Below the pieces are notes generated by a model. That model did no database searches, was not told where the DNA came from, and saw only the letters and a program-made list of their open reading frames with translations. A stretch of DNA of 64,000 nt, from contig NZ_CP025117.1 in the NCBI RefSeq assembly GCF_002831645.1, positions 2,247,001 to 2,311,000 of the forward strand, in the 5' to 3' direction. Source of the stretch: Olleya sp. Bg11-27 (GTDB lineage: Bacteria > Bacteroidota > Bacteroidia > Flavobacteriales > Flavobacteriaceae). Both the position numbers and the translations under genes were made by a program. Of this stretch, positions 1-64,000 are shown piece by piece (positions within the stretch are counted from its first letter, which is position 1; every line of letters begins with the position of its first letter).

Positions 1-2
1 CT

Positions 3-524
3 TCCGTATCTCTGAATCCTGAAGAAGCTGTGAGAAAAGCGTTGGAGGAATTGGCACATACAGAGCGCTATGCATATCAGATTAAAAATGAATTACCGCG
101 TCTTGAAGTGGATGAGGAGTTTGATAACGTTTTGGGTCAAGTACACCACGTTAACTTCTGGATGGATGCTGAAATCGGAACGAAGGCAGAATTCTTGTAT
201 GGCTCTGAGAACTGGATTGATTTTAGCGAATTAACGGATTACGCAAAGGATGCATCAACACCAACTGAGGAGATGAATTTGTTGACCTCAATTCTTAAGG
301 AATCAGGGTTTGATGTTCTTGTAACGGATATTACTTCAATTGATGTTGAAAGTTTGGGAATGACCGTCATTAGAGCAATTGTGCCAGGATATCATCCATT
401 GTTTATGGGATACCATAAACGACCGTTAGGCAGTGAACGTCTTTGGACGCTTCCTCAAAAATTAGGGTTCGAAGGAATTCAAAAGGAAACAGGAGATTAT
501 CCTTATCCGCATCCTTTCCCTTAA
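3..524 (+). CDS. YcaO-domain cyclodehydratase, C-terminal part
   Basis: This frame is open from the left edge, so the gene is cut by the window; the GTG at 30 is an internal Val codon, not a start. About 173 residues are visible. They match the C-terminal part of the YcaO fold: a GFDVLVTDITSIDVESLGM strand region, then VIRAIVPGYHPLFMG, and the chain ends in the proline-rich tail PYPHPFP. That tail is characteristic of azoline-forming YcaO proteins, which use ATP to cyclise Cys/Ser/Thr side chains of a precursor peptide. A SagB-type dehydrogenase follows 33 bp downstream, which supports a TOMM cluster rather than a stand-alone YcaO. The ATP-binding half is outside the window. Confidence 0.85.
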   Translation, partial: SVSLNPEEAVRKALEELAHTERYAYQIKNELPRLEVDEEFDNVLGQVHHVNFWMDAEIGTKAEFLYGSENWIDFSELTDYAKDASTPTEEMNLLTSILKESGFDVLVTDITSIDVESLGMTVIRAIVPGYHPLFMGYHKRPLGSERLWTLPQKLGFEGIQKETGDYPYPHPFP

Positions 525-557
525 TGGATTGGTATTTAATTTTTTTAAATAAAAGAT

Positions 558-1361
558 ATGATTGAGAAATTTTGGCAGCAGGCAGAGCTTGCGATAGAAA
601 CAAATACACCTTCTTGGGAATTGTTTCATGAATCCTCAAAAACAGGTCACTATGACGGTGGTTTTACAAATGAGCAGGTAGTAGAGGAAATGAATAATCT
701 GTACGAGACATTCCCGTATAAGCAATTCGAAATGATTCCTTTACCAACTACATTCGCACCGGTAGAAAAGAGTTTTTTAGATACCATAATGGGTAGAAAA
801 ACGGCTAGTGAAATTAAGGTTCAGAAATTGACTCTTGAAGAATTGCGTACCATTTTACATTGTGGTTATGGTGTGACGAGAGATAACAAAGACAATGAGT
901 ACATCGAACGTACGTTGCGTACTGTTCCTTCTGGAGGGGCTTTGTATCCACTGGAATTGTATTTCTATACCAACAATAATATTGAAGGCTTGAAATCTGG
1001 GATTTACCACTATGTTCCAGGCGAGAATGCTGTTCAATTGATTCGAGAAGGGAATTTTGATGATGAAATTTCAGAATCTTTAGTTTCTTTTCAACCGCAT
1101 CTGGTGTACGATTGTTCTTTCCTATTGTTTATTACTGCGGTTTTTAACCGCTCCGTTTTTAAGTACAAGGACAAAGGGTATCGATTTACTTTGTTTGAGG
1201 CAGGACATGTTGCTCAAAATGTCAACTTGGCTGCAACTGCATTGGACTTGGGAGTCATTAATATTGGCGGTTATCACGATAGAATGGTTGATCGATTTTT
1301 GAAAATCGATGGATTAAATCACTCAACTATATACATGAATGGAATCTGTGCAGGAAACTAA
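558..1361 (+). CDS. SagB-type dehydrogenase (nitroreductase fold)
   Basis: The 267-aa protein has the SagB/ThcOx hallmark TVPSGGALYPLELYFYT near residues 120-140, followed by GIYHYVPGENAVQLI. C-terminally it has FEAGHVAQNVNLAATALDLG, the FMN-binding helix region of the nitroreductase fold. Enzymes of this family use FMN to oxidise azolines made by YcaO to thiazoles or oxazoles. It lies directly after the YcaO gene, and its 3' end overlaps the next gene by 23 bp, so the genes are probably cotranscribed. Its substrate peptide is not in the window. Confidence 0.85.
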   Translation: MIEKFWQQAELAIETNTPSWELFHESSKTGHYDGGFTNEQVVEEMNNLYETFPYKQFEMIPLPTTFAPVEKSFLDTIMGRKTASEIKVQKLTLEELRTILHCGYGVTRDNKDNEYIERTLRTVPSGGALYPLELYFYTNNNIEGLKSGIYHYVPGENAVQLIREGNFDDEISESLVSFQPHLVYDCSFLLFITAVFNRSVFKYKDKGYRFTLFEAGHVAQNVNLAATALDLGVINIGGYHDRMVDRFLKIDGLNHSTIYMNGICAGN

Positions 1362-3576
1362 AAATACTCGCTCGACACTAATTCCGAGAACAAATGAGCG
1401 CCTGAAATTAAAGGGAGTTCATTTTGAATCTTGGGGTGCATTGAAAGCTCAATTAAATCTCGATTCTTTATCGTCTGGTTGTCTTTTTTCCGATTTGTCT
1501 TTGGGCGCGCAAAAAGGACATTGGGTGCTGAATGAATTGAATGGTCAACTAGGTTTGAGCTCTTATGATCCAGTTCAGCCCTTGATTGGAATCCGAAGTG
1601 AGCAAAAATATGCTGACACGATTAGTCGGTTGATTGACAATGAGAGTATTGGAGATGTTAATTTCCTTGCTGCCTACGCTGGGTGTAAAGAGATAATTGA
1701 TCAGCTTGTTGAACAACACATAAAGTGTATCGTGATCATACCGCCCAATTCAATGAACGAATGGGAGGATGAAAACCTGAAATTTGTTCGTCTACTTACG
1801 CAGGGGCTTGAAACGATTGACTGCGATCTTGTTATTCTTGGTTATCCAAAATCTAATCTTGGAACGGAATGGGACGTTGTGTTTGAAAATGACGTACCAG
1901 ATAGCGTAAATTCAGAAGGTGAATTTGGTTTACCAGGCGTTTTGGACCGTGAACTAGTATCCCTTTTTAAGGACTTGATTCCAGATTCAAGTCTTGAATT
2001 GGCAAATAATTACGTCATTGCTTCGCCATTGACAAGATTAAAAATGGCTTCCAATACCACTAAATGTCTAGGACTTCTTTCAGGTCAGGAGGCATATAGC
2101 CATTTGTATACCTATTTTAATCTTTTGGAAATTGACGAATCGGCGAATGTTGAGGTATTTCAATTGGAAGCTGCCAAGCGTTTTTCAGAAGGAGCCTATG
2201 CTATTGCTTTGAGGATGCTCAAAGCAATAAAAGATAAAGTTCAAGATCCACTTATTCTAGCATCGATTACATCTCAGATACAAAACATTAGAATCGCGCT
2301 AATGTATTTTTCTGAAGCCGCGCAAGAAGCAACGCCATCACTTGATTTGCCTGACGAATACAAAGCTTCTTTGTTTCAAGCGAAAGCGTGGGGATTGGTT
2401 ATGACGAATCAAGCGCAAGAAGCAGAAGCTTATTTTGAGCAAGCGAGAACATTCTTATCGGAGAAAGATCATCCTCGAATGTATTTGTACTTGATGAATA
2501 TTTCAGCATTGAACAAATTGAGAATTGGTGAAGTTGATACCGCTTTTCGATTTGAAAGAGAGATTGAAGAAAAGCTTTCCGAACGAGATGTTCAGGATTG
2601 GCACATTTTATATATTAACTCAATTAATCAGGCAAGACTGTATAAGAAGGTCAACGATCTTGTTCGAGCGGAAGAATATTACATGAAAGCGTTCGAAATT
2701 AACAACAGCTTAAAGGTTGAAAGTGATCTGTTATATACCAATTTTTGTCTTGCTCAACTAGAAGATTTAAAAGGGAATAACCCTGCGTCGTATACTTATT
2801 ATTTATGTGCCTGTATTCACTGGTTGTGCAATGAGACACCTGAATCGTTAGCGCCAAGAGTAGCTCAGGCAGTTTTATGCAAAAATTTATCGTCAGAAAT
2901 TGGTAGGGTCAATGACATTTCAAAACGACTCATTGATCAATTAAAAACGGTAATTTCCAAAGCAAATATTGAGGTTAAAGATTTATCAAGAGCCCGTTTG
3001 AATTTTAGAAGAATAAACGATTCAATTCACCCTGAAATCGCTATAGGTACACATGGAATAGGTTTTTTTGCGACAAATGAAATAGACGATACGGGGTATA
3101 GTTGTGAGGCTTATGATCAATTAAAATTACTTGTTTCCAATTGTTTAAGGACTGATTTCCCGGAGTTAAACGATTTCAAAACACTCTATACGGACACAGT
3201 ATTTGGGAATGAATTACCGTGTTCATCGAAGGAATTGATTTCTTCATGTATTTATTATGGTGTTGATAAATTGATCTTCGGGAGTAACAAATTTTATCTT
3301 TCGGAACAGGATCGTAATGGTTTATTGATGTCTTCTGCTGTACGTTTATGTGGAGCTATTTCTTCGGCAAGACCATCAGAGAATCAAATAGTGATTTACT
3401 TCAAACGATACAATTCCCCAATCGCGGTTGAAGGCTTAGAACGTGAAATTCTGAGTCTCGTTTCCGCAGCATCAACGGTTCAGGGAATCATTCAGGGCAT
3501 TGGAGATGATAAACCTGTTTTGGAAGCGCTGAAAGAAATGCAACGAAAAAAACTTATCACGATTAGCCTGTTATAA
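1339..3576 (+). CDS. TPR-repeat protein of RiPP cluster, function unknown
   Basis: This is a 745-aa soluble protein with no signal peptide. The first 270 residues match no family I recognise. Residues about 275-520 are alpha-helical with TPR-like repeats, for example AWGLVMTNQAQEAEAYFEQA and ARLYKKVNDLVRAEEYYMKA. The C-terminal 200 residues have mixed composition. The start overlaps the SagB gene by 23 bp, and the stop overlaps the next ATG (TAATG), so translation is probably coupled. The position between the azoline dehydrogenase and a peptidase suggests a scaffold, a precursor-recognition protein or a third maturation enzyme; this is inference from context only. I see no YcaO-partner (E1-like) motif. 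Confidence 0.6.
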   Translation: MESVQETKNTRSTLIPRTNERLKLKGVHFESWGALKAQLNLDSLSSGCLFSDLSLGAQKGHWVLNELNGQLGLSSYDPVQPLIGIRSEQKYADTISRLIDNESIGDVNFLAAYAGCKEIIDQLVEQHIKCIVIIPPNSMNEWEDENLKFVRLLTQGLETIDCDLVILGYPKSNLGTEWDVVFENDVPDSVNSEGEFGLPGVLDRELVSLFKDLIPDSSLELANNYVIASPLTRLKMASNTTKCLGLLSGQEAYSHLYTYFNLLEIDESANVEVFQLEAAKRFSEGAYAIALRMLKAIKDKVQDPLILASITSQIQNIRIALMYFSEAAQEATPSLDLPDEYKASLFQAKAWGLVMTNQAQEAEAYFEQARTFLSEKDHPRMYLYLMNISALNKLRIGEVDTAFRFEREIEEKLSERDVQDWHILYINSINQARLYKKVNDLVRAEEYYMKAFEINNSLKVESDLLYTNFCLAQLEDLKGNNPASYTYYLCACIHWLCNETPESLAPRVAQAVLCKNLSSEIGRVNDISKRLIDQLKTVISKANIEVKDLSRARLNFRRINDSIHPEIAIGTHGIGFFATNEIDDTGYSCEAYDQLKLLVSNCLRTDFPELNDFKTLYTDTVFGNELPCSSKELISSCIYYGVDKLIFGSNKFYLSEQDRNGLLMSSAVRLCGAISSARPSENQIVIYFKRYNSPIAVEGLEREILSLVSAASTVQGIIQGIGDDKPVLEALKEMQRKKLITISLL

Positions 3577-4034
3577 TGAGTGAGGACATAAAATTAGATT
3601 TTAAGGTTGAGCTTCAGGCAGGTCAAAGAATGTGTTGGGCAGCAGTAGCAATTACTGTCTCAAAATTTTATGATAAGGAATCAGAGAGCAATCAAATCGA
3701 TCTTGCAAAAGATGTGTTTGGAGAAAATTACGATCAATTTTACTCTCCTGAATCCGCCTTATCTATTTACAATAATCTTTCCTCTGAATTAAACAGGTCG
3801 TTAACTCGAGCTGAAATTTCAGAAGAGTTGATTAACGGACGGCCAATTACTGCTTGTATGAAGCATTTTGTAGGATGGCATCTCGTCGTAATTTATGGAA
3901 TTTCACAGAACAAGTTGTTAATCGCCGATCCGTTGTTAGGAGAGGTTCAGTGCGAAATAGATGCATTCACAGATGCTTATGAAACATATTATTCATGGAC
4001 ACATACTTACAAAACAAAAGCTGCAAATGAGTAA
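3576..4034 (+). CDS. Papain-like/C39-like cysteine peptidase
   Basis: The 152-aa protein has a catalytic layout typical of small papain-like peptidases. The nucleophile is in AGQRMCWAAVA (Cys near residue 20). The His is in HFVGWHLVVIYGI (near residue 108), and an Asp/Asn is in LLIADPLLGE. There is no signal peptide, so it should act in the cytoplasm. It shares a TAATG stop/start junction with the upstream TPR gene and is the last gene of the run. In RiPP clusters such peptidases often remove the leader peptide, so leader cleavage is the likely role; the substrate is unknown. A deubiquitinase-like or AvrRpt2-like role cannot be excluded. Confidence 0.7.
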   Translation: MSEDIKLDFKVELQAGQRMCWAAVAITVSKFYDKESESNQIDLAKDVFGENYDQFYSPESALSIYNNLSSELNRSLTRAEISEELINGRPITACMKHFVGWHLVVIYGISQNKLLIADPLLGEVQCEIDAFTDAYETYYSWTHTYKTKAANE

Positions 4035-4204
4035 ATTTCGTTAGTATTTTTATTTCAAATTTGTATGTTCAGTTTCACAACAATTATTCAACGTTTTATT
4101 CCGAAAACTTGCTCAATTCCGTTATAATTTAAATCAATTTTCCATTTTCAATTCTTCCTTTTGCAATGCCTAGTCCTTAAATATGCTACAGGTTAAAATT
4201 GAAT

Positions 4205-4396
4205 TTAGGCTGATAATTTATATACCTTATTTGGTGTTTTATACTCTAAAGATAAATGTAATCTTACTTCGTTGTATAAATTAATTGTATTTTTTAAGCT
4301 CTCTTTACGTGTGCTACACTATTAAAGGTTTGATCTAGATACAATTCATATTTTAATATACCATTTACATGTTCTGCCATTGCATTTTTGTAAAAA
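4205..4396 (-). pseudogene. IS3-family transposase remnant, frameshifted
   Basis: On the minus strand this reads as the C-terminal end of an IS3-family DDE transposase: NAMAEHVNGILKYELYLDQ, then, after a one-base frameshift near 4300, TINLYNEVRLHLSLEYKTP and a stop at 4205-4207. The shift lies at an A-run where one T appears lost. The N-terminal part is gone: sequence identity ends at about 4396, where another transposase fragment begins on the opposite strand. It cannot encode a working transposase. Confidence 0.8.
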
Positions 4397-4753
4397 ACGG
4401 CAAAAGAGAAAAAGTTTTCAGTAACGTACTTTAAAGCAGAATACGAACGTAATATTGCACGTGTCGAGAGTAATCGTGGTCGTTATATGAAAGGTAAGCG
4501 TCAAAGCACTGTAGAACCTGTTTTTGGTACACTGACTCAGTTTATGGGGTTAAGAAAAATAAATACTATAGGTGTTAAACAGGCCAACAAGGTTATGCAT
4601 CTGTCTGCAATAGCTTACAACCTTAAAAAGTATTTAAAGTTTGTACAAAAACGAACAAAAAGTGAAGGCAAAGCACTTGGGTTTTTGTTTTTTGAAATAA
4701 TGGCACTTTACAAGGCTATAAACTTCCATTTAAGCGTATCAAAATTAAGGTAA
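4397..4753 (+). pseudogene. IS1182/IS5-like transposase 3' fragment
   Basis: The frame is open from about 4398 and reads KFSVTYFKAEYERNIARVES, then NRGRYMKGKRQSTVEPVFGT and LRKINTIGVKQANKVMHLS. This is the conserved C-terminal end of IS1182-group transposases (STVEPVFGTL is the region of the final catalytic Glu). There is no start codon or N-terminal two thirds. The 88-aa ORF from 4487 is only an internal Met of this fragment. It abuts the IS3 remnant at about 4396, which shows that one element was inserted into or recombined with the other. The sequence GGGGTTGTACAAAATCC near 4820 may mark its right end. Confidence 0.8.
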
Positions 4754-4831
4754 TTCTTAGCAAGTATTAAAAATTGAGCCTCTTAAAAAGGCTTATTTTG
4801 CTTATTCTATTAGAAAATTATGGGGTTGTAC

Positions 4832-4899
4832 AAAATCCGCGAGGATTTTCGTAAGTAGGCTATAACTAGCAATTAATTTTATACGGTGTTGGCAGTAGT
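4832..4899 (+). repeat. Cassette-boundary element, copy a (right half)
   Basis: This stretch has the hairpin AAAATCCGCGAGGATTTT, then GTAAGTAGG, GCAATTAATTTTATACGG and the end TGTTGGCAGTAG. It aligns with the right half of copy c (9152-9273 plus 10546-10558). The left half is missing because transposase debris lies there. The GGCAGTAG end points towards the exported hypothetical gene at 4903-5433, whose other side is bordered by the inverted end CTACTGCCAAC-type sequence of copy b. Confidence 0.7.
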
Positions 4900-4902
4900 T
4901 TT

Positions 4903-5433
4903 TTAATATGTTCTTATTATTTCATCCATCTCTTTGCACCAATCTATTATTTCTCCTTTGTCGTTAAATTCGATATGATAGGTTACATAAATATTCTTGT
5001 GTGTTTCGTGAATATTCACAAAAATTCGGTCAGTTCCATTTTTTTCTTTGTGTGGTGCAGTTATGTTTAATCTTGGATAATTTCCTTTTCCACGCTTTTT
5101 GATTTTAAATTTCTTTTTGTCTATATCAGAGAAATCAAGTTGATATCTTTCGGAATCGATTTTTATTTGGCTCTCAACATATGATTCTAAAGGTATAAAT
5201 TGTTCGTTGTTTTTCCATTTAACTCCCAAACAATTAGGATTTGCGAATACAAAATAGGCAGGTTGAAAATCAAATACAAATGGATAAATTTTTACTTTCT
5301 TTTTAGTCGGAAAAGAATCAATGAGTTTTGACTGGTAAAAGTCAAACGCAATTTGCTCATAAAAAGGGAATTCAGTTTGTGAAAATCCAATTCCACATTT
5401 GAGTAAGAAAATTAGAAGTATTGCTTTTTTCAA
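4903..5433 (-). CDS. Exported hypothetical protein
   Basis: The 176-aa protein starts with a clear signal peptide, MKKAILLIFLLKCGIGFSQ, so it should leave the cytoplasm. The mature part is rich in Lys and aromatic residues (FPFYEQIAFDFYQSKLIDSF; ITAPHKEKNGTDRIFVNIHE) and matches no family I recognise. It is the only gene between two inverted GGCAGTA/TACTGCC ends (copies a and b of the cassette element), so it behaves as a single-gene accessory unit. No partner gene is adjacent. Confidence 0.6.
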   Translation of the reverse strand: MKKAILLIFLLKCGIGFSQTEFPFYEQIAFDFYQSKLIDSFPTKKKVKIYPFVFDFQPAYFVFANPNCLGVKWKNNEQFIPLESYVESQIKIDSERYQLDFSDIDKKKFKIKKRGKGNYPRLNITAPHKEKNGTDRIFVNIHETHKNIYVTYHIEFNDKGEIIDWCKEMDEIIRTY

Positions 5434-5536
5434 AATCAGTTATTTATAATTCAATTCCAATTTAATTCAGTTTACTTTTTTATAAAAGACTAAATGAGAG
5501 AAACGTTACTTTTAATTAGTTAACGGATTTCTCAAA

Positions 5537-5729
5537 TTACTGCCAACGTCTAGGCTATGGTTAATACGGGATTAAAAAGCGATTAATTTCCGATTAAGCA
5601 CTTAGCCAAAACTTTTTATTTTGTTTTATCTTTTTCTTTATAAAGCCAAATAAAAAGATTTGGCGGACTTCATAAATATGACTAAACTTTGGATTAAGTA
5701 CCAAAACCCGTATTAATTATAGCCAATGT
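5537..5729 (-). repeat. Cassette-boundary element, copy b (inverted)
   Basis: On the minus strand this copy runs from AGCCTGTGTACA (6445-6456, displaced by the intron) through GGCTATAATTAATACGGG, an internal hairpin region and CGTATTAACCATAGCC to GACGTTGGCAGTAAT. Its outer arms, GGCTATGGTTAATACGGG (from 5553) and CCGTATTAATTATAGCC (to 5724), form a long imperfect palindrome of about 170 bp. It has the same order of landmarks as copy c. The intron at 5730-6444 splits off its TGTACACAGGCT end. Confidence 0.7.
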
Positions 5730-5813
5730 GTGTGCCCAGCATGGGCATCTTTTAATTTACCTAAAGGTAAATAATTAATCTAGAGGGTGCAAGTCCCTTA
5801 TGCGCAGGAGTAA

Positions 5814-5840
5814 CCCTTCGGCTACGCTCAGGACAGGCTT
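5814..5840 (+). repeat. REP-like insert in intron (first)
   Basis: CTTCGGCTACGCTCAGGACAG resembles the palindromic-repeat half-site CTTCGACTGCGCTCAG-type found in the array at 20087-21058. It interrupts the usual spacing of the intron's domain I. A second copy is at 5944-5969. Confidence 0.55.
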
Positions 5841-5943
5841 ATTGAAGCATTAGTAAGTCGCAAGGTTGGTAATCGCGAGGTTACATCTGAAGGCTATTTG
5901 CGATTGATTATTGAGCAAATACCACTACAAAACTCGGTACTGA

Positions 5944-5969
5944 CCCTTCGTCTACGCTCAGGACAGGCC
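5944..5969 (+). repeat. REP-like insert in intron (second)
   Basis: CTTCGTCTACGCTCAGGACAG is nearly the same as the copy at 5814-5840 and lies in the same orientation. Both occur in peripheral parts of the intron, which suggests these mobile palindromes were tolerated there. Confidence 0.55.
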
Positions 5970-6331
5970 AAGTAGAAATCGTATACAGAGGCATAGTTAT
6001 TCGGGTAAGCAAGCACACCTTTGTAACGCCCAAATAGTACCAAAAGGATAATTATGTAGATACGGCAGTGATTGAGAGAAAGAAGATGCCATTACCTGGG
6101 GCGATCTCCAAAGTTACGAGTTAGCTATATGGAGAAGTCATCAGAGGTCATAGTACTTGCAGGACACGAGTTGAGGCAATACCTCAGAAGGTCTCACAAG
6201 TAAGGAAGGAGGGAGCGTAATTCTCTTCAAAATTCGCATAGGAGCACTAGTGGTAGCCTATGCCTAAATTAGAAGATAGTGTCATGGGTGAAAAGAGCTT
6301 TGGCGTGATGATTTACGAACCGCCGTATACG

Positions 6332-6383
6332 TTCCTGAGTGCTATTGCTGGTAGCAATAGAGGCGAAAGGACTAACGTAGTTG
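6332..6383 (+). other. 52-nt hairpin insertion at domain V tip
   Basis: Between the two arms of domain V, where a tetraloop is normal, there are 52 nt. They contain a perfect 8-bp hairpin, CTATTGCT-GGT-AGCAATAG (6342-6360). The domain V tip normally docks into domain I, so this change could inactivate the intron or mark a variant class. Confidence 0.6.
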
Positions 6384-6456
6384 CGTATGTACGGTGGTGT
6401 GAGAGGCGCACTCTGGCTATTTTAGTCGGAGCCGTCTACTCGATTGTACACAGGCT

Positions 6457-7866
6457 TTATTCCGATGTTGATTGTATTATTCCATTCATTTCATTAAACA
6501 CTAAATCAATATCTTTTTCTGTAGTTCTCCAGTTAACAAAAGATGCTCTAATTCCTTTTTTGTTATTGTAGAATGTTGGAGTCATAAATACTTTTCCAGT
6601 ATCATTTAGTTTACTCAAAAAGCTTTGAACTTTATCTTGAGATTCCTCTCCACATAATGTGAAGCAAATATTATTTAGTATTACAGGCGCAAGTAATTCA
6701 AAGTCGGCACTTTTCCGTATTTTTTCACCTAAAAGATTAGCCATTAAAATACAGTTTTCAACAATACTTTTATAACCTTCTTTTCCATATGCTGTAAGTG
6801 AGAACCAAGCGGGTAGCGCTTTAAGTCTCCTTGAGTTTTCAGGAAGAAAATTTAGGTAATTAAAATTATCTAGCGGATTACCAAGATAAGGTGCGTTAGA
6901 ATTCTGAAAACTCTCGGTTTGTAATACCTTATGTTCTTCTTTAATAAAGAAAACAGCACTTTCGTAAGGAACGTTTAACCATTTATGGCAGTCGATTGTA
7001 ATACTATCGGAATGTTCCCAATCTTTAAGCAAGTGTTTATGACTATTAGAACAAGATGCAAAACCACCAAAAGCAGCATCTATATGCCACCAAAAATTAT
7101 GCTTTTGTTTTAATTTATTAATAGCTGTAAAATTATCAAAATCAACGGTATTTACCGTTCCTCCACTTGTTACAAGAATAAAGGGTTGTCCATTTAATTC
7201 TTTAATTTTAGTTTCTAAATTAGGAATTGAAATAGCCTCTCTGTTGCCTTCAATTGTTTTTACCTTAATAATATTATTACTGCCTATGCCTAAAAGGGAA
7301 AGAGATTTTATTACAGAAGAATGTGGTGTAGCTGTTAAGATGTTTACTTTTTCCGTAATTCCATTTTTAGCGAAATCTTTATTATAAGTTTTTCCTATCC
7401 ATTGTCTTGCAACAGCTAAACAAGTAAAACTGGACATTGTAGCTCCAGTGACAAAACCACCTAAAAAAGTTTTTGGTAATTCAAACAAGTCTAAAAGCAG
7501 GTTAATAGTTTCTAATTCAATATTAGCTGAAATATCGCCTTGTCCAGTAATTCCTTGAGTATTTTGGTCATAAATGGTAGCTAACCAATCTCCAACTATT
7601 GAAGCTGGCGTAGAACCTCCTGTAACATATCCCCAAAACCTAGGACCAGAGGATGAGACGATAATAGGTTCAAATCTTTCATTAAATAATTTCAATGCAG
7701 CATCTGTACCTATACCTGCATTATTCAGTTTTCTTTTCTCTTGATTTATAAATTTTATCGAAGTCGGTCTTTTATCAATGCTCGATAAATAGTCAATTCC
7801 TTGATTTTTTACTTTATCAAGTATTATGTCAAGGTCATTTAAATCTGATTGTATTAATTTATTCAT
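6457..7866 (-). CDS. PLP-dependent group II decarboxylase
   Basis: The 469-aa protein has the fold of the glutamate/aromatic-amino-acid decarboxylase family. Near residue 250 it has HNFWWHIDAAFGG, in which the Asp contacts the PLP pyridine nitrogen. DSITIDCHKWLNVPYE near residue 290 carries the PLP-binding Lys. FVTGATMSSFTCLAVARQ near residue 140 is the usual glycine/Thr-rich phosphate region. Its length is normal for the family. The substrate cannot be fixed; aromatic L-amino acids or 2,4-diaminobutyrate are both possible. The gene stands alone between inverted TGTACA ends of cassette copies b (6445-6456) and c (7878-7890), so it was probably acquired as a unit. Confidence 0.8.
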   Translation of the reverse strand: MNKLIQSDLNDLDIILDKVKNQGIDYLSSIDKRPTSIKFINQEKRKLNNAGIGTDAALKLFNERFEPIIVSSSGPRFWGYVTGGSTPASIVGDWLATIYDQNTQGITGQGDISANIELETINLLLDLFELPKTFLGGFVTGATMSSFTCLAVARQWIGKTYNKDFAKNGITEKVNILTATPHSSVIKSLSLLGIGSNNIIKVKTIEGNREAISIPNLETKIKELNGQPFILVTSGGTVNTVDFDNFTAINKLKQKHNFWWHIDAAFGGFASCSNSHKHLLKDWEHSDSITIDCHKWLNVPYESAVFFIKEEHKVLQTESFQNSNAPYLGNPLDNFNYLNFLPENSRRLKALPAWFSLTAYGKEGYKSIVENCILMANLLGEKIRKSADFELLAPVILNNICFTLCGEESQDKVQSFLSKLNDTGKVFMTPTFYNNKKGIRASFVNWRTTEKDIDLVFNEMNGIIQSTSE

Positions 7867-7877
7867 CTATGTTTTTT

Positions 7878-7898
7878 CAGCTTGTGTACAACGTTGTT
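7878..7898 (+). repeat. Cassette-boundary element, copy c, left piece
   Basis: CAGCTTGTGTACAACGTTGTT is the left end of copy c. It is the inverted counterpart of TGTACACAGGCT on the far side of the decarboxylase gene. The copy continues at 9152 after the first IS110 and ends at 10546-10558 after the second. Confidence 0.7.
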
Positions 7899-7939
7899 CT
7901 TTACTTTATACTCATTATAAAAGTAGTTATTACTTTTAC

Positions 7940-8090
7940 TAGGAAACAAGAGGAGAACTAGAACGTTGTTTAGAATAATAGTTCCATTATACGTATAAGC
8001 CCTCTTGTCTTTCTTAGGTTGCTTTAGGACCATTTGGAATACCAGGAATCACTTCCTAATAAAGGTGATAGTCATAGCAACATTTATTAA
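7940..8090 (+). ncRNA. Candidate bridge RNA of IS110 element 1
   Basis: The non-coding left end can fold into a large stem-loop: ACAAGAGG (7946-7953) pairs with CCTCTTGT (8001-8008). Inside the loop, AACGTTGTT (7962-7970) is identical to the left flank at 7890-7898. TATACGTAT (7988-7996) is complementary to ATACGTGTA in the right flank (9156-9164) with one G-U pair. This is the arrangement of left and right target guides in bridge RNAs of IS110 elements. A second hairpin, AGGAA-N4-TTCCT, follows at 8044-8057. The donor guides are not clear. Confidence 0.6.
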
Positions 8091-8125
8091 TCATTCCTCT
8101 TTGAGTAGGAACAATATTTAAAAAT

Positions 8126-9118
8126 ATGAAAAAATATGTAGATGTTATCGGTATTGATGTATCTAAATTAACAATTGATGCACATATTTATAATAGAGGC
8201 GTTCATCGTGTATTTTCCAATACTTCAAAAGGTTACAAAGCACTATTATCTTGGGTCGAAAAGTACCTTGGTAAAGACCTCTGTTTTTTCTGTTTTGAGA
8301 ATACAGGTCATTACTCTACAAATCTTAGTGTTTATTTATCAGAAAACAACATAGATTATGTAGAAGAAAGTCCTTTGACCATTAAACGATCTTCCGGAAT
8401 TATTAGAGGAAAAACAGATCAGCTTGATTCCGCAATGATTGCGAGATATGCATGGCTTTACAAAGAAGAGTTGACTCTAAGTAGTCCAAAAGCGCAAGAT
8501 ATTCAAGAGTTAGGACGTTTGTTATCCTTTAGAGAACAGCTAGTACGAGACCGTACAGGTAAGATGAGTAGTCTTAAAGAAATGCAGACTTTGCTTAGTA
8601 GTCCATCGACTGATGATTGTTGTATAATTGTCAAAAAGATGATTCATTATCTTACAAAACAAATTACAACACTTGAGCAAAGTATTAAAAAACTAATACG
8701 AAGTGATGAGTTATTGGAAAAGAATTATCAGCTTTTAAATACCTTAAAAGGGGTTGGTTTAATATTATCTTGTCAATTGTTATACCACACGAACAATTTT
8801 AAGCGGTTTGATAGTTGGCGTCAGTTTTCAAGTTATTGTGGTGTAGCTCCTTTTGCGCACAGTTCAGGAACCAGTATTTACCGGAAAAACAGAATTCATA
8901 AGATAGGAGACCGGAAAATGAAAACACTCTTAACACTTGCCAGTGTTAGCGCAATACAGTGCGATAAAGAATTAAAACAGTATTACGAGAAAAAAGTTGC
9001 AGAAGGTAAACCAAAACTGGTGGCTTTAAATAATGTTAGAAATAAGATTTTGCCAAGAGCTTTCGCAGTGGTAAAAAGAGGAACACCTTATGTCGAATTA
9101 CAAAAATTTGCAGCATAA
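8126..9118 (+). CDS. IS110-family transposase (DEDD recombinase)
   Basis: The 330-aa protein begins VIGIDVSKLTIDAHI, the DEDD RuvC-like N-terminal motif. It ends with the serine-containing transposase_20 domain: LNTLKGVGLILSCQLL near residue 210 and SYCGVAPFAHSSGTSIYRK near residue 245, where SSGTS supplies the Ser. Length and domain order are normal for IS110. Recombination would be directed by the RNA encoded in the upstream left end. The gene looks intact. It is only distantly similar to the second IS110 transposase at 9543-10514. Confidence 0.92.
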   Translation: MKKYVDVIGIDVSKLTIDAHIYNRGVHRVFSNTSKGYKALLSWVEKYLGKDLCFFCFENTGHYSTNLSVYLSENNIDYVEESPLTIKRSSGIIRGKTDQLDSAMIARYAWLYKEELTLSSPKAQDIQELGRLLSFREQLVRDRTGKMSSLKEMQTLLSSPSTDDCCIIVKKMIHYLTKQITTLEQSIKKLIRSDELLEKNYQLLNTLKGVGLILSCQLLYHTNNFKRFDSWRQFSSYCGVAPFAHSSGTSIYRKNRIHKIGDRKMKTLLTLASVSAIQCDKELKQYYEKKVAEGKPKLVALNNVRNKILPRAFAVVKRGTPYVELQKFAA

Positions 9119-9151
9119 TAAAAAGGTCTTTCAATAATTAGGTTTTGACCT

Positions 9152-9273
9152 TGGAATACGTGTATCGTTCGTTGCGTGTTTCAGTACCTAATTTAGTAAA
9201 CAAAAACGAACGCGAGAAAATTCCGAAGGAATTTTCCAAATAAGCACTTGCCAAAGCAATTAATTATACACGG
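9152..9273 (+). repeat. Cassette-boundary element, copy c, middle piece
   Basis: This piece carries GGAATACGTGTATCGTTCG, a spaced inverted partner AACGAACGCGAG, the hairpin AAAATTCCGAAGGAATTTT and the stretch GCAATTAATTATACACGG. It matches copy a over the shared right half. IS110 insertions border it on both sides. Confidence 0.7.
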
Positions 9274-9309
9274 CTTAAGTTTACAATTCATTAAATTTAT
9301 ACATAAATC

Positions 9310-9465
9310 AGAAAGCACAAAAGAGAGGCATAAGGTTATTATACACGCAGAGACTTTAGATCTCGTCAACATTGAAAATTCCCTCTCTTTTTCTACCCAG
9401 ATTTCGTACAGTTCTGTGAGGCTTTTAGACCTCGATTTTAAGTCGTTGAAACTCGCGTAGTATGT
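9310..9465 (+). ncRNA. Candidate bridge RNA of IS110 element 2
   Basis: AAAAGAGAGG (9319-9328) pairs with CCTCTCTTTT (9382-9391) to close a first loop. In it, ATTATACACG (9338-9347) is identical to the left flank (9263-9272), and GTCAACA (9365-9371) pairs with TGTTGGC of the right flank (10547-10553) with one wobble. A second hairpin follows, GAGG-N6-CCTC type (9418-9433). Around it, ACAGTTCT (9408-9415) resembles the element's right end ACAGTACT (10538-10545), and TTTAAG (9437-9442) pairs with the left end CTTAAG (9274-9279). So all four guide positions expected of a bridge RNA can be assigned. A 70-codon ORF here (9248-9460) is therefore not believed. Confidence 0.7.
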
Positions 9466-9542
9466 CCTTTACTCATTTTATAATATTTAAATAAATTGGA
9501 AATCGTGAATCTTCGTTCCTTGATTTCAAAAAACACTTTGTT

Positions 9543-10514
9543 ATGAATAAAGATATAAAATATTTTGGACTTGACATCAGTCATTTAGTCTTTGATGTTA
9601 CAGATTCCGAAGGGAATTATTACCAGTTTAAAAATAGTATTTCAGGCTTTAAAAAGTATGTAAAGCTGTTAGACATTAATAGTCATTCTGTAATGGAAGC
9701 TACAGGTTATTATCATTATCAGTTGGCTTATTATTTATTTGAAAATGGTCATAAAGTATCAGTAGAAAATCCATTGTCAGTTAAACGTTTTATCCAGATG
9801 AGGCTGTCTAAAATCAAGACAGACAAAAGTGACTCTAAACTAATTTGTGACTATGCGCAACATGTAGAATTAACGTTATGGAAGGGTAGTTCCAAAGAAG
9901 TGCAAGAGTGTCTTCAAATCACCAGACCCCTTACCGTGTATACAAAGCAATGTACAATGTTAAAAAACAAACTACATGGTGAAGCTGTTTTGGGAGAACC
10001 AAGTAAAGCTGTTGTAAGATCATTAAAGCGTAGTTTAAAACACACTGAAAAAGAGCTAGAAAACTTAGAAGCACGTTTATTGCATTTGGTAAAAGAGACG
10101 CATAAAGATTTATTTACGCGTATAAAAACGATACCAGGAATTGGTAGAAAAACAGCTATTATGCTCATCGTTTTAACAGGTGGATTTGAACGTTTTTCTA
10201 GCGCAAGCGAATTATGTAGTTATGCCGGATTAACTCCTGTGATTAGGCAAAGTGGTAGTAGTGTAAAAGGGCGACCACGAATTAGTAAAATGGGCAATCA
10301 AAAACTGAGAAATTTATTGTTTATGTGCAGTTTTAGCGCTTGCAAATACAACAAAGCATGTAAAGCAATTTATGAGCGATTAGTGGCCAAAGGAAAAAGC
10401 AAAAAATTAGCCTTAATAGCGGTTTGTAATAAGCTATTAAAACAGGCATTTGCTATTGCTAAATCAGGGTTAATATTTGATAAAGAATATAAAAGTACGT
10501 TAGAGAAAAATTAA
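9543..10514 (+). CDS. IS110-family transposase (DEDD recombinase)
   Basis: The 323-aa protein starts with IKYFGLDISHLVFDV (DEDD N-terminal motif). It carries MEATGYYHYQLAYYLFENG, SVKRFIQMRLSKIKTDKSDS and the C-terminal domain TIPGIGRKTAIMLIVLTGG and SYAGLTPVIRQSGSSVKG, whose Ser residues belong to the catalytic site. The gene appears complete. It is a different lineage from element 1. The upstream non-coding region is described as its candidate bridge RNA. Confidence 0.92.
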   Translation: MNKDIKYFGLDISHLVFDVTDSEGNYYQFKNSISGFKKYVKLLDINSHSVMEATGYYHYQLAYYLFENGHKVSVENPLSVKRFIQMRLSKIKTDKSDSKLICDYAQHVELTLWKGSSKEVQECLQITRPLTVYTKQCTMLKNKLHGEAVLGEPSKAVVRSLKRSLKHTEKELENLEARLLHLVKETHKDLFTRIKTIPGIGRKTAIMLIVLTGGFERFSSASELCSYAGLTPVIRQSGSSVKGRPRISKMGNQKLRNLLFMCSFSACKYNKACKAIYERLVAKGKSKKLALIAVCNKLLKQAFAIAKSGLIFDKEYKSTLEKN

Positions 10515-10545
10515 TGACATTTTACTTGTTTTTTAACACAGTACT

Positions 10546-10558
10546 TTGTTGGCAGTAG
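10546..10558 (+). repeat. Cassette-boundary element, copy c, right end
   Basis: TTGTTGGCAGTAG is the terminal part of copy c and equals the right end of copy a (4887-4898). It lies next to the 3' end of the antitoxin gene, so the HigBA pair starts where the element ends. Confidence 0.7.
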
Positions 10559-10562
10559 TAAT

Positions 10563-11144
10563 TTACGCTATTGCTAAATCGTCTTTACTTAATTTCAGTT
10601 TTGGATTGTCTAATTTTTTTATAGTTGCTCTAATTTTTACTCTATCAGATTGAGGTAAAAAAGTAGGAACTAAATCAGTTAAATTAATTTTTAAAATTCT
10701 ATTGATGACAATCAAATCTTTTAAGGAAAAAGGACTTACACCATTTATAAGTTCAGAAATATAGGATTTGCTTTGATGTCCCAAAACTTTTCCAAAATCT
10801 TGTTGTGTTAGATTTAAGTTCTTTAATTTTTTTCGGATAAGCTCTTTTCTTCGTTGTATAAACAACCGCTCTTTTTCGGCTATCAATTCCGCAACGTCGC
10901 TTTCACGTAATTTTTTGTCAGAAATATTAGATTCGGCACTCCAATTTTGATTTTCGTACTGCTCAATTAAATCTCTTAATTTTTTTCTAACAGATTTGAA
11001 TTTTGGATTTTCCTTTGAAAGTACACGCAATTTTCTGTCCGCAATCATTGCTCTTTCAAAATCCAATTCATTTAGGATTTTCCCATTTTCAATTAGTTCT
11101 GATATGTCGAATTGTGTTTTCATAATCTTATCTTTTAAATCCAA
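10563..11144 (-). CDS. higA: HigA-like antitoxin, XRE-type HTH
   Basis: The 193-aa protein has an XRE-type helix-turn-helix at about residues 105-160 (LNLTQQDFGKVLGHQSKSY, ISELINGVSPFSLKDLIVIN). The helical N-terminal part may bind the toxin. The gene follows the toxin gene with a 10-bp overlap (toxin first, antitoxin second), the order typical of higBA. A start at the second Met (11123) would remove the overlap. The protein probably neutralises HigB and represses the shared promoter through the palindrome at 11497-11519. Confidence 0.8.
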   Translation of the reverse strand: MDLKDKIMKTQFDISELIENGKILNELDFERAMIADRKLRVLSKENPKFKSVRKKLRDLIEQYENQNWSAESNISDKKLRESDVAELIAEKERLFIQRRKELIRKKLKNLNLTQQDFGKVLGHQSKSYISELINGVSPFSLKDLIVINRILKINLTDLVPTFLPQSDRVKIRATIKKLDNPKLKLSKDDLAIA

Positions 11145-11473
11145 TCATTAGAGTTTAACCATTTTTTAATAGTATTTCTATTTTTTTTAAATGTTGTTTC
11201 ATATTCTTGGTGTGTTCCTACCCAAACAGCAGTAGCTTCATTGTCATCAAACTCAATCAAAATCATTGTTCTGTGAATATTGATGTTGAAAAAGTAAAAT
11301 CCATCGCTATGAACGTTATCTGCATCTTTTCTTGTCTTATTCAGTTCAGTTTGATTCTTCCAATTATTCTCATCAATATCTTTAATCAGTTGGTCGATAG
11401 CTTTGGTCAAAGGAATATTTCCTCTGTTCTTTCTTTTAAGCTTTTCTAATATTTTCTTATTGGTCAGTCTCAT
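11135..11473 (-). CDS. higB: HigB-type mRNA interferase toxin
   Basis: The 112-aa protein belongs to the HigB_toxin group of the RelE superfamily. Landmarks are NVHSDGFYFFNINIHRTMIL and AVWVGTHQEYETTFKKN near the C-terminus, where the basic and aromatic residues expected for ribosome-dependent mRNA cleavage lie. I start it at the ATG at 11473. The TTG at 11485 overlaps a TATATTTG -7 box and so should be upstream of, or at, the transcription start. The toxin-antitoxin pair lies between a GGCAGTAG end (10551-10558) and a related CTGCTAAC end (about 11539-11546). Confidence 0.82.
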   Translation of the reverse strand: MRLTNKKILEKLKRKNRGNIPLTKAIDQLIKDIDENNWKNQTELNKTRKDADNVHSDGFYFFNINIHRTMILIEFDDNEATAVWVGTHQEYETTFKKNRNTIKKWLNSNDWI

Positions 11474-11481
11474 CTGCGATT

Positions 11482-11519
11482 GCAAATATATAAAAAAAGT
11501 TCGAATAATTACCGAACTT
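11482..11519 (-). promoter_or_regulatory. higBA promoter and operator
   Basis: A perfect inverted repeat, AAGTTCG-N9-CGAACTT (11497-11519), lies just upstream of a TATATTTG box (minus strand, 11482-11489), which fits the Bacteroidota -7 consensus TAnnTTTG. The palindrome would cover the upstream promoter element, as expected for autorepression by HigA. The untranslated leader would be very short. Confidence 0.6.
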
Positions 11520-11534
11520 TGTGGAGTTTCTTTT

Positions 11535-11560
11535 ATTGCTGCTAACTAGTTATATGGTGA
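11535..11560 (-). repeat. Possible cassette-boundary element, copy d (degenerate)
   Basis: ATTGCTGCTAACTAGTTATATGG resembles the inverted end TTACTGCCAACGTCTAGGCTATGG of copy b. It marks the right border of the HigBA unit. Only this end is recognisable, so the call is weak. Confidence 0.4.
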
Positions 11561-11625
11561 CTAAAGTACTAAATATCCCCTAAATATTACGGGATATGAG
11601 GAAGTTTTGTTCCTGATTTCGGTTT

Positions 11626-12930
11626 TTAACTAACGGCTGCTTTGTATACTTTTAGGCAGCGTTCTCTAGCTTCTTTATGATCTACTATAGGTTGTGGATA
11701 GGTTAATTCTTGATAATCTGGTACCCATTGCTTTATGTAGTCATGTTGTTTATCAAACTTATCAATCTGTGTTGTAGGATTAAAAATTCTGAAGTAAGGA
11801 GACGCATCAACACCAGAACCAGCAACCCATTGCCAATTACCCACATTGCTAGATAGGTCAAAATCATGTAGTTTTTCTGCAAAATAGGCTTCTCCCCAGC
11901 GCCAATCAATTAGTAAGTGCTTACATAAAAAACTGCCCACTAGCATACGGATGCGATTATGCATAAAACCAGTTTGATTAAGCTGTCGCATACCGGCATC
12001 AACTAATGGGTATCCTGTTTTACCTTCGCACCAAGCTTTAAACTCGACGTCGTTATTTCGCCATTCAATTCGGTCGTATTTAGCTTTAAAAGCATCTTTA
12101 TAGGTATGCGGGAAATGCCATAAGATTTGCATAAAAAACTCGCGCCAAATTAACTCTTGCCAGAATATTTCATTTTTTTCGGCAATAGCCTTTTTTACCA
12201 TTTTTCTAACACTGACTGTCCCGAAACGTAAATGAGGGCCTAATTTGGATGTTGTATCTTTTGCTGGAAAATTTCGAGTGGCTTCATAATTTTGAATTAA
12301 AGCAGGGGTTACCGTGTAATCTTCTATATTTTGAGAGGCTGGTTTAAAACCGATGTCTGTTAAAGTAACGTTTGGTAATTTGGAGTCGGAGACTAAGTTA
12401 TTTAAGATAGGCGCTATGTCGTGTATTTTTAATTCTTGCGCTTTAAAGGTTGCTTTCCAAAGGCGCATGTAGGGTGTGTAAACCATATACGGTTTGCCAT
12501 CTTTTTTTACAACCTCATCTTTTTCAAAGATCACCTGATCTTTAAAGGTTTTTAGTTGTATGTTTTGCTCTAAAAGTTGCACTTTAATTTCGGAATCACG
12601 TGTAGTAGCATACGGTTCATAATCATGATTGGTAAAAACGGTAGCAATAGTATAGTCTTTAGCTAACGTCTTAAAAGTACTTTCGGGTGTTCCGTAAAAC
12701 ACAGCAATACTACTATCATGTTTATCTTGAAGCGTACGACGCATCTTTTGAAGCGTTTCAAATATAAAAGTAACACGTGCATCGTCTTCGGGAAGTTGAT
12801 CTAAAATATTTGGATCAAAAATAAAAATAGGGAGTACAGGATGGTCAGAGTGCAGGGCATTATATAAGCCAACATTATCATCTAATCTTAAATCCCGTCT
12901 AAACCAAAATATATTTACAGGTGTTTTCAT
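11626..12930 (-). CDS. phrB: Deoxyribodipyrimidine photolyase (class I)
   Basis: The 434-aa protein has the N-terminal antenna domain start IFWFRRDLRLDDNVGL. The C-terminal FAD domain has WREFFMQILWHFPH, GYPLVDAGMRQLNQTGFMHN and LSSNVGNWQWVAGSGVDASP, then YFRIFNPTTQIDKFD. These are the signatures of class I CPD photolyases, which use reduced FAD and blue light to split pyrimidine dimers. It is slightly shorter than the roughly 470-aa Escherichia coli enzyme. It is the last gene of a minus-strand run with SRPBCC, TspO, peroxidase and SDR genes, spaced by only 3-10 bp, so it is probably expressed with them. Confidence 0.93.
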   Translation of the reverse strand: MKTPVNIFWFRRDLRLDDNVGLYNALHSDHPVLPIFIFDPNILDQLPEDDARVTFIFETLQKMRRTLQDKHDSSIAVFYGTPESTFKTLAKDYTIATVFTNHDYEPYATTRDSEIKVQLLEQNIQLKTFKDQVIFEKDEVVKKDGKPYMVYTPYMRLWKATFKAQELKIHDIAPILNNLVSDSKLPNVTLTDIGFKPASQNIEDYTVTPALIQNYEATRNFPAKDTTSKLGPHLRFGTVSVRKMVKKAIAEKNEIFWQELIWREFFMQILWHFPHTYKDAFKAKYDRIEWRNNDVEFKAWCEGKTGYPLVDAGMRQLNQTGFMHNRIRMLVGSFLCKHLLIDWRWGEAYFAEKLHDFDLSSNVGNWQWVAGSGVDASPYFRIFNPTTQIDKFDKQHDYIKQWVPDYQELTYPQPIVDHKEARERCLKVYKAAVS

Positions 12931-12933
12931 GTA

Positions 12934-13395
12934 TTAATACTTTCCAAAAAGTTGTTCTAATTTATGTGTTCTATAATTAAAAATTTCTTCTAATTTAGGT
13001 TTTACTATTATAGGATGCATTAGTTGACCTAAAACACCCATAGGGATTTTATAATCAATGATGTCTTCCATCTCTACACCGCCATCAATTTCTTTTATAA
13101 AATGTTTGTGGTGCCACAAAGCGTAGGGGCCAAAGCGCTGCTCGTCAACAAAATATTCGCCTTCTTTACTATGTGTAATCTCAGTTACCCATTTAGTTTT
13201 GATGCCTAAGACAGGTGTGACAATATATTGAATAATTTGTCCTGCAAACATTGGTCTGTCCGCTCCAGATAAAATGTTAAAACCCATGTATTCTGGAGTT
13301 ATCGCTTTTAAATTTTTAGGATCAGACAAAAAGGCCCAAGCTTGTGCTTTTGTAATTGGTAAATTTTGTTTTTTATGTAATCGGTATATTTTCAT
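12934..13395 (-). CDS. SRPBCC-family protein
   Basis: The 153-aa protein has the pattern of START/SRPBCC ligand-binding folds: LPITKAQAWAFLSDPKNLK, then ITPEYMGFNIL, and WVTEITHSKEGEYFVDEQRF. There is no signal peptide. Proteins of this type are common next to photolyase genes in light-induced clusters, but their ligand is unknown. It lies 3 bp upstream of the photolyase gene and 9 bp after the TspO gene. Confidence 0.75.
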   Translation of the reverse strand: MKIYRLHKKQNLPITKAQAWAFLSDPKNLKAITPEYMGFNILSGADRPMFAGQIIQYIVTPVLGIKTKWVTEITHSKEGEYFVDEQRFGPYALWHHKHFIKEIDGGVEMEDIIDYKIPMGVLGQLMHPIIVKPKLEEIFNYRTHKLEQLFGKY

Positions 13396-13404
13396 AACTA
13401 GTGT

Positions 13405-13866
13405 CTAATTATTTAATAAAATGTATGCATTTAGTGACGTCGCAATTAATAGCCATACCATATAAGGTAGAAGTAAATAGCTTAAGTTGTTTAGGATTTT
13501 TTTATACTTAAAAAAGAAATAGAAAATGACTAGGGTTAAACTGCTAATCGCTATTAATCCTAATAAAACAAAGTGTTGATTAAAAAACAGAAAGTTCCAA
13601 ATACTGTTTAAAAAGACCTGTAATACAAAGATTAGTTTAAGGTTTAGTGTATTACTTTTATTAAATAAATAAGCTAAATAAACAGAGAAGCAAATCATTA
13701 TTATGGTCCATGCTGCTCCAAAAACCCAACCTTGTGGCGTCCAAGGCGCGCGATTTAAGTTAGTGTACCAATCGGATGATGGGCCATTACCCATGAGATA
13801 GCTCCCAAGTGCTAAACTCCCGAAGTTGATACATAAAAAGAAAACTAATGGTTTTAATAATTTCAT
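13405..13866 (-). CDS. tspO: TspO/MBR family membrane protein
   Basis: The 153-aa protein is hydrophobic with about five transmembrane helices and the tryptophan-rich signature YTNLNRAPWTPQGWVFGAAWT. Bacterial TspO binds or photo-oxidises porphyrins such as protoporphyrin IX and is tied to light and oxygen responses in photosynthetic bacteria. Its start overlaps the upstream peroxidase stop by 4 bp (ATGA-type coupling). Placement in a photolyase/cryptochrome block fits a role in photo-oxidative stress. Confidence 0.88.
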   Translation of the reverse strand: MKLLKPLVFFLCINFGSLALGSYLMGNGPSSDWYTNLNRAPWTPQGWVFGAAWTIIMICFSVYLAYLFNKSNTLNLKLIFVLQVFLNSIWNFLFFNQHFVLLGLIAISSLTLVIFYFFFKYKKILNNLSYLLLPYMVWLLIATSLNAYILLNN

Positions 13867-14405
13867 TTTAAATATTTAATAATTTTAGAACTATTAGGCG
13901 TTGTAGTAGAGTAGAAGTAGTCTAATAGTTTACCGTCTGGACTAACCATATACTTTTGGAAATTCCATTTTACAGAAGAACTACTTTTACCATTTTTGCT
14001 AGCTTTAGTTAACCAAGCATACAAAGGGTGTTGTTGTTTTCCTTTAACATCTATTTTTTCTGTAATTAAAAAGGAGACCCCATAATTGACCTCACAAAAG
14101 ACTTCAATAGCATCTGCATTACCAGGTTCTTGACTTCCAAATTGATTACAAGGCACACCAATGACTGTTAGTGTCTCGCTATAGTTTTCTTGTAACTCTT
14201 GTAGTGCTTTATATTGTGGTGTAAATCCACATTTTGAAGCCACATTAACAAATAGTATATGTTTTCCTTTAAAGGTTTTTAAATCGATAGGTTTACCTTG
14301 TAAGTTATTAATCGTAATATCATAAATACTTGGTAGCGTATTCAAATCTATGGCAACGGTGTTTTTAGAGAATAGGGTAGCAATAAAGGCTTTAAATGGA
14401 TTCAT
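13863..14405 (-). CDS. Glutathione peroxidase-like thiol peroxidase
   Basis: The 180-aa protein has the three GPx boxes: FVNVASKCGFTPQYKALQEL with the peroxidatic Cys, VIGVPCNQFGSQEPGN with the catalytic Gln and a second Cys, and SSVKWNFQKYMVSPDG with the catalytic Trp-Asn. The Cys version instead of selenocysteine is normal in bacteria, and many such enzymes use thioredoxin. The first 25 residues (FKAFIATLFSKNTVAIDL) form an extension before the core. The neighbours suggest defence against light-driven peroxides. Confidence 0.88.
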   Translation of the reverse strand: MNPFKAFIATLFSKNTVAIDLNTLPSIYDITINNLQGKPIDLKTFKGKHILFVNVASKCGFTPQYKALQELQENYSETLTVIGVPCNQFGSQEPGNADAIEVFCEVNYGVSFLITEKIDVKGKQQHPLYAWLTKASKNGKSSSSVKWNFQKYMVSPDGKLLDYFYSTTTPNSSKIIKYLK

Positions 14406-14408
14406 AAT

Positions 14409-15092
14409 TTATATTTTAAAACTAACAATACCACAATCCATTTCAAAAATTTGTCCAGAGATTGAGGCTGCTTTTTCTGAAGTTAAAAACTGTGCCATAT
14501 CCGCAACTTCTTGTGGGTTTAAAAACTTTTTAAGTGGGTGACGTTCGGTGATGTTTTCAATCATTTTCTCGTTACGAAGTAATTTAGAGGCTAAAGCGGT
14601 GTCCGTAACAGTGGGTGCAATACCATTAATTCTAACCGTTGGTGCTAGTTCTGCTCCAACAGATTTAATGAGACCTTCTACTGCGCTTTTGGAAGCAGCT
14701 ACGCTAGCATGAAAGGGCATTCCTAATTTTGTTGCTACTGTACTAAATAATACAATAGAGGGTTGGTGTCCTTTTTTTAATGGTGCTAAATAGTGTTGAA
14801 TTGCTTTTACTGCACCTATCACGTTAATTTCAAAGTCAGCTCTAAAGTCGTCTAATTTTAATCGTGTTATGGGTTTTAAGTTTATGCTACCAGGACAATA
14901 AATTAATGTATCTACTTCTTCTAGTTCTGGTAGGTCTTCCGTTAATACATCACACGTGTAATGTGTTAAGTTGTCATGCGTAAAGTCTGGTGCGGTGCGA
15001 CTTATATTACTGACTTTATGCGTGTCTAAAAACGTTTGTGTAATGGCTTTTCCAATACCTTTACTACCACCAATGATTACTAAATTTTTCAT
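14409..15092 (-). CDS. SDR-family oxidoreductase, atypical active site
   Basis: The start is set at the ATG at 15092, because MKNLVIIGGSKGIGKAI places the glycine-rich NAD(P) motif at the N-terminus; the upstream extension is unlike the family. The protein has 227 aa. DVLTEDLPELEEVDTLIYCPG and IVLFSTVATKLGMPFH follow the Rossmann fold, and the catalytic helix reads ASVAASKSAVEGL. The Tyr of the usual YxxxK is replaced by Val while Lys is kept, so normal dehydrogenase chemistry is doubtful. It lies 3 bp upstream of the peroxidase gene and heads that run. Confidence 0.82.
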   Translation of the reverse strand: MKNLVIIGGSKGIGKAITQTFLDTHKVSNISRTAPDFTHDNLTHYTCDVLTEDLPELEEVDTLIYCPGSINLKPITRLKLDDFRADFEINVIGAVKAIQHYLAPLKKGHQPSIVLFSTVATKLGMPFHASVAASKSAVEGLIKSVGAELAPTVRINGIAPTVTDTALASKLLRNEKMIENITERHPLKKFLNPQEVADMAQFLTSEKAASISGQIFEMDCGIVSFKI

Positions 15093-15119
15093 GCTTTTTT
15101 TAGATTTTAGGTATAAAAA

Positions 15120-15161
15120 AAGTGGTATCAACAAGATTGCTCTTATTAATTAATACCACTT
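15120..15161 (-). terminator. Hairpin terminator between 15191 gene and SDR
   Basis: AAGTGGTAT (15120-15128) pairs with ATACCACTT (15153-15161). On the minus strand the stem is followed by a T-run (complement of 15114-15120). It lies just downstream of the 74-aa gene and only 28 bp before the SDR start, so it may terminate or attenuate read-through from folE into the SDR-photolyase run. Confidence 0.65.
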
Positions 15162-15190
15162 AATATGTAATTTAGATAGTTGTCTACAGC

Positions 15191-15415
15191 TTATGCTGCA
15201 GATGGTCTTCCTTTTAATCGCTTTTCAATTTTCTGTTTAATCACAGTTAAGGCCTTCATAATATCCATTAATTTTGGATCTTTGTTTTCCTTGTAAAGCT
15301 CATTAACACCAAGAATTAAATCCTTCGCTTCTCTTGAAGCAAGAATACGATCGCTGGTTGTAATAAACTTGTGCTTTCTTTCTGAAAATTCTATTGCTTT
15401 GTCTACGATACTCAT
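15191..15415 (-). CDS. Small conserved helical protein
   Basis: The 74-aa protein is strongly helical and charged (IVDKAIEFSERKHKFITTSD, LMDIMKALTVIKQKIEKRL), with no signal peptide and no family that I recognise. It follows folE by 4 bp, so it is almost surely cotranscribed with it and ends at the hairpin at 15120-15161. The function is unknown. Confidence 0.6.
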   Translation of the reverse strand: MSIVDKAIEFSERKHKFITTSDRILASREAKDLILGVNELYKENKDPKLMDIMKALTVIKQKIEKRLKGRPSAA

Positions 15416-15419
15416 AATG

Positions 15420-16115
15420 CTACTCTTTTAAATAATTTTGTAATTCGGCTATTTTTTCTGGTGTATTAAATTGTCCACCATAAAAAGTCGTCACTGTTGC
15501 AGAAGATTCATCTTTGATACCTCGTGACGATACACATAAGTGTTTGGCATCAATTATTACAGCTACATCATCTGTTTTTAATGTGGCTTTTAGCTCTTCT
15601 GCTATTTGGTTTGTTAAGCGTTCTTGTACCTGAGGACGTTTAGCATAATACTGTACAATTCTATTTAATTTAGATAAGCCTATAACTTTCCCTGAAGAAA
15701 TATAAGCTACATGAGCTTTACCTATAATGGGTACAAAGTGATGCTCGCAGTTGGAGTAGAAAGTAATGTTTTTCTCCACCAACATTTGATTGTACTGGTA
15801 TTTGTTGTCAAATAACGCAATTTTTGGCTTATTTTCGGGGTTTAATCCGGAAAATATTTCATCAATGTACATTTTAGCCACTCTTTTTGGTGTGCCTTTT
15901 AATGAATCGTCCGTTAAATCCAATCCAATAACATCCATTATTTCTTCAAAAAGTATCGCAATTCTTTCTTTTTTTTCTGTATCAGAAAGCTTGAAAGCAT
16001 CCGATTTCATTGGTGTTTTTAAACCTGTGTAGAGATGGTCGTCTCCTATATCATCAATAGCAATACCGTTTAGGTTGTTGTTATTTTCTTCCGTCAATGT
16101 GTGTTCTTTGTTCAT
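15420..16115 (-). CDS. folE: GTP cyclohydrolase I
   Basis: The 231-aa protein has the zinc and GTP site residues of FolE: FYSNCEHHFVPIIGKAHVAY, GLSKLNRIVQYYAKRPQVQE and CVSSRGIKDESSATVT. It makes 7,8-dihydroneopterin triphosphate from GTP, the entry to folates and pterins. In light-induced bacterial clusters folE is often found with photolyases, whose antenna can be a folate or pterin. A hairpin that contains GTTAAAC lies 20 bp upstream of the start. Confidence 0.95.
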   Translation of the reverse strand: MNKEHTLTEENNNNLNGIAIDDIGDDHLYTGLKTPMKSDAFKLSDTEKKERIAILFEEIMDVIGLDLTDDSLKGTPKRVAKMYIDEIFSGLNPENKPKIALFDNKYQYNQMLVEKNITFYSNCEHHFVPIIGKAHVAYISSGKVIGLSKLNRIVQYYAKRPQVQERLTNQIAEELKATLKTDDVAVIIDAKHLCVSSRGIKDESSATVTTFYGGQFNTPEKIAELQNYLKE

Positions 16116-16134
16116 GTGCTCTTTTTAATGCTGT

Positions 16135-16155
16135 ATTTGGTTTAACAGACCAAAT
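16135..16155 (-). promoter_or_regulatory. Inverted repeat upstream of folE
   Basis: ATTTGGT-N7-ACCAAAT (16135-16155) has a loop containing TTTAACAG, that is GTTAAAC-like on the minus strand. It lies 20-40 bp before the folE start. It may be an operator or an RNA hairpin. The half-site is like those at 16922-16960, but a match this short is weak evidence. Confidence 0.35.
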
Positions 16156-16175
16156 CAAAGCAGTTTTTATACTAT

Positions 16176-16454
16176 CTAACGTTTAGATATTTTATTGTGT
16201 GTAATTTGTTTTTGTCTAGAACATTTAAAACGTCCGTCTTCAAAGGGTCTTTTTTTACTATGCTTAGTGTGTCTTCCTTGTACTCTTTGACGCCACATTT
16301 TAAAACTGCTAAGTTTCATTTCGCGTCGCATAATATCTATAACATCCTGTTCTTTAATACCAAACTGAAATTTAATAGCATCAAAAGTCGTACGGTCTTC
16401 CCAAGCCATTTCAATAATCCGGTCCAATGCTTCTATTGTAAATTCGTGCTTCAT
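16176..16454 (-). CDS. DUF2805/TIGR03643-family protein
   Basis: The 92-aa protein matches the TIGR03643 (DUF2805) pattern: LDRIIEMAWEDRTTFDAIKF, then QFGIKEQDVIDIMRREMKL and FKMWRQRVQGRHTKH. It is a small basic protein with a helix-turn-helix feel and unknown function. It is regularly seen next to photolyase and cryptochrome genes. The gene directly follows the 142-aa gene (no gap). Confidence 0.8.
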   Translation of the reverse strand: MKHEFTIEALDRIIEMAWEDRTTFDAIKFQFGIKEQDVIDIMRREMKLSSFKMWRQRVQGRHTKHSKKRPFEDGRFKCSRQKQITHNKISKR

Positions 16455-16883
16455 TTAATTAGGCGAAAAATTAAATTGTTCGTCATATTTTATCTTCTCA
16501 TTCATCAGTTTATCAAAAAAGGCTTTATTCTCTTTAAATGTTGTATCATTTCTAAAGTGCATAAATTTTCCGTTAGCATGGATACTAGACCCATTGGTTT
16601 TGTATACCACTAATTGGTAATACGGTATGGCCCAAGTAAAATTTTGTAAACCTTTAGTGACGTGTATTAAAATGCCCTTTGGTCTTAACTCGATATTTCC
16701 ATAATTAGTATCACTAACCACATTCAAAATTGATGCCATGTTTGGGCTAACTTTATCAACCACCATGCGCTTAGACCCAATACCTCTTAATTTGATAGAT
16801 TCAAGTAAAGTAAACGATGGACCCACAAGGTTATTAATGCGGTCTGTAATTGCTTTACTGGTATGAGTTGTGTTTAGTAACAA
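16455..16883 (-). CDS. Conserved hypothetical protein
   Basis: The 142-aa cytoplasmic protein has segments LRGIGSKRMVVDKVSPNMAS, GILIHVTKGLQNFTWAIPYY and KFMHFRNDTTFKENKAFFD. I do not recognise the family. It is the first gene after the operator-promoter region at 16908-16960 and starts the run towards DUF2805 and folE. That position argues for a role in the same light response. Confidence 0.55.
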   Translation of the reverse strand: MLLNTTHTSKAITDRINNLVGPSFTLLESIKLRGIGSKRMVVDKVSPNMASILNVVSDTNYGNIELRPKGILIHVTKGLQNFTWAIPYYQLVVYKTNGSSIHANGKFMHFRNDTTFKENKAFFDKLMNEKIKYDEQFNFSPN

Positions 16884-16907
16884 TAGTGTTTATTTTGATT
16901 ATTGAAT

Positions 16908-16960
16908 CAAATATACAAAATGTTTAACCTTTTTAAATATACGTTAAACAATATTTAACG
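16908..16960 (-). promoter_or_regulatory. Promoter with GTTTAAC operator array (site 1)
   Basis: On the minus strand TATATTTG (16908-16915) fits the TAnnTTTG -7 box. Next to it lie three half-sites: GTTTAAC (16922-16928), GTTAAAC (16943-16949) and TTTAACG (16954-16960). The last two are part of the perfect inverted repeat CGTTAAA-N5-TTTAACG (16942-16960). The same order and the same 21- and 11-bp spacing occur at 26947-26985 before the TetR gene. Confidence 0.6.
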
Positions 16961-16993
16961 TATTAGATTTCTCTATATTAAAATAGAAGTAAC

Positions 16994-18478
16994 TTATTGG
17001 TTATTAAGCATTCTATTTCTGTCACTTAATGTATGTCGTCGTAAAATACGATAACTTTCTTTTTTGACTAGAGGATTGTCTTTTAAGCTCCAAAGTAGAT
17101 CGCTAGCTTGTTTTCTAGTTTGTTTTTCGTCAATAATAGGAAAAGGGTAATCTGTACCTAACTCAAACCCCGTTAACTGTTGGTCAAAATAAGATAGCTC
17201 ACTTGGGTTATGGATAAAAGCGGGATCCAAGTTTGCTAATTCTGGCACCCATTTTTTTATAAAGTCCCCCTTAGGGTCATGTTCTATGCTGTTTTTTATA
17301 GGATTATATATGCGTAACGTGTTTATGCCCGTTTCTCCAGCTTGCATTTGTATTTGCGGATAGTGGATTCCTGGCTCGAAATCTAAAAATAAACTCGCCA
17401 AATGGGCACTCATATCTTGCCAAGGTTGCCATAAATTGTGTGTAAAAAAGGAAACGACTAAAGCGCGCATTCTAAAATTTAAGTAACCTGTTTCTTGTAA
17501 ACACCGCATGCAAGCATCTACCAATGGGAAACCTGTTTGTCCTGTTTTCCAGGCATTTTGGAATTTAATATTAATAGGTTTCTGTAATTGGTGATACCCT
17601 TTATTAATACTTTTGAATTCCATTTGATGTTCCATTTCAAATTTCTGAATAAAGTGTGCTTGCCAACGTAAACGTGATACAAAGGCATTTAAATGACGTT
17701 TATGTTGTGTATGTTTGACAACATCTGACGCGCCGTTAATAGCTTGTTTTACGGATAGGTTGCCCCAGGCAATATAAGGTGACAATCTACTGCAACCTGT
17801 TCTGGCTTCTAGTGGTTTTGAGATGTGGAACATGTAGTTTTTATAACGCCCATTATAAAAGGATTGCATGTATTTAAAGGCTGTGGTGGTGCCTCCTTTT
17901 TGGAAGGTAGTATTGTTTACCGTTTTCACGGAAATTATGTGCTGCTCAGTTTCTAGTGCATCAATCTGTTGGTAAGTTAGTAATTGCTCAGGCTTTGGTA
18001 AAAATTGAAACTCGGCCTGCATCATGTAATCATCCCAATTTTGATACCATGTCTCTCGGTTGCTTAGGCCGCGTTGGACGCCATTGTTGTCGTTTTCTGT
18101 CCACGTCATGTTTTGACCTTTACAAAATTCAGCGAAAGCGATATCTCTTTGAAAAGTAGCATGGATACCTGTTTCTTTATGCGAAAAAACGTGTGTTACG
18201 TTATAGGTGTTGTTTATATGTTTAATTAGTGCAGTTATATTACTATTTACGATTAGTACCTTAGAATTTAAAGGTTGTAATTGTTGGTTTATATCCTCTA
18301 AGGATTGCTTTACAAAATCCCAGTGGCGCTGACTATAATGGTTATCGTTAGATAAAAAATCTTCAAAAACATAGAGTAGGAGTACACGTTGTTTAGTATT
18401 TATGGCATTAGTAATCGCTTCGTTGTCAGTTAGTCGAAGGTCTCTTTTTAGCCATACTATACTTAAATTTTGTTTCAT
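16994..18478 (-). CDS. Cryptochrome/photolyase family protein
   Basis: The 494-aa protein (start at ATG 18478, giving [20 protein letters not shown]) has the photolyase antenna domain and an FAD domain with [40 protein letters not shown] and [20 protein letters not shown]. It differs clearly from the class I enzyme at 11626-12930. It looks like the bacterial cryptochrome/photolyase branch whose exact lesion or signalling role is often unassigned. The gene follows the FeS photolyase gene by 52 bp. Confidence 0.85.
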
Positions 18479-18530
18479 TATTTTATCACTATTTGATGCT
18501 ATCAATCACTCGTGTTATTTTTATCTGCTT

Positions 18531-20063
18531 TTAAAAATTATCTGGATTTTCAATAATTTTTTGCGCTCTTTCTTTAATACTACTTAACTGTTCGCTGTCC
18601 ATTTTATCTAATAAACTGTACATCATTTTCATTCTAAAGTTATTCCCTAGTTGCTTGCGTTTGTCATCTAGAAAATTCCAATACAAACTATTAAAAGGAC
18701 AGGCTGTATCACCTAATTTTTCTTTTTTATTGTAATAACAACTATCACAGTAATTACTCATTTTATTAATATAGCTTCCACTTGAGACATATGGTTTTGT
18801 TGCTATTTTTCCGCCGTCCGCAAACTGACTCATCCCTCTTGTGTTTGGTAATTGTACCCACTGGATAGCGTCTACATAAATTCCTAAATACCAAGCATCA
18901 ACTTCGTCTGGATGTATTTGTGCCAATAATGCAAAATTACCTGTAACCATTAAACGCTGGATATGATGGGCGTAACCATTATCTAAACTATTATTAATAG
19001 CCTGTTTTAGGCAATTCATTTTGGTGTTTCCGGTCCAATAGAATTCTGGTAATGGATTTGTGTTTTCTAAGTGGTTTAAAGATTTGTAGTCTGGCATCAA
19101 AGCCCAGTACATACCACGCATATATTCTCTCCAGCCAATAATTTGTCTAATAAATCCTTCTACTTGACTGATATTAATATCTTCACCATGTTTTCTCCAA
19201 TAATTTAGAACCGTATCGACGATATTTTTAGGAGAAATCAGTTTGATATTCATAGCAAACGATACTCTAGAATGGAATAAATACACTTGATCCGTATGCA
19301 TAGCGTCTTGGTAATCTCCAAAGTGAATCAATAATTGCTCACAAAAATACTTAAGTTGATCTAATGCTTGTGTTCTATTTATTGGATAACTGAATGTTTT
19401 AGTGTCAAATTTCCCAATCGTTTTTACGGATTGTTGGTCTAACATTTGTGCGATATCAGAGACGTCGTTTTTATAATATTTATATGGCGGAATAGGATGG
19501 TTTCCTTTCCATTTATTGCGATTACTTTTATCGTAATTCCATTGTCCACCTTCAGGTTGTCCCGCGACCATTAAGATATCATGCTTCTTTCGCATATCAC
19601 GATAAAAATTTTCCATCAGGTATTGCTTTTTACCTTTAAAAAACTGTTTTAAATCCTGGCGTTTGGAATAAAAATGTTCTGTTGAAAATGCTTCTGACTC
19701 AATAGTTAGAGCGTTACAAAATTCTGATAATTGCTCGTCTAAACGGTATTCGTCAGCTAATTGGTATTCAAATTTATCAATGTTATATTCCTTAATTAAC
19801 AACTGAAGATTGGCGATTAAATTTTGCGTGTTTTTACGGTCGTCTAGTTTTAAGTAATGGACAATAAATCCTTCCTCTTTTAAATGCTGACCAAAATCGC
19901 GCATGGCAGCAAAAAAGCCAATTACTTTTTGGATGTGATGTGTAACATAATCGGTTTCTTGACGCATTTCAAATAAGCAATACACGATATTTTCTGCATT
20001 GTCTTTGTACCAGCTATGTTTGCTGTTCAATTGGTCGCCTAGTATTAGTCTTAATGTTTTCAA
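18531..20063 (-). CDS. FeS-type bacterial cryptochrome/(6-4) photolyase
   Basis: The 510-aa protein begins LRLILGDQLNSKHSWYKDN, the DPRP (pfam04244) N-terminus of the FeS-BCP group. It carries IIGWREYMRGMYWALMPDY and the cluster-binding region SNYCDSCYYNKKEKLGDTAC, which supplies three of the four [4Fe-4S] cysteines. Family members such as PhrB repair (6-4) photoproducts with FAD and a lumazine antenna. The antenna would link it to riboflavin metabolism. The 105-bp repeat array begins right upstream of its start. Confidence 0.9.
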   Translation of the reverse strand: MKTLRLILGDQLNSKHSWYKDNAENIVYCLFEMRQETDYVTHHIQKVIGFFAAMRDFGQHLKEEGFIVHYLKLDDRKNTQNLIANLQLLIKEYNIDKFEYQLADEYRLDEQLSEFCNALTIESEAFSTEHFYSKRQDLKQFFKGKKQYLMENFYRDMRKKHDILMVAGQPEGGQWNYDKSNRNKWKGNHPIPPYKYYKNDVSDIAQMLDQQSVKTIGKFDTKTFSYPINRTQALDQLKYFCEQLLIHFGDYQDAMHTDQVYLFHSRVSFAMNIKLISPKNIVDTVLNYWRKHGEDINISQVEGFIRQIIGWREYMRGMYWALMPDYKSLNHLENTNPLPEFYWTGNTKMNCLKQAINNSLDNGYAHHIQRLMVTGNFALLAQIHPDEVDAWYLGIYVDAIQWVQLPNTRGMSQFADGGKIATKPYVSSGSYINKMSNYCDSCYYNKKEKLGDTACPFNSLYWNFLDDKRKQLGNNFRMKMMYSLLDKMDSEQLSSIKERAQKIIENPDNF

Positions 20064-20086
20064 TGATTAGTTTTATTTGTTCCGTT

Positions 20087-21058
20087 GTGTCACACTGAGC
20101 GCAGTCGAAGTGCTCGTCTAGTATTGTTTTTATTATGGTCTTCGACTGCGCTCAGGCTGACAGTGATATTTTAATTTTTGTTTGTTCTGTTATGTCACAC
20201 TGAGCGTAGTCGAAGTGCTAGTTTATTACTGTTTTTATTACGGTCTTCGACTGCGCTCAGACTGACAGTGATATTTTAATTTTTGTTTGTTCTGTTATGT
20301 CACACTGAGCGCAGTTTAATTGCTTATTTAGTATTATTTTTATTAAGGTCTTCGACTGCGCTCAGACTGACATTGGTATTTTAATTTAGGTTTGTTCTTT
20401 GATGTCACACTGAGCGCAGTTTAATTGCTTATTAAGTATTTCTTTGTTACGGTCTTCGACTGCGCTCAGACTGACAGTGGTATTTTAATTTGTGTTTGTT
20501 CTGTTATGTCACACAGAGCGCAGTTTAATTGCTTATTTAGTATTATTTTTATTAAGGTCTTCGACTGCGCTCAGACTGACATTGGTATTTTAATTTTTGT
20601 TTGTTCTGTTGTGTCACGTTGAGCGCAGTTGAGGTGCTATTTTAGTATTGTTTTTATTATGGTCTTCGACTGCGCTCAGACTGACAGTGGTATTTTAATT
20701 TGTGTTTGTTCTTTTCTGTCACACTGAGCGCAGTCGAAGTGCTAGTTTAGTATTGTTTTATTATGGTCTTCGACTGCGCTCAGACTGACAGTGGTCTTTT
20801 AATTTAGGTTTGTTCTGTTGTGTCACACTGAGCGCAGTCGAAGCGCTTATTTAGTATTGTTTTTATTATGGTCTTCGACTGCGCTCAGACTGACAGTGGT
20901 ATTTTAATCCTTGTTTGTTCCGTTGTGTCACACTGAGCGCAGTCGAAGTGCTTATTTAGTATTGTTTTATTATGGTCTTCGATTGCGCTCAGACTGACAG
21001 AGGTGTTTTAATTTTTGTTTGTATTGTTGTGTCACACTGAGCGCAGTCGAAGTGCTTT
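20087..21058. repeat. Tandem array of 105-bp palindromic repeats
   Basis: Ten copies of TGTCACACTGAGCGCAGTCG-type arms start at about 20088, 20193, 20298, 20403, 20507, 20611, 20717, 20821, 20926 and 21030, a period of 104-106 bp. In each unit the arm is followed about 35 bp later by its inverted partner CTTCGACTGCGCTCAGACTG, so every unit can form a hairpin of about 20 bp. The arms are highly conserved and the spacers less so; several left arms end in TTTAATTGC instead of CGAAGTGC. There are no Cas genes and no protein-coding content. It separates the FeS photolyase gene from the DASH cryptochrome gene. Confidence 0.9.
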
Positions 21059-21118
21059 TGTAATGTGGTTTTTTATACATTTTGCTTGTACTTCACAAAT
21101 CATTACAACTGACGACTA

Positions 21119-22432
21119 TTAAAATAGCGTGTCTTGTAACCATAAGCGTTGATATTTTCCGTTGGTATCATACCGTTCTGCTTGTAGTTTGACATTAAAC
21201 TTTCTATCTCTAGGGTCATTACCGACTCCTGCAACATACATCCAGTTTCCATAGTTACTGTGGACATCGTAATCTATCAGTAGACTTTCAAAATAGCTTG
21301 CGCCAATACGCCAATCTAATTGTAATGTTTTAGCAAAATAACTGGCGACATTTTGGCGTCCCCGATTACTCATCCAACCTGTTTTTTTTAACTCCAGCAT
21401 ATTAGCATTTACAAAAGGCTCGTCCGTTTTTCCGTCTATCCATTGTTCAATTTTAATGGAATCTTGAGACCAATCATAGTTTTTATTTAAGATGCCTCTC
21501 AGTTTGAAAATGTCATTACCGTGCTTTAAGGACACGTATTTAAAGTAGTCACGCCAAAGTAATTCAAAGAGTAACCAATACGTGGATTCATTTTTAAAGT
21601 GCTCTTTTTCAAAACGGTTGACTCCGTAATATATTTGTTTAGCCGATAAGCTCCCGTTAGCTAGCCAAGGAGAAAATTTAGAACTGAAATCAGTACCAAT
21701 TAATCCGTTTCTAGTCTTTTTATAAACGCCTAGTTTTTTAGTTTCAAAAAAATAAGAGTGTAACCTTTTTAATGCTTCTGTTTCTCCACCTTTAAAAGGG
21801 AACGCGGTGTTTACATGTCTATTAATCTGACGTAATCCTAAATTTTCTAAAGTTGGAATTTCAGTGTTGTTTTCTATTACTTTTACATCAGATATTTGAG
21901 AGTCAATACGTGTTAAAGGTCTCACTGTGCATTGGTTTTCTAGTTGCTTTCTAAATACGGTAAAGACTTTTGGTAATGTTTCGGTGTTAAACGGAATGTC
22001 TTCTGGATGAAATAGAAACTGATCGTAGCTTTCAATAAAAGAAACTGATTGTGGACATTTTTTTTTAACTTCATTTAAAACAAACACCGCTTCGTCTGTC
22101 CATTCTTTCTGAAGATAAATGTTAGTAATAGTTTGATTTTTAATTAGTGCAGGAATGCAATGTTCTGGTTTTTCCGTGTAAACGAACAATGGAATGTTAA
22201 GCGTATTAAGTTGCTGTTTTAAATCGGTAATAGTTTCAATTAAAAATTGAGCTCTATAATTTTCAGTCTTTTTAAACCCAAAAGTTGAGGTTTCAAATTG
22301 GCGAGGATCAAAACAATAAAGTCCTATAGTCTGATTACTATTTTTAATTGCCTTTTTAAGGGCACTATTATCATGGATTCTTAAGTTGTTTGTAAACCAA
22401 ATTAAGGTGTTTTCGTCTTGTTTTGTCTGCAT
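21119..22432 (-). CDS. Cryptochrome DASH
   Basis: The 437-aa protein starts [20 protein letters not shown] and has [40 protein letters not shown] and the DASH signature [19 protein letters not shown] near the C-terminus. Cry-DASH proteins bind FAD and a folate antenna and repair dimers mainly in single-stranded DNA; some have signalling roles. Its 5' end overlaps the DUF2256 gene by 31 bp in another frame, which suggests coupled translation. It is the third of four family members in this block. Confidence 0.92.
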
Positions 22433-22554
22433 TTATCACTACAATATTTTACATGTTCCCAGTTCTTTTTCCATTTTTTACGCCAGGTAAAAGGAAGCGC
22501 ACACGTGGGACAGATTTTAGTTGGTAAGTTTGCTTTTTTAATAGATTTAGGCAT
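22402..22554 (-). CDS. DUF2256 small zinc-ribbon-like protein
   Basis: This short gene encodes 50 aa: [20 protein letters not shown] and later [13 protein letters not shown]. The pattern [30 protein letters not shown] is the DUF2256 signature, with two CxxC-like pairs likely to bind zinc. The start overlaps the upstream SDR stop (ATGCCTAA), and the 3' end overlaps cry-DASH by 31 bp. DUF2256 next to photolyase, cryptochrome and SDR genes is a recurring arrangement in light-induced clusters. The function is unknown. Confidence 0.85.
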
Positions 22555-23971
22555 TCGCTAGTTTTTTGATCATGCCTTTAAAGATAAAGCCATGAAAAGG
22601 TAATACACTGTACCAATATAAACGTCCTGCTAAACCTCGAGGTCTGAAGGTGGCCCTTTGATAGACTTTACCTTTAGCAACATGAAATTCTAGCCAAGCC
22701 TCTCCGGGGAGTTTCATTTCGGCAAAAAGAATTAATCTTTTCTGCTCTTTATCAGCTAGTAACACGCGCCAGAAGTCTAAAGCATCACCTGTTTTGATAT
22801 CCGTTTTATTGGTACGTCCGCGTCTTAGTCCAATACCGCCAAACAGTTTGTCTAAATAGCCTCTTATTTTCCATAAAAAAGTACCATAATACCATCCATT
22901 TTCTCCACCGATAGCCCAGATTTTATCTAAAGTGCGTTGCTCGTCTAAAACGTTTAATTCCTTAATATCTTTAAAGCAACCGTACTTTGGTACTTTTAAA
23001 TATTTAGTAGAGGCTTGTTTTTTTGTCCGACTACTAATAAAAGCATCTTTCCAACTGGAGATGATTTCGTTTCCTTCAATTTTTACAAAAGCAAATTCTA
23101 CTGCCTGTTTGTAAGACATTGGCGTAATGTCTAGCAGGGTATTAATATTACTTTTTGTTCCAATAATTTCAATCCCCATACTGTTTACAAGTGAGGATGC
23201 AAGTTTATAGGATGTTGAGGTTACAAAATATAACCAATAGCTTGACAATTTAGGAGTCATGATGGGGACCGTTAAAATGTAACGTTTAAGATGTCTTATT
23301 TCTGCAAATTCTAACAACATTTGCTTGTAAGTCATAACTTCCGTTCCAAAAATATCGTGGGAGGTATTGAATAATTCTTTTTTATTCAGACCTTTAGTTA
23401 AAAAGGCTAAAACATCGCGAACGCCTATTGGTTGTGTTTTTGTGTTTAACCATTTAGGAGCGACCATTACGGGTAATTTTTCGACTAAATCTCGGATAAT
23501 TTCAAAACTTGCACTTCCAGAACCAACAATTATCCCGGCTTTAAAAACGGTTAATGCGTAATGGTTAGACTGTAATGTGGTTTCGACATTTTTTCTGGAT
23601 AGTAAATGCTTGGATAATTTGGTGTCGTTTGTAATGCCGCTTAAATAAATAACTTGTTTGACAGAAGTGGTTTCAATGTAGCTTTTGAAATTAACAGCGC
23701 AATCTTCTTCCATCTGATGAAATTGATCTACAGAATTTGACATTGAATGAATCAGGTAATAAGCAGCATCAATATCTTTTGGAATATTAACTAAGGTTTC
23801 CGGTTTTAGAAAATCGGCTTCAATAACATGTAAATTATCTTCTTCAGCATATTTGCGTTCCGTTCGTAATTTTCCACGCACAGCACAAACGACGGTGTGT
23901 CCTTGCTCCAATAGTAACGGGATAATACGCTTACCAATGTAACCTGTGGCTCCTGTTACTAATATTCTCAT
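22547..23971 (-). CDS. NAD(P)-binding SDR with DUF2867 domain
   Basis: The 474-aa protein has an N-terminal extended-SDR Rossmann motif, [20 protein letters not shown], with [12 protein letters not shown] and [15 protein letters not shown]. The C-terminal region (about residues 330-474) has [20 protein letters not shown] and the DUF2867 pattern [20 protein letters not shown]. Proteins with this fusion are regular partners of cryptochrome and photolyase genes. The substrate is unknown. The stop overlaps the DUF2256 start, so the three genes form one coupled unit. Confidence 0.85.
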
Positions 23972-24230
23972 GGGTTTGGTTTTAGTTTATGTGATTTTAT
24001 TTATTTCTGTTGATTTTGTCTTGAAACAAAACGTACTAAAAATTCAAATCAATTTGAGGAAATTCCTGCGGAACATTTGTTCTCGAAACTTCATACTTTT
24101 AAGCTTTGCTTCGCAGTTACTTTTCTTTACTCTTTATTTCTCCAAATTGATGATTTCGACTATGTCAAAATTCGGGACTTTCTTCCTGAAATAATTTGTT
24201 TTTATTTCAAACCATTTCTATACTTTTTAT

Positions 24231-24848
24231 TTATTTTCTAGGTCTTTGGTATTCCAAGCGTTTTTCTAACCTAGGTATTGCGTAACCGTCTAAACCATTA
24301 ATGGCAGCAATATTAGCTTTAGATAAGTTTATAAACCCATCGTCTTCTAATATATCACCATTAATATATAAGCCTTGAATTTCTCCGATGACTAAAATAG
24401 TGTCGTTAGCTTTGATATGATAGTCTTCAATAAATTTCATTTCTAATTGAATTGGAGCACCCTTAACAAAAGGAGCGTCGCAATTAGCTTTGTATTCAGA
24501 TTCTAGAGTCGTCTTATCAAATTCTGAAATCGATTGGTCGTATTTAGCTGAGGTATGATGTGCGTCTTCAAAATTATCTAAATGGATATGATTGATGGTG
24601 TAAACCCCTGTAGCTTTTATATTATCATACGTATGTCGAGTCACAGTTGTAGGTCTGCAAAAAAAGCCAAGTAGAGGAGGACTGCTTCCGATATGTGTTA
24701 CGGAACTAAAAACAGCAACGTTTTCTTGTCCATCGGTAGATTTTGTGCCAATTAAATTGGCACTTTTAAAACCAGAGCAACTGTTTACTAGATTTATTTT
24801 ATACAAATGCTCTAACTCTTGTATTTGGTTTTTATTAAAATACGGCAT
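24231..24848 (-). CDS. Flavin reductase-like FMN-binding protein
   Basis: The 205-aa protein has the split-barrel FMN-binding pattern: SANLIGTKSTDGQENVAVFS, SVTHIGSSPPLLGFFCRPTT and HTYDNIKATGVYTINHIHLD. Family members bind FMN and reduce flavins with NAD(P)H, which could feed reduced flavin to partners. It starts next to the stop of the ABC1 kinase gene (no gap), so the two are cotranscribed. A role in supplying flavin to the photolyases is only a guess. Confidence 0.82.
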   Translation of the reverse strand: MPYFNKNQIQELEHLYKINLVNSCSGFKSANLIGTKSTDGQENVAVFSSVTHIGSSPPLLGFFCRPTTVTRHTYDNIKATGVYTINHIHLDNFEDAHHTSAKYDQSISEFDKTTLESEYKANCDAPFVKGAPIQLEMKFIEDYHIKANDTILVIGEIQGLYINGDILEDDGFINLSKANIAAINGLDGYAIPRLEKRLEYQRPRK

Positions 24849-26159
24849 CTATAAAGTTTTGTAATTATTGATTGAAACGTCTTTTGCTTTTAAGTCAAAC
24901 ATTAAATTATAGAGTCCAAAAAAGGTTCTATTGATATAAATAAAGTGTTTTGAGCCTCTATTGCCATTCATTTTTCTAAGTTCTGTGCTTTTGCTGTAGC
25001 GTTGTCCCATTTCTGAAATGGCATTAAAAAATTCAGGGTCAGAAAAATCAAAGTGTTCAGAATGAAAAGGTTTAGTAAATAGGCTTAATAATTCATGAAA
25101 CATGGCTGAGAAAAAAACTAATTCCTCTTGTGTGTCATCTGCTCTCAAGATTTCTAACTCATACATTTTAGCGGTAAACAATTTAGTGTTTCCTATAACT
25201 TCTGGTTTTGCTAATTCAAAATAAGGCACATAAAAATCTAAGGGGACTTCTTTCATGCAACCAAAATCTAAAGCAATTAAATCACCGCTTTTAGACACTA
25301 AAAAATTACCTGGGTGTGGATCTGCGTGCACTTTTTTTACAACATGCATTTGGTACATATAAAAATCCCAAAGGGCTTGTCCTAATTGGTTCGCTTTAGT
25401 CTGATTGGTGTTATAGGCTGTAAATTCTGAAAGGTGTTCGCCTTCCATCCAATCCATAGTTATAATACGCTCTGAAGACAATGCTTCGTAGTAATTAGGG
25501 AATTTTAAATTAGGAATATGTTTACAAGCGGCAACTATAGCTTTACTTTGTTCTACTTCTAAGATGTAGTTGGTTTCTTCTACTAGTTTATTTTCTACTT
25601 CTTTGAAGTATTTATCAGAATCGGTTCCTTTAATATTAAACATTTTAATGGCAATAGGTTTTACCATAGCTAAATCTGAAGCGATGCTATCTGCAACACC
25701 AGGGTATTGGATTTTAACGGCTAGTTTTTTGCCATCTTTTTCAGCTAAATGTACTTGACCAATGCTAGCGGCATTAACGGAGTGTAAATTGAATGTATCA
25801 TAGATTTCACTCGGTAGTTTTCCAAAATACTTTTTAAAGGTTTTGCTAACTAGAGGTGCTGATAAAGGTGGGACAGAAAATTGTGCCAAAGAAAATTTTT
25901 CGACATAAGCTTGTGGCAAAATACTTTTTTCCATGCTTAACATTTGCGCTACTTTTAAGGCACTTCCTTTAAGCTGTTTTAAACCATCGTAGATATCTTC
26001 GGCGTTGTTTTCGTTAAGTCGAGCTTTGGCTTCTTCTTCGGTTTTTGTGAGCTTATCACCGTAATATTTTAAATAATTTACGCCAACTTTAGCACCAGTA
26101 GTCACCATTTTAGTGGCTCTGGATAGTTTTGATGTCGGTATTTTGTCTATCGTTTTCAA
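24849..26159 (-). CDS. ABC1/UbiB-family atypical kinase
   Basis: The 436-aa protein has the ABC1 hallmarks: a KxGQ-like motif in GLKQLKGSALKVAQMLS, the Ala-rich loop NAASIGQVHLAEKDGKKLAV, the catalytic VHADPHPGNFLVSKSGD and the metal site LIALDFGCMKE. The family supports ubiquinone or other lipid metabolism and has ATPase or kinase-like activity. Here it lies between TetR and flavin reductase genes in the light block, an arrangement also fitting membrane redox maintenance. It has no transmembrane tail. Confidence 0.88.
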   Translation of the reverse strand: MKTIDKIPTSKLSRATKMVTTGAKVGVNYLKYYGDKLTKTEEEAKARLNENNAEDIYDGLKQLKGSALKVAQMLSMEKSILPQAYVEKFSLAQFSVPPLSAPLVSKTFKKYFGKLPSEIYDTFNLHSVNAASIGQVHLAEKDGKKLAVKIQYPGVADSIASDLAMVKPIAIKMFNIKGTDSDKYFKEVENKLVEETNYILEVEQSKAIVAACKHIPNLKFPNYYEALSSERIITMDWMEGEHLSEFTAYNTNQTKANQLGQALWDFYMYQMHVVKKVHADPHPGNFLVSKSGDLIALDFGCMKEVPLDFYVPYFELAKPEVIGNTKLFTAKMYELEILRADDTQEELVFFSAMFHELLSLFTKPFHSEHFDFSDPEFFNAISEMGQRYSKSTELRKMNGNRGSKHFIYINRTFFGLYNLMFDLKAKDVSINNYKTL

Positions 26160-26252
26160 TAGTTCTATGTTTTAGATTTATATAATAACATAGGGTCAGT
26201 ACATTATTATATAGAAGTTGAGCATCTATAGGATGCTTTGAATAACATGGTG

Positions 26253-26912
26253 TTAAGATTTCATTTGAATCTTTTCTTTGAAGATGAATTTTCCAAAGTC
26301 AATTAAACTTTTTAAAGGGACTATATTTAAGATGTCAAAACTTGTATTAACTGATTTTTCGATGAATATGTCTGTTTTTTCGAAAGACGAAGACGTGTCG
26401 TCCATCCAAAATTTGATAGTTAATAATAATTGTAACCAAGCGGTTTCGGTAAGACCTCTGTCTTGAATTTTATTAAGCTGTTCTTGTTTAACGTCAATTA
26501 AATCAATTCCTAAATCTTTTATGTAATGTGTAAAGCATCCTTTTAATTCGGATAATGCAGCAAAACCTTTAAGACTATTCTTATGTTTATGTAAGGCATA
26601 AACGACATAGCTTCTGTTAGCTGTTAAATTTTCAAAAAAGGTGAAGTAGAAGCTTAGGAGTTTATTTCTTGGTTCAAAATGCGCATACTCTTCACTGGTC
26701 TCTAAAGCTTTGTGTGTATTGTCAAAAAAGGCTTTGAAGATTCCTTTTTCTACAGCTTCAAAAGTACCAAAATGTTCGTAAAATTTGGATTCCTCAAAAT
26801 TATTGTGTTTCGCAAAGGCGTAGACAGATTTTGGTTGTTCATTATGTTCTAGGACATAATCCATGTAAAATGAAATGATGTCGTTGTTACTTATGTTTTT
26901 CTTTTTTGCCAT
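26253..26912 (-). CDS. TetR-family transcriptional regulator
   Basis: The start is set at ATG 26912 (MAKKKNISNNDIISFYMDYV), giving 219 aa. The N-terminal HTH region reads KSVYAFAKHNNFEESKFYEH followed by FGTFEAVEKGIFKAF, where a Tyr after the recognition helix is typical of TetR. The C-terminal part is helical, as in ligand-sensing TetR domains. It heads the minus-strand run that includes the ABC1 kinase and flavin reductase genes. The operator array at 26947-26985 lies in its promoter, so autoregulation is likely. It is the only regulator in the light block. Confidence 0.8.
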   Translation of the reverse strand: MAKKKNISNNDIISFYMDYVLEHNEQPKSVYAFAKHNNFEESKFYEHFGTFEAVEKGIFKAFFDNTHKALETSEEYAHFEPRNKLLSFYFTFFENLTANRSYVVYALHKHKNSLKGFAALSELKGCFTHYIKDLGIDLIDVKQEQLNKIQDRGLTETAWLQLLLTIKFWMDDTSSSFEKTDIFIEKSVNTSFDILNIVPLKSLIDFGKFIFKEKIQMKS

Positions 26913-26932
26913 TACTATAAAGTTTAGTAGCA

Positions 26933-26985
26933 TAAAGATACAAAATGTTTAACGATATAAGATTAAAGCTAAACAAAATTTAACA
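26933..26985 (-). promoter_or_regulatory. Promoter with GTTTAAC operator array (site 2)
   Basis: The -7-like box TATCTTTA (minus, 26933-26940) abuts GTTTAAC (26947-26953), GCTAAAC (26968-26974) and TTTAACA (26979-26985). The 16-nt stretch ATACAAAATGTTTAAC (26938-26953) is identical to 16913-16928, and the half-site spacing of 21 and 11 bp equals that of site 1. This suggests one regulator acts at both promoters. Confidence 0.6.
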
Positions 26986-27079
26986 GGACTTTGTGCAAGT
27001 GCTGTCTTTTTAGTGTCAGTTAGGAGTAAAGTGCTGCATTAAAACTACTGATTAGTAATCTGTTGTGTGTTTTGAGAAT

Positions 27080-27568
27080 TTATAAACCAACAGTATGACT
27101 TCGTCTTTCTAAAATAATATTATCTAACCAAATACCGTTGAGTTGCCCGATTTTTTCTTTGTAACCAATAATTCTAAAGTCATTATTTGTATGTAGTTTA
27201 AGGCTGGGAGTGTTGGCTCTCATTAGTCCAGATTGCAAGGTCCAGATGTTATTTTTCTCACTGATTTCTATCAATTTTTTAAGTAAAAAATCACCAACGT
27301 TTTGCCCTCTAAATTGTGCATCCACATATACGCTTACTTCTGCAACACCAGCATATACTTTTCTTTTGGATACAGCACTTAATGCGGCCCAACCTAAAAA
27401 ATGAGTATTGTTTTTAGCTATAATTCGACCATAAGGCAAATGGTTAGTATCCCAATAGTGCCAATCAGGAACTTCCGTTTCAAAAGTTGCAACACCTGTT
27501 AGTATACCTTGCTGGTATATGTGCTGCACTTTTGAAAAGTTAGTTTTATCTATGTTTATAATTGTCAT
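27080..27568 (-). CDS. GNAT acetyltransferase, ArsN/Pat-like
   Basis: The start is at ATG 27568 (MTIINIDKTNFSKVQHIYQQ), giving 162 aa. The upstream extension lies inside the DUF6428 gene and is discarded. It has GVATFETEVPDWHYW, AEVSVYVDAQFRGQNVGDFL (acetyl-CoA loop) and LHTNNDFRIIGYKEK, the layout of phosphinothricin-type N-acetyltransferases. Such genes occur in arsenic operons as arsN. It overlaps or abuts the DUF6428 stop and is the third gene after arsR. The substrate is unproven. Confidence 0.8.
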   Translation of the reverse strand: MTIINIDKTNFSKVQHIYQQGILTGVATFETEVPDWHYWDTNHLPYGRIIAKNNTHFLGWAALSAVSKRKVYAGVAEVSVYVDAQFRGQNVGDFLLKKLIEISEKNNIWTLQSGLMRANTPSLKLHTNNDFRIIGYKEKIGQLNGIWLDNIILERRSHTVGL

Positions 27569-27569
27569 G

Positions 27570-28040
27570 TTAACAACAACCTGAGCCTGGAGTACAAGTA
27601 TCTCCTGGTTTAATTTCTGAAAATTGTAATTTTTGTTTTGGTTCTGGAATACCACATTTATCTTTAGCTAAACAGTCGGTTACTAAAGAGGTTAGTTGGA
27701 AGGCATTGTTTTCAAAACTTAAACCAAAATTTTGAATGGTTTGCTCGCCTTGATATTCTACTTCAATCTCTAAATCTTGAAGATTAAAGATATCTTCTGA
27801 TAATTCTATAATTTTAACTAGCTTTTCAGGATGAAGTCTGTGATCATAATCCTCTGCATTCCATAACTGAAAATTAACTTTTTTTTCTTCTCTTACAGTA
27901 CCACCGCAATCGACAAAATGTTTGGTGACTTTACCAACTTCTGTTACATGAAAATGATTAGGTACTAGACTACCATCAGGTAGTGTAAATGAAATAGTGT
28001 CTAGCTGTGATAAGTGTGTTTTTATTTCTGAAAGTGTCAT
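27570..28040 (-). CDS. DUF6428 protein with Cys-rich tail
   Basis: The 156-aa protein is a DUF6428-type protein found with arsR in Bacteroidota. Landmarks are NHFHVTEVGKVTKHFVDCGG, VNFQLWNAEDYDHRLHPEKL and the C-terminal Cys-rich end PGDTCTPGSGCC, which could bind a metalloid. There is no signal peptide. It lies between arsR and the GNAT gene on the same strand and is probably induced with them. Confidence 0.75.
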   Translation of the reverse strand: MTLSEIKTHLSQLDTISFTLPDGSLVPNHFHVTEVGKVTKHFVDCGGTVREEKKVNFQLWNAEDYDHRLHPEKLVKIIELSEDIFNLQDLEIEVEYQGEQTIQNFGLSFENNAFQLTSLVTDCLAKDKCGIPEPKQKLQFSEIKPGDTCTPGSGCC

Positions 28041-28074
28041 AATTTAATGTGTTAGTACAATTAATAATATAAGT

Positions 28075-28404
28075 TTAGCAACACGTAGTGCTGTTAACGT
28101 CGTTGTTTAAAAATCCATTTAAAACGGTTTTCATTGCAGTCCAATTAGCTTTGTTAATACAATAACATACACTGGTACCTTCAATAGTACCTTGTATTAA
28201 ATCGAGATTTTTAAGTTCTTTTAAATGTTGAGAAATAGTGGGCTGTGCCAATCCGATTTCTTCAACTAAATCACCACAAACGCAAGTGTCTATTTTAAAC
28301 AGATGTTGAATAATAGCAACCCGTGCCGGATGTCCAAATGCTTTTGCAAAGCGTGCAATTTGATTTTGTGAATCTGTGAATTTTTCAGTTTTAATTAACC
28401 CCAT
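28075..28404 (-). CDS. arsR: ArsR-family metalloregulator
   Basis: The 109-aa protein has the ArsR winged helix: FGHPARVAIIQHLFKIDTCV, then CGDLVEEIGLAQPTISQHLK. DTCVCGDLV supplies the paired Cys of the arsenite-binding site in the DNA-recognition region, and the chain ends in TTCC. It should repress its own operon until As(III) or a similar ligand binds. It is divergent from the DUF2911 gene across an intergenic region with a CGcAATATTaCG dyad. Confidence 0.88.
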   Translation of the reverse strand: MGLIKTEKFTDSQNQIARFAKAFGHPARVAIIQHLFKIDTCVCGDLVEEIGLAQPTISQHLKELKNLDLIQGTIEGTSVCYCINKANWTAMKTVLNGFLNNDVNSTTCC

Positions 28405-28423
28405 TAGTTCTTGTTTAATTAGT

Positions 28424-28443
28424 ATAACGCAATATTACGATTA
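28424..28443 (-). promoter_or_regulatory. Probable ArsR operator
   Basis: CGCAATATTACG (28428-28439) is a near-palindrome around AATATT with CG steps placed symmetrically. It lies 24 bp upstream of the arsR start. Dyads of this kind are typical ArsR binding sites; the call rests on position and symmetry. Confidence 0.5.
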
Positions 28444-28553
28444 ATAGTTTGATTATGACAATTTATTAGGCTTATTTTAAGCTTTTATTAACAAACAAAC
28501 TATTACTTATATGTAATTTTACAACATATATTAATTATTAAAAAAATTCAACC

Positions 28554-29402
28554 ATGAAAAAATTATTTACACTTATTATGGTGTTAACAGTCTCTTTTGC
28601 TGTTAATGCGCAAATAGAAACACCGCAGCCGAGTCCTTCTCAAAAAGTAGAACAAAAGGTAGGATTAACAGATGTGACTTTAGAGTATTCTAGACCATCA
28701 ATGAGAGGGCGTGCCATTTTTGGAAACTTAGTACCTTACGGTAAAGTATGGAGAACAGGAGCAAATAAAAATACAATTATTACTTTTAGTACTGCTGTTA
28801 CTATTGGAGATAATACTTTAAAAGCAGGATCTTATGCTATTTTTACTAAACCTAATGCTGGAAATTGGGAAGTAATGTTTTATTCTGATACAGAAAATTG
28901 GGGAACGCCTAAAACATGGGACGATTCTAAAGTAGCAGCTAAGGTATCTGTTAAAGTAACGACTTTACCAATGGATATTGAAACGTTTACATTTACATTT
29001 GATAACTTAACTAACGATTCTGCAGTATTAAGTTTACTATGGGAAAATACAATGGTTGATGTTACAATCGGAGTGCCAACAGACGCAACGGTTACTGATG
29101 CTATTTCTAAAATAATGAATGGACCAAGCGCTGATAACTATTATGCATCTGCACGTTACTACTTAGAATCAGGAAAAGATATTAAGCAAGCAGCAGTTTG
29201 GATTGATAAAGCGATTGATATGACTAAAGCAGAGCCTAAATTTTGGTGGTTACGTCAACAGTCTTTAATCCATGCTAAAGCGGGAAATAAAAAAGAAGCG
29301 ATTAAAGCCGCTAAATTATCTTTAGAATATGCTGACAAAGCAGAAAATGCTGATTACGTAAAGATGAATAAAGCGTCTTTAAAAGAGTGGGGAGCAATGT
29401 AA
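28554..29402 (+). CDS. DUF2911 exported protein with TPR-like tail
   Basis: The 282-aa protein has a signal peptide (MKKLFTLIMVLTVSFAVNAQ) and the DUF2911 core: SPSQKVEQKVGLTDVTLEYS, RPSMRGRAIFGNLVPYGKVW and RTGANKNTIITFSTAVTIGD. The last 90 residues are helical, like one or two TPR units (AAVWIDKAIDMTKAEPKFWW). DUF2911 proteins are common in Bacteroidota periplasm and have no known activity. It stands alone on + with its own terminator at 29452-29480. Confidence 0.88.
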   Translation: MKKLFTLIMVLTVSFAVNAQIETPQPSPSQKVEQKVGLTDVTLEYSRPSMRGRAIFGNLVPYGKVWRTGANKNTIITFSTAVTIGDNTLKAGSYAIFTKPNAGNWEVMFYSDTENWGTPKTWDDSKVAAKVSVKVTTLPMDIETFTFTFDNLTNDSAVLSLLWENTMVDVTIGVPTDATVTDAISKIMNGPSADNYYASARYYLESGKDIKQAAVWIDKAIDMTKAEPKFWWLRQQSLIHAKAGNKKEAIKAAKLSLEYADKAENADYVKMNKASLKEWGAM

Positions 29403-29451
29403 AAAAGCCTTTAACTAAGGTATAGCTTTAGTTATTATGCAAGCGTATTAA

Positions 29452-29480
29452 AAAAGTGCAATCATTATGATTGCACTTTT
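29452..29480. terminator. Bidirectional terminator
   Basis: AAAAGTGCAATCA pairs with TGATTGCACTTTT around a 3-nt loop, flanked by A- and T-runs. It lies between the converging DUF2911 (+) and GNAT (-) genes and can serve both. Confidence 0.85.
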
Positions 29481-29487
29481 TTTGTGT

Positions 29488-29925
29488 TTATTGATTCGAC
29501 CAAAAGTATTGCAGTGCTTTATCTAATAGCCATCCTTGACTTTCATAAAGTTCTTGGGCAGGATTAGTCGTTTCGGTTTGTAAGGCAATACCTTTATAAT
29601 GATACGTTTTACACAGGTTTTTTGATTTGTTTAAAAGGGCTACGCCAAAGCCTTGTTTTCTGTAGCTTTCGTTAACAAACAAATCATTAAGTATAAATAA
29701 GGGTTGCATACTGACACTTGAGAAGGTATGAAATAATTGTGAAAACCCTACAGGCTTATCTTCTGCGTAAGCAAGTAAAATGATAGTGTCTTCCTTTACT
29801 AATCGGGTCTTTATAAATGTTTTGGCCGCCTCTAAATCTGAATCTTGCCTGTAAAACACGCGATATTCATCAAATAAAGACGCCATGTGATCTAGGTGAG
29901 AAAGGTTGGCTTGAATTATAGTCAT
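29488..29925 (-). CDS. GNAT-family N-acetyltransferase
   Basis: The 145-aa protein has the GNAT core: DEYRVFYRQDSDLEAAKTFI, then SVSMQPLFILNDLFVNESYR with the acetyl-CoA loop KQGFGVALLNKSKNLC, and ALQTETTNPAQELYESQGWL. Its length is normal for a single-domain enzyme. Neither substrate nor partner can be deduced. It ends at the shared terminator at 29452-29480. Confidence 0.85.
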   Translation of the reverse strand: MTIIQANLSHLDHMASLFDEYRVFYRQDSDLEAAKTFIKTRLVKEDTIILLAYAEDKPVGFSQLFHTFSSVSMQPLFILNDLFVNESYRKQGFGVALLNKSKNLCKTYHYKGIALQTETTNPAQELYESQGWLLDKALQYFWSNQ

Positions 29926-29929
29926 AAAA

Positions 29930-29959
29930 AAAATCTGTAAACGTGAATTTACAGATTTT
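29930..29959 (-). terminator. Terminator after coiled-coil gene
   Basis: AAAATCTGTAAA (29930-29941) pairs with TTTACAGATTTT (29948-29959), followed on the minus strand by a T-run. It lies 33 bp downstream of the 29992-30624 stop and directly before the GNAT start. Confidence 0.8.
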
Positions 29960-29991
29960 AATTGATTTTATAAGTGTTGAAAAAGCCTTAA

Positions 29992-30624
29992 TTAGCTATT
30001 TCTATTTTTATTAAGTTCGTCTTGAAGTTGGCGTCTCACTTTTTGCTCACGCTCTAAAGCATTACGCCTGTGCTCTTCAAATTCTTCTTCTGTTTCGTTA
30101 AGTCTTAATCTTGCTTCTTTAGTGATCGCATTACTATTTTTAAATCTATAAATAAAGAAGAATAGAAAGGCTAATAAACCACCTATGATTGACCAAAGTA
30201 AAGTGTTGTATCCACCTTTGCTCATTTGCAAGCCAAATAAAGACATACTGTCTTTTTCTTGATTAGTTTGTTCTAAATTAGTTTTAGTGTTGCTTAAACT
30301 GCTTTTAAGTTGTTCTACTTCTTGACTTTGAGAGGTGACTTTGTTTTGCGTGTCAAGTAATTCTTTTCTTAACACTTTAAGCGAGTCTAAAGTGTGTGAT
30401 TTTAGTTTTGCAATCCATTCATTTCTTATAACTTCAAACGAATGTCCACGCTGATCTCTCCAGTTATTTGATTTTTTAGTAAGATATTCAAACTGGCTTT
30501 CTAATGTTCCGGAATCTAAAGATAATTTATCATCTTCCGTCGTTTCTGTTTGAGCAGAAATGGTAAATGAAAATAGAAAAATAAAAATGGTAACTAATAG
30601 ATAATTTGTTTTACGCATGGTCAT
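29992..30624 (-). CDS. Membrane-anchored coiled-coil protein
   Basis: The 210-aa protein has a signal peptide (KTNYLLVTIFIFLFSFTISA, starting at Met1 or Met3), a periplasmic helical region and a coiled coil (TQNKVTSQSQEVEQLKSSLS; NTKTNLEQTNQEKD). A transmembrane helix follows, LLWSIIGGLLAFLFFFIYRF, and a cytoplasmic charged tail rich in Glu and Arg. I know no function. It sits alone between terminators, with the GAPDH gene upstream. Confidence 0.65.
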   Translation of the reverse strand: MTMRKTNYLLVTIFIFLFSFTISAQTETTEDDKLSLDSGTLESQFEYLTKKSNNWRDQRGHSFEVIRNEWIAKLKSHTLDSLKVLRKELLDTQNKVTSQSQEVEQLKSSLSNTKTNLEQTNQEKDSMSLFGLQMSKGGYNTLLWSIIGGLLAFLFFFIYRFKNSNAITKEARLRLNETEEEFEEHRRNALEREQKVRRQLQDELNKNRNS

Positions 30625-30690
30625 TATTTTGTTGTCTTTCGCTTTGCGAAAATATAAAAAAAGGATTGCTTTTAGGCTAAAAATATAACA

Positions 30691-30716
30691 AAAAGCCTCA
30701 CAATTGTGAGGCTTTT
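30691..30716 (-). terminator. Terminator of gap
   Basis: AAAAGCCTCACA pairs with TGTGAGGCTTTT across a 2-nt centre, 32 bp past the GAPDH stop on the minus strand. Confidence 0.85.
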
Positions 30717-30747
30717 ACTATATACGTTACTAATTAAAATTTGGATG

Positions 30748-32196
30748 TTAGTAATATGTAAAACGTCTTACTTTAGCAATATATTTTGCTAATCTAATGA
30801 CTTGATGGCTGTAACCATACTCATTATCATACCATACATATAAGATTGCATTTTTACCATCTGTTCTAACGATGGTTGCTTTACTATCAAATATTGAAGG
30901 CGCAGAGCTACCAATAATGTCTGTTGACACTAATTCATCACTCATTTCATACTTGATTTGTTCTACTAAATCACCTTCTAAAGCATATTTTTTAATAGTT
31001 GTATTGATATGCTCTACAGTAGTTTCAGAGTCTAATTCTAAATTTAAAATAGCTAAAGATCCGTTTGGTACAGGGACACGAATAGCGTTAGAGGTTAATT
31101 TACCTTCAAAACTTGGTAAGGCTTTAGACACTGCTTTTCCTGCTCCAGTTTCTGTAATTACCATGTTTAATGCTGCTGCACGACCACGACGGTATTTACT
31201 ATGGAAATTATCGACTAAATTTTGGTCGTTAGTATACGCATGAATGGTTTCTAAATGTCCACTTTTTACACCGTAAGTATCTTCCATTGCTTTTAAAATA
31301 GGTGTAATAGCATTGGTCGTACAAGAAGCTGCAGAAAAAATATCTATTTTGTCAGGATCATTTTCTAGGTGATTAACACCATAAACAATATTTGGAATTC
31401 CTTTTCCTGGCGCAGTTAATAGTACTTTGTCCGCGCCTGGAGATTTTTTTAATCGTGTTAACGCTTCTTTATCTCTAAAAACACCTGTATTATCAATAAT
31501 TAATGCATTATTAATACCATACTTCGTATAATCGATGTCTTCTGGTTGGTTAGCATTAATAATTTTAACGGTAGTACCATTAATTATTAAAGCTTCATTT
31601 TTTAAATCCGTAGTTACGGTTCCAGAAAAGTCACCGTGTACCGAGTCATTACGTAATAAAGCCGCACGTTTTTCTAAAACAGTCGCATCCAATTTACCGC
31701 GTGTAACAATGGCGCGTAAACGGAGTTGGCTTCCTTTTCCAGTACGAGTCATTAACTCTCTAGCAACTAAACGTCCAATACGTCCAAAGCCATAAAGCAC
31801 GACATCTTTAGGTTTGATATCTTTAGTTTTATTAGCACCTTTAAGTTGGTTAGCCACAAAAGCTAAAGCGTTACTGTATTTTTTTTCTTCTAAATGATAC
31901 TCGTAAGTCAATTTACCAATATCAAGTTTAGCAGGAGGTACGTCTAGCGTTTGGATGGCTTGCGCAATCTCTACAGAATCAAAAATCGAAATTGGTTTTT
32001 GAACAAATTCACCAGCATATTCATGAAGGTTTAGAATTTGAGAGACATTTCTATCTATTAATTGGTTTCTAAAAAGGACCAACTCGATAGACTTGTCATA
32101 CCATAAATCGCTAACAATTTTAATAAATTCGACTGTAGCTCTTCGTCTGTCTGCTTGAAAGGCTAATTCGTTTTCGTAAGTTTCGTTAATGGACAT
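30748..32196 (-). CDS. gap: Glyceraldehyde-3-phosphate dehydrogenase, long type
   Basis: The 482-aa protein has the NAD-binding start VVLYGFGRIGRLVARELMTR near residue 128 and the catalytic FSAASCTTNAITPILKAMED (Cys near residue 293). C-terminal WYDNEYGYSHQVIRLAKYI is the family ending. The roughly 125-residue N-terminal helical extension is a feature of the long GAPDH of Bacteroidota, which is often thought to work in gluconeogenesis beside a standard short form. It has its own terminator at 30691-30716. Confidence 0.94.
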   Translation of the reverse strand: MSINETYENELAFQADRRRATVEFIKIVSDLWYDKSIELVLFRNQLIDRNVSQILNLHEYAGEFVQKPISIFDSVEIAQAIQTLDVPPAKLDIGKLTYEYHLEEKKYSNALAFVANQLKGANKTKDIKPKDVVLYGFGRIGRLVARELMTRTGKGSQLRLRAIVTRGKLDATVLEKRAALLRNDSVHGDFSGTVTTDLKNEALIINGTTVKIINANQPEDIDYTKYGINNALIIDNTGVFRDKEALTRLKKSPGADKVLLTAPGKGIPNIVYGVNHLENDPDKIDIFSAASCTTNAITPILKAMEDTYGVKSGHLETIHAYTNDQNLVDNFHSKYRRGRAAALNMVITETGAGKAVSKALPSFEGKLTSNAIRVPVPNGSLAILNLELDSETTVEHINTTIKKYALEGDLVEQIKYEMSDELVSTDIIGSSAPSIFDSKATIVRTDGKNAILYVWYDNEYGYSHQVIRLAKYIAKVRRFTYY

Positions 32197-32290
32197 TTTA
32201 AATTATTTAGTGTGTTGTTAATTTAGTATGTAAATTTCGGCAAAAGTATAGATTTCAAACGATTTCGTAAAGCAAAAAGTGTAAAAATTT

Positions 32291-32323
32291 AAAAGCCCTT
32301 AATTTTTAAAATTAAGGGCTTTT
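32291..32323 (-). terminator. Terminator of htrA/degP
   Basis: AAAAGCCCTTAAT pairs with ATTAAGGGCTTTT, 21 bp past the protease stop on the minus strand. Confidence 0.85.
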
Positions 32324-32343
32324 AGAAAACGTTTAGTCTATGA

Positions 32344-33756
32344 TTATCTTAAACCATAGCGATTGGTTTCTCCTTTAGAGTTTATTAATTCGATACTTAA
32401 TGGTTGATAGGTGTCTCTGTTTTTTATTATCGTGTCTACTTCCTCAACACTATTCACTTTAATATTATTTATAGCAGTAATAATATCACCTTCTTGAATG
32501 CCTTCTGCTTGTAAATATTGACCATAAGTCCCATTAACCTTTGTGATTTTTACACCATTTTTAGTGTTATACTTTTTTAAGTCTTCAGGTTTAGCATTTT
32601 TAATTACCCCGATAACAGGTAATATATAAGTGTTATTTTTAAGTAAGGTTACTGCCAATTCTTTTTTAATACCATCACGCAATACTGTGACATTAACAAT
32701 ATCGTTAGGACGTTTAGTATCTAAAAATCCCCTAAGGTCACTAAATTTTTTGATTTTAATATTATCAATCATTTTAATGATATCACCACTTTTTATACCC
32801 GCTTCTGATGCGCCAGTGTCTTCTTCTACATCATCCACATAAAAGCCCTCTGTTTCTTCAACACCAAGTTTTTCTGCGGAAGCACTATTTAAAGAGCCTC
32901 CAATGACACCTAGGATTCCATTTTGCACATTACCAAACTCCATAATATCTTGTATTACTTTTTTTGCAATATTACTTGGTACGGCAAAAGAGTACCCAAT
33001 GTATGATCCTGTTTGAGAGGTAATAGCGGTATTGATACCAATAAGTTCTCCAGCTGTATTGACTAAAGCACCACCCGAATTCCCCGGATTTACAGCAGCA
33101 TCAGTTTGTATAAAAGACTGTGTGCTTCTGCCACTTAAATCTCTAGATTTAGCACTAATAATACCTGCGGTGACTGTAGAGGTTAAATTAAATGGATTAC
33201 CGACCGCTAGAACCCATTCTCCAATTTTAGCAGTATCACTATCACCAAAAGTAGCATACGGTAATTGGTCCTCTGTATCAACTTTTAATAACGCAATATC
33301 AGTTTTTGGGTCTGTACCAATGATTTTTGCATTTAGAGTTCTGTTGTCATTTAATGTAATGCTTAATGCTTCAGAATCTTCAATAACATGATTATTAGTA
33401 ATTATATAGCCATCAGGAGATATAATTACACCACTTCCTGTACCTAACTGTCTTTTTTGTGGTACACGACCATAAAATAAATCTTGTAATGTAGGTTGCG
33501 CGCTATTTAAAGCAACGTTTTTAACATGGACTACAGCGTGTACTGTTTTATCGGCAGCAGCTGTAAAACTAATGCCCTCAGCAGCAGCTAAAGTCGTCGG
33601 TGTTGTTTTATAATTGGTTGGTAAAAAATCAGGGGTTTCCTGAGTGGTTGTATTTGCAATTTGCTGTTCATCTTTTTCAAGAAAGGTTTTGTATGTTCCT
33701 AGAGTAATTGCACCTCCTAATACCGAAACTAAAACCAGAGTTAACATCTTCTTCAT
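32344..33756 (-). CDS. degP: Do-type periplasmic serine protease
   Basis: The 470-aa protein has an N-terminal signal or anchor (MLTLVLVSVLGGAITLGTY). The trypsin-like triad is His in YIITNNHVIEDSEAL, Asp in GTDPKTDIALLKVDTED and Ser in TDAAVNPGNSGGALVNTAG. Two PDZ domains follow at about residues 280-375 and 385-465. This is the full HtrA/Do architecture for refolding or degrading misfolded envelope proteins. It is a single gene divergent from dapF. The extra helices expected of DegP and DegQ cannot be told apart here. Confidence 0.94.
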   Translation of the reverse strand: MKKMLTLVLVSVLGGAITLGTYKTFLEKDEQQIANTTTQETPDFLPTNYKTTPTTLAAAEGISFTAAADKTVHAVVHVKNVALNSAQPTLQDLFYGRVPQKRQLGTGSGVIISPDGYIITNNHVIEDSEALSITLNDNRTLNAKIIGTDPKTDIALLKVDTEDQLPYATFGDSDTAKIGEWVLAVGNPFNLTSTVTAGIISAKSRDLSGRSTQSFIQTDAAVNPGNSGGALVNTAGELIGINTAITSQTGSYIGYSFAVPSNIAKKVIQDIMEFGNVQNGILGVIGGSLNSASAEKLGVEETEGFYVDDVEEDTGASEAGIKSGDIIKMIDNIKIKKFSDLRGFLDTKRPNDIVNVTVLRDGIKKELAVTLLKNNTYILPVIGVIKNAKPEDLKKYNTKNGVKITKVNGTYGQYLQAEGIQEGDIITAINNIKVNSVEEVDTIIKNRDTYQPLSIELINSKGETNRYGLR

Positions 33757-33882
33757 ATAATACTTAGTTTAGATTTAATTAGATAACGATTAAAATTAAT
33801 TAAATATTGAATGCCTATTTCAACTTTAACGGCGTTTTAACAACTGAAAAAACTTATATTTGTGCTTCAATTTTTGAGACCA

Positions 33883-34662
33883 ATGACATTGACTTTTTAT
33901 AAATATCAAGGAACCGGTAATGACTTTGTCATGATCGATAATAGACAAAATGAGTTCGACAAAAACAATACCAAATTGGTTGCTTTTTTATGCGATCGTA
34001 AATTTGGAGTAGGCGCTGATGGTTTAATTCTATTAGAAAACCATCCTAAAGCAGACTTTAAAATGGTCTATTATAATGCGGACGGAAATGAAAGTACCAT
34101 GTGTGGTAATGGAGGACGTTGTATTGTCGCTTTTGCGGAATTTTTGCAGCTGATGACTAACCAGACCACTTTTGCAGCGATAGACGGTATGCACTTTGCT
34201 AAAATCGAAGATAATTTGGTACATCTACAAATGAAGGATGTAGACACTATTACTACTTTTGATACCCATCAGTTTTTGGATACAGGCTCACCACATCATG
34301 TACAGTTTGTCAAAGACTTGGCAACGTTTGATGTTAAAGCAGAAGGAGAAAAAATAAGATACGGTCAGCCTTATAATGCCGAAGGAACTAATGTTAATTT
34401 TGTAGAAAAAAATAACGAGGATACGTATACGGTTAGAACTTACGAAAGAGGCGTAGAAGATGAAACTTTATCTTGTGGTACAGGTGTGACTGCGGTTGCC
34501 ATTGCAATGCATAAGATTGGAGAAAGTACAACTTCTAAAATTAATTTAAACGTCCAAGGTGGTCAGCTTAAAGTGTCGTTTGAAAAAGTAGGAGACACCT
34601 ATAAAAAAGTGATGTTAATAGGACCTGCAACCTATGTTTTTAAAGGTGAAATAACATGTTAA
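33883..34662 (+). CDS. dapF: Diaminopimelate epimerase
   Basis: The start is placed at ATG 33883 (MTLTFYKYQGTGNDFVMIDN); the GTG 21 bp upstream would add seven unrelated residues. The 259-aa protein has both catalytic cysteines: ADGNESTMCGNGGRC and VEDETLSCGTGVTAV. It converts LL- to meso-diaminopimelate for lysine and peptidoglycan synthesis. Its stop overlaps the next gene by 7 bp, so a three-gene operon dapF-GNAT-mltG is likely. Confidence 0.95.
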   Translation: MTLTFYKYQGTGNDFVMIDNRQNEFDKNNTKLVAFLCDRKFGVGADGLILLENHPKADFKMVYYNADGNESTMCGNGGRCIVAFAEFLQLMTNQTTFAAIDGMHFAKIEDNLVHLQMKDVDTITTFDTHQFLDTGSPHHVQFVKDLATFDVKAEGEKIRYGQPYNAEGTNVNFVEKNNEDTYTVRTYERGVEDETLSCGTGVTAVAIAMHKIGESTTSKINLNVQGGQLKVSFEKVGDTYKKVMLIGPATYVFKGEITC

Positions 34663-35189
34663 CATTAAAAGGAATACATACTTATTTGCGACCGTTAGAA
34701 CCAGAAGATTTAACGTTTATTCATGACATAGAGAATGACGAATCTATTTGGGAGATTAGTAATACCATAACACCCTATTCTAAATATTTAATCAAACAAT
34801 ATCTAGAGCATGCACACAAAGATATTTTTGAAGTTAAACAGTTACGTTTAGTTATTTGTAATTATAAGCATCAAGCTATTGGAATGATAGATGTTTTTGA
34901 TTTTGACTTTAAAAACAGACGCGCAGGGATTGGTATTTTAGTAAGAGATACAGAAAACAGACAAAAAGGGCATGGTAAAGAGGCGTTAGAACTATTAACC
35001 AAATATTGTTTTAAACATTTAGATTTACATCAATTATACTGTAATATCAGTGCCGATAATACCGCAAGTTTAGCATTATTTAAAAGTCAAGGATTTATGC
35101 AAATTGGTCTTAAAAAAGACTGGAATTTTATAAACGGAATTTACAAAAACGAATATTTATTTCAATTAATTAACACAGATGTATATTAA
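34656..35189 (+). CDS. RimJ/RimL-type GNAT acetyltransferase
   Basis: The 177-aa protein has the RimL-like N-terminus IHTYLRPLEPEDLTFIHDIE, the core FDFDFKNRRAGIGILVRDTE with the acetyl-CoA loop NRQKGHGKEALELLTKY, and LYCNISADNTASLALFKSQG. Such enzymes acetylate N-termini or small molecules. It overlaps dapF by 7 bp and mltG by 11 bp, so all three are translationally coupled. The substrate is unknown. Confidence 0.87.
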   Translation: MLTLKGIHTYLRPLEPEDLTFIHDIENDESIWEISNTITPYSKYLIKQYLEHAHKDIFEVKQLRLVICNYKHQAIGMIDVFDFDFKNRRAGIGILVRDTENRQKGHGKEALELLTKYCFKHLDLHQLYCNISADNTASLALFKSQGFMQIGLKKDWNFINGIYKNEYLFQLINTDVY

Positions 35190-36222
35190 AAAAATTTTAT
35201 TAGCAATTGCTTTAATCGGAATAGTGGTTGCAGCATACTTTGCATACTTTGTTTATGGCGCCATGTTTAAAGAAAATACAGCGTTTAATAATGAAGAGGC
35301 TTATATTTATGTACCTACAAATGCAAGTTATGATCAAGTTAGAGCACAGTTGGTCCCTTTACTAAAAGATATTGATAGTTTTGATGCGTTAGCACAACGT
35401 AAAAAATATACAACCAATATTAAAGCGGGACGTTTTGCTATTACTAAAAACATGAGTAATAACGATATTATTAATTCTATTAGAAGTAAAAATATCCCTA
35501 TTAAGCTAAGTTTTAATAACCAAGAGCGTATTCAAAACTTGGCAGGACGTATCGCACAACAAATAGAACCTGATAGTGTAACGCTTTTAAAAGCCATGAC
35601 CGATAAAGCATTTTTAGACACCAATAAATTTACGGAACAAACGGTTTTAAATATGTATGTGCCTAATAGTTATGAAGTGTTTTGGAATACATCGGCAAAC
35701 GGTTTTAGAGATAAAATGTTAAAGGAATACTACCGTTTTTGGAATGACTCACGTCAGGCTAAACGTAAAGCATTAGACTTATCAGTAAATGAAATTGTGA
35801 CTATTGCCTCTATCGTCCAAAAAGAAACGGCTAAAGTAGATGAAAGACCTAGAGTAGCAGGAGTTTATTTAAACAGAATAAAAAAAGGAATGCCACTACA
35901 AGCAGACCCAACAGTTATCTATTCTAAAAAATTAAAGGAGAACGATTTTGATCAAATTATAAAACGAGTGTTATATAAAGATTTAGAAATTGACTCGCCA
36001 TATAATACTTATAAATACGGAGGTATTCCTCCAGGACCAATTACGATGCCAGATGTATCTGCTATTGATGCTGTATTGAACTCAGAAAGTCATGACTATT
36101 ACTATTTTGTAGCTAATGTAAAAAACTTTGGATATCATAAATTCGCTAAGACCTTAAGTCAACACAATGCTAATAAAAATGAGTATGTGCGTTGGATTAA
36201 TAGTCAAGGTGTAAACCGTTAA
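35179..36222 (+). CDS. mltG: Endolytic transglycosylase MltG (YceG-like)
   Basis: The 347-aa protein has an N-terminal transmembrane helix (ILLAIALIGIVVAAYFAYFV), a LysM-like part and the YceG catalytic region EIVTIASIVQKETAKVDERP followed by RVAGVYLNRIKKGMPLQADP, where the Glu of QKETA is catalytic. Then come GIPPGPITMPDVSAIDAVLN and HDYYYFVANVKNFGYHKF. It cuts nascent glycan strands and sets their length. Being in an operon with dapF fits cell-wall biogenesis. Confidence 0.94.
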   Translation: MYIKKILLAIALIGIVVAAYFAYFVYGAMFKENTAFNNEEAYIYVPTNASYDQVRAQLVPLLKDIDSFDALAQRKKYTTNIKAGRFAITKNMSNNDIINSIRSKNIPIKLSFNNQERIQNLAGRIAQQIEPDSVTLLKAMTDKAFLDTNKFTEQTVLNMYVPNSYEVFWNTSANGFRDKMLKEYYRFWNDSRQAKRKALDLSVNEIVTIASIVQKETAKVDERPRVAGVYLNRIKKGMPLQADPTVIYSKKLKENDFDQIIKRVLYKDLEIDSPYNTYKYGGIPPGPITMPDVSAIDAVLNSESHDYYYFVANVKNFGYHKFAKTLSQHNANKNEYVRWINSQGVNR

Positions 36223-36226
36223 ATCG

Positions 36227-37135
36227 TTGTTTAAATTAATAACAGTACTCTCGGCCTTCTTTTTGACAGTTGTTACGGTTGCACAAACAAATAATAATTC
36301 CTTTTTTAAGCCTAGTGATACTCTTAATACAGCACGCAGAAACGCTGTAATCTTGACAGAAGCTAGTGTCGCTTCTTTGTCTATTATTGGTTTAAATGCG
36401 TTGTGGTATTCTGATTATGAGCGCTCGGGGTTACATAGCACGAATGATAATTCGGAATGGTTTAAAATGGATAAGTTGGGGCATAGTTTTACCGCTTATC
36501 AATTAGGACGTTTTGGAGCACAAGCGTTAGATTGGAGTGGTGTTAGTAAAAAAAAGCAACTCATTTACGGGGCAACATTAGGGTTTTCTTTTTTAACAGC
36601 TGTAGAAGTTTTGGATGGGTTTTCTGAAGAATGGGGTTTTTCTTGGGGAGACTTTACTGCAAATGCGGCAGGCGCGGGGTTGTATATTGGACAAGAGTTG
36701 TTATGGCAAGAACAACGTGTCCAATTAAAATATTCCTTTAACCGAAGCGGATTTGCAAATCAAAATCCCAATAAGTTAGGTCAAGGTTTGGCAGAAGAAC
36801 TTTTAAAAGATTATAACGGACAAACCTATTGGTTGAGTGTGAATTTACAGTCCTTTTTTAAAGAGAGTAGCCTACCTAAATGGTTAAATGTGGCAGTAGG
36901 TTATGGTGTCGATGGTTTATTATATGGTAATGCAGAACTTCAAATGCTACACTTTCCTTATCAAGAGAGAAGCCAACAGTTTTATTTAAGTCTAGATGTG
37001 GATTTGACTAGAATTAAGACCAATTCTACGTTTTTAAAACAAGTATTTAACGTGATTAACGTGATAAAAGTACCCTTTCCAACCCTCGAAATTAATGGCA
37101 AAGGTAAGCTTAATGGGCACTTAATCTACTTTTAA
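36227..37135 (+). CDS. DUF2279-like outer-envelope protein
   Basis: The 302-aa protein starts at TTG 36227, four bases after the mltG stop; no ATG precedes the signal peptide FKLITVLSAFFLTVVTVAQ. It carries WYSDYERSGLHSTNDNSEWF, KMDKLGHSFTAYQLGRFGAQ and DGFSEEWGFSWGDFTANAAG, the pattern of DUF2279 proteins, which are predicted envelope-located. The function is unknown. It may be cotranscribed with mltG. Confidence 0.72.
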   Translation: MFKLITVLSAFFLTVVTVAQTNNNSFFKPSDTLNTARRNAVILTEASVASLSIIGLNALWYSDYERSGLHSTNDNSEWFKMDKLGHSFTAYQLGRFGAQALDWSGVSKKKQLIYGATLGFSFLTAVEVLDGFSEEWGFSWGDFTANAAGAGLYIGQELLWQEQRVQLKYSFNRSGFANQNPNKLGQGLAEELLKDYNGQTYWLSVNLQSFFKESSLPKWLNVAVGYGVDGLLYGNAELQMLHFPYQERSQQFYLSLDVDLTRIKTNSTFLKQVFNVINVIKVPFPTLEINGKGKLNGHLIYF

Positions 37136-37241
37136 CATAAGTTAACATATTGATTTTCAGTATTTAATTATTTGTTGTATATTTGCACGCTGAAATTTAA
37201 GTCTATATAATATTAATTAGCAGACTTTTAAATCGTAACAA

Positions 37242-37907
37242 ATGAAAATAAATATTGGAAAGTTATTATCCCTAACGTTGACAATAGCAATTTTATTACT
37301 AGTCGTTTTTATTAATACTGAAAATAACACAACACTAGTCGATGAGATTAAAACTGAAAATGTTGACTTTGAAGCGTTACAATATGTTAATATTGCTTCA
37401 AATTTAAAGTTTGTTAAAAAACCATTATTCACACCTCAATTAGGTAAAAGTTTTACTGGTTTTAAAGAAGCTTTAGGATTTAAAGAATCTCAAAATGATT
37501 ATTTTAGAGTAAATCAATTTGGTTACTTAGGTAAATATCAATTTGGGAAAAGTACGTTAAGAGTATTAGGTATTTATCATCCACAATTCTTTTTAAGTAA
37601 TCCAGAATTACAGGAGAAGGCGTTTATTGCTAATGCACAACGCAACAAGTGGGTTTTACGCAAGGATATCAAACGTTTTAACAACAAGTACATTAAAGGT
37701 GTTAAGATTACAGAATCAGGGATACTAGCTGCAGCGCATTTAGCAGGTCCTGGAAGTGTAAAGAAATTTCTTAGAAGTTATGGAGAAACTGGTTTTGCAG
37801 ATGCAAACGGTACAACCATAAAGTATTACATGAAAAAGTTTTCAGGATACGATACGTCTTTGATAAAACCATTAAAAAAGGTTAGAGTAAAATACGAAAG
37901 CGCTTAA
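37242..37907 (+). CDS. Lysozyme-like exported protein
   Basis: The 221-aa protein has an N-terminal signal or anchor (LLSLTLTIAILLLVVFINT). A lysozyme-like segment follows: SFTGFKEALGFKESQNDYFR, VNQFGYLGKYQFGKSTLRVL, with ILAAAHLAGPGSVKKFLRSY near residue 180. KESQND at the start of the fold supplies the likely catalytic Glu, as in the GxYQF type of transglycosylase-like domains. It probably acts on peptidoglycan. Its terminator lies inside the convergent methyltransferase gene. Confidence 0.7.
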   Translation: MKINIGKLLSLTLTIAILLLVVFINTENNTTLVDEIKTENVDFEALQYVNIASNLKFVKKPLFTPQLGKSFTGFKEALGFKESQNDYFRVNQFGYLGKYQFGKSTLRVLGIYHPQFFLSNPELQEKAFIANAQRNKWVLRKDIKRFNNKYIKGVKITESGILAAAHLAGPGSVKKFLRSYGETGFADANGTTIKYYMKKFSGYDTSLIKPLKKVRVKYESA

Positions 37908-38620
37908 TATTGGCTTTTGTGAATTATAAATAGTGTTGGTCTCTTATGTAGGTCAACACTATTTTTTTTCCATTGACTTACTGTTTGCGTTTTAATAAAC
38001 TCTGTAGCCAATGTAATATCACAAGCAATACAAATCTCTGTACTATCACTTAAGATGCTGCAAAGGTCTTCTAAAAGCTTATTGTTTCTATAAGGCGTCT
38101 CAATAAACGATTGTGTTTGATTGTGCTCAAAACTTAAACGTTCTAAACGTTTTAATTCTGATTTCTTTTCACTTTTGTCAATCGGTAAATATCCGTTGAA
38201 AGCAAAACTTTGACCATTCATTCCAGAAGCCATCATTGCTAATAGGATGGAAGACGGTCCAACTAATGGGACAACTTGTATATTGTTTTTATGCGCTAAA
38301 CTTACAATGTCAGCACCAGGGTCTGCAATTCCGGGACAACCAGCATCAGATATTAAACCTAAATTTTGACCTTCTAAACAAGGTTTGATAAAATTTGGTA
38401 ATTCTGTCGGTTCTGTAAATTTATTAAGTTCAAAAAGGTTTAAACTTGATTGTTGCTTTTCTGGAGCGATACTTTTTATAAACTTTCTAGCGGCTTTAGA
38501 GTTTTCGACAACAAAGGTATCTAAACTATCAATAATAGTTTTTACTTGTGCAGGTAGGACATTAAAAGGATTAGAATCTCCTAATGTACATGGGATCAAA
38601 TATAGTTTTCCTTTAGTCAT
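37904..38620 (-). CDS. RsmI-like SAM-dependent methyltransferase
   Basis: The 238-aa protein belongs to the tetrapyrrole-methylase fold group with RsmI: KLYLIPCTLGDSNPFNVLPA, then GQNLGLISDAGCPGIADPGA and VVPLVGPSSILLAMMASGMN, and SFIETPYRNNKLLEDLCSIL. RsmI 2'-O-methylates C1402 of 16S rRNA. This short type lacks the C-terminal RsmI domain, and its rRNA target is unproven. It follows the phosphatase gene, and its end overlaps the convergent gene by 4 bp. Confidence 0.85.
   Translation of the reverse strand: MTKGKLYLIPCTLGDSNPFNVLPAQVKTIIDSLDTFVVENSKAARKFIKSIAPEKQQSSLNLFELNKFTEPTELPNFIKPCLEGQNLGLISDAGCPGIADPGADIVSLAHKNNIQVVPLVGPSSILLAMMASGMNGQSFAFNGYLPIDKSEKKSELKRLERLSFEHNQTQSFIETPYRNNKLLEDLCSILSDSTEICIACDITLATEFIKTQTVSQWKKNSVDLHKRPTLFIIHKSQY
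37928..37964 (+). terminator. Terminator inside convergent coding sequence
   Basis: AAATAGTGTTG (37928-37938) pairs with CAACACTATTT (37954-37964), followed by a T-run on +. It lies 20 bp past the stop of the lysozyme-like gene (+). The same bases encode the last residues (TLFIIHKSQY region and before) of the minus-strand methyltransferase. Confidence 0.75.
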
Positions 38621-38640
38621 TATATTATAAAGGTATTAAT

Positions 38641-39102
38641 TTAAGTAAGACTATTTAATTGTTGACTTATTTTTTCGGAAGCCTCCTCTAAAAGTTTGTA
38701 CACTTTTTCAAAACCGTTGTCACCACCAAAATAGGGATCAGGGACGTCTAAATTTTGCTCAGGAACACTTTCATTTAAAATCAATTTTACTTTTGATTTT
38801 TGTGCGTCATTTTCAGCTAAAGCGATAATGTTATCATAATTTGAATTATCCATGGCGTAGATAATATCAAAGTCTATAAAATCTTGTTTAATAAACTGTC
38901 TAGCTTGTTGTTTTGTAATGTCAATACCATGTTGTTTAGCGACAGCAATGGATCTAGGGTCCGGTTTGTTTCCGATATGGTAGCTACTTGTTCCCGCAGA
39001 ATCTACACTAAATAATTTGTGATCTAATTTAGATTGTAGGATACCTTCAGCTAGAGGAGAACGACAAATGTTTCCTAAGCATACCATTAAAATTTTAGTC
39101 AT
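38641..39102 (-). CDS. Low-molecular-weight protein-tyrosine phosphatase
   Basis: The 153-aa protein has the C(X)5R loop in ILMVCLGNICRSPLAEGILQ and the general-acid Asp in LDVPDPYFGGDNGFEK. Size and motif order are normal for the LMW-PTP family. It may act on tyrosine kinases of capsule export or on general phosphotyrosine. It lies 12 bp after dnaA and 20 bp before the RsmI-like gene, in an order often conserved in this group. Confidence 0.92.
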   Translation of the reverse strand: MTKILMVCLGNICRSPLAEGILQSKLDHKLFSVDSAGTSSYHIGNKPDPRSIAVAKQHGIDITKQQARQFIKQDFIDFDIIYAMDNSNYDNIIALAENDAQKSKVKLILNESVPEQNLDVPDPYFGGDNGFEKVYKLLEEASEKISQQLNSLT

Positions 39103-39114
39103 TTTAAATAAAAT

Positions 39115-40542
39115 TTAAACTGAAAGTTTTTTTGTTAAATCCTCAACATATTTTTTAAACTGCTTGTCCGTAGACGATAAGTTATCGACTGTTTTACAAG
39201 CATGTAAAACTGTTGCATGATCACGTTTTCCAATTTGAGAACCAATACTAGCAAGAGAGGCTTTAGTCAGTTTTTTTGCAAAAAACATGGCTAATTGTCT
39301 AGCTTGTACAATATGACGCTTTCTAGTTTTAGATTGTAATGTATCTACATCCATTTGGAAATAATCGGATACAATTTTCTGAATGTAATCTATAGAAACT
39401 TCACGTTTCGTGTTTTTTACAAACTTTTCAACAACTTGCTTAGCTAGCTCAATATTGATTTCTTTCTTATTAAAAGAAGATTGTGCAATTAAAGAGATAA
39501 TAGCGCCTTCTAACTCACGGATATTAGATTTTATGTTTTTAGCAACATATTCAATAATATCGTCAGGCATTTCAACACCATCTCTATATAATTTGTTTTT
39601 CAGTATTGAAACACGTGTTTCAAAATCAGGTGTTTGTAATTCGGCAGATAAACCCCATTTAAATCTAGATAATAAGCGTTGCTCAATATCTTGCATGTCC
39701 ACAGGTGCCTTGTCACTAGTTAAAATAACTTGCTTTCCGTTTTGGTGCAAGTGATTAAAAATATGGAAGAATACATCTTGTGTTCCAGATTTACCAGATA
39801 AAAACTGAACATCATCAATAACCAACACATCAATTAACTGATAAAAGTGTATAAAGTCATTTCTGTTATTCTTTTTAACAGAGTCTATATATTGTTGCGT
39901 GAATTTTTCAGCAGAAATATACAATACCGTTTTCTCTGGGTATTTATCTTTTATATCAACACCAATAGCATGTGCTAAGTGTGTTTTTCCTAATCCAACA
40001 CCACCAAATATTAATAAAGGATTAAAAGAGGTTCCACCTGGTTTTGCAGATACAGCTAAACCAGCACTACGTGCTAAACGATTAGAATCACCTTCTAAAA
40101 AGTTATCAAAGTTATAGTTTGGATTAAGTTGAGATTCGATTTTCACGTTTCTAATTCCAGGAATTATAAACGGATTACGTAATTCGCGGTTCTTATTATT
40201 AAGCGGCACATCTACATCTTGCGATTTTACGCCACCACGATTAGAACTTGGAATACGCTCTGTAAAAGGTTGTTTGTTACCATACGTGTTTTCCATTTTA
40301 ATAATGTAAACCAATTTGGCCGTTTCACCCAACTCTTTAGTTAAAGACACTTTTAATAGCTTAACATAGTGCTCTTCTAACCACTCGTAAAAAAACTTGC
40401 TTGGCACTTGTATACTAAGCGCATTATCTGCAAGCTTAACCGCTACAATAGGTTCAAACCAGGTTTTGTAAGCTTGTGGTTGAATGTTATCCTTTATAAA
40501 AAGGAGACAATTATTCCAGACCGTTTGCGCAGTTACACTCAT
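39115..40542 (-). CDS. dnaA: Chromosomal replication initiator DnaA
   Basis: The 475-aa protein has domain I (WNNCLLFIKDNIQPQAYKTW). The AAA+ domain shows Walker A in LLIFGGVGLGKTHLAHAIG and Walker B in LIDVLVIDDVQFLSGKSG. The C-terminal DNA-binding signature is GSQIGKRDHATVLHACKTV. It opens the origin in the ATP state. Length is normal. I do not see a cluster of DnaA boxes in the 185 bp upstream of it. Confidence 0.97.
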   Translation of the reverse strand: MSVTAQTVWNNCLLFIKDNIQPQAYKTWFEPIVAVKLADNALSIQVPSKFFYEWLEEHYVKLLKVSLTKELGETAKLVYIIKMENTYGNKQPFTERIPSSNRGGVKSQDVDVPLNNKNRELRNPFIIPGIRNVKIESQLNPNYNFDNFLEGDSNRLARSAGLAVSAKPGGTSFNPLLIFGGVGLGKTHLAHAIGVDIKDKYPEKTVLYISAEKFTQQYIDSVKKNNRNDFIHFYQLIDVLVIDDVQFLSGKSGTQDVFFHIFNHLHQNGKQVILTSDKAPVDMQDIEQRLLSRFKWGLSAELQTPDFETRVSILKNKLYRDGVEMPDDIIEYVAKNIKSNIRELEGAIISLIAQSSFNKKEINIELAKQVVEKFVKNTKREVSIDYIQKIVSDYFQMDVDTLQSKTRKRHIVQARQLAMFFAKKLTKASLASIGSQIGKRDHATVLHACKTVDNLSSTDKQFKKYVEDLTKKLSV

Positions 40543-40727
40543 GTTATGTTTAAAAGGTATTTTATGTTAGTTACTTTTGTTCTATAATGACATTAGAACA
40601 GCTTCGTTCTTTAGCGTGGCAAATATGTGAACAAAAAACGTAAAAAAAAAATCATTTACTATTGAATATTCAGTTTTTTTTCCTCATGTTGGTAAGGGTA
40701 GATAAATTACAAAAAATAAATAATATA

Positions 40728-41132
40728 ATGGGTATAAAACAAGACGAAATTGAAATAAGAGTGCGTTATGCTGAAACAGACCAAATGGGTGTTGTTCATC
40801 ATGGGAATTACGCATTATATCTAGAAATGGCCAGAATCGAATGGTTACGGAAATTAAACATTTCTTATCGAAAAATGGAAGAAAACGGTATTGGTTTACC
40901 AGTGGTGTCGATGTCTGTAAATTTCAAAAAACCAGTGCATTATGATGACGTAATTACGGTAAAAACACAGCTTAAAAAAGTGCCTTCTGCGTTGGTCGAA
41001 TTTGACTATGAAATACATAACGAATCTCAAGAAATTGTGTCTACAGCAAGTGTGGTTTTGGCGTTTATCGATATGAAAACAAAACGTCCAACACGACCAC
41101 CTAAGTATTTTTTAGAGGCTTTAAATGGTTAA
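40728..41132 (+). CDS. YbgC-like acyl-CoA thioesterase
   Basis: The start is at ATG 40728 (MGIKQDEIEIRVRYAETDQM), giving 134 aa; the upstream extension is unlike the hotdog fold. The active-site region RYAETDQMGVVHHGNYALYL has the Asp of the 4-hydroxybenzoyl-CoA thioesterase type, followed by EMARIEWLRKLNISYRKME. It hydrolyses acyl-CoAs of unknown chain length. It is divergent from dnaA and convergent with yigZ. Confidence 0.9.
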   Translation: MGIKQDEIEIRVRYAETDQMGVVHHGNYALYLEMARIEWLRKLNISYRKMEENGIGLPVVSMSVNFKKPVHYDDVITVKTQLKKVPSALVEFDYEIHNESQEIVSTASVVLAFIDMKTKRPTRPPKYFLEALNG

Positions 41133-41732
41133 ATCTTTGATGTTAACTTCATAAATACTTTCAAAAATTTCGAAGATTGTATTCGCGTCTTTTTTCCGAA
41201 CTGAAATTGTAATTTGACAGTCTAATTCCAATTTTTGGTTAATAACCTTTAAATTTTTCTCTTTTATTACGCGCATGACCTTGTTCATGTTTTTATAATC
41301 GAAAGAAATTAAATAAGGAATATTAATGGTGCGAATAACAATTTTTGAAGTGTCTAGAGCTAGTTGCGCTGCTGTTTTATAAGCGTTTATTAAACCGCCA
41401 ACACCAAGCTTTACGCCGCCAAAATAACGGACTACAACTATAAGGATATTAGTGACTTCAAAAGACTGAATTTGACCATAAATAGGCATTCCTGCACTGT
41501 TATTAGGCTCGCCGTCATCATTTGCTCTGTAGGCAATGGTTTCTGTGCCTATTTGGTAAGCATAACACCAGTGTCTGGCTTGGTGATGTTGCTTTTTTAA
41601 ATCGTCCAGGTGTTGTTTAACTTGGTCTTCTGACGTTACAGGAAAGGTATAGCCAAAAAATTTAGAATTTTTGTCCTTAAATAAGACCTCTTCAGAAGGT
41701 GTTGTAATTGTTTTGTAAGCGTCGTCTTCCAT
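41121..41732 (-). CDS. YigZ/IMPACT-family protein
   Basis: The 203-aa protein has the UPF0029/IMPACT motif: KKQHHQARHWCYAYQIGTET, then YRANDDGEPNNSAGMPIYGQ and VVRYFGGVKLGVGGLINAYK. A C-terminal ferredoxin-like domain follows. The family is thought to bind RNA or ribosome-linked partners. It overlaps the 3' end of the thioesterase gene by 12 bp and lies directly after the transporter gene. Confidence 0.9.
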   Translation of the reverse strand: MEDDAYKTITTPSEEVLFKDKNSKFFGYTFPVTSEDQVKQHLDDLKKQHHQARHWCYAYQIGTETIAYRANDDGEPNNSAGMPIYGQIQSFEVTNILIVVVRYFGGVKLGVGGLINAYKTAAQLALDTSKIVIRTINIPYLISFDYKNMNKVMRVIKEKNLKVINQKLELDCQITISVRKKDANTIFEIFESIYEVNIKDLTI

Positions 41733-41734
41733 AA

Positions 41735-42598
41735 TTATGCTAAAGTTACCAAAAGTATTGCTAATATGGCAACACCAATACCAATCCAGTTTTTGGCAAG
41801 CAAGCGTTCTTTAAAAAATATTAAGCCTAAAAGTGTCGATAGCATAACTATAGCAACGTTGTTAACAGTGAATATAGTCGAGCTTTCAAAATTTTCCGCG
41901 TTTAACGCTTTTAATAACATGTAGATAGAGTAGTAGTTGACGATACCTAAAATAAAACCTGCGATGATACTCTTGGGATCAAAGCTTAATTTTTTTTGTA
42001 TCGCTTTCGCGGAAAGAAGGCCGATACCAATAAGTCCAGCGATTAAAAATATGGTGGCAGAAAATATTGGAATACCATTATCGGCGACATATGTGGTTTC
42101 TAAATACTTTATTGAGGTATCAATAGTTCCCGAACCTAAAAAGAGTAGGGCAGGAAGCCATAAGCTTTTGATTGAAAAGCGTTCGGTTGTTTTTGCTTTT
42201 TGTGAAGCCAAATATACTGCGACTAAAGCTAAAACAATACCTATGCCTTTTTGCCAGCCTAGTGCTTCGTTATATACAAAAAGCCCAAAAATTATTGGGA
42301 TAACAACACTCATTTTACTTGCTACGGACGCTACGGATAAACCAAGTCGTTGTGCGGTTAGAGCCATAACATTAAAGATGGCAATAAATAGGAATCCTAA
42401 ACCGATAGCACCAAAAAACCATTGGGATGTTACAATGTCTTTAACAACGATTGGGGCGTCATAACTCAAAATACCACAAGTAAAAGCTGTAAAATAGTTA
42501 AAAACTATAGTTTGTAGTGTGTTTATGTTGCGTTTTCCAACAACTTTAAATATGACAAAAATTAGAGTAGAGGCACAAATACTAAATATTAAATACAT
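41735..42598 (-). CDS. EamA/DMT-family transporter
   Basis: The 287-aa protein is hydrophobic with about ten transmembrane helices in two repeats, as in the EamA group. The second half contains SIIAGFILGIVNYYSIYMLL, and ILGIVNYYS and VNNVAIVMLSTLLGLIFFKE are typical of the C-terminal repeat. The substrate is unknown. Its start overlaps the HAD gene stop by one base, so the two may be coupled. Confidence 0.85.
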   Translation of the reverse strand: MYLIFSICASTLIFVIFKVVGKRNINTLQTIVFNYFTAFTCGILSYDAPIVVKDIVTSQWFFGAIGLGFLFIAIFNVMALTAQRLGLSVASVASKMSVVIPIIFGLFVYNEALGWQKGIGIVLALVAVYLASQKAKTTERFSIKSLWLPALLFLGSGTIDTSIKYLETTYVADNGIPIFSATIFLIAGLIGIGLLSAKAIQKKLSFDPKSIIAGFILGIVNYYSIYMLLKALNAENFESSTIFTVNNVAIVMLSTLLGLIFFKERLLAKNWIGIGVAILAILLVTLA

Positions 42599-43209
42599 TA
42601 AAATAAGTCTTTTTTAATGGTAAATAAGTCGATAATATCTTCAGTCTTAGGATCGTTATTCCAAACATGTATGCCCAATTTACTTGCTGCTTCTGTATTT
42701 TCTTTTGTGTCGTCAATAAATAAGCAGTCTTCTGGATTTAGATTGTTTTCATCTAAAACAAACTGAAAGATGTCTGTGTTTGGTTTGCGTAATTGAATCT
42801 CGTGCGATAAGTAAAACTGATTAAACGCTTTTTTAAAGTCATCATAAAACGGAATGTGTTTTTTGATACAATCAATATGCATTTCGTTGGTATTACTTAA
42901 TAAGATTAAATTATAGGTTTTGTCTTGGGCTAATTGTGTTATAAAATCTAAACGCTTTGATGGAAAATCACAGATTATATAATTCCAAGTATCAATTAAG
43001 TCTTTTTTAGATAGTTTAGGAAAGTTCTCTAAATAAAAGTCGATAAACTCGTCAGTACTTATTAAGCCTTGTTCGTAAAAGCTATTAAAAGCAATCAGTT
43101 CTTCAGACAATTCGTCGATTTCAAAAAGCTCTAAAGCATTGGTCATCGCGCCTTCTTTATCTAAATTGATAAAGACATCACCAAAATCGAATATTATAGT
43201 TTTAATCAT
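42598..43209 (-). CDS. HAD-family phosphatase
   Basis: The start is at ATG 43209 (MIKTIIFDFGDVFINLDKEG), which puts the HAD nucleophile motif DFGDV at the N-terminus (203 aa). It also has motif II in NLILLSNTNEMHI, and motifs III/IV in LRKPNTDIFQFVLDENNLNP and DCLFIDDTKENTEAASKLG. This is the YihX/epoxide-hydrolase-N-like group of HAD hydrolases acting on small phosphorylated compounds. The second acidic residue expected two positions after the nucleophile is replaced (DFGD), as in the sugar phosphatase subgroup. Confidence 0.88.
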   Translation of the reverse strand: MIKTIIFDFGDVFINLDKEGAMTNALELFEIDELSEELIAFNSFYEQGLISTDEFIDFYLENFPKLSKKDLIDTWNYIICDFPSKRLDFITQLAQDKTYNLILLSNTNEMHIDCIKKHIPFYDDFKKAFNQFYLSHEIQLRKPNTDIFQFVLDENNLNPEDCLFIDDTKENTEAASKLGIHVWNNDPKTEDIIDLFTIKKDLF

Positions 43210-43390
43210 TTGTTCGAGGTTTAATTTCTCTTGCAAATATCTTATTATTTTTAGTATTACCGAGTTTTTAAAGGATTAGTATTTTTTGTTCTAGTAATTA
43301 ATAAGCTTAATGTCTGTTTTTCTGTAAAAGCACTAATTATATAACAAATAAATTACAGCTTTCAAAAACTGTGATTTTTAAAGTATGTTA

Positions 43391-43430
43391 GAACACGCAC
43401 TCTTAACTGCACTAGTGCGAGCTTGAGCTG
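43391..43430. repeat. Module-border hairpin repeat R1
   Basis: CGCAC (43396-43400) can pair with GTGCG (43415-43419), with the palindrome GCACTAGTGC inside. It ends in GCGAGCTTGAGCTG. It marks the right end of the housekeeping region and the start of the effector island. The relation to R2-R4 is by layout (GCAC...ACTAG), not by the full core. Confidence 0.4.
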
Positions 43431-43445
43431 TCTGTATTACTACAG

Positions 43446-44050
43446 CTAATGGCTTAGTTTTAAAATTTCTTCTATTCTCTCAGTATTTTTAGTTTTTTCT
43501 ATTTCTATCCAATGCTTTTGTCCTTTGTCTGATTTATAGATAATTACAGTTCTATCTTTTTTATAATATTCACATGGATTATCAACCCAATCTTCAAGAG
43601 GGAGAAAGTTGTCTTTAGGTGTTATTTGAGCCCATAGTGTAAATCTTTCATGGATTTCTTTATTACTAAAAATGTTATTAATAGAATCAATAATTGGTGC
43701 TCTGTAATTGAAATCCTTCCAATTTTCTAATTCCGAGGCGCTTGGTCTTAGATAGATTTTTCCAGAGAACTTCATTTCTTTTTCATCTCCATGGCATACA
43801 AAGGCATATGCAGAGTAATCATTAATTATAGCGTCTTGAAAAATAAGACTTTCGTCTATAAAATTTAAAAACTCAATTTGATTTTTATTTGTCTTTTTAT
43901 TAGAAAAAGAAGCATCAGTAGTAGTGAAGCTATCTTTAGTCATAACCGATACACTTCCTTTATTGTAATGGCGTGGGTTAATTTGTTTTCTGATTTATTT
44001 TTACAACTTATAAAAATAGATATTAATACTATAAAAATTATTTTCTTCAT
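43446..44050 (-). pseudogene. Lipoprotein gene, frameshifted (putative immunity)
   Basis: An ATG at 44050 starts a lipoprotein signal, MKKIIFIVLISIFISCKNKS, which runs to a stop at about 43942. The longer frame below it (165 aa from 43943) is open upstream as RHYNKGSVSVMTKDSF. The two join with one frameshift near 43980-43995; 605 nt is not a multiple of 3. The body has SAYAFVCHGDEKEMKFSGKI and EDWVDNPCEYYKKDRTVII and matches no family I know. Position downstream of effector modules suggests an immunity lipoprotein. A sequencing error would also explain the shift. Confidence 0.6.
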
Positions 44051-44116
44051 TGCTTATAAGTACAAGAGCTAATTAAAACATTTATAATTTTAATTGCTGT
44101 TTTCTTACTCGATGCG

Positions 44117-44150
44117 GCACTCGTTACAAACGAGCACTAGCGGGAGCGCC
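44117..44150. repeat. Module-border hairpin repeat R2
   Basis: CTCGT (44120-44124) pairs with ACGAG (44130-44134), loop TACAA, followed by CACTAGCGGGAGCGCC. It lies between two lipoprotein genes and is nearly the same as R3 and R4. Confidence 0.7.
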
Positions 44151-44817
44151 TATTTATTATTTGAGATAGCATCTAATTCCTTACAAAATTCTTTGTCAAA
44201 ATATTTATTACAATCTAACCTTGGATACCAACTGAAGTCATTTTTTATTAGTCTATTTTTTTCCTCATATTTTACATATTCTTCTAAGCAGTCTTTGATT
44301 TCATATTCATCTGTTTCAAATTCTTCACAAGGAGGGACATAGATGTTTTTTATAGATTTTAAAGACAATGAATCGATTAATACTTTAATTATTTTGTCAT
44401 TTTCTAATTGGTAAACTATGTTCTTTTTAGAATCATATCTGAAATAAAAAGTTAATTTTTTCTTTGTCCACTTATTTTGAACTTTAACCAAAATTTTATC
44501 ATTATCAAACTCTTTGCTTAAAACTATATATTCTAATGGCTCCATTATTGCCATCCCTGTCTTGTCAAACATTATATTCTCTTTGAAGTGAAAAGATTCC
44601 ATATCAGATTCAAAGTATAATTTTTTCAAGAAATATTGATTTCCAGTATCTTTTGATAATAAATAGAATTTCGAGTTTTGTAAATCTATATCATTTACTT
44701 TATATTTTCTATTTCAACAATTGATGATAAATTTTCTTTGACTTTTTTTTCTTTTTTACAGGAAAAGACTATCAAGAGAAATAGACTGTTAATAAGTAAT
44801 AATTTGGTGTGATTCAT
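44150..44817 (-). pseudogene. Lipoprotein gene, frameshifted (putative immunity)
   Basis: ATG at 44817 begins a lipoprotein signal ending in LLIVFSCKKEKKVKEN; this frame stops at about 44697. The next frame reads KYKVNDIDLQNSKFYLLSKD and continues to 44150 as YFESDMESFHFKENIMFDK and beyond. One frameshift near 44705 joins them (668 nt in total). The 159-aa ORF from 44629 uses an internal Leu codon and is not the real start. It follows, with a 29-bp overlap, the cysteine-peptidase-like effector gene, so it is the probable cognate immunity lipoprotein. Confidence 0.6.
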
Positions 44818-45370
44818 TTAAGTTTCTTCTTATTTGAGTTACATTATAGGGTTTGTTTCCTGATTTATAAGTTTTTTCTGCATTTAACTTATATTCATCT
44901 TTCAAAACGAAGTACCACTCTGTGGATCCCCCTTTACGATTACCAACATCCCAAAACATATAACGTTGTTCGTTTTTAACTAATTTCCTTCCAAATATTA
45001 TTACATAATGATCAATTGTACCTTCATTAATTCCTGTTCCTCCTCTATATAGGTAAGTATGATTGACTCCAATTAAAACAGGATGACTATTTTCTAACGC
45101 TTTATCTAAATATTCGATAGCTTTTAAATAAGGCTTTTCATAAAAATCAAGTCCATCTCTATCACTTGTTTCATTTGCTAATTGATGATAAGATTGGGGG
45201 TGTTGAGCTCCGAAAATTGAGGTTTTACCTGAAGCGCCTTCAGCATAAACTCCCATTCTTTTCATTATTCGTTTGCAAGTTATATTACAATCTGATTTAC
45301 CTTTTTGAGGTTCAAACGTCATTAAAGGTCGTAAATCAATATCTTCTTTCTCTACTGTAATCAACTTCAT
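44789..45370 (-). CDS. Papain/C39-like cysteine hydrolase (putative effector)
   Basis: The 193-aa protein has a Cys in KGKSDCNITCKRIMKRMG (residues 28-32), a His in GINEGTIDHYVIIFGRKL (near residue 122) and an Asp in RYMFWDVGNRKGG. These are the order and spacing of C39/papain-like amidases and peptidases. There is no signal peptide. The gene starts right at repeat R3 and seems to be a catalytic domain without delivery sequences, like a displaced effector tip. It precedes a lipoprotein gene, an effector-immunity order. Peptidoglycan cleavage is inferred only from the neighbours. Confidence 0.6.
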   Translation of the reverse strand: MKLITVEKEDIDLRPLMTFEPQKGKSDCNITCKRIMKRMGVYAEGASGKTSIFGAQHPQSYHQLANETSDRDGLDFYEKPYLKAIEYLDKALENSHPVLIGVNHTYLYRGGTGINEGTIDHYVIIFGRKLVKNEQRYMFWDVGNRKGGSTEWYFVLKDEYKLNAEKTYKSGNKPYNVTQIRRNLNESHQIITY

Positions 45371-45372
45371 AT

Positions 45373-45400
45373 GCCTCGTTACAAACGAGCGCTAGCGGGG
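45373..45400. repeat. Module-border hairpin repeat R3
   Basis: CTCGT (45375-45379) pairs with ACGAG (45385-45389), loop TACAA, then CGCTAGCGGGG. It sits between the SH3-lipoprotein gene and the cysteine hydrolase gene. Confidence 0.7.
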
Positions 45401-45401
45401 A

Positions 45402-46282
45402 TTAAAATCCGTGGAAAATATATTTTTTCAAAAGCTTGCCTTGGTCTAGCAGAAACAAAACATTATAGCTTTCTGATGCAATATTATCTGCACCAGTAAT
45501 TGAAATAATTAATTGTTGATCGCTTTTTTTATAAATAGTCACTTTTTCTAAACTTGGCTCTAGTAAATTATAAAGTACTTGATCCGATAAACTGAATTCT
45601 TTTTCTCCATAAGTTATTTTTATACTTTCGAAAACATATTTTGGAATGCCAAAACCACCATATAACCCCCTAGGCCATTCGTGTCTTTAACATTAACAAA
45701 ACCACCTTCCTTAACTATTTTATACTCTTTAGGATCAAATTTATTTTTAGATATTTCGATTTTTATATCATTTTCTGAAAAGGTGATTTTTTCTTTTAAT
45801 TTCTCCTTTACCTTTATTTTTGGATACAGTAATTTTCTGATAAAATAAGTTCCTTTTTTATTCAATGTATTGATGTTAATTATAGTGTCTTTGTCGTACG
45901 AAAAATCAGAAGGATCAAATCCATTAATTCTTACACAAAGTTGTTCTTTGCTATTCGCATTTATTATTCTAGTCTTGTGAACATAACCTTTTAAACCATT
46001 CAGGGTTTTAACTGAAAACCAATTATCCTTTGATATTTTATAAAAGAAATATTCATCTTCTAAAATAGTTCCAATAATCAAAGAGCTAGAATCAGGTTTT
46101 AATCTGATATTCGTGTATCCATCGGAATCGTCGATTAAACCTATTTTTATGGTGTAAATATCCTTTAGAGGTGTTACTATTTTAAAATCTTTTTTCTGTA
46201 CATTCTTCTCTTTAGCTATTGTTCCTTCTTTACATGAAGAAAATAAACAAAGAATTAATATTAACGTAATAATATATTTCAT
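45402..46282 (-). pseudogene. SH3-like lipoprotein gene, frameshifted (putative immunity)
   Basis: The signal MKYIITLILILCLFSSCKEG starts at 46282. An SH3b-like segment follows (GYTNIRLKPDSSSLIIGTIL; FSVKTLNGLKGYVHKTRI). The frame that ends at 45620 reads nonsense after VKDTNG. Another frame continues with RGLYGGFGIPKYVFESIKIT, EKEFSLSDQVLYNLLEPSLE and SYNVLFLLDQGKLLKKYIFH to a stop at 45402-45404. The whole is 881 nt, one base off a multiple of three, with the shift near 45675. The signal peptide is nearly the same as that of the YARHG lipoprotein at 51619. Confidence 0.65.
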
Positions 46283-46309
46283 AATTTTTTTCTTTAGAAA
46301 AAACTCCGT

Positions 46310-46564
46310 TTAACCAATAAGCTCTACTTTAACTAACTTGATTTCACCATTTACTTTGTCAAAAATAAAAACATAATTAATTTCTAGATCAGGAAAACTG
46401 TTACTAATTCCAAATACAAAACAATTTTCAGTTCCTTCTTTTTCGCTAAAATACTCTTCATTAGATATTTTATAGTAATCAGCAATAGTACTTTTTATAC
46501 AATATTCTGTAATGCCTTCATAGTAATCATTTAATAATTCCGATGAATTTATAAAATTCATCAT
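46310..46564 (-). CDS. 84-aa hypothetical protein (duplicate)
   Basis: The protein is identical to the one at 52339-52593. It is acidic and cytoplasmic (SSELLNDYYEGITEYCIKST; CFVFGISNSFPDLEINYVFI) and matches no family I recognise. The frame is open about 24 codons further upstream (KKSDLKAIEIFKNNFARAIL), but without an ATG, so the true start may be lost or non-standard. It always follows the effector's CHAP-like domain, so it may be an immunity or accessory protein for it. Confidence 0.5.
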   Translation of the reverse strand: MMNFINSSELLNDYYEGITEYCIKSTIADYYKISNEEYFSEKEGTENCFVFGISNSFPDLEINYVFIFDKVNGEIKLVKVELIG

Positions 46565-46751
46565 AGCAATTTTGTCTTTTTTTAAAATTGCTCGAGCAAA
46601 ATTATTTTTAAAAATTTCAATAGCTTTGAGGTCGCTTTTTTTTTAACAATTAAGATTGTTTTTTTCGAATTTATTTTGTGGCTCTGTTTTAAATTTATTT
46701 TGTGGCTCTGGTTTACAACTACAGATTGTAATTATGAAACATAAACAATAC

Positions 46752-47420
46752 CTAAGAACTTTCTCCATTTTTATTTGTTTTTATCGCAACAGTTGTTGCT
46801 TCTAAATTAGCTTCTTTAAAATTTTTATAACTATTCTGTTCACCTAATAAAACTCCCCCCTTAAAATCTTTTGGCATATAAAAACCTCTAAATTTTTTGT
46901 AATGAATTTTAATTACTTTACCAGCTTTATTTTTCCGTGTCCAAGAAACAAATACTTTACCTGAACAATCAAAGGGTGTAACTTTCAATTGATTACTTTG
47001 ATTACCACCAAGAGCAGCTATTTTATTACTACCTTTAACTGTCCCATAAACAAAAGCAATATGACCACTGCTAGATAATACTCCTTCTTTAGTGCAATCA
47101 GAAAAAACCATAAGTGCACCATATAAAGGCTTATATACTTTAACGAACATGTTTTTAGATTTTTTATTCCATTCATCATCATGAGCAATATAAAATCTAG
47201 AACCAGTTTGTTTCAAACCTTTATATTCTGTTTCATCTAAACACCAACTTACAAAAGAAGAACACCAGGATGATGTATAAGAATCTTCAATTGTCTTAGT
47301 GGTAGACTTATTATCATATAAATTAGAATTATTATGGTATTTTGTAACCATTGAAGCAAGTGGTTCTTGACTTTCCTCAACCCCTTTAGCTAATTTTGCT
47401 TCATTTAATGCTACGGTCAT
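46752..47420 (-). CDS. Orphan CHAP-like domain, duplicate of effector C-terminus
   Basis: The 222-aa ORF is identical to residues 1273-1494 of the large effector at 52781-57265. It holds the whole TIGR02594/CHAP-like domain: YTSSWCSSFVSWCLDETEYK with the likely catalytic Cys, and SSSGHIAFVYGTVKGSNKIA with His. Upstream, the copied frame has a Tyr to stop change at 47472 and is then cut at about 47559. So this is a detached catalytic tail without delivery domains. It could be expressed from the internal Met or serve as a recombination donor. Confidence 0.8.
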   Translation of the reverse strand: MTVALNEAKLAKGVEESQEPLASMVTKYHNNSNLYDNKSTTKTIEDSYTSSWCSSFVSWCLDETEYKGLKQTGSRFYIAHDDEWNKKSKNMFVKVYKPLYGALMVFSDCTKEGVLSSSGHIAFVYGTVKGSNKIAALGGNQSNQLKVTPFDCSGKVFVSWTRKNKAGKVIKIHYKKFRGFYMPKDFKGGVLLGEQNSYKNFKEANLEATTVAIKTNKNGESS

Positions 47421-47559
47421 CCATGGTACCTCACCTTCTGTACTATACTTAATAGTACAGCAATTATATCCTTAATCCTTTAAAAAACCTCTTTGTAAGT
47501 GTAATTTATTTTCGCCTTTTTGTTCACCTTTAAGCTCTTCGTTTAAATAATCTTCATAG

Positions 47560-47996
47560 TTCAATAGATTTATTATTGTGTTGCCAGAATTGATATTTTG
47601 AGATATTACCTCTTTCTTTTCTACAATAGTCTATGCTTTCTAGTAAAATATGATTGCCTTGTAAATATGTCTATCCAATATACTGTAGCAAAAGACACCA
47701 AATATGCTCCTACAATAATTTAGAGAATTTTCTAATATTTTAAAATAGGTTGGTCGAATAAATAAATCTACCTAATCAATTATTGTTATTGTCACAAATA
47801 TTGGAACGGAACTATCTATGACTTTATATCTCAGAGACATTGTTTAAAGATAATAAATTGCATTGTAAAGACTAAAGAAAATTAGACACACTTCACAGAA
47901 GTGCGCCAGAGTTACGGATATGGCGCACTAGGGGAATCATATATATTCCGTTATTGATGCATTTATTGCTAAAAGAAAAATACAAGCTATATTATA
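47560..47996. other. Gene-free gap with hairpin R5
   Basis: These 437 bp hold no convincing ORF. The part next to the duplication (47560-47880) is AT-rich and scrambled, perhaps an older effector remnant, but I could not read a protein from it. A strong hairpin is at 47901-47928. Confidence 0.5.
47901..47934. repeat. Module-border hairpin repeat R5
   Basis: GTGCGCCA (47901-47908) pairs with TGGCGCAC (47921-47928) with GTTAC in the loop, followed by TAGGGG. It resembles R2-R4 in layout (GTTAC loop and CACTAG-type tail) but has a different stem. Confidence 0.6.
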
Positions 47997-48536
47997 ATGT
48001 TAAGTGGACTAGCTAATAAAAACCTTATATCTGCTATCAATAGTACTAAAAGTTTAATTCAAGTTTTTATTGTTATTCTTTTTTTGGAAAATTACTTAAT
48101 AATATCAACTCAAAAATCGCTTTTCAATACCAGTATAAGTTTTGAAAAAATACATATTGCTCCTTTTCTTTTTTATTTCTTATCTGTAGCGGTAGCTAAA
48201 TTTCTTTGGTTTGTTATTTTTTCAATCAAACTTTTTATTCCTTTTAAAATATTCTCTTTCAAAAAAGAAGAAGAAGAAAGTAATAATAAAATACCCATTA
48301 GTACATCTTTCAGACTTTTTCTATTATTTATTTTAAGTTCTATTTATCTTGTATTATTATCAGGAAAAGAGTGTTTACCTTTTGATAATGAAAAATACGC
48401 TATCTTTAATAATATGTACTTTATTTTTTGTTTTGGGACAGCTCTTACAAGTCTATTTCTTTGCTTTACATATAAACCTGATGTTATAGTGTCTGAATTT
48501 CTAACGAAAGAAAATATCGAAAAACAAAAAACCTAG
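47997..48536 (+). CDS. Hypothetical inner-membrane protein
   Basis: The 179-aa protein has about four transmembrane helices (LIQVFIVILFLENYLIISTQ; FLFYFLSVAVAKFLWFVIFS; FRLFLLFILSSIYLVLLSG; MYFIFCFGTALTSLFLCFT) and a charged loop KKEEEESNNK. It is the only gene of the effector island on + and carries its own terminator. It may be an immunity membrane protein or unrelated; I do not recognise a family. Confidence 0.55.
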   Translation: MLSGLANKNLISAINSTKSLIQVFIVILFLENYLIISTQKSLFNTSISFEKIHIAPFLFYFLSVAVAKFLWFVIFSIKLFIPFKIFSFKKEEEESNNKIPISTSFRLFLLFILSSIYLVLLSGKECLPFDNEKYAIFNNMYFIFCFGTALTSLFLCFTYKPDVIVSEFLTKENIEKQKT

Positions 48537-48556
48537 AAATTTATAATTTCTAGGTT
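48530..48556 (+). terminator. Terminator of membrane-protein gene
   Basis: AACCTAGAAAT (48530-48540) pairs with ATTTCTAGGTT (48546-48556), followed by a T-run. The stop codon TAG of the gene is part of the stem. Confidence 0.85.
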
Positions 48557-48582
48557 TTTTGTTTTTTTTTAAGTTTATTGTT

Positions 48583-49497
48583 TTATTCTTCCTTTAACTT
48601 TATTTCTTTACCTTCTTTTATCTGTGAACTGGTAGCATAAAAGGTATTTCCTTTTTTATATATCTTAACTAAAGGCTGTGTCATGTTTTTATTATACTCA
48701 GTACCTTCTATAGTTTTTTTATAATAAATCTCTAAAACTCCATTGTTCATTTTTGCATAACATAAATCATCAAAATTTGTTTGATAACCTTGTCCTGCAA
48801 AGTAAACAGCATCTTTTTTTATCTCTAAAGAATAACCAATTGTAATCGAAGCAATTTCGTCTAATTTTCCCATGTCAGAAAAATAAGAGTAAGAACCAAT
48901 ATAATCTTTTACACCAAAATTTTTATTATCAACCTGAGGAGTATTTAGAGGTTTTTTAATTCCTTTTTTAGTGTTTTTATTTTTATCACTAAACTTTTTT
49001 ATTTCTTCTAAATTCAGAAGTTCATCATTATTAATAGCGTCAATAAGGTAAATATTTCCTTTTTTAATTAAAGATAAGAGAACAACAGTTGGTTTCTCAT
49101 TTTCAAGTTCAAAGCGATTAAAACTTACTTTTAATTCGTTTTCTTTGTTTAGAGAAGTAATAATTTTTAAAGTCTTTTTTATTACGTCATAGCGATAATC
49201 TTGTCCTTGTATGAATGGGTCGTAATCTAAAATTAAGTCTTCAGAATTACCTAATTCTTGTATTTTTTCAAAAAGCCTATTAGTTATAAACCTTTTTAAT
49301 AAGTCATCATTAACGGTTGTACTATTTTTATAATAAGAAAGATAAAACTCTTTAATCCTTTCTTCTGCTTTAGAAAATTGAATTACATCTACTACTTCAT
49401 TAGTACTTAAAGCTTTTTTATTATTTATATCTTTTTTGCAACTTAGTATTAGAAAAAAGACTATAAAACTGTACTTAAAAATTGATTTTATTCCCAT
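48583..49497 (-). CDS. DUF3828-like lipoprotein (putative immunity)
   Basis: The 304-aa protein has the lipoprotein signal IFKYSFIVFFLILSCKKDIN. A DUF3828-type domain follows at about residues 40-165 (ERIKEFYLSYYKNSTTVNDD; LLKRFITNRLFEKIQELGN; FIQGQDYRYDVIKKTLKII), then a second beta-rich part (GSYSYFSDMGKLDEIASITI). Its start overlaps the stop of the second effector by 10 bp, so the pair is coupled. Lipoproteins directly after peptidoglycan-hydrolase effectors are commonly their immunity proteins in the periplasm; the role here is inferred from that. Confidence 0.7.
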   Translation of the reverse strand: MGIKSIFKYSFIVFFLILSCKKDINNKKALSTNEVVDVIQFSKAEERIKEFYLSYYKNSTTVNDDLLKRFITNRLFEKIQELGNSEDLILDYDPFIQGQDYRYDVIKKTLKIITSLNKENELKVSFNRFELENEKPTVVLLSLIKKGNIYLIDAINNDELLNLEEIKKFSDKNKNTKKGIKKPLNTPQVDNKNFGVKDYIGSYSYFSDMGKLDEIASITIGYSLEIKKDAVYFAGQGYQTNFDDLCYAKMNNGVLEIYYKKTIEGTEYNKNMTQPLVKIYKKGNTFYATSSQIKEGKEIKLKEE

Positions 49498-51566
49498 CTG
49501 AAAATTTTATATTCATTTGCTGCTTCATATTTTTTACTTACCCAAAAACGATTCTGCTTAAAATCAGAAACCCATTGATTACCATTATACATCGCTATAT
49601 GCCCCCATTTATGCCCTATTTGTTCTTTAAAAGCAGCAATATCTCCTTTTTTTAAAGTTATAGTCTCCTTATTAGTACCAATCATAGTGAATCCTTTATT
49701 GATTAGTCTATCAGTATTATAGTATTTTTCAGCATCACCACTTAAACCAAGTAACCCTCCTGCATCAATAGCTTCTCGAACATATAATGCACATCTATGT
49801 ATTGATTTTGGGTGTGCTTTTCTATTTAAATGACTTACAGCTGCATCAATATCAAAACCATCTTTAACATTATTATTTAATGTACAAGTACCTCCAACAC
49901 ATGTATTCTTGTATTTTTGTCCTTCCTTTAAATATTTCTGAATCCCTTTCTTAATTTCAGCTTTTGTAACCTTGCCATCATTATTTCCATATTCTGGATT
50001 GGTATCAAAACCATCATTCTTTTTATAGGCATTAATTCTTCCTTGATAATTTTTATCTGTTTTCAATAAACCTTTACCATCTTTTGAAAACACAACATGA
50101 CCATCAGGTTTACCCATTGAAGCAGGATATAACACTTGTAAATAAAAATCTACAAATTCAACATCTTTTCCTTTTAAAGGGTTAAAATATTTTTCGACAT
50201 AATCTAATTGCTCTAAGTCTCCCATATCAGCAAACTCTTTGACTCGCTTTAAAGTTTTACCTTTACCCCAGTAATTGTAGGTTGTCTCTACTGTTAAATC
50301 TGATCTTTTTTTTCCTAATAAAGAAGCTGCTGTGTCAGGCATAAACTGTATTAAACCCGTTGCGGCTGAGTTAGCTAAATTTGGAGCGTCAGGCTTAAAA
50401 GTTCCTCCACTTTCCCAGGCAAAAACAGCCATTAGATTATTAGCCATTTCAATCTTCTTTCCTTCTCCCCATAATTTTTCAGCAATTTTAATAACCTTAT
50501 CTCTAAACTGACAACTTACTTTTTTACCCCAAATAAGAGATTCACAATCTCCGCCCATTCCAAAAATAAGTTTCATATGATTAACAAAAGCAATAGGGTG
50601 GAAGTGATACACATTTGGAGTATTTGGGAAAACTCTTGGTAATTTTTCCTCTTGCTCATTTACCTCTGTTTCGCTTGTTTCTGACTTTTCAGACGTCTGT
50701 TCTATTTTATGTGTTTCAGTTGTTTCCGGAGTATTAGAGGTTGGTAAATTAGTAGGCTCTTCAACTATTCCACCTCTAAAATCTAAAGCACTATTTTTGT
50801 TGGTAGCTTGCGGTTCAGGTTCAGGTTGGGGTGGATTATAAGTTTTACTGCTAGCTTCTTCCCAAAACATTAATTTTTTTACTTGTTCTTCTATTGCATC
50901 AAGTTCTCCTTCTTTTAATTCGTCGATTGCCCCTCTGTATTCTTTTGGCTGTTCATTAATAAAATAATCATAAAAACCTGCAACTTCTGTTCTTATTTGG
51001 CTTGGTGTATAGGACCATTCATTTTTATGTTTACAAACTATTTTAGAAACAAAATCTTGAAACTCTTTTGATCTGTAAGCTAGATCTATTTCATGGCTAG
51101 ATATTACTTTACTATTATTGCTATCCATTTGATACCATAGCGCATTGACTAAATCCGTTTCAGAATTCTCTTCACCTAAATAGTCTTGTACGACATACAT
51201 ATATTCTTCAATTCCATCTTCAATTATATTAAAACCAAATTTATTCCAATTATATGCACTAAAATACTCTTTTTCTTTTATAATTGATGCTTCTACCCAT
51301 CCTTTTTGTGTGTAAATTGAAGCTTCACTATCTATAATTTGTTTACAAACCACAGACTTATATGTGCCTTCTGAGGTGACAATTTCTTTACATTCATTTA
51401 CATTAATTATAGCATCTTTAGAGGTGTTATTGTAATCTAAATCAGTTTCATTATTTGGTATAGCCCAATAGATTTTTTGTGCATCGGAAATTAATTGTGC
51501 TGTTTCTCCACTTTTAGCATCACGTTTACCATCTTCTATTTTTTTTAGTAATGTTTTGTTAATCAC
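49488..51566 (-). CDS. Displaced effector: lytic transglycosylase plus CHAP-like domain
   Basis: The 692-aa protein lacks a signal peptide. Residues 1-230 align with the middle of the large effector (KEYFSAYNWNKFGFNIIEDG; EF-hand-like DSNNSKVISSHEID near residue 150). A proline- and Thr-rich linker and the shared HFHPIAFVNHMKLIFGM (near 320) follow. A lytic transglycosylase domain with MAVFAWESGGTFKPDAPN and SAATGLIQFMPDTAASLLG lies near 370-410. A CHAP/NlpC-like end has HRCALYVREAIDAGGLLGL and GHKWGHIAMYNGNQWVSDF. It has no N-terminal loading part, so it looks like a swapped-out effector tail that still has a start codon. Confidence 0.78.
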   Translation of the reverse strand: MINKTLLKKIEDGKRDAKSGETAQLISDAQKIYWAIPNNETDLDYNNTSKDAIINVNECKEIVTSEGTYKSVVCKQIIDSEASIYTQKGWVEASIIKEKEYFSAYNWNKFGFNIIEDGIEEYMYVVQDYLGEENSETDLVNALWYQMDSNNSKVISSHEIDLAYRSKEFQDFVSKIVCKHKNEWSYTPSQIRTEVAGFYDYFINEQPKEYRGAIDELKEGELDAIEEQVKKLMFWEEASSKTYNPPQPEPEPQATNKNSALDFRGGIVEEPTNLPTSNTPETTETHKIEQTSEKSETSETEVNEQEEKLPRVFPNTPNVYHFHPIAFVNHMKLIFGMGGDCESLIWGKKVSCQFRDKVIKIAEKLWGEGKKIEMANNLMAVFAWESGGTFKPDAPNLANSAATGLIQFMPDTAASLLGKKRSDLTVETTYNYWGKGKTLKRVKEFADMGDLEQLDYVEKYFNPLKGKDVEFVDFYLQVLYPASMGKPDGHVVFSKDGKGLLKTDKNYQGRINAYKKNDGFDTNPEYGNNDGKVTKAEIKKGIQKYLKEGQKYKNTCVGGTCTLNNNVKDGFDIDAAVSHLNRKAHPKSIHRCALYVREAIDAGGLLGLSGDAEKYYNTDRLINKGFTMIGTNKETITLKKGDIAAFKEQIGHKWGHIAMYNGNQWVSDFKQNRFWVSKKYEAANEYKIFRWE

Positions 51567-51571
51567 TACGT

Positions 51572-51600
51572 AACTCGTTACAAACGAGTGCTAGCGCTGG
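51572..51600. repeat. Module-border hairpin repeat R4
   Basis: CTCGT (51574-51578) pairs with ACGAG (51584-51588), loop TACAA, then TGCTAGCG. It lies between the start of the second effector and the YARHG lipoprotein gene. Confidence 0.7.
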
Positions 51601-51618
51601 TAGAGCGGAGTATTACAT

Positions 51619-52311
51619 TTATTCTTTCTTTATTAATTTACCTTGATAATCAATATTATTATACCAGTCTCTATCTTTAGTCTTTTTATTGTAAAAACCT
51701 AACCATTTTATATCTGCATTTACACTATCAATAACTCTAAATATAGCTACAGCGCTATCTTTATCAAATTCAAGCCAGTCTAAATAAGTCGGACCTCGGC
51801 CTATATCAGCCACTTCATAGATTAAATGGTACTTATTATACTCATTAGTTTTTTGCAATTTCCCTTTTAAATCCATTTGATTAAAAGTAACCCTCATTGA
51901 AAAATTATTATTTTCATCTATACTAATAACTTGAAAAATTGAATCGTCATTATAACCAAATGTATTCCAAACTCCATCTTTTTTTATCCAAGGATCATTT
52001 AACTGAATTGTTTTTTCTAGTGTTTTTATTTTTTCTACATAATTCTGTTCTAAAGTAGATAAAGTTATTTTAGCATTACGATTAGGTATGTACCAGTTTT
52101 TACTAAAAAAGTGATCGTTTAAATCACGATTTTTAAAAATATATCCTTTTCTTGCAAATACTTCATTTCGTATAATACGTAAGTCTTTTATTGATTTAGT
52201 TTTTAATTCGGTGTCATCTAAAAATTTAATTGATGATATATTAATTCTTTGTTCATTTTCTTTACAAGAAAATGAACAAAGAATTAATATTAACGTAACA
52301 ATATATTTCAT
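51619..52311 (-). CDS. YARHG-domain lipoprotein (putative immunity)
   Basis: The 230-aa protein has the signal MKYIVTLILILCSFSCKENE and a YARHG domain at residues 35-100: IKDLRIIRNEVFARKGYIFK, then NRDLNDHFFSKNWYIPN. YARHG domains are extracellular and thought to bind cell-wall-related ligands. The C-terminal half is beta-rich. It follows the large effector and the 84-aa ORF, so it is the best candidate for the immunity protein of that effector. The signal sequence is shared with the lipoprotein at 45402-46282. Confidence 0.72.
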   Translation of the reverse strand: MKYIVTLILILCSFSCKENEQRINISSIKFLDDTELKTKSIKDLRIIRNEVFARKGYIFKNRDLNDHFFSKNWYIPNRNAKITLSTLEQNYVEKIKTLEKTIQLNDPWIKKDGVWNTFGYNDDSIFQVISIDENNNFSMRVTFNQMDLKGKLQKTNEYNKYHLIYEVADIGRGPTYLDWLEFDKDSAVAIFRVIDSVNADIKWLGFYNKKTKDRDWYNNIDYQGKLIKKE

Positions 52312-53588
52312 AATTTTTTTCTTTAGAAAAAACTCCGTTTAACCAATAAGCTCTACTTTAACTAACTTGATTTCACCATTTACTTTGTCAAAAATAAAAA
52401 CATAATTAATTTCTAGATCAGGAAAACTGTTACTAATTCCAAATACAAAACAATTTTCAGTTCCTTCTTTTTCGCTAAAATACTCTTCATTAGATATTTT
52501 ATAGTAATCAGCAATAGTACTTTTTATACAATATTCTGTAATGCCTTCATAGTAATCATTTAATAATTCCGATGAATTTATAAAATTCATCATAGCAATT
52601 TTGTCTTTTTTTAAAATTGCTCGAGCAAAATTATTTTTAAAAATTTCAATAGCTTTGAGGTCGCTTTTTTTTTAACAATTAAGATTGTTTTTTTCGAATT
52701 TATTTTGTGGCTCTGTTTTAAATTTATTTTGTGGCTCTGGTTTACAACTACAGATTGTAATTATGAAACATAAACAATACCTAAGAACTTTCTCCATTTT
52801 TATTTGTTTTTATCGCAACAGTTGTTGCTTCTAAATTAGCTTCTTTAAAATTTTTATAACTATTCTGTTCACCTAATAAAACTCCCCCCTTAAAATCTTT
52901 TGGCATATAAAAACCTCTAAATTTTTTGTAATGAATTTTAATTACTTTACCAGCTTTATTTTTCCGTGTCCAAGAAACAAATACTTTACCTGAACAATCA
53001 AAGGGTGTAACTTTCAATTGATTACTTTGATTACCACCAAGAGCAGCTATTTTATTACTACCTTTAACTGTCCCATAAACAAAAGCAATATGACCACTGC
53101 TAGATAATACTCCTTCTTTAGTGCAATCAGAAAAAACCATAAGTGCACCATATAAAGGCTTATATACTTTAACGAACATGTTTTTAGATTTTTTATTCCA
53201 TTCATCATCATGAGCAATATAAAATCTAGAACCAGTTTGTTTCAAACCTTTATATTCTGTTTCATCTAAACACCAACTTACAAAAGAAGAACACCAGGAT
53301 GATGTATAAGAATCTTCAATTGTCTTAGTGGTAGACTTATTATCATATAAATTAGAATTATTATGGTATTTTGTAACCATTGAAGCAAGTGGTTCTTGAC
53401 TTTCCTCAACCCCTTTAGCTAATTTTGCTTCATTTAATGCTACGGTCATCCATGGTACCTCACCTTCTGTACTATACTTAATAGTACAGCAATTATATCC
53501 GTAATCCTTTAAAAAACCTCTTTGTAAGTGTAATTTATTTTCGCCTTTTTGTTCACCTTTAAGCTCTTCGTTTAAATAATCTTTATAG
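52276..53588 (-). repeat. 1.3-kb duplication, copy B
   Basis: This is the intact source copy, linked to the full-length effector gene. The match to 46247-47559 is direct (same orientation), so recombination between the copies would delete the 6 kb that hold the second effector and its neighbours. Confidence 0.9.
52339..52593 (-). CDS. 84-aa hypothetical protein
   Basis: The protein is identical to that at 46310-46564 and lies 187 bp downstream of the effector stop. The upstream in-frame extension begins after a stop inside a run of nine A residues, so a length change in that run could have removed the original start. It is a cytoplasmic-looking protein between the effector and its YARHG lipoprotein. 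The function is unknown. Confidence 0.5.
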   Translation of the reverse strand: MMNFINSSELLNDYYEGITEYCIKSTIADYYKISNEEYFSEKEGTENCFVFGISNSFPDLEINYVFIFDKVNGEIKLVKVELIG

Positions 53589-56500
53589 ATTTTTTTAGCT
53601 TGATCTGTTGTTTTACTAGGTTGACCATATGGAGCATTTGGTAAACTTGCCCAGCATAAACTGGCTGTTAACAAAGCATAATCTATATCATCATCAATTA
53701 TCTTTTGAATAATATCACACTTAATACCTCTAAATTTTTTTCGCTTTTCTACTTCTCCTTCTTTAGTAAAAAAACTTTCTGCCCTTTCATTCCTATATGA
53801 ATACTTTAAAAGAAGTAAACACATTTGATCCTGAGCTATGGGATAAAATCCATTTATTCCGTATTCTAATATTTTTTTATTTAGTCCATCGTAAGTACTT
53901 ATTTTTATTTGGTACGCACCAGTAGCAGAGGAGCTATATTTTCCTTTTGTAATAACTTCTCTAGGATGATTGTTCATCTTTTTATTATATGGTGATTTTG
54001 TAAAATCAGCATGCCCAAAAAGTTTTTTATAGCCTAATTCTGTATCAGTTCCTTCGCATTTTCTAATCATACGTATAAATGCTCTAACTCTAGCTTCCTT
54101 TTCACATATACCATCATTTTGCATAACTTCCCCATAAATAAGTTTCATATGATTGATAAAAGCAATAGGGTGGAAGTGGTTTACATTGTCAGTACTAGGA
54201 AGTATTCTTTTTGGAGGAGCTATTTCTTTTGTAGGACTAGTTGTTTCGTCTCCTGTATTTGGGTTTACAATAGCTCCAGCTGAATTTACATTGCTAGTTT
54301 CTTTTTCACTTACGTTATTTGTTCCAAAATCCAATCTTTCTTTAATTGGTGATCCATTTTCATCATCAGTTTGATCTGATGATGATTTAGGTGGATAAGG
54401 AACTTTTTGAAGTTCTTTCCAAAAAGCTAAATTAGTAACTTTATCTTCTAAACCTTTAATTTTTTCTTCCTTAGCTTTATCAAGATTAGCCTTTAATTCA
54501 TCAGGGAATAATGAAATCGTAAAATCGTAAAATTTTAATATTTCATTTTTTATTTCACCAAAATCATAAGACCATTCTAATTTATGATTACAGACCATCT
54601 TAGATACTTCATCTTGTATTTCTAAATATTTATAAGCAGTATCTAGTTCTGACTCTGTAACTAGTCCATCATTATTAGTAACATCAATTTTGTCCCATAA
54701 AGTTTTTATAAAGTTACTATCAGTAGGAGTAGTTTTAGGCTTACCTATATTTTCTATATCATAAATATATTCATCACCAGCATTAAAATGATTAAAACCA
54801 AATCTATCCCAATGGTATGCACTAAAAAAATCAGAATCTTTTATACCAGTAATATCTACCCAACCCGTTTGAGTTTCAGTAGAATTACCTTTAATGCTCT
54901 TAAAGGTTAATTTTCTATATGTTTTACCATCAAGTGGAACATCATCTTTTTCTTTACCATTTTTTGCTAGCACTACTGTAGTTTTTTCTAACTCTTCATC
55001 TAATATATCTTTAACACTATCAGGTACGGCTAAATACGCTTTAGATACATCAGATAATAACTCACCTTTATCTCCTTTTCGTACTTTACGACATCCTTTA
55101 TGGACATTTTTAGATTTCCAGTTTAACTGCTTATCGTGTTCTTTTTGTTTATAAAGAATTTTTTCTCGTATTGTATTATTATTCTTCTTTTTAGTGGTGT
55201 TACTTTTATAATGTAATATTGCATTTAACCCAAGTAAAGCGCCGCCAAAGGCTCTGTTTACATCATCAAAATGTTCTGGTTTTATACTATAAGTTGTTCC
55301 ATGATCAATTAAATGACTGTACATTACATCTGTACTATACACTTCTTCTTCAAGGTCTGTATCTTCAATTATATTGTCATCCTCATTTGGGAAAACCCAT
55401 TTTATTTGGTTACTTTGATAAGTAATTTGCTCAACCCTGCTATCATAGTTGCTTAAATACTCACTAAATGTAGGAGCGCTGGCTATACTTCTTGCTTTTG
55501 TAACCCTTTCAGGTACTGTTTCAATTACAGCCTTTTCATCTAAATGGTTTATCTCTATCCAAAATTCCTTTAAGTCTGTAACTGGTTTTTCAGCTTTATC
55601 AACAGGCGTATATTTTAAACTTCTATATGCTTTTTGATTGTTATTCATTAGGGTTGCTTCCTTCTTCTTTTTCGCTTGCCAATTACCCGGTAGAGGATCA
55701 CCATTTTTGTCACATCTTGTATCCCACTCAAGTCTTACATCAGCATTAGGAAGTTTGTTATTGTATAGGGCATTAATTTTAGGGAACAATGATTTATCAA
55801 AAATAGTATAGTGATCACCTCCAATTGCAGAGTACCTCATGTTTTTTAGGTCTTTTAAAAAAGAAGTTTGAAAAACAGCTCTAAGAGTTTTTGATTTTTC
55901 TTTAGTTTTTGTAGCCAGCTTAACTTTAATATAAAAATCATTTCTAACGTCTAAAACTTCTACTAGCGTATCTTTTTTTAAATCAATCTTGATTTCTATC
56001 TTCTTTTTAAGTTCTGTACATTGAGGGAATGATAAATACTTATTATCTTCCTCTCTGCCTGCACCAAAACAGTTATGTAAAAAATCTTTAGTATCCTCTT
56101 CATTTGCCATAAAAACATCTAATTGGCAAGTGGCATATGATATTCTGCCAGGGTGTTCATAAGCTCCTGTAAAACCAATTAAGTCATTTGCCTTTATAGG
56201 AATATCACAAGCTGTAATATGATCTGCTATTATTTTACTCTCGTCTAGATAAACTTTTGTTTCAAAATCATTTTTATAACAATAACCTTTTTCCCCTTCT
56301 ATTTGGTACCAATTTCCAGTTTTTTTAGCTATAATTACAGGATTTCCATTAGCTATAATGCCTTTTTGATTACTTTCTTTTGAAGTTGCTTCGTAAATTA
56401 TAGCTCCTTCTTTATTTTTATCCGTTTCAGAAACGGATGATTGGTCTATAAACTCACCTTCATCTTCTGTAGTTGTTATTTGATAACTATCACCAAGGTC

Positions 56501-57265
56501 TTCAACCCTTTTTGTTTTATCCCTTTTTAAATTAGTACTTATATAAGCATCATCATACACTTTTCCATTTGGGTCAGTATACTCTACTTTAGCCCAAACA
56601 CCTATTTTTTCTTCAATTCCTTCTTTTGTTACTTTTTTAACTAATGTTCCGTTAGGTATGACAACTCTTATAGTATACTTATAACTTTTTGTCGATTTCA
56701 TTTTTCCTTTAACAGGAACTCTAGCATTTAAACCTTCAACTTTTGAAGGAGCGCCTAATTTGTTATTTACAATAACCTTAGTTTCTTCTTTTTGTAAAAA
56801 TATAGGGATCTCTTCTTTTTTCTTTTTCTTTTTTAATTCATCTAAACACATCAAGTGATTATATAAACTATAAAAAGTAACATATTTTTTTTCTACTTTT
56901 TCTACATCATTACCTTCATTATCTTTTTCAATAGTAGTTTTTGAAAGAGGGATATCATGTTGTAATAACATGAATGAGTTAGAGTAGTTAAACCTTTTTT
57001 TTTCTTCACAGTTATCATTTTCAGAAGATGCTTCATTTTCCTTAGTGCTTACCATACTGCTGGTCTCTTCTTCAAAAAGATATTGATTTTTTAAACGATA
57101 TCCAATAATTCTCCCATCAGCAATAGCTTTAATTTGTTTATTTGCTTCTTCTATATGTATACCACCATGCCAAGTGTTATAATTGCTTATTAAATATCTG
57201 CCAAAGCTATTATTGAATTTTAAGTCGCTGGCTCTTCCTTGTTTCTCAGGGTAACTTATTTTCAT
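52781..57265 (-). CDS. Multidomain peptidoglycan-hydrolase effector
   Basis: This 1494-aa protein has several domains. Residues 1-150 are M23-like but degenerate (NTWHGGIHIEEANKQIKAIA). SH3-like parts follow (GNPVIIAKKTGNWYQIEGEK). An EF-hand-like loop is DVTNNDGLVTESELD near 860. The shared HFHPIAFINHMKLIYG is near 1035. A lysozyme-like domain spans 1060-1235 (RMIRKCEGTDTELGYKKLFG; SSSATGAYQIKISTYDGLN, like phage GH104-type lysozymes). The C-terminal 220 residues form a TIGR02594/CHAP-like domain with SSWCSSFVSWC and GHIAFVYG. There is no signal peptide. It follows vgrG and PAAR by 11 bp, so delivery through the injection tip is the likely route. Both sugar and peptide bonds could be cut. 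Confidence 0.8.
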   Translation of the reverse strand: MKISYPEKQGRASDLKFNNSFGRYLISNYNTWHGGIHIEEANKQIKAIADGRIIGYRLKNQYLFEEETSSMVSTKENEASSENDNCEEKKRFNYSNSFMLLQHDIPLSKTTIEKDNEGNDVEKVEKKYVTFYSLYNHLMCLDELKKKKKKEEIPIFLQKEETKVIVNNKLGAPSKVEGLNARVPVKGKMKSTKSYKYTIRVVIPNGTLVKKVTKEGIEEKIGVWAKVEYTDPNGKVYDDAYISTNLKRDKTKRVEDLGDSYQITTTEDEGEFIDQSSVSETDKNKEGAIIYEATSKESNQKGIIANGNPVIIAKKTGNWYQIEGEKGYCYKNDFETKVYLDESKIIADHITACDIPIKANDLIGFTGAYEHPGRISYATCQLDVFMANEEDTKDFLHNCFGAGREEDNKYLSFPQCTELKKKIEIKIDLKKDTLVEVLDVRNDFYIKVKLATKTKEKSKTLRAVFQTSFLKDLKNMRYSAIGGDHYTIFDKSLFPKINALYNNKLPNADVRLEWDTRCDKNGDPLPGNWQAKKKKEATLMNNNQKAYRSLKYTPVDKAEKPVTDLKEFWIEINHLDEKAVIETVPERVTKARSIASAPTFSEYLSNYDSRVEQITYQSNQIKWVFPNEDDNIIEDTDLEEEVYSTDVMYSHLIDHGTTYSIKPEHFDDVNRAFGGALLGLNAILHYKSNTTKKKNNNTIREKILYKQKEHDKQLNWKSKNVHKGCRKVRKGDKGELLSDVSKAYLAVPDSVKDILDEELEKTTVVLAKNGKEKDDVPLDGKTYRKLTFKSIKGNSTETQTGWVDITGIKDSDFFSAYHWDRFGFNHFNAGDEYIYDIENIGKPKTTPTDSNFIKTLWDKIDVTNNDGLVTESELDTAYKYLEIQDEVSKMVCNHKLEWSYDFGEIKNEILKFYDFTISLFPDELKANLDKAKEEKIKGLEDKVTNLAFWKELQKVPYPPKSSSDQTDDENGSPIKERLDFGTNNVSEKETSNVNSAGAIVNPNTGDETTSPTKEIAPPKRILPSTDNVNHFHPIAFINHMKLIYGEVMQNDGICEKEARVRAFIRMIRKCEGTDTELGYKKLFGHADFTKSPYNKKMNNHPREVITKGKYSSSATGAYQIKISTYDGLNKKILEYGINGFYPIAQDQMCLLLLKYSYRNERAESFFTKEGEVEKRKKFRGIKCDIIQKIIDDDIDYALLTASLCWASLPNAPYGQPSKTTDQAKKIYKDYLNEELKGEQKGENKLHLQRGFLKDYGYNCCTIKYSTEGEVPWMTVALNEAKLAKGVEESQEPLASMVTKYHNNSNLYDNKSTTKTIEDSYTSSWCSSFVSWCLDETEYKGLKQTGSRFYIAHDDEWNKKSKNMFVKVYKPLYGALMVFSDCTKEGVLSSSGHIAFVYGTVKGSNKIAALGGNQSNQLKVTPFDCSGKVFVSWTRKNKAGKVIKIHYKKFRGFYMPKDFKGGVLLGEQNSYKNFKEANLEATTVAIKTNKNGESS

Positions 57266-57276
57266 ATTTCTTTTCT

Positions 57277-57768
57277 TTAGATACTAAAACCAAAATCAAT
57301 TAAAAATCCATTTTTAATAATTTCTTTTTTTAAAGCCTCCTGCCTAGCTATAGCCTCATTTAATTGACTTCTGCGACCAGTAATAGAAGCGATAACTTTT
57401 AAGGTAGGATTAATGGTTGGAAATGGTATTTTATGAATAGGCATAACAGCTGTTGCGGGGCTAACACCAGTACCAATTAGTACGGTTGGTTCGCCTTGCG
57501 TTACTTGTCCACCATGCGCTGTTAAGCTACCTACGGTTGCTGCTGGTTTCCCGCCTATCAAAACGGTGCCTTCCCCCATAACTATGGTGTCGGGTGGTCC
57601 AATACAGGTACATAAGTCACCCATTACTGCTGCAGGTTTACCTCCAATTAGTACGGTTGGTACACCCGGTCCAACTACTGGTCCACCAACATGAGGTGGA
57701 GGTGGAGTCCCTGGATTTAACATTGGGCATACATGCATGCTTCCTAGTGTTGCTGCTGGTCCTGGCAT
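57277..57768 (-). CDS. PAAR-domain spike-tip protein
   Basis: The 163-aa protein is rich in Gly, Pro and Val with the PAAR pattern: GSMHVCPMLNPGTPPPPHVG, GVPTVLIGGKPAAVMGDLCT and EGTVLIGGKPAATVGSLTAH. His and Cys residues suit the metal site at the tip. PAAR proteins cap the VgrG spike and carry effectors. A C-terminal 45-residue tail (after KIPFPTINPTLK) could link to cargo. It lies between vgrG (12 bp) and the effector (11 bp). Confidence 0.92.
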   Translation of the reverse strand: MPGPAATLGSMHVCPMLNPGTPPPPHVGGPVVGPGVPTVLIGGKPAAVMGDLCTCIGPPDTIVMGEGTVLIGGKPAATVGSLTAHGGQVTQGEPTVLIGTGVSPATAVMPIHKIPFPTINPTLKVIASITGRRSQLNEAIARQEALKKEIIKNGFLIDFGFSI

Positions 57769-57780
57769 AATTTTTAGGTT

Positions 57781-59592
57781 TTAATTTATTTTTACAATTG
57801 CGCCAGATACTTCAGTCATTGCGCTTCCTGATACTTTTGTTTGCGCACTATTTACTTCTACAGACGCTTGTCCTTCAATAATCGTGTTTGTACCAGTTAT
57901 TGTAGCATCACTTGAGGCTTCAATTGCTATGGATGCATCACTAATAACGGTGGTGTCGGAAGTGGATTGTAATGCCAAGGCACTTTCTGATATAATAGTT
58001 GTATCCCCTTCTGAAGAGGTGTTAATATCGCCTTGCGCTTGCAGTTCTATAGTTTCTTCAGCAATCATTTTAATATTTTTTGCTTGAATTTCTATATTTT
58101 CAGTAGCTGTTATAAATAAAGATTTTGCTTGCGTATCAAAAGTTATGATACTACCTTCATTATCATAAATATTTATTTTTTCTTCGCCATCGGTATCATT
58201 TAACTCTATAGTGTGTCCACTTCTGGTACGTATTGCTTTGACATCATTGGCGCTGCTTTCAAAAGCGTTAGCTTTACCAGTTCCGTTATACAAACTACCT
58301 AACATATAGGGGTGCTCTGCATTACCACCTTCAAAACCTATTAAGACTTCTTCTCCAGTTTCCGGAATAAAATGGAAGCCTTTATCGCCACCAGCATGTG
58401 GCGTGACAATACGGATCCAAGGGGTCATCTCTCTAGTTATTTGTTGCCAAGGAAATTGTACCCTGATACGTCCTAAACCTTCTGGGTCTGTGTTTTCCAT
58501 AACAATAGCTGTTTGGGTTTCACTTCTAGGAAAGGCTTGTATATTGGTATTTGGATAAGCGTCAAATTCGGCAGTGATAGCTTCAAAAAAGTTTAAATAA
58601 TCGCCGTTTTCTTTGTTGGTATGGGTAATACTAGTCACTCTGTAAGTGGCGCCTTCTATTTTTATAATATTCCCTAATTTTACACCAGGGTTGTCACTAA
58701 CACCGTTAAGCTTGACTTGTTTGATTTCAATCGCCTTTTTTTGTAATTCTATACTGGAGTCTAAACGTTGTTTGGCTTGTGGGTCATTATACAAATTGTG
58801 CCATACATTGGTCTGTTTGCTATAAATGGTGTTGGCTTTACTAGATACAAAACCACTATACCCATTAGCACCCGCACTTACTTCGGTCGCATCTTTTTCA
58901 TGGACTTCGTTTAAAAGATAGTCGTTTGCGTAATATTTGTAGTTATGGGATTGTGGTAATAGATTTAAGTTGTATTCTTTTAAATCAAACCCATAGGTTA
59001 GTTCTAGCTCTTCTGTTTCGGGTTGCCCAAAGATAAGTTGCATCCCGTTGTAATAAAACCATTGCCCATATTGTGCCGCTAATCGGCTAGCGTAGCCAAA
59101 GGCAGATTCGTTATGTTGTACAGAGTAGTGCAGGGCAGCTGTATTAGTAGGGGTAACCACTAGTTCTAATTTTGATTGGTCGTAGTCGTTAAACGTTGTT
59201 TCTATTATATCTGCTAAAGTTAAATCGTTATAGGAGGCGTAGTGCGGTCCGTCGTCAGAAATAAAAGTAGGGCTTTGTGCTATAATTACGACCGTATCAC
59301 CAGTACTAGCTTCATGACCTTTTATTGTTTTAACTTGTGTGACAATACCTTTAAAGGTCAGGGTTTGATAACCGGCACTTTGATCTAGAGCACTTGTTTC
59401 AAGTGTTATGGTTTCGCCTAAAAAGTTTTTACTAGATTCTCCTAATGGTTGTGATAAATCTTCTAAAACATCCATTCTACATACTAATTCTAGCATGTGG
59501 TGCGCGTCGATTTGTTGGTTTAACATGACGCTTTTAAAAGCGGTAATTTCATTACCGTTTATAAAGATGTTGGTTGTGCTTTGTAGAGCCAT
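57781..59592 (-). CDS. vgrG: VgrG spike protein
   Basis: The 603-aa protein has the gp27-like first half (LNQQIDAHHMLELVCRMDVL; YSVQHNESAFGYASRLAAQY). The gp5 OB-fold region follows (NTDPEGLGRIRVQFPWQQI; PWIRIVTPHAGGDKGFHFIP; GEEVLIGFEGGNAEHPYMLG). A repetitive beta-helix ends the chain (IEIQAKNIKMIAEETIELQA). No sheath, tube or baseplate genes are in the window, so this is an auxiliary vgrG-effector island of a type VI secretion system (Bacteroidota subtype probable). The start is preceded by a 200-bp AT-rich gap. Confidence 0.93.
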   Translation of the reverse strand: MALQSTTNIFINGNEITAFKSVMLNQQIDAHHMLELVCRMDVLEDLSQPLGESSKNFLGETITLETSALDQSAGYQTLTFKGIVTQVKTIKGHEASTGDTVVIIAQSPTFISDDGPHYASYNDLTLADIIETTFNDYDQSKLELVVTPTNTAALHYSVQHNESAFGYASRLAAQYGQWFYYNGMQLIFGQPETEELELTYGFDLKEYNLNLLPQSHNYKYYANDYLLNEVHEKDATEVSAGANGYSGFVSSKANTIYSKQTNVWHNLYNDPQAKQRLDSSIELQKKAIEIKQVKLNGVSDNPGVKLGNIIKIEGATYRVTSITHTNKENGDYLNFFEAITAEFDAYPNTNIQAFPRSETQTAIVMENTDPEGLGRIRVQFPWQQITREMTPWIRIVTPHAGGDKGFHFIPETGEEVLIGFEGGNAEHPYMLGSLYNGTGKANAFESSANDVKAIRTRSGHTIELNDTDGEEKINIYDNEGSIITFDTQAKSLFITATENIEIQAKNIKMIAEETIELQAQGDINTSSEGDTTIISESALALQSTSDTTVISDASIAIEASSDATITGTNTIIEGQASVEVNSAQTKVSGSAMTEVSGAIVKIN

Positions 59593-59797
59593 AGTTTTAT
59601 TAAGGTATTTTGCAGTATTCTATACTAACTAATAGTATTAATAAAACACCAGCTTTTTTTTTTAAAAATTATTCTGTTATAGCAGAATGTAGTATCTAAA
59701 CATCACATAACAGGTGCTTAAAATTACTTTTTAAAAATAAAATAGCATAATAAATTTAATTAAATTTTAACAAAAAATAATTAAACATGTGGATTGC

Positions 59798-60778
59798 CTA
59801 GTGATTACGGTAGGTTAGAACCGAATCATTTTCAATCGTTGCGATAGAAAATTGTTCGCCTTTAAGTTTTGGAGCAGCTATTCCGTCGTAAAAACGGACT
59901 TGACCTTTAAAAATTCTAGCTTCATCCCAAAGGTTGGCCTCAATAAATAATTGTAGCGTTTTAGAACCGCCTTCAATAATTATAGAGTTTATATTTTCTT
60001 TATAAAGGTGATCGCAAATGGCTTTAGCCGAATAGTCTTTAAACGTAATTGTTTCTGCATCTGTATTAAATATGGCATATTCGTTAGACAATAACCCGTT
60101 GCGATCTAAAACGATGCGTGTTGGGTTTTGTCCAGTCCAATCTCTAACATTTAGGGTAGGATTATCTTTAATCACGGTATTGGTACCGACTAAAATGGCT
60201 TGCTCTTCAGCACGCCATTTATGGACTAATTGCCTAGAGTAGCTATTAGTAATCCAAACAGGTTTTTGTTCGTCTTTAGTTTTTGGAGCTATAAAACCGT
60301 CTATAGATTCTGCCCATTTTAGAATAATATACGGCCGTTTTTTGTTATGAAATGTAAAAAAACGCTTGTGATGTGCTTTGCATTCGGTTTCTAAGACGCC
60401 AACTCTAACATTACGTCCCGCTTCCATTAGTCGTTTGATACCTTTTCCGGCAACCTCAGGATTATCATCCACACAACCTATAACTATATTGGGGATTTGA
60501 TGGTGGATTATTAAATCGCTGCAAGGTGGCGTTTTTCCGTAATGACTGCAAGGTTCTAAAGTTACGTAAATAGTCGCCTTTTTTAAAAGGGATTGGTCGG
60601 CAACACTATTTATAGCATTTACTTCGGCATGATTTCCACCGTATTTGCTTGTAAAACCTTCTCCAATAATTGTATTGTCAACAACAATGACACTGCCAAC
60701 CATAGGATTTGGTCGTGTATATCCTAAGCCGTTTTTTGCAATTTGTAAGGCACGTTTTATGTAAAATTGATCAGTCAA
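59798..60778 (-). CDS. ribD: Riboflavin biosynthesis protein RibD
   Basis: The 326-aa protein has the zinc deaminase domain (TSKYGGNHAEVNAINSVADQ; TLEPCSHYGKTPPCSDLIIH) and the reductase domain (RPYIILKWAESIDGFIAPKT; NINSIIIEGGSKTLQLFIEA). It carries out the second and third steps from GTP to riboflavin. It follows the LEA-type lipoprotein gene by 1 bp. Riboflavin supply is relevant for the flavin-rich light block, but this gene is far from it. Confidence 0.95.
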   Translation of the reverse strand: MTDQFYIKRALQIAKNGLGYTRPNPMVGSVIVVDNTIIGEGFTSKYGGNHAEVNAINSVADQSLLKKATIYVTLEPCSHYGKTPPCSDLIIHHQIPNIVIGCVDDNPEVAGKGIKRLMEAGRNVRVGVLETECKAHHKRFFTFHNKKRPYIILKWAESIDGFIAPKTKDEQKPVWITNSYSRQLVHKWRAEEQAILVGTNTVIKDNPTLNVRDWTGQNPTRIVLDRNGLLSNEYAIFNTDAETITFKDYSAKAICDHLYKENINSIIIEGGSKTLQLFIEANLWDEARIFKGQVRFYDGIAAPKLKGEQFSIATIENDSVLTYRNH

Positions 60779-60779
60779 A

Positions 60780-61235
60780 TTATAATTTGATTTTAACGTC
60801 TTCGGTACGGTCTACTTGATACGTGTGAGAAAATCCTAGGACCTTGTATTTGATTTCACCAAGATATTGGACTGTCATCTTTTTGCTTAAAAAACTACCC
60901 AATAAACTGCTTAAATTTTTATTACTTAATAAGCTATCGGTCGGTATTTTTGCTTGTAATGGAATACTAAATTCTTTTCTAGCCGGAACTTTAAAATTTT
61001 GACTAGTTACAGAGGCTAATTCGTTATTATTAACAATCACTTTAATACCATCTGTTTTTAATTGCCCACCAATACTATTAGGGTTTAAAAAAAAAGCATC
61101 TGCTGTAACTGTAATAAATCTAGAAGTAGATTCTAATACTTTAATATTTTCGACTTTAATAAACTGTGGTTTTTCTGTGACCTTACAGTTAAAAAAGCAA
61201 GTTAATATTGTTAATAAGATTAGTGTTTTCTTCAT
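60780..61235 (-). CDS. LEA type 2 lipoprotein
   Basis: The 151-aa protein has the signal KKTLILLTILTCFFNCKVTE with a lipobox Cys. A single LEA_2/WHy-like beta domain follows (SRFITVTADAFFLNPNSIGG; GIKVIVNNNELASVTSQNFK; FSIPLQAKIPTDSL). Such proteins are envelope-bound and linked to desiccation or salt tolerance in other organisms; here the role is unknown. It lies directly upstream of ribD on the same strand. Confidence 0.82.
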   Translation of the reverse strand: MKKTLILLTILTCFFNCKVTEKPQFIKVENIKVLESTSRFITVTADAFFLNPNSIGGQLKTDGIKVIVNNNELASVTSQNFKVPARKEFSIPLQAKIPTDSLLSNKNLSSLLGSFLSKKMTVQYLGEIKYKVLGFSHTYQVDRTEDVKIKL

Positions 61236-61300
61236 GTGTCTTTTTTTAGATTTAATGTATCTTCATCCTCTAAAATAAGACACAAAAATACTATTTAAAA

Positions 61301-61792
61301 GTGAGTAATACTACGATTGAAATAAGAGAAATACGACCAGAGGATAATCCACAAATAGAAGCTGTTATTCGTGAGGTTTTTATAGAATACGGTTTACCTT
61401 TAGTAGGTACGGCGTATGCCGATCAAGAAACACCACAAATGTTTGAATCTTATGATAAAGAAAACGAAGTGTATTACGTTGTCGTCATGGATGGAAAGGT
61501 TGAAGGCGGTGGAGGATTAAAACCATTACATGGTATGGAGGACGAGGTGTTTGAAATACAAAAAATGTATTTTTCTAATCGCTTACGCGGAAAAGGCTTT
61601 GGAAAGCAACTATTTGAAAGGTGTTTATTAAAAGGGAAGTCTTTAGGCTTTAGTCGGGCTTATTTAGAAACTATTCCAGTATTAAAAGAAGCGATTCATA
61701 TTTACGAAAGCAATGGCTTTACCCATTTAAAAGGACCTTTAGGGAGTACTGGCCATTTTAATTGTGGTATTTGGATGGAGAAAAAACTATAA
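61301..61792 (+). CDS. GNAT-family N-acetyltransferase
   Basis: The 163-aa protein has the GNAT core: RPEDNPQIEAVIREVFIEYG, EVFEIQKMYFSNRLRGKGFG with the acetyl-CoA loop, and AIHIYESNGFTHLKGPLGST. The start is GTG at 61301. It lies 9 bp before prmC and may be cotranscribed. The substrate is unknown. Confidence 0.85.
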   Translation: MSNTTIEIREIRPEDNPQIEAVIREVFIEYGLPLVGTAYADQETPQMFESYDKENEVYYVVVMDGKVEGGGGLKPLHGMEDEVFEIQKMYFSNRLRGKGFGKQLFERCLLKGKSLGFSRAYLETIPVLKEAIHIYESNGFTHLKGPLGSTGHFNCGIWMEKKL

Positions 61793-61801
61793 TACATTGA
61801 G

Positions 61802-62674
61802 ATGCTAGTAAACGAACTAAAAGCAATATTCCATAAAGAATTGGATACCATTTATGGTATAGACGAAGTGTTTAGCTTCTTTTTTATGTTAACGGAAGCG
61901 TACTGTAATATGTCCCGACTGGATGTGGCACTTGATACAGCCTTAAGTATTACAAAAGAAGAACAAGACCCTTTGTTTAAGGCATTAGAAGCTTTAAAGA
62001 GAAATACACCAATACAATATATTTTAGGCGAAACTGAATTTTACGGTTTGCCTTTTGCCGTTAATGAAAACACATTAATACCGCGTCCAGAAACAGAAGA
62101 GTTGGTGCAGTTAATTATTGATGCGCATCCTAAACAGAGTGGCACTGACAAAATTTCAATATTAGATATTGGTACAGGAAGTGGTTGTATCGCTATCAGT
62201 TTGGCTAAAAATATAAAGGACAGTGCTGTATGCGCGCTTGATGTTTCCGCGAAAGCGATAAAAAAAGCGAAAGAAAATGCGGTGTTAAATGCGGTAAATA
62301 TAGACTTTGTGGAAGTGGATATTTTAGACGAATCTACTTGGGGTCTAGCAACTAGAGTTTCAAAATTTGACATTATCGTGTCTAACCCGCCTTATGTTCG
62401 TCATCTAGAAAAACAACAAATGCAAGCTAATGTATTGGATAACGAGCCACATTTGGCACTTTTTGTTGAGGATAATGACCCGCTTGTGTTTTATAACGCG
62501 ATCACTAAGTTTGCGGTTACTAATTTAAAGCCTAAAGGCGAATTGTATTTCGAAATTAATGAATACCTAGGGCAAGAGATGATAACGCTTTTGGAGACTT
62601 ATGGATTTAGTAATATTAAGTTGGTACAGGATATGTTTGGTAAAGACCGAATGATAAGCGGACTAAATAAATAA
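61802..62674 (+). CDS. prmC: Release factor glutamine methyltransferase PrmC
   Basis: The 290-aa protein has the N-terminal helical domain (LFKALEALKRNTPIQYILGE), the SAM motif SILDIGTGSGCIAISLAKNI and the catalytic FDIIVSNPPYVRHLEKQQMQ (NPPY binds the Gln side chain). It methylates the GGQ Gln of RF1 and RF2. Its stop overlaps the next ATG (TAATG), so the lipoprotein gene downstream is probably in the same transcript. Confidence 0.95.
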   Translation: MLVNELKAIFHKELDTIYGIDEVFSFFFMLTEAYCNMSRLDVALDTALSITKEEQDPLFKALEALKRNTPIQYILGETEFYGLPFAVNENTLIPRPETEELVQLIIDAHPKQSGTDKISILDIGTGSGCIAISLAKNIKDSAVCALDVSAKAIKKAKENAVLNAVNIDFVEVDILDESTWGLATRVSKFDIIVSNPPYVRHLEKQQMQANVLDNEPHLALFVEDNDPLVFYNAITKFAVTNLKPKGELYFEINEYLGQEMITLLETYGFSNIKLVQDMFGKDRMISGLNK

Positions 62675-64000
62675 TGAAAAACGGAATTTGTATTGTGTTG
62701 TTATTACTTTGTTTTGGTTGTAACCAATCAAAAAAAGAGGTAAGCATCGCCCAAGCAGAAGTTACTTCTGAGCATGGCGAGTTTATAGTGCGTTTTGAAA
62801 ACGAATTTTTAGGGAGTGTTGGGCTTTTAGAATTAGAGAAGCCTTATTTAATTACTTCTAGGACGTTTGATACGTTTAATTTGTTATCCAAAGAAGAGTG
62901 TCGGGTGCTTGAAGTGCGTGATGTTTTTAAAGCTAATGACACTATTTCTAAATTTGGTATGGCTTTAAATTTAGGATTTAGTAAAAACTTTAAATCGTTT
63001 GTGTTGTATCAATTTGATGAAGACAAGTTGATGAATTATAAATTGGTGAATTATACTAATGATTACCAGTTTATTGATGCTATCGCTGTGTCTTATTATG
63101 ATTTGACTTCTCCAATCAACCAAACACAAACTTATGTGTATCATAATAAGTTATTTGTGCTTGATAAAAAAACAAATAAGGCCAAAGCATATGTTTTGAA
63201 AGGTAATGGGACTTTTGAAGAACAACCACTTCCAATTCATTTTAATTATTTACAATTAAAAGAATATCAGTCTTTAGTAGATTATACTGAAACGTTGGAG
63301 CAACGGGTTGTTAAAGCTAAAAAAGGAGCAATAGTTAAGGATAGTATTGGTCGTAAAATAGGAATGTTTGCGTATTTAGAAACCGTTTCCGTTTTAGATT
63401 ATTCTGGTAATAAAGCAAAAGTAATTATCAATCCTGAAACGTTAAAAAAAGAAGATAATTTTTATATAGATACATCTAATATAGGCTATGTGATTACAAA
63501 GGATTTATTTGATGTATATCAAGACGAAGCACTTATTTATAAATATAAAGGTTTAACAGTTAATGGCAAAAATATGCCTCCTATAGATTTGCGAGAGCTA
63601 TTGCAAGTGCAGCAAATTAAATTAAATAAATATTTGAATAGGGTCGTTAAAAAACCGAATATTGTAAATGTTACAGATAAATATAAGACTGGTAAGCGGA
63701 TTACTTTGATTACAGAGAATGGTAAGCAAGTGACGTTTAAGGATAGTACTTACAATTCGGAATATAATCCAACAAAAACGTATCGTGTTAGCGAAGATTC
63801 AAATTTTGATAATACTTTTGTGGTGCACTCTCAAATGATTTTTGATTACAAGCGTTTAGTTTTTGTTAGTAAAATTAACGGAGAACAACTAGATACTTAT
63901 GCAGGAGGTTATCCGCATGTATCTCCAGATAAAAAATACGTGATATCTGTTGATTATGATGTTGAATGTCCAAGTCAACGGACCTTATTTATAGACAAGA
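62674..64000 (+). CDS. Large lipoprotein, 5' part (runs off window)
   Basis: The frame is open from ATG 62674 to the edge (about 442 codons). It starts with a lipoprotein signal, MKNGICIVLLLLCFGCNQSK. The body has SH3-like parts (AIVKDSIGRKIGMFAYLETV, then NKAKVIINPETLKK) and repeats of beta-rich sequence (RITLITENGKQVTFKDSTYN; VSKINGEQLDTYAGGYPHVS, the last like a WD or Tol-type blade). No known family can be given. The ATG overlaps the prmC stop. Confidence 0.7.
   Translation, partial: MKNGICIVLLLLCFGCNQSKKEVSIAQAEVTSEHGEFIVRFENEFLGSVGLLELEKPYLITSRTFDTFNLLSKEECRVLEVRDVFKANDTISKFGMALNLGFSKNFKSFVLYQFDEDKLMNYKLVNYTNDYQFIDAIAVSYYDLTSPINQTQTYVYHNKLFVLDKKTNKAKAYVLKGNGTFEEQPLPIHFNYLQLKEYQSLVDYTETLEQRVVKAKKGAIVKDSIGRKIGMFAYLETVSVLDYSGNKAKVIINPETLKKEDNFYIDTSNIGYVITKDLFDVYQDEALIYKYKGLTVNGKNMPPIDLRELLQVQQIKLNKYLNRVVKKPNIVNVTDKYKTGKRITLITENGKQVTFKDSTYNSEYNPTKTYRVSEDSNFDNTFVVHSQMIFDYKRLVFVSKINGEQLDTYAGGYPHVSPDKKYVISVDYDVECPSQRTLFIDK

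Follow-up and report, generated by a model that had tools for sequence, protein, structure and literature searches.

Element 2, an insertion sequence of the IS110 group in the genome of Olleya sp. Bg11-27, very probably carries in its left end an RNA that guides its recombinase, with one end of a flavobacterial attC-like cassette site as the target. The evidence consists of a match between guide and flank that covaries among related elements, a conserved form of the RNA, precise insertion, and the cassette layout around relatives of the element in another genome, G113. The window referred to below is the whole stretch of DNA analyzed, 64,000 nucleotides of contig NZ_CP025117.1 (positions 2,247,001 to 2,311,000), and coordinates are those of the window unless another genome or locus is named.

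Limits, gene and copies of element 2

Element 2 occupies 1,273 bp (9274-10546, plus strand), beginning with CTTAAG and ending with ACAGTACTT (10538-10546), the right end that would serve as left donor; this right end was placed by alignment of the own-genome copies and by comparison with the donor guide. Its gene (9543-10514, plus strand) encodes a 323-residue IS110-family recombinase in which both DEDD_Tnp_IS110 (3.5e-18) and Transposase_20 (5.3e-24) score above the Pfam cut-offs. In a PDB sequence search, residues 2-314 align with the IS621 recombinase (E 3.5e-34), and the ISCro4 recombinase (PDB 9t56) is a further relative (E 5.6e-33), the likeness to the latter being at the sequence level only. 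Within these limits, 269 bp of noncoding sequence lie upstream of the gene and 32 bp downstream, which is the layout of IS110-group rather than IS1111-group elements.

These limits rest on the alignment of own-genome copies and on two kinds of junction. In the relatives L128 and L195 the ends are joined in tandem, reading ACAGTACTT|CTTAAG and ACAGTTCTT|CTTAAG, respectively. A Zobellia copy, L140, has CGTATGTACGG on one side and TGGTGTGAGAGGCGCACTCT on the other, and the same letters run uninterrupted in the window from 6384. Likewise, the copy at 170624 in G113 is flanked by GATTATAAACGG and TGTTGGG, and GATTATAAACGGTGTTG is the sequence of empty sites in that array. Tandem junctions and intact targets thus define element 2 as 9274-10546 with no target duplication, in agreement with a remark in the available text of PMC11187229. 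The two tandem junctions also fit a circular form, which is less than proof of one.

A preliminary description of this DNA, whose interpretation otherwise holds, had placed a CT core at both limits. Precise insertion without duplication shows that to be wrong: CT at 10544-10545 lies within the right end, the last base of the element is T10546, and the intact L140 target shows no duplicated CT. Indeed, the intact targets read ACGN|TGTT or ACGG|TGGTG, with no CT at the insertion point and no core shared there by target and donor. In IS621, according to the available text, the core dinucleotide is CT in both target and donor, and other cores also function. The donor core of element 2 may be CT at 9274-9275, which by the fit of the guides would stand opposite TG in the target.

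The host genome, a single contig of 4.31 Mb, has at least 21 matches to element 2 with flanks, and 40 of the 115 first-look candidates were scored. Three copies are complete (the one in the window and those at genome positions 969494 and 3772124), and a fourth consists of the left part alone (973710-974714). The left flanks of these four end in ACACGG, ACACGG, ATACGC and ACACGT before CTTAAG; the right flanks of the three complete copies read TGTTG after ACAGTACTT and diverge beyond. The genome also holds 12 right-end fragments (loci L042-L049) of 29 to about 420 bp, whose left breaks cluster near positions corresponding to 10250-10266 and 10453-10456 of the window and which retain the right end and mostly TGTTG. 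At another locus (L050, G000:C1:1886323-1886378), a mini-element of about 50 bp, internally deleted or non-autonomous, has the left end fused to the right end within an attC-like site.

A predicted bridge RNA and its guides

The predicted bridge RNA region (9319-9464, plus strand) was delimited by alignment and consensus folding of 28 sequences, the window and 27 relatives; 36 loci had been tried and the region was obtained from 29, of which we omitted the two with longer regions, L127 and L131. The consensus has two stem-loops, and a large internal loop and an apical hairpin are present in both. In the target loop (9322-9388, plus strand), a stem of AGAGAGG (9322-9328) and CCTCTCT (9382-9388) encloses an apical hairpin at 9350-9364; the donor loop (9393-9460, plus strand) is closed by CTAC (9393-9396) and GTAG (9457-9460) and has an inner hairpin at 9418-9433. 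Both sides have changed in 2 of the 36 consensus pairs, neighbors in the target-loop apical hairpin, and these compensatory changes occur in 12 of the 28 sequences. Most of the other pairs are invariant and so speak neither for nor against themselves. The proposal that this RNA has the bridge RNA form is thus borne out by the consensus and not by the fold of the single sequence (z +0.64; an equal or better fold was obtained for 144 of 200 shuffles). Since shuffles fold equally well, we discarded single-sequence folding as proof of structure. A search of Rfam at gathering thresholds gave no match to the element 2 RNA.

The left target guide, ATTATACACG (9338-9347, plus strand), is identical at 10 of 10 positions to the left flank at 9263-9272, just as the preliminary description had reported; together with one variable base, this flank forms the left target (9263-9273). 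These are the only two exact matches to ATTATACACG in the window; the expected number is 0.20, and two such matches arise in 2 of 100 shuffles. For an offset fixed beforehand, the chance of a 10/10 match is 1.9e-6, or 2.5e-9 with TGTTG included, figures to be read with the knowledge that the offset had been freely chosen. The right target guide, GTCAACATTG (9365-9374, plus strand), contains CAACA, which pairs at all five positions with TGTTG (10547-10551) of the right target TGTTGGC (10547-10553, plus strand); the longer pairing proposed earlier, GTCAACA (9365-9371) with the whole of TGTTGGC, holds at six of seven positions.

The matches of the second loop to the two element ends are present and imperfect. 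The candidate left donor guide, ACAGTTCT (9408-9415, plus strand), agrees at seven of eight positions with the right end, ACAGTACT; the mismatch to this common right end is present in most relatives, and a full match to ACAGTTCT is found in six relatives with the right end ACAGTTCTT. In the putative right donor guide (9434-9445, plus strand), TTAAG (9438-9442) can pair over 5 bp with CTTAA of the left end; CTTAAG itself is palindromic. The donor guides are nearly invariant, and covariation therefore cannot test them. Of the four guides that IS110 bridge RNAs possess, both target guides can be placed here, and the two donor guides are plausible but imperfect.

Guides and flanks differ together among relatives

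We kept 80 of 153 relatives, and 66 of these, with three own copies, were obtained for guide reading. No guide was read from 9 of the 69 (L122, L127, L131, L143, L145, L161, L172, L176 and L194). Of the remaining 60 rows, 50 entered the left-flank test, after removal of eight without a left flank, of L195 (tandem) and of L167 (doubtful limit); six of these eight rows (L170, L171, L173, L174, L175 and L177) had a misread left guide, and five of the six were read from a separate alignment instead. The right-flank test used 54 of the 60, leaving out L128 (tandem), L137 (N bases) and four without a right end.

For the 50 elements whose left flank could be read, the mean agreement of guide and flank is 8.46 of 10 positions, compared with 8.07 when guides are shuffled among elements, and none of 20,000 shuffles reaches the observed value. 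Among 36 non-redundant guide-flank pairs, the agreement is 8.06 compared with 7.70, reached by 28 of 20,000 shuffles. This shuffling leaves shared ancestry in. The signal comes mainly from one C/T position, the fourth base before the variable one, at which guide and flank are equal in 40 of the 50 elements (25.3 expected). More distant relatives strengthen the pattern. In five Flavobacterium copies the guide ends in AACCG and the flanks end in AAACCG before the variable base; in five Leeuwenhoekiella copies the guide is ACTATAGCCG and the flanks are of the type CTATAGCCG, TTATAGCCA and CTACAGCCA. When guides and flanks of six groups were tabulated against each other, the group's own guide was the best or tied in five flank groups (tied in two) and was beaten for G113.

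On the right side, pairing is complete (5/5) in 32 of the 54 usable rows, 4/5 in 21 and 3/5 in one, L199. In L140 the right guide has changed to CACCA and meets a flank that reads TGGTG. The left guide of L140 agrees with its flank at one changed position and not at the one after it; as this guide fits only in part, we rejected L140 as a clean double change or as full covariation of the left guide. In L127 and L131, whose bridge regions are longer (149 and 169 bases compared with about 138), the right target guide has changed to GTCAATCCCG and the right flank is still the usual TGTT; in these two the guide has perhaps changed after insertion. The earlier expectation that other copies would sit in flanks matched by their guides was supported by the own-genome copies and, as covariation, by the 50 elements, and failed on the right side of L127 and L131.

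The target and flavobacterial cassette arrays

Integron attC sites have, in their general shape, the consensus outer boxes RYYYAAC and GTTRRRY. The left flank of element 2 lies within a repeat with 19 matches in the host genome at E up to 1. Intact copies of the repeat are about 130-140 bp long, and extend from an AACG-type end to a ACGNTGTT end; their outer boxes resemble RYYYAAC and GTTRRRY, and their inner arms are inverted. By this pattern, 19 attC-like sites were found, scattered, in the own-genome stretches examined. By its form, then, the target of element 2 appears to be an attC-like site of gene cassettes. Comparison of the repeat copies places the remainder of the site in the window at 9156-9273, between a second IS110 element, element 1, and element 2, with its continuation at 10547. 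Insertion at one end of such sites is also the habit of the IS1111-group elements that target attC, reportedly described by Post and Hall in 2009 and by Tetu and Holmes in 2008; the RNA of those elements is downstream of the gene, and the RNA region of element 2 is upstream.

The minus strand directly to the right of element 2 encodes HTH_3 and HigB_toxin proteins (10563-11485). Toxin and HTH genes are a usual kind of cassette content. The far end of this cassette was not found in the window, where a degenerate candidate was seen by eye near 11540, and the array-type arrangement, with genes on the same strand and ends matching cassette by cassette, was found in G113 and not for the cassette in the window. 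G113 has 91 sites over about 78 kb (L223-L227, G113:C1:155001-246000). Consecutive sites delimit 88 segments, whose two ends match at 6.0 of 7 positions, compared with 2.9 for shuffled partners (the largest of 5,000 shuffles giving 3.4), and the longest ORF lies on one strand in 46 of the 47 segments with an ORF of at least 60 residues. The three G113 copies of the element 2 relative that were read all lie within such sites. A second genome, G121, has 11 repeat intervals of this kind (L230-L231, G121:C1:308001-336000). The same repeat method gave no cassette sites or array in the G024 region, so that sites are present in two of the three regions fetched (G113 and G121).

In G113, relatives of element 2 are neighbors of a tyrosine recombinase. 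The protein has 394 residues and is encoded on the minus strand, transcribed toward the array; the last repeat ends at 241606, and the recombinase stop lies about 0.4 kb beyond. In G121, a more distant recombinase is found about 1.5 kb beyond the last site. The G113 recombinase scores above the cut-off of NF040815, "site-specific tyrosine recombinase/integron integrase" (223.2 vs 220), and below that of the integron integrase model TIGR02249 (208.7 vs 265). Against TIGR02249, the two array or family recombinases reach 208.7 and 213.4 vs 265, in two stretches each, and the additional domain of IntI was not found in them; the own-genome recombinase pieces lack profile positions 178-238. The own-genome homologue of the array recombinase is split into two overlapping frames (L202, G000:C1:1108000-1109300) and lies about 5-6 kb from an attC-like site. 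The C-terminal piece has homologues at E 1e-40 in 181 of 299 Flavobacteriaceae genomes, a threshold that also admits more distant recombinases. A profile search of the own genome gave no integron integrase match above the cut-off; matches below it mean little, because the same weak signal appeared in all 14 controls.

Alternative explanations

The match between guide and flank might be a by-product, a captured piece of flank or a chance likeness, with the RNA having no part in choosing the target. Besides the free choice of offset noted above, the membership of ATTATACACG in a multi-copy genome repeat leans this way: the 10-mer has 18 forward and 9 reverse exact matches in the genome (4 and 5 for a control), four of the forward ones being guide copies. 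However, the match of the right guide is to the other strand, and guide and flank covary, relatives with other guides having other flanks, which leaves a by-product barely credible. It is also very unlikely that the element, like an integron integrase, recognizes the attC hairpin in its folded form, with the guides merely adding to that recognition. The own-genome and G113 copies with readable flanks do sit at attC-like sites, but the Zobellia site of L140 has no visible resemblance to attC, and there the right guide has changed along with the flank and the left guide fits in part.

The target repeats themselves could be ordinary dispersed repeats rather than recombination sites of cassettes, as the scattered sites of the own genome, its want of an integron integrase above the cut-off, and the G024 region, where the repeat method gave no array, might suggest. 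We think this unlikely in view of G113, where the matching segment ends and the common direction of the ORFs described above are joined by a recombinase at the end of the array, and of G121, where one lies shortly past the last site. Guidance by RNA to a cassette site remains the reading we prefer.

Proposed mechanism and relation to known systems

In the mechanism we propose, an RNA made from the left end of element 2 would guide the recombinase. The left guide of its target loop has the sequence of the left flank and the right guide is complementary to the right flank; the donor loop would read the element's own ends. A circular form, in which ACAGTACTT meets CTTAAG, would then enter ACACGN|TGTTG without duplication, at one end of an attC-like site and just inside the outer RYYYAAC-like box. 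For the RNA-protein complex, the circle, strand exchange, the action of the donor loop and the core dinucleotide, the presumed models are IS621 and ISEc21. Judged by homology and the evidence above, the mechanism of element 2 is very probably that of the known bridge RNA elements.

Like IS621, element 2 has a homologous recombinase and, as predicted, an RNA in the left end with two loops, in which the left guide has the top-strand sequence and the right guide is complementary to the top strand (PMC11208160 and PMC11208158, available text). Unlike IS621, it has another target, with no CT at the insertion point of intact targets, its right target guide pairs over five bases, and a donor guide mismatch is common. 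In the available text of PMC11187229, ISKpn4 and ISPst6, of the IS1111 group, also undergo RNA-guided insertion at one attC end, but their RNA is downstream of the gene and has the opposite guide order, whereas element 2 is of the IS110 group with its RNA upstream. ISEc21, of the IS110 type, shares the upstream RNA and the guide order and has a different target, a likeness drawn from its description in the same text.

In another flavobacterium, Riemerella anatipestifer, an attC-like stem-loop next to aph(3')-IVb has been put forward as a mediator of gene acquisition; compared by description, the available text mentions no cassette array or IS110 element there (PMC13148043). In the accessible part of the PMC9024848 survey, one complete integron is named in Bacteroidetes proper, in Salinibacter; other papers, as available, list Bacteroidetes among phyla with integrons without detail, and the terms Bacteroid and Flavobacter are absent from PMC8352920 and PMC10963911. 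What reaches past the known mechanism, and is to us the interesting part, is the specialization of an IS110-group rather than IS1111-group lineage on flavobacterial cassette sites; the kind of system itself is known. This assessment is made against the available portions of PMC11187229, PMC11208160, PMC11208158, PMC9024848, PMC8618304, PMC9668308, PMC2426708 and PMC13148043, subscription journals and preprints lying outside its scope.

As the site of element 2 resembles a recombination site of cassette arrays, such arrays seem to sustain the element and its relatives. We lean toward a broader view, in which Flavobacteriaceae hold large integron-like arrays served by a XerA/IntI-like recombinase without the IntI additional domain, together with a bridge-RNA clade that is specialized on their attC-like sites, tracks site changes by guide mutation and sometimes shifts to a new target, for example near a group II intron. 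For bridge RNA guiding, the related elements amount to a test provided by evolution itself, in that their guides and targets differ together and their insertion points can be read to the base. They also tie gene-cassette sites to a clade of the IS110 group, a link that the literature compared, as far as available, describes for IS1111-group elements. The large flavobacterial cassette arrays indicated here merit a study of their own.

Other IS110 elements and surroundings in the window

Element 1, of family B, has its gene at 8126-9118 and approximate limits at 7894-9155. Two IS110 elements seem to share the attC-like site of the window: element 1 lies toward one of its ends, and element 2 occupies the opposite one. 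In the own genome (L051, L052 and L086-L089), attC-like sites are abutted by three of four copies of element 1, all five of family C and all three of family D; with element 2, four IS110 families of the host genome therefore use these sites. The left ends of families B and C contain candidate guide-like strings to the other end of the site, and family D lies in the opposite orientation.

Further to the left, a group II intron match (RF02001, 74.2 bits) lies at 5869-6090, and about 300 bp past it, at 6384-6406, is the intact L140 target sequence, a stretch that may be part of that intron; an Rfam search of L140 gave no group II intron. To the right, several ORFs between 11626 and 20063 look photolyase- or cryptochrome-like by eye.
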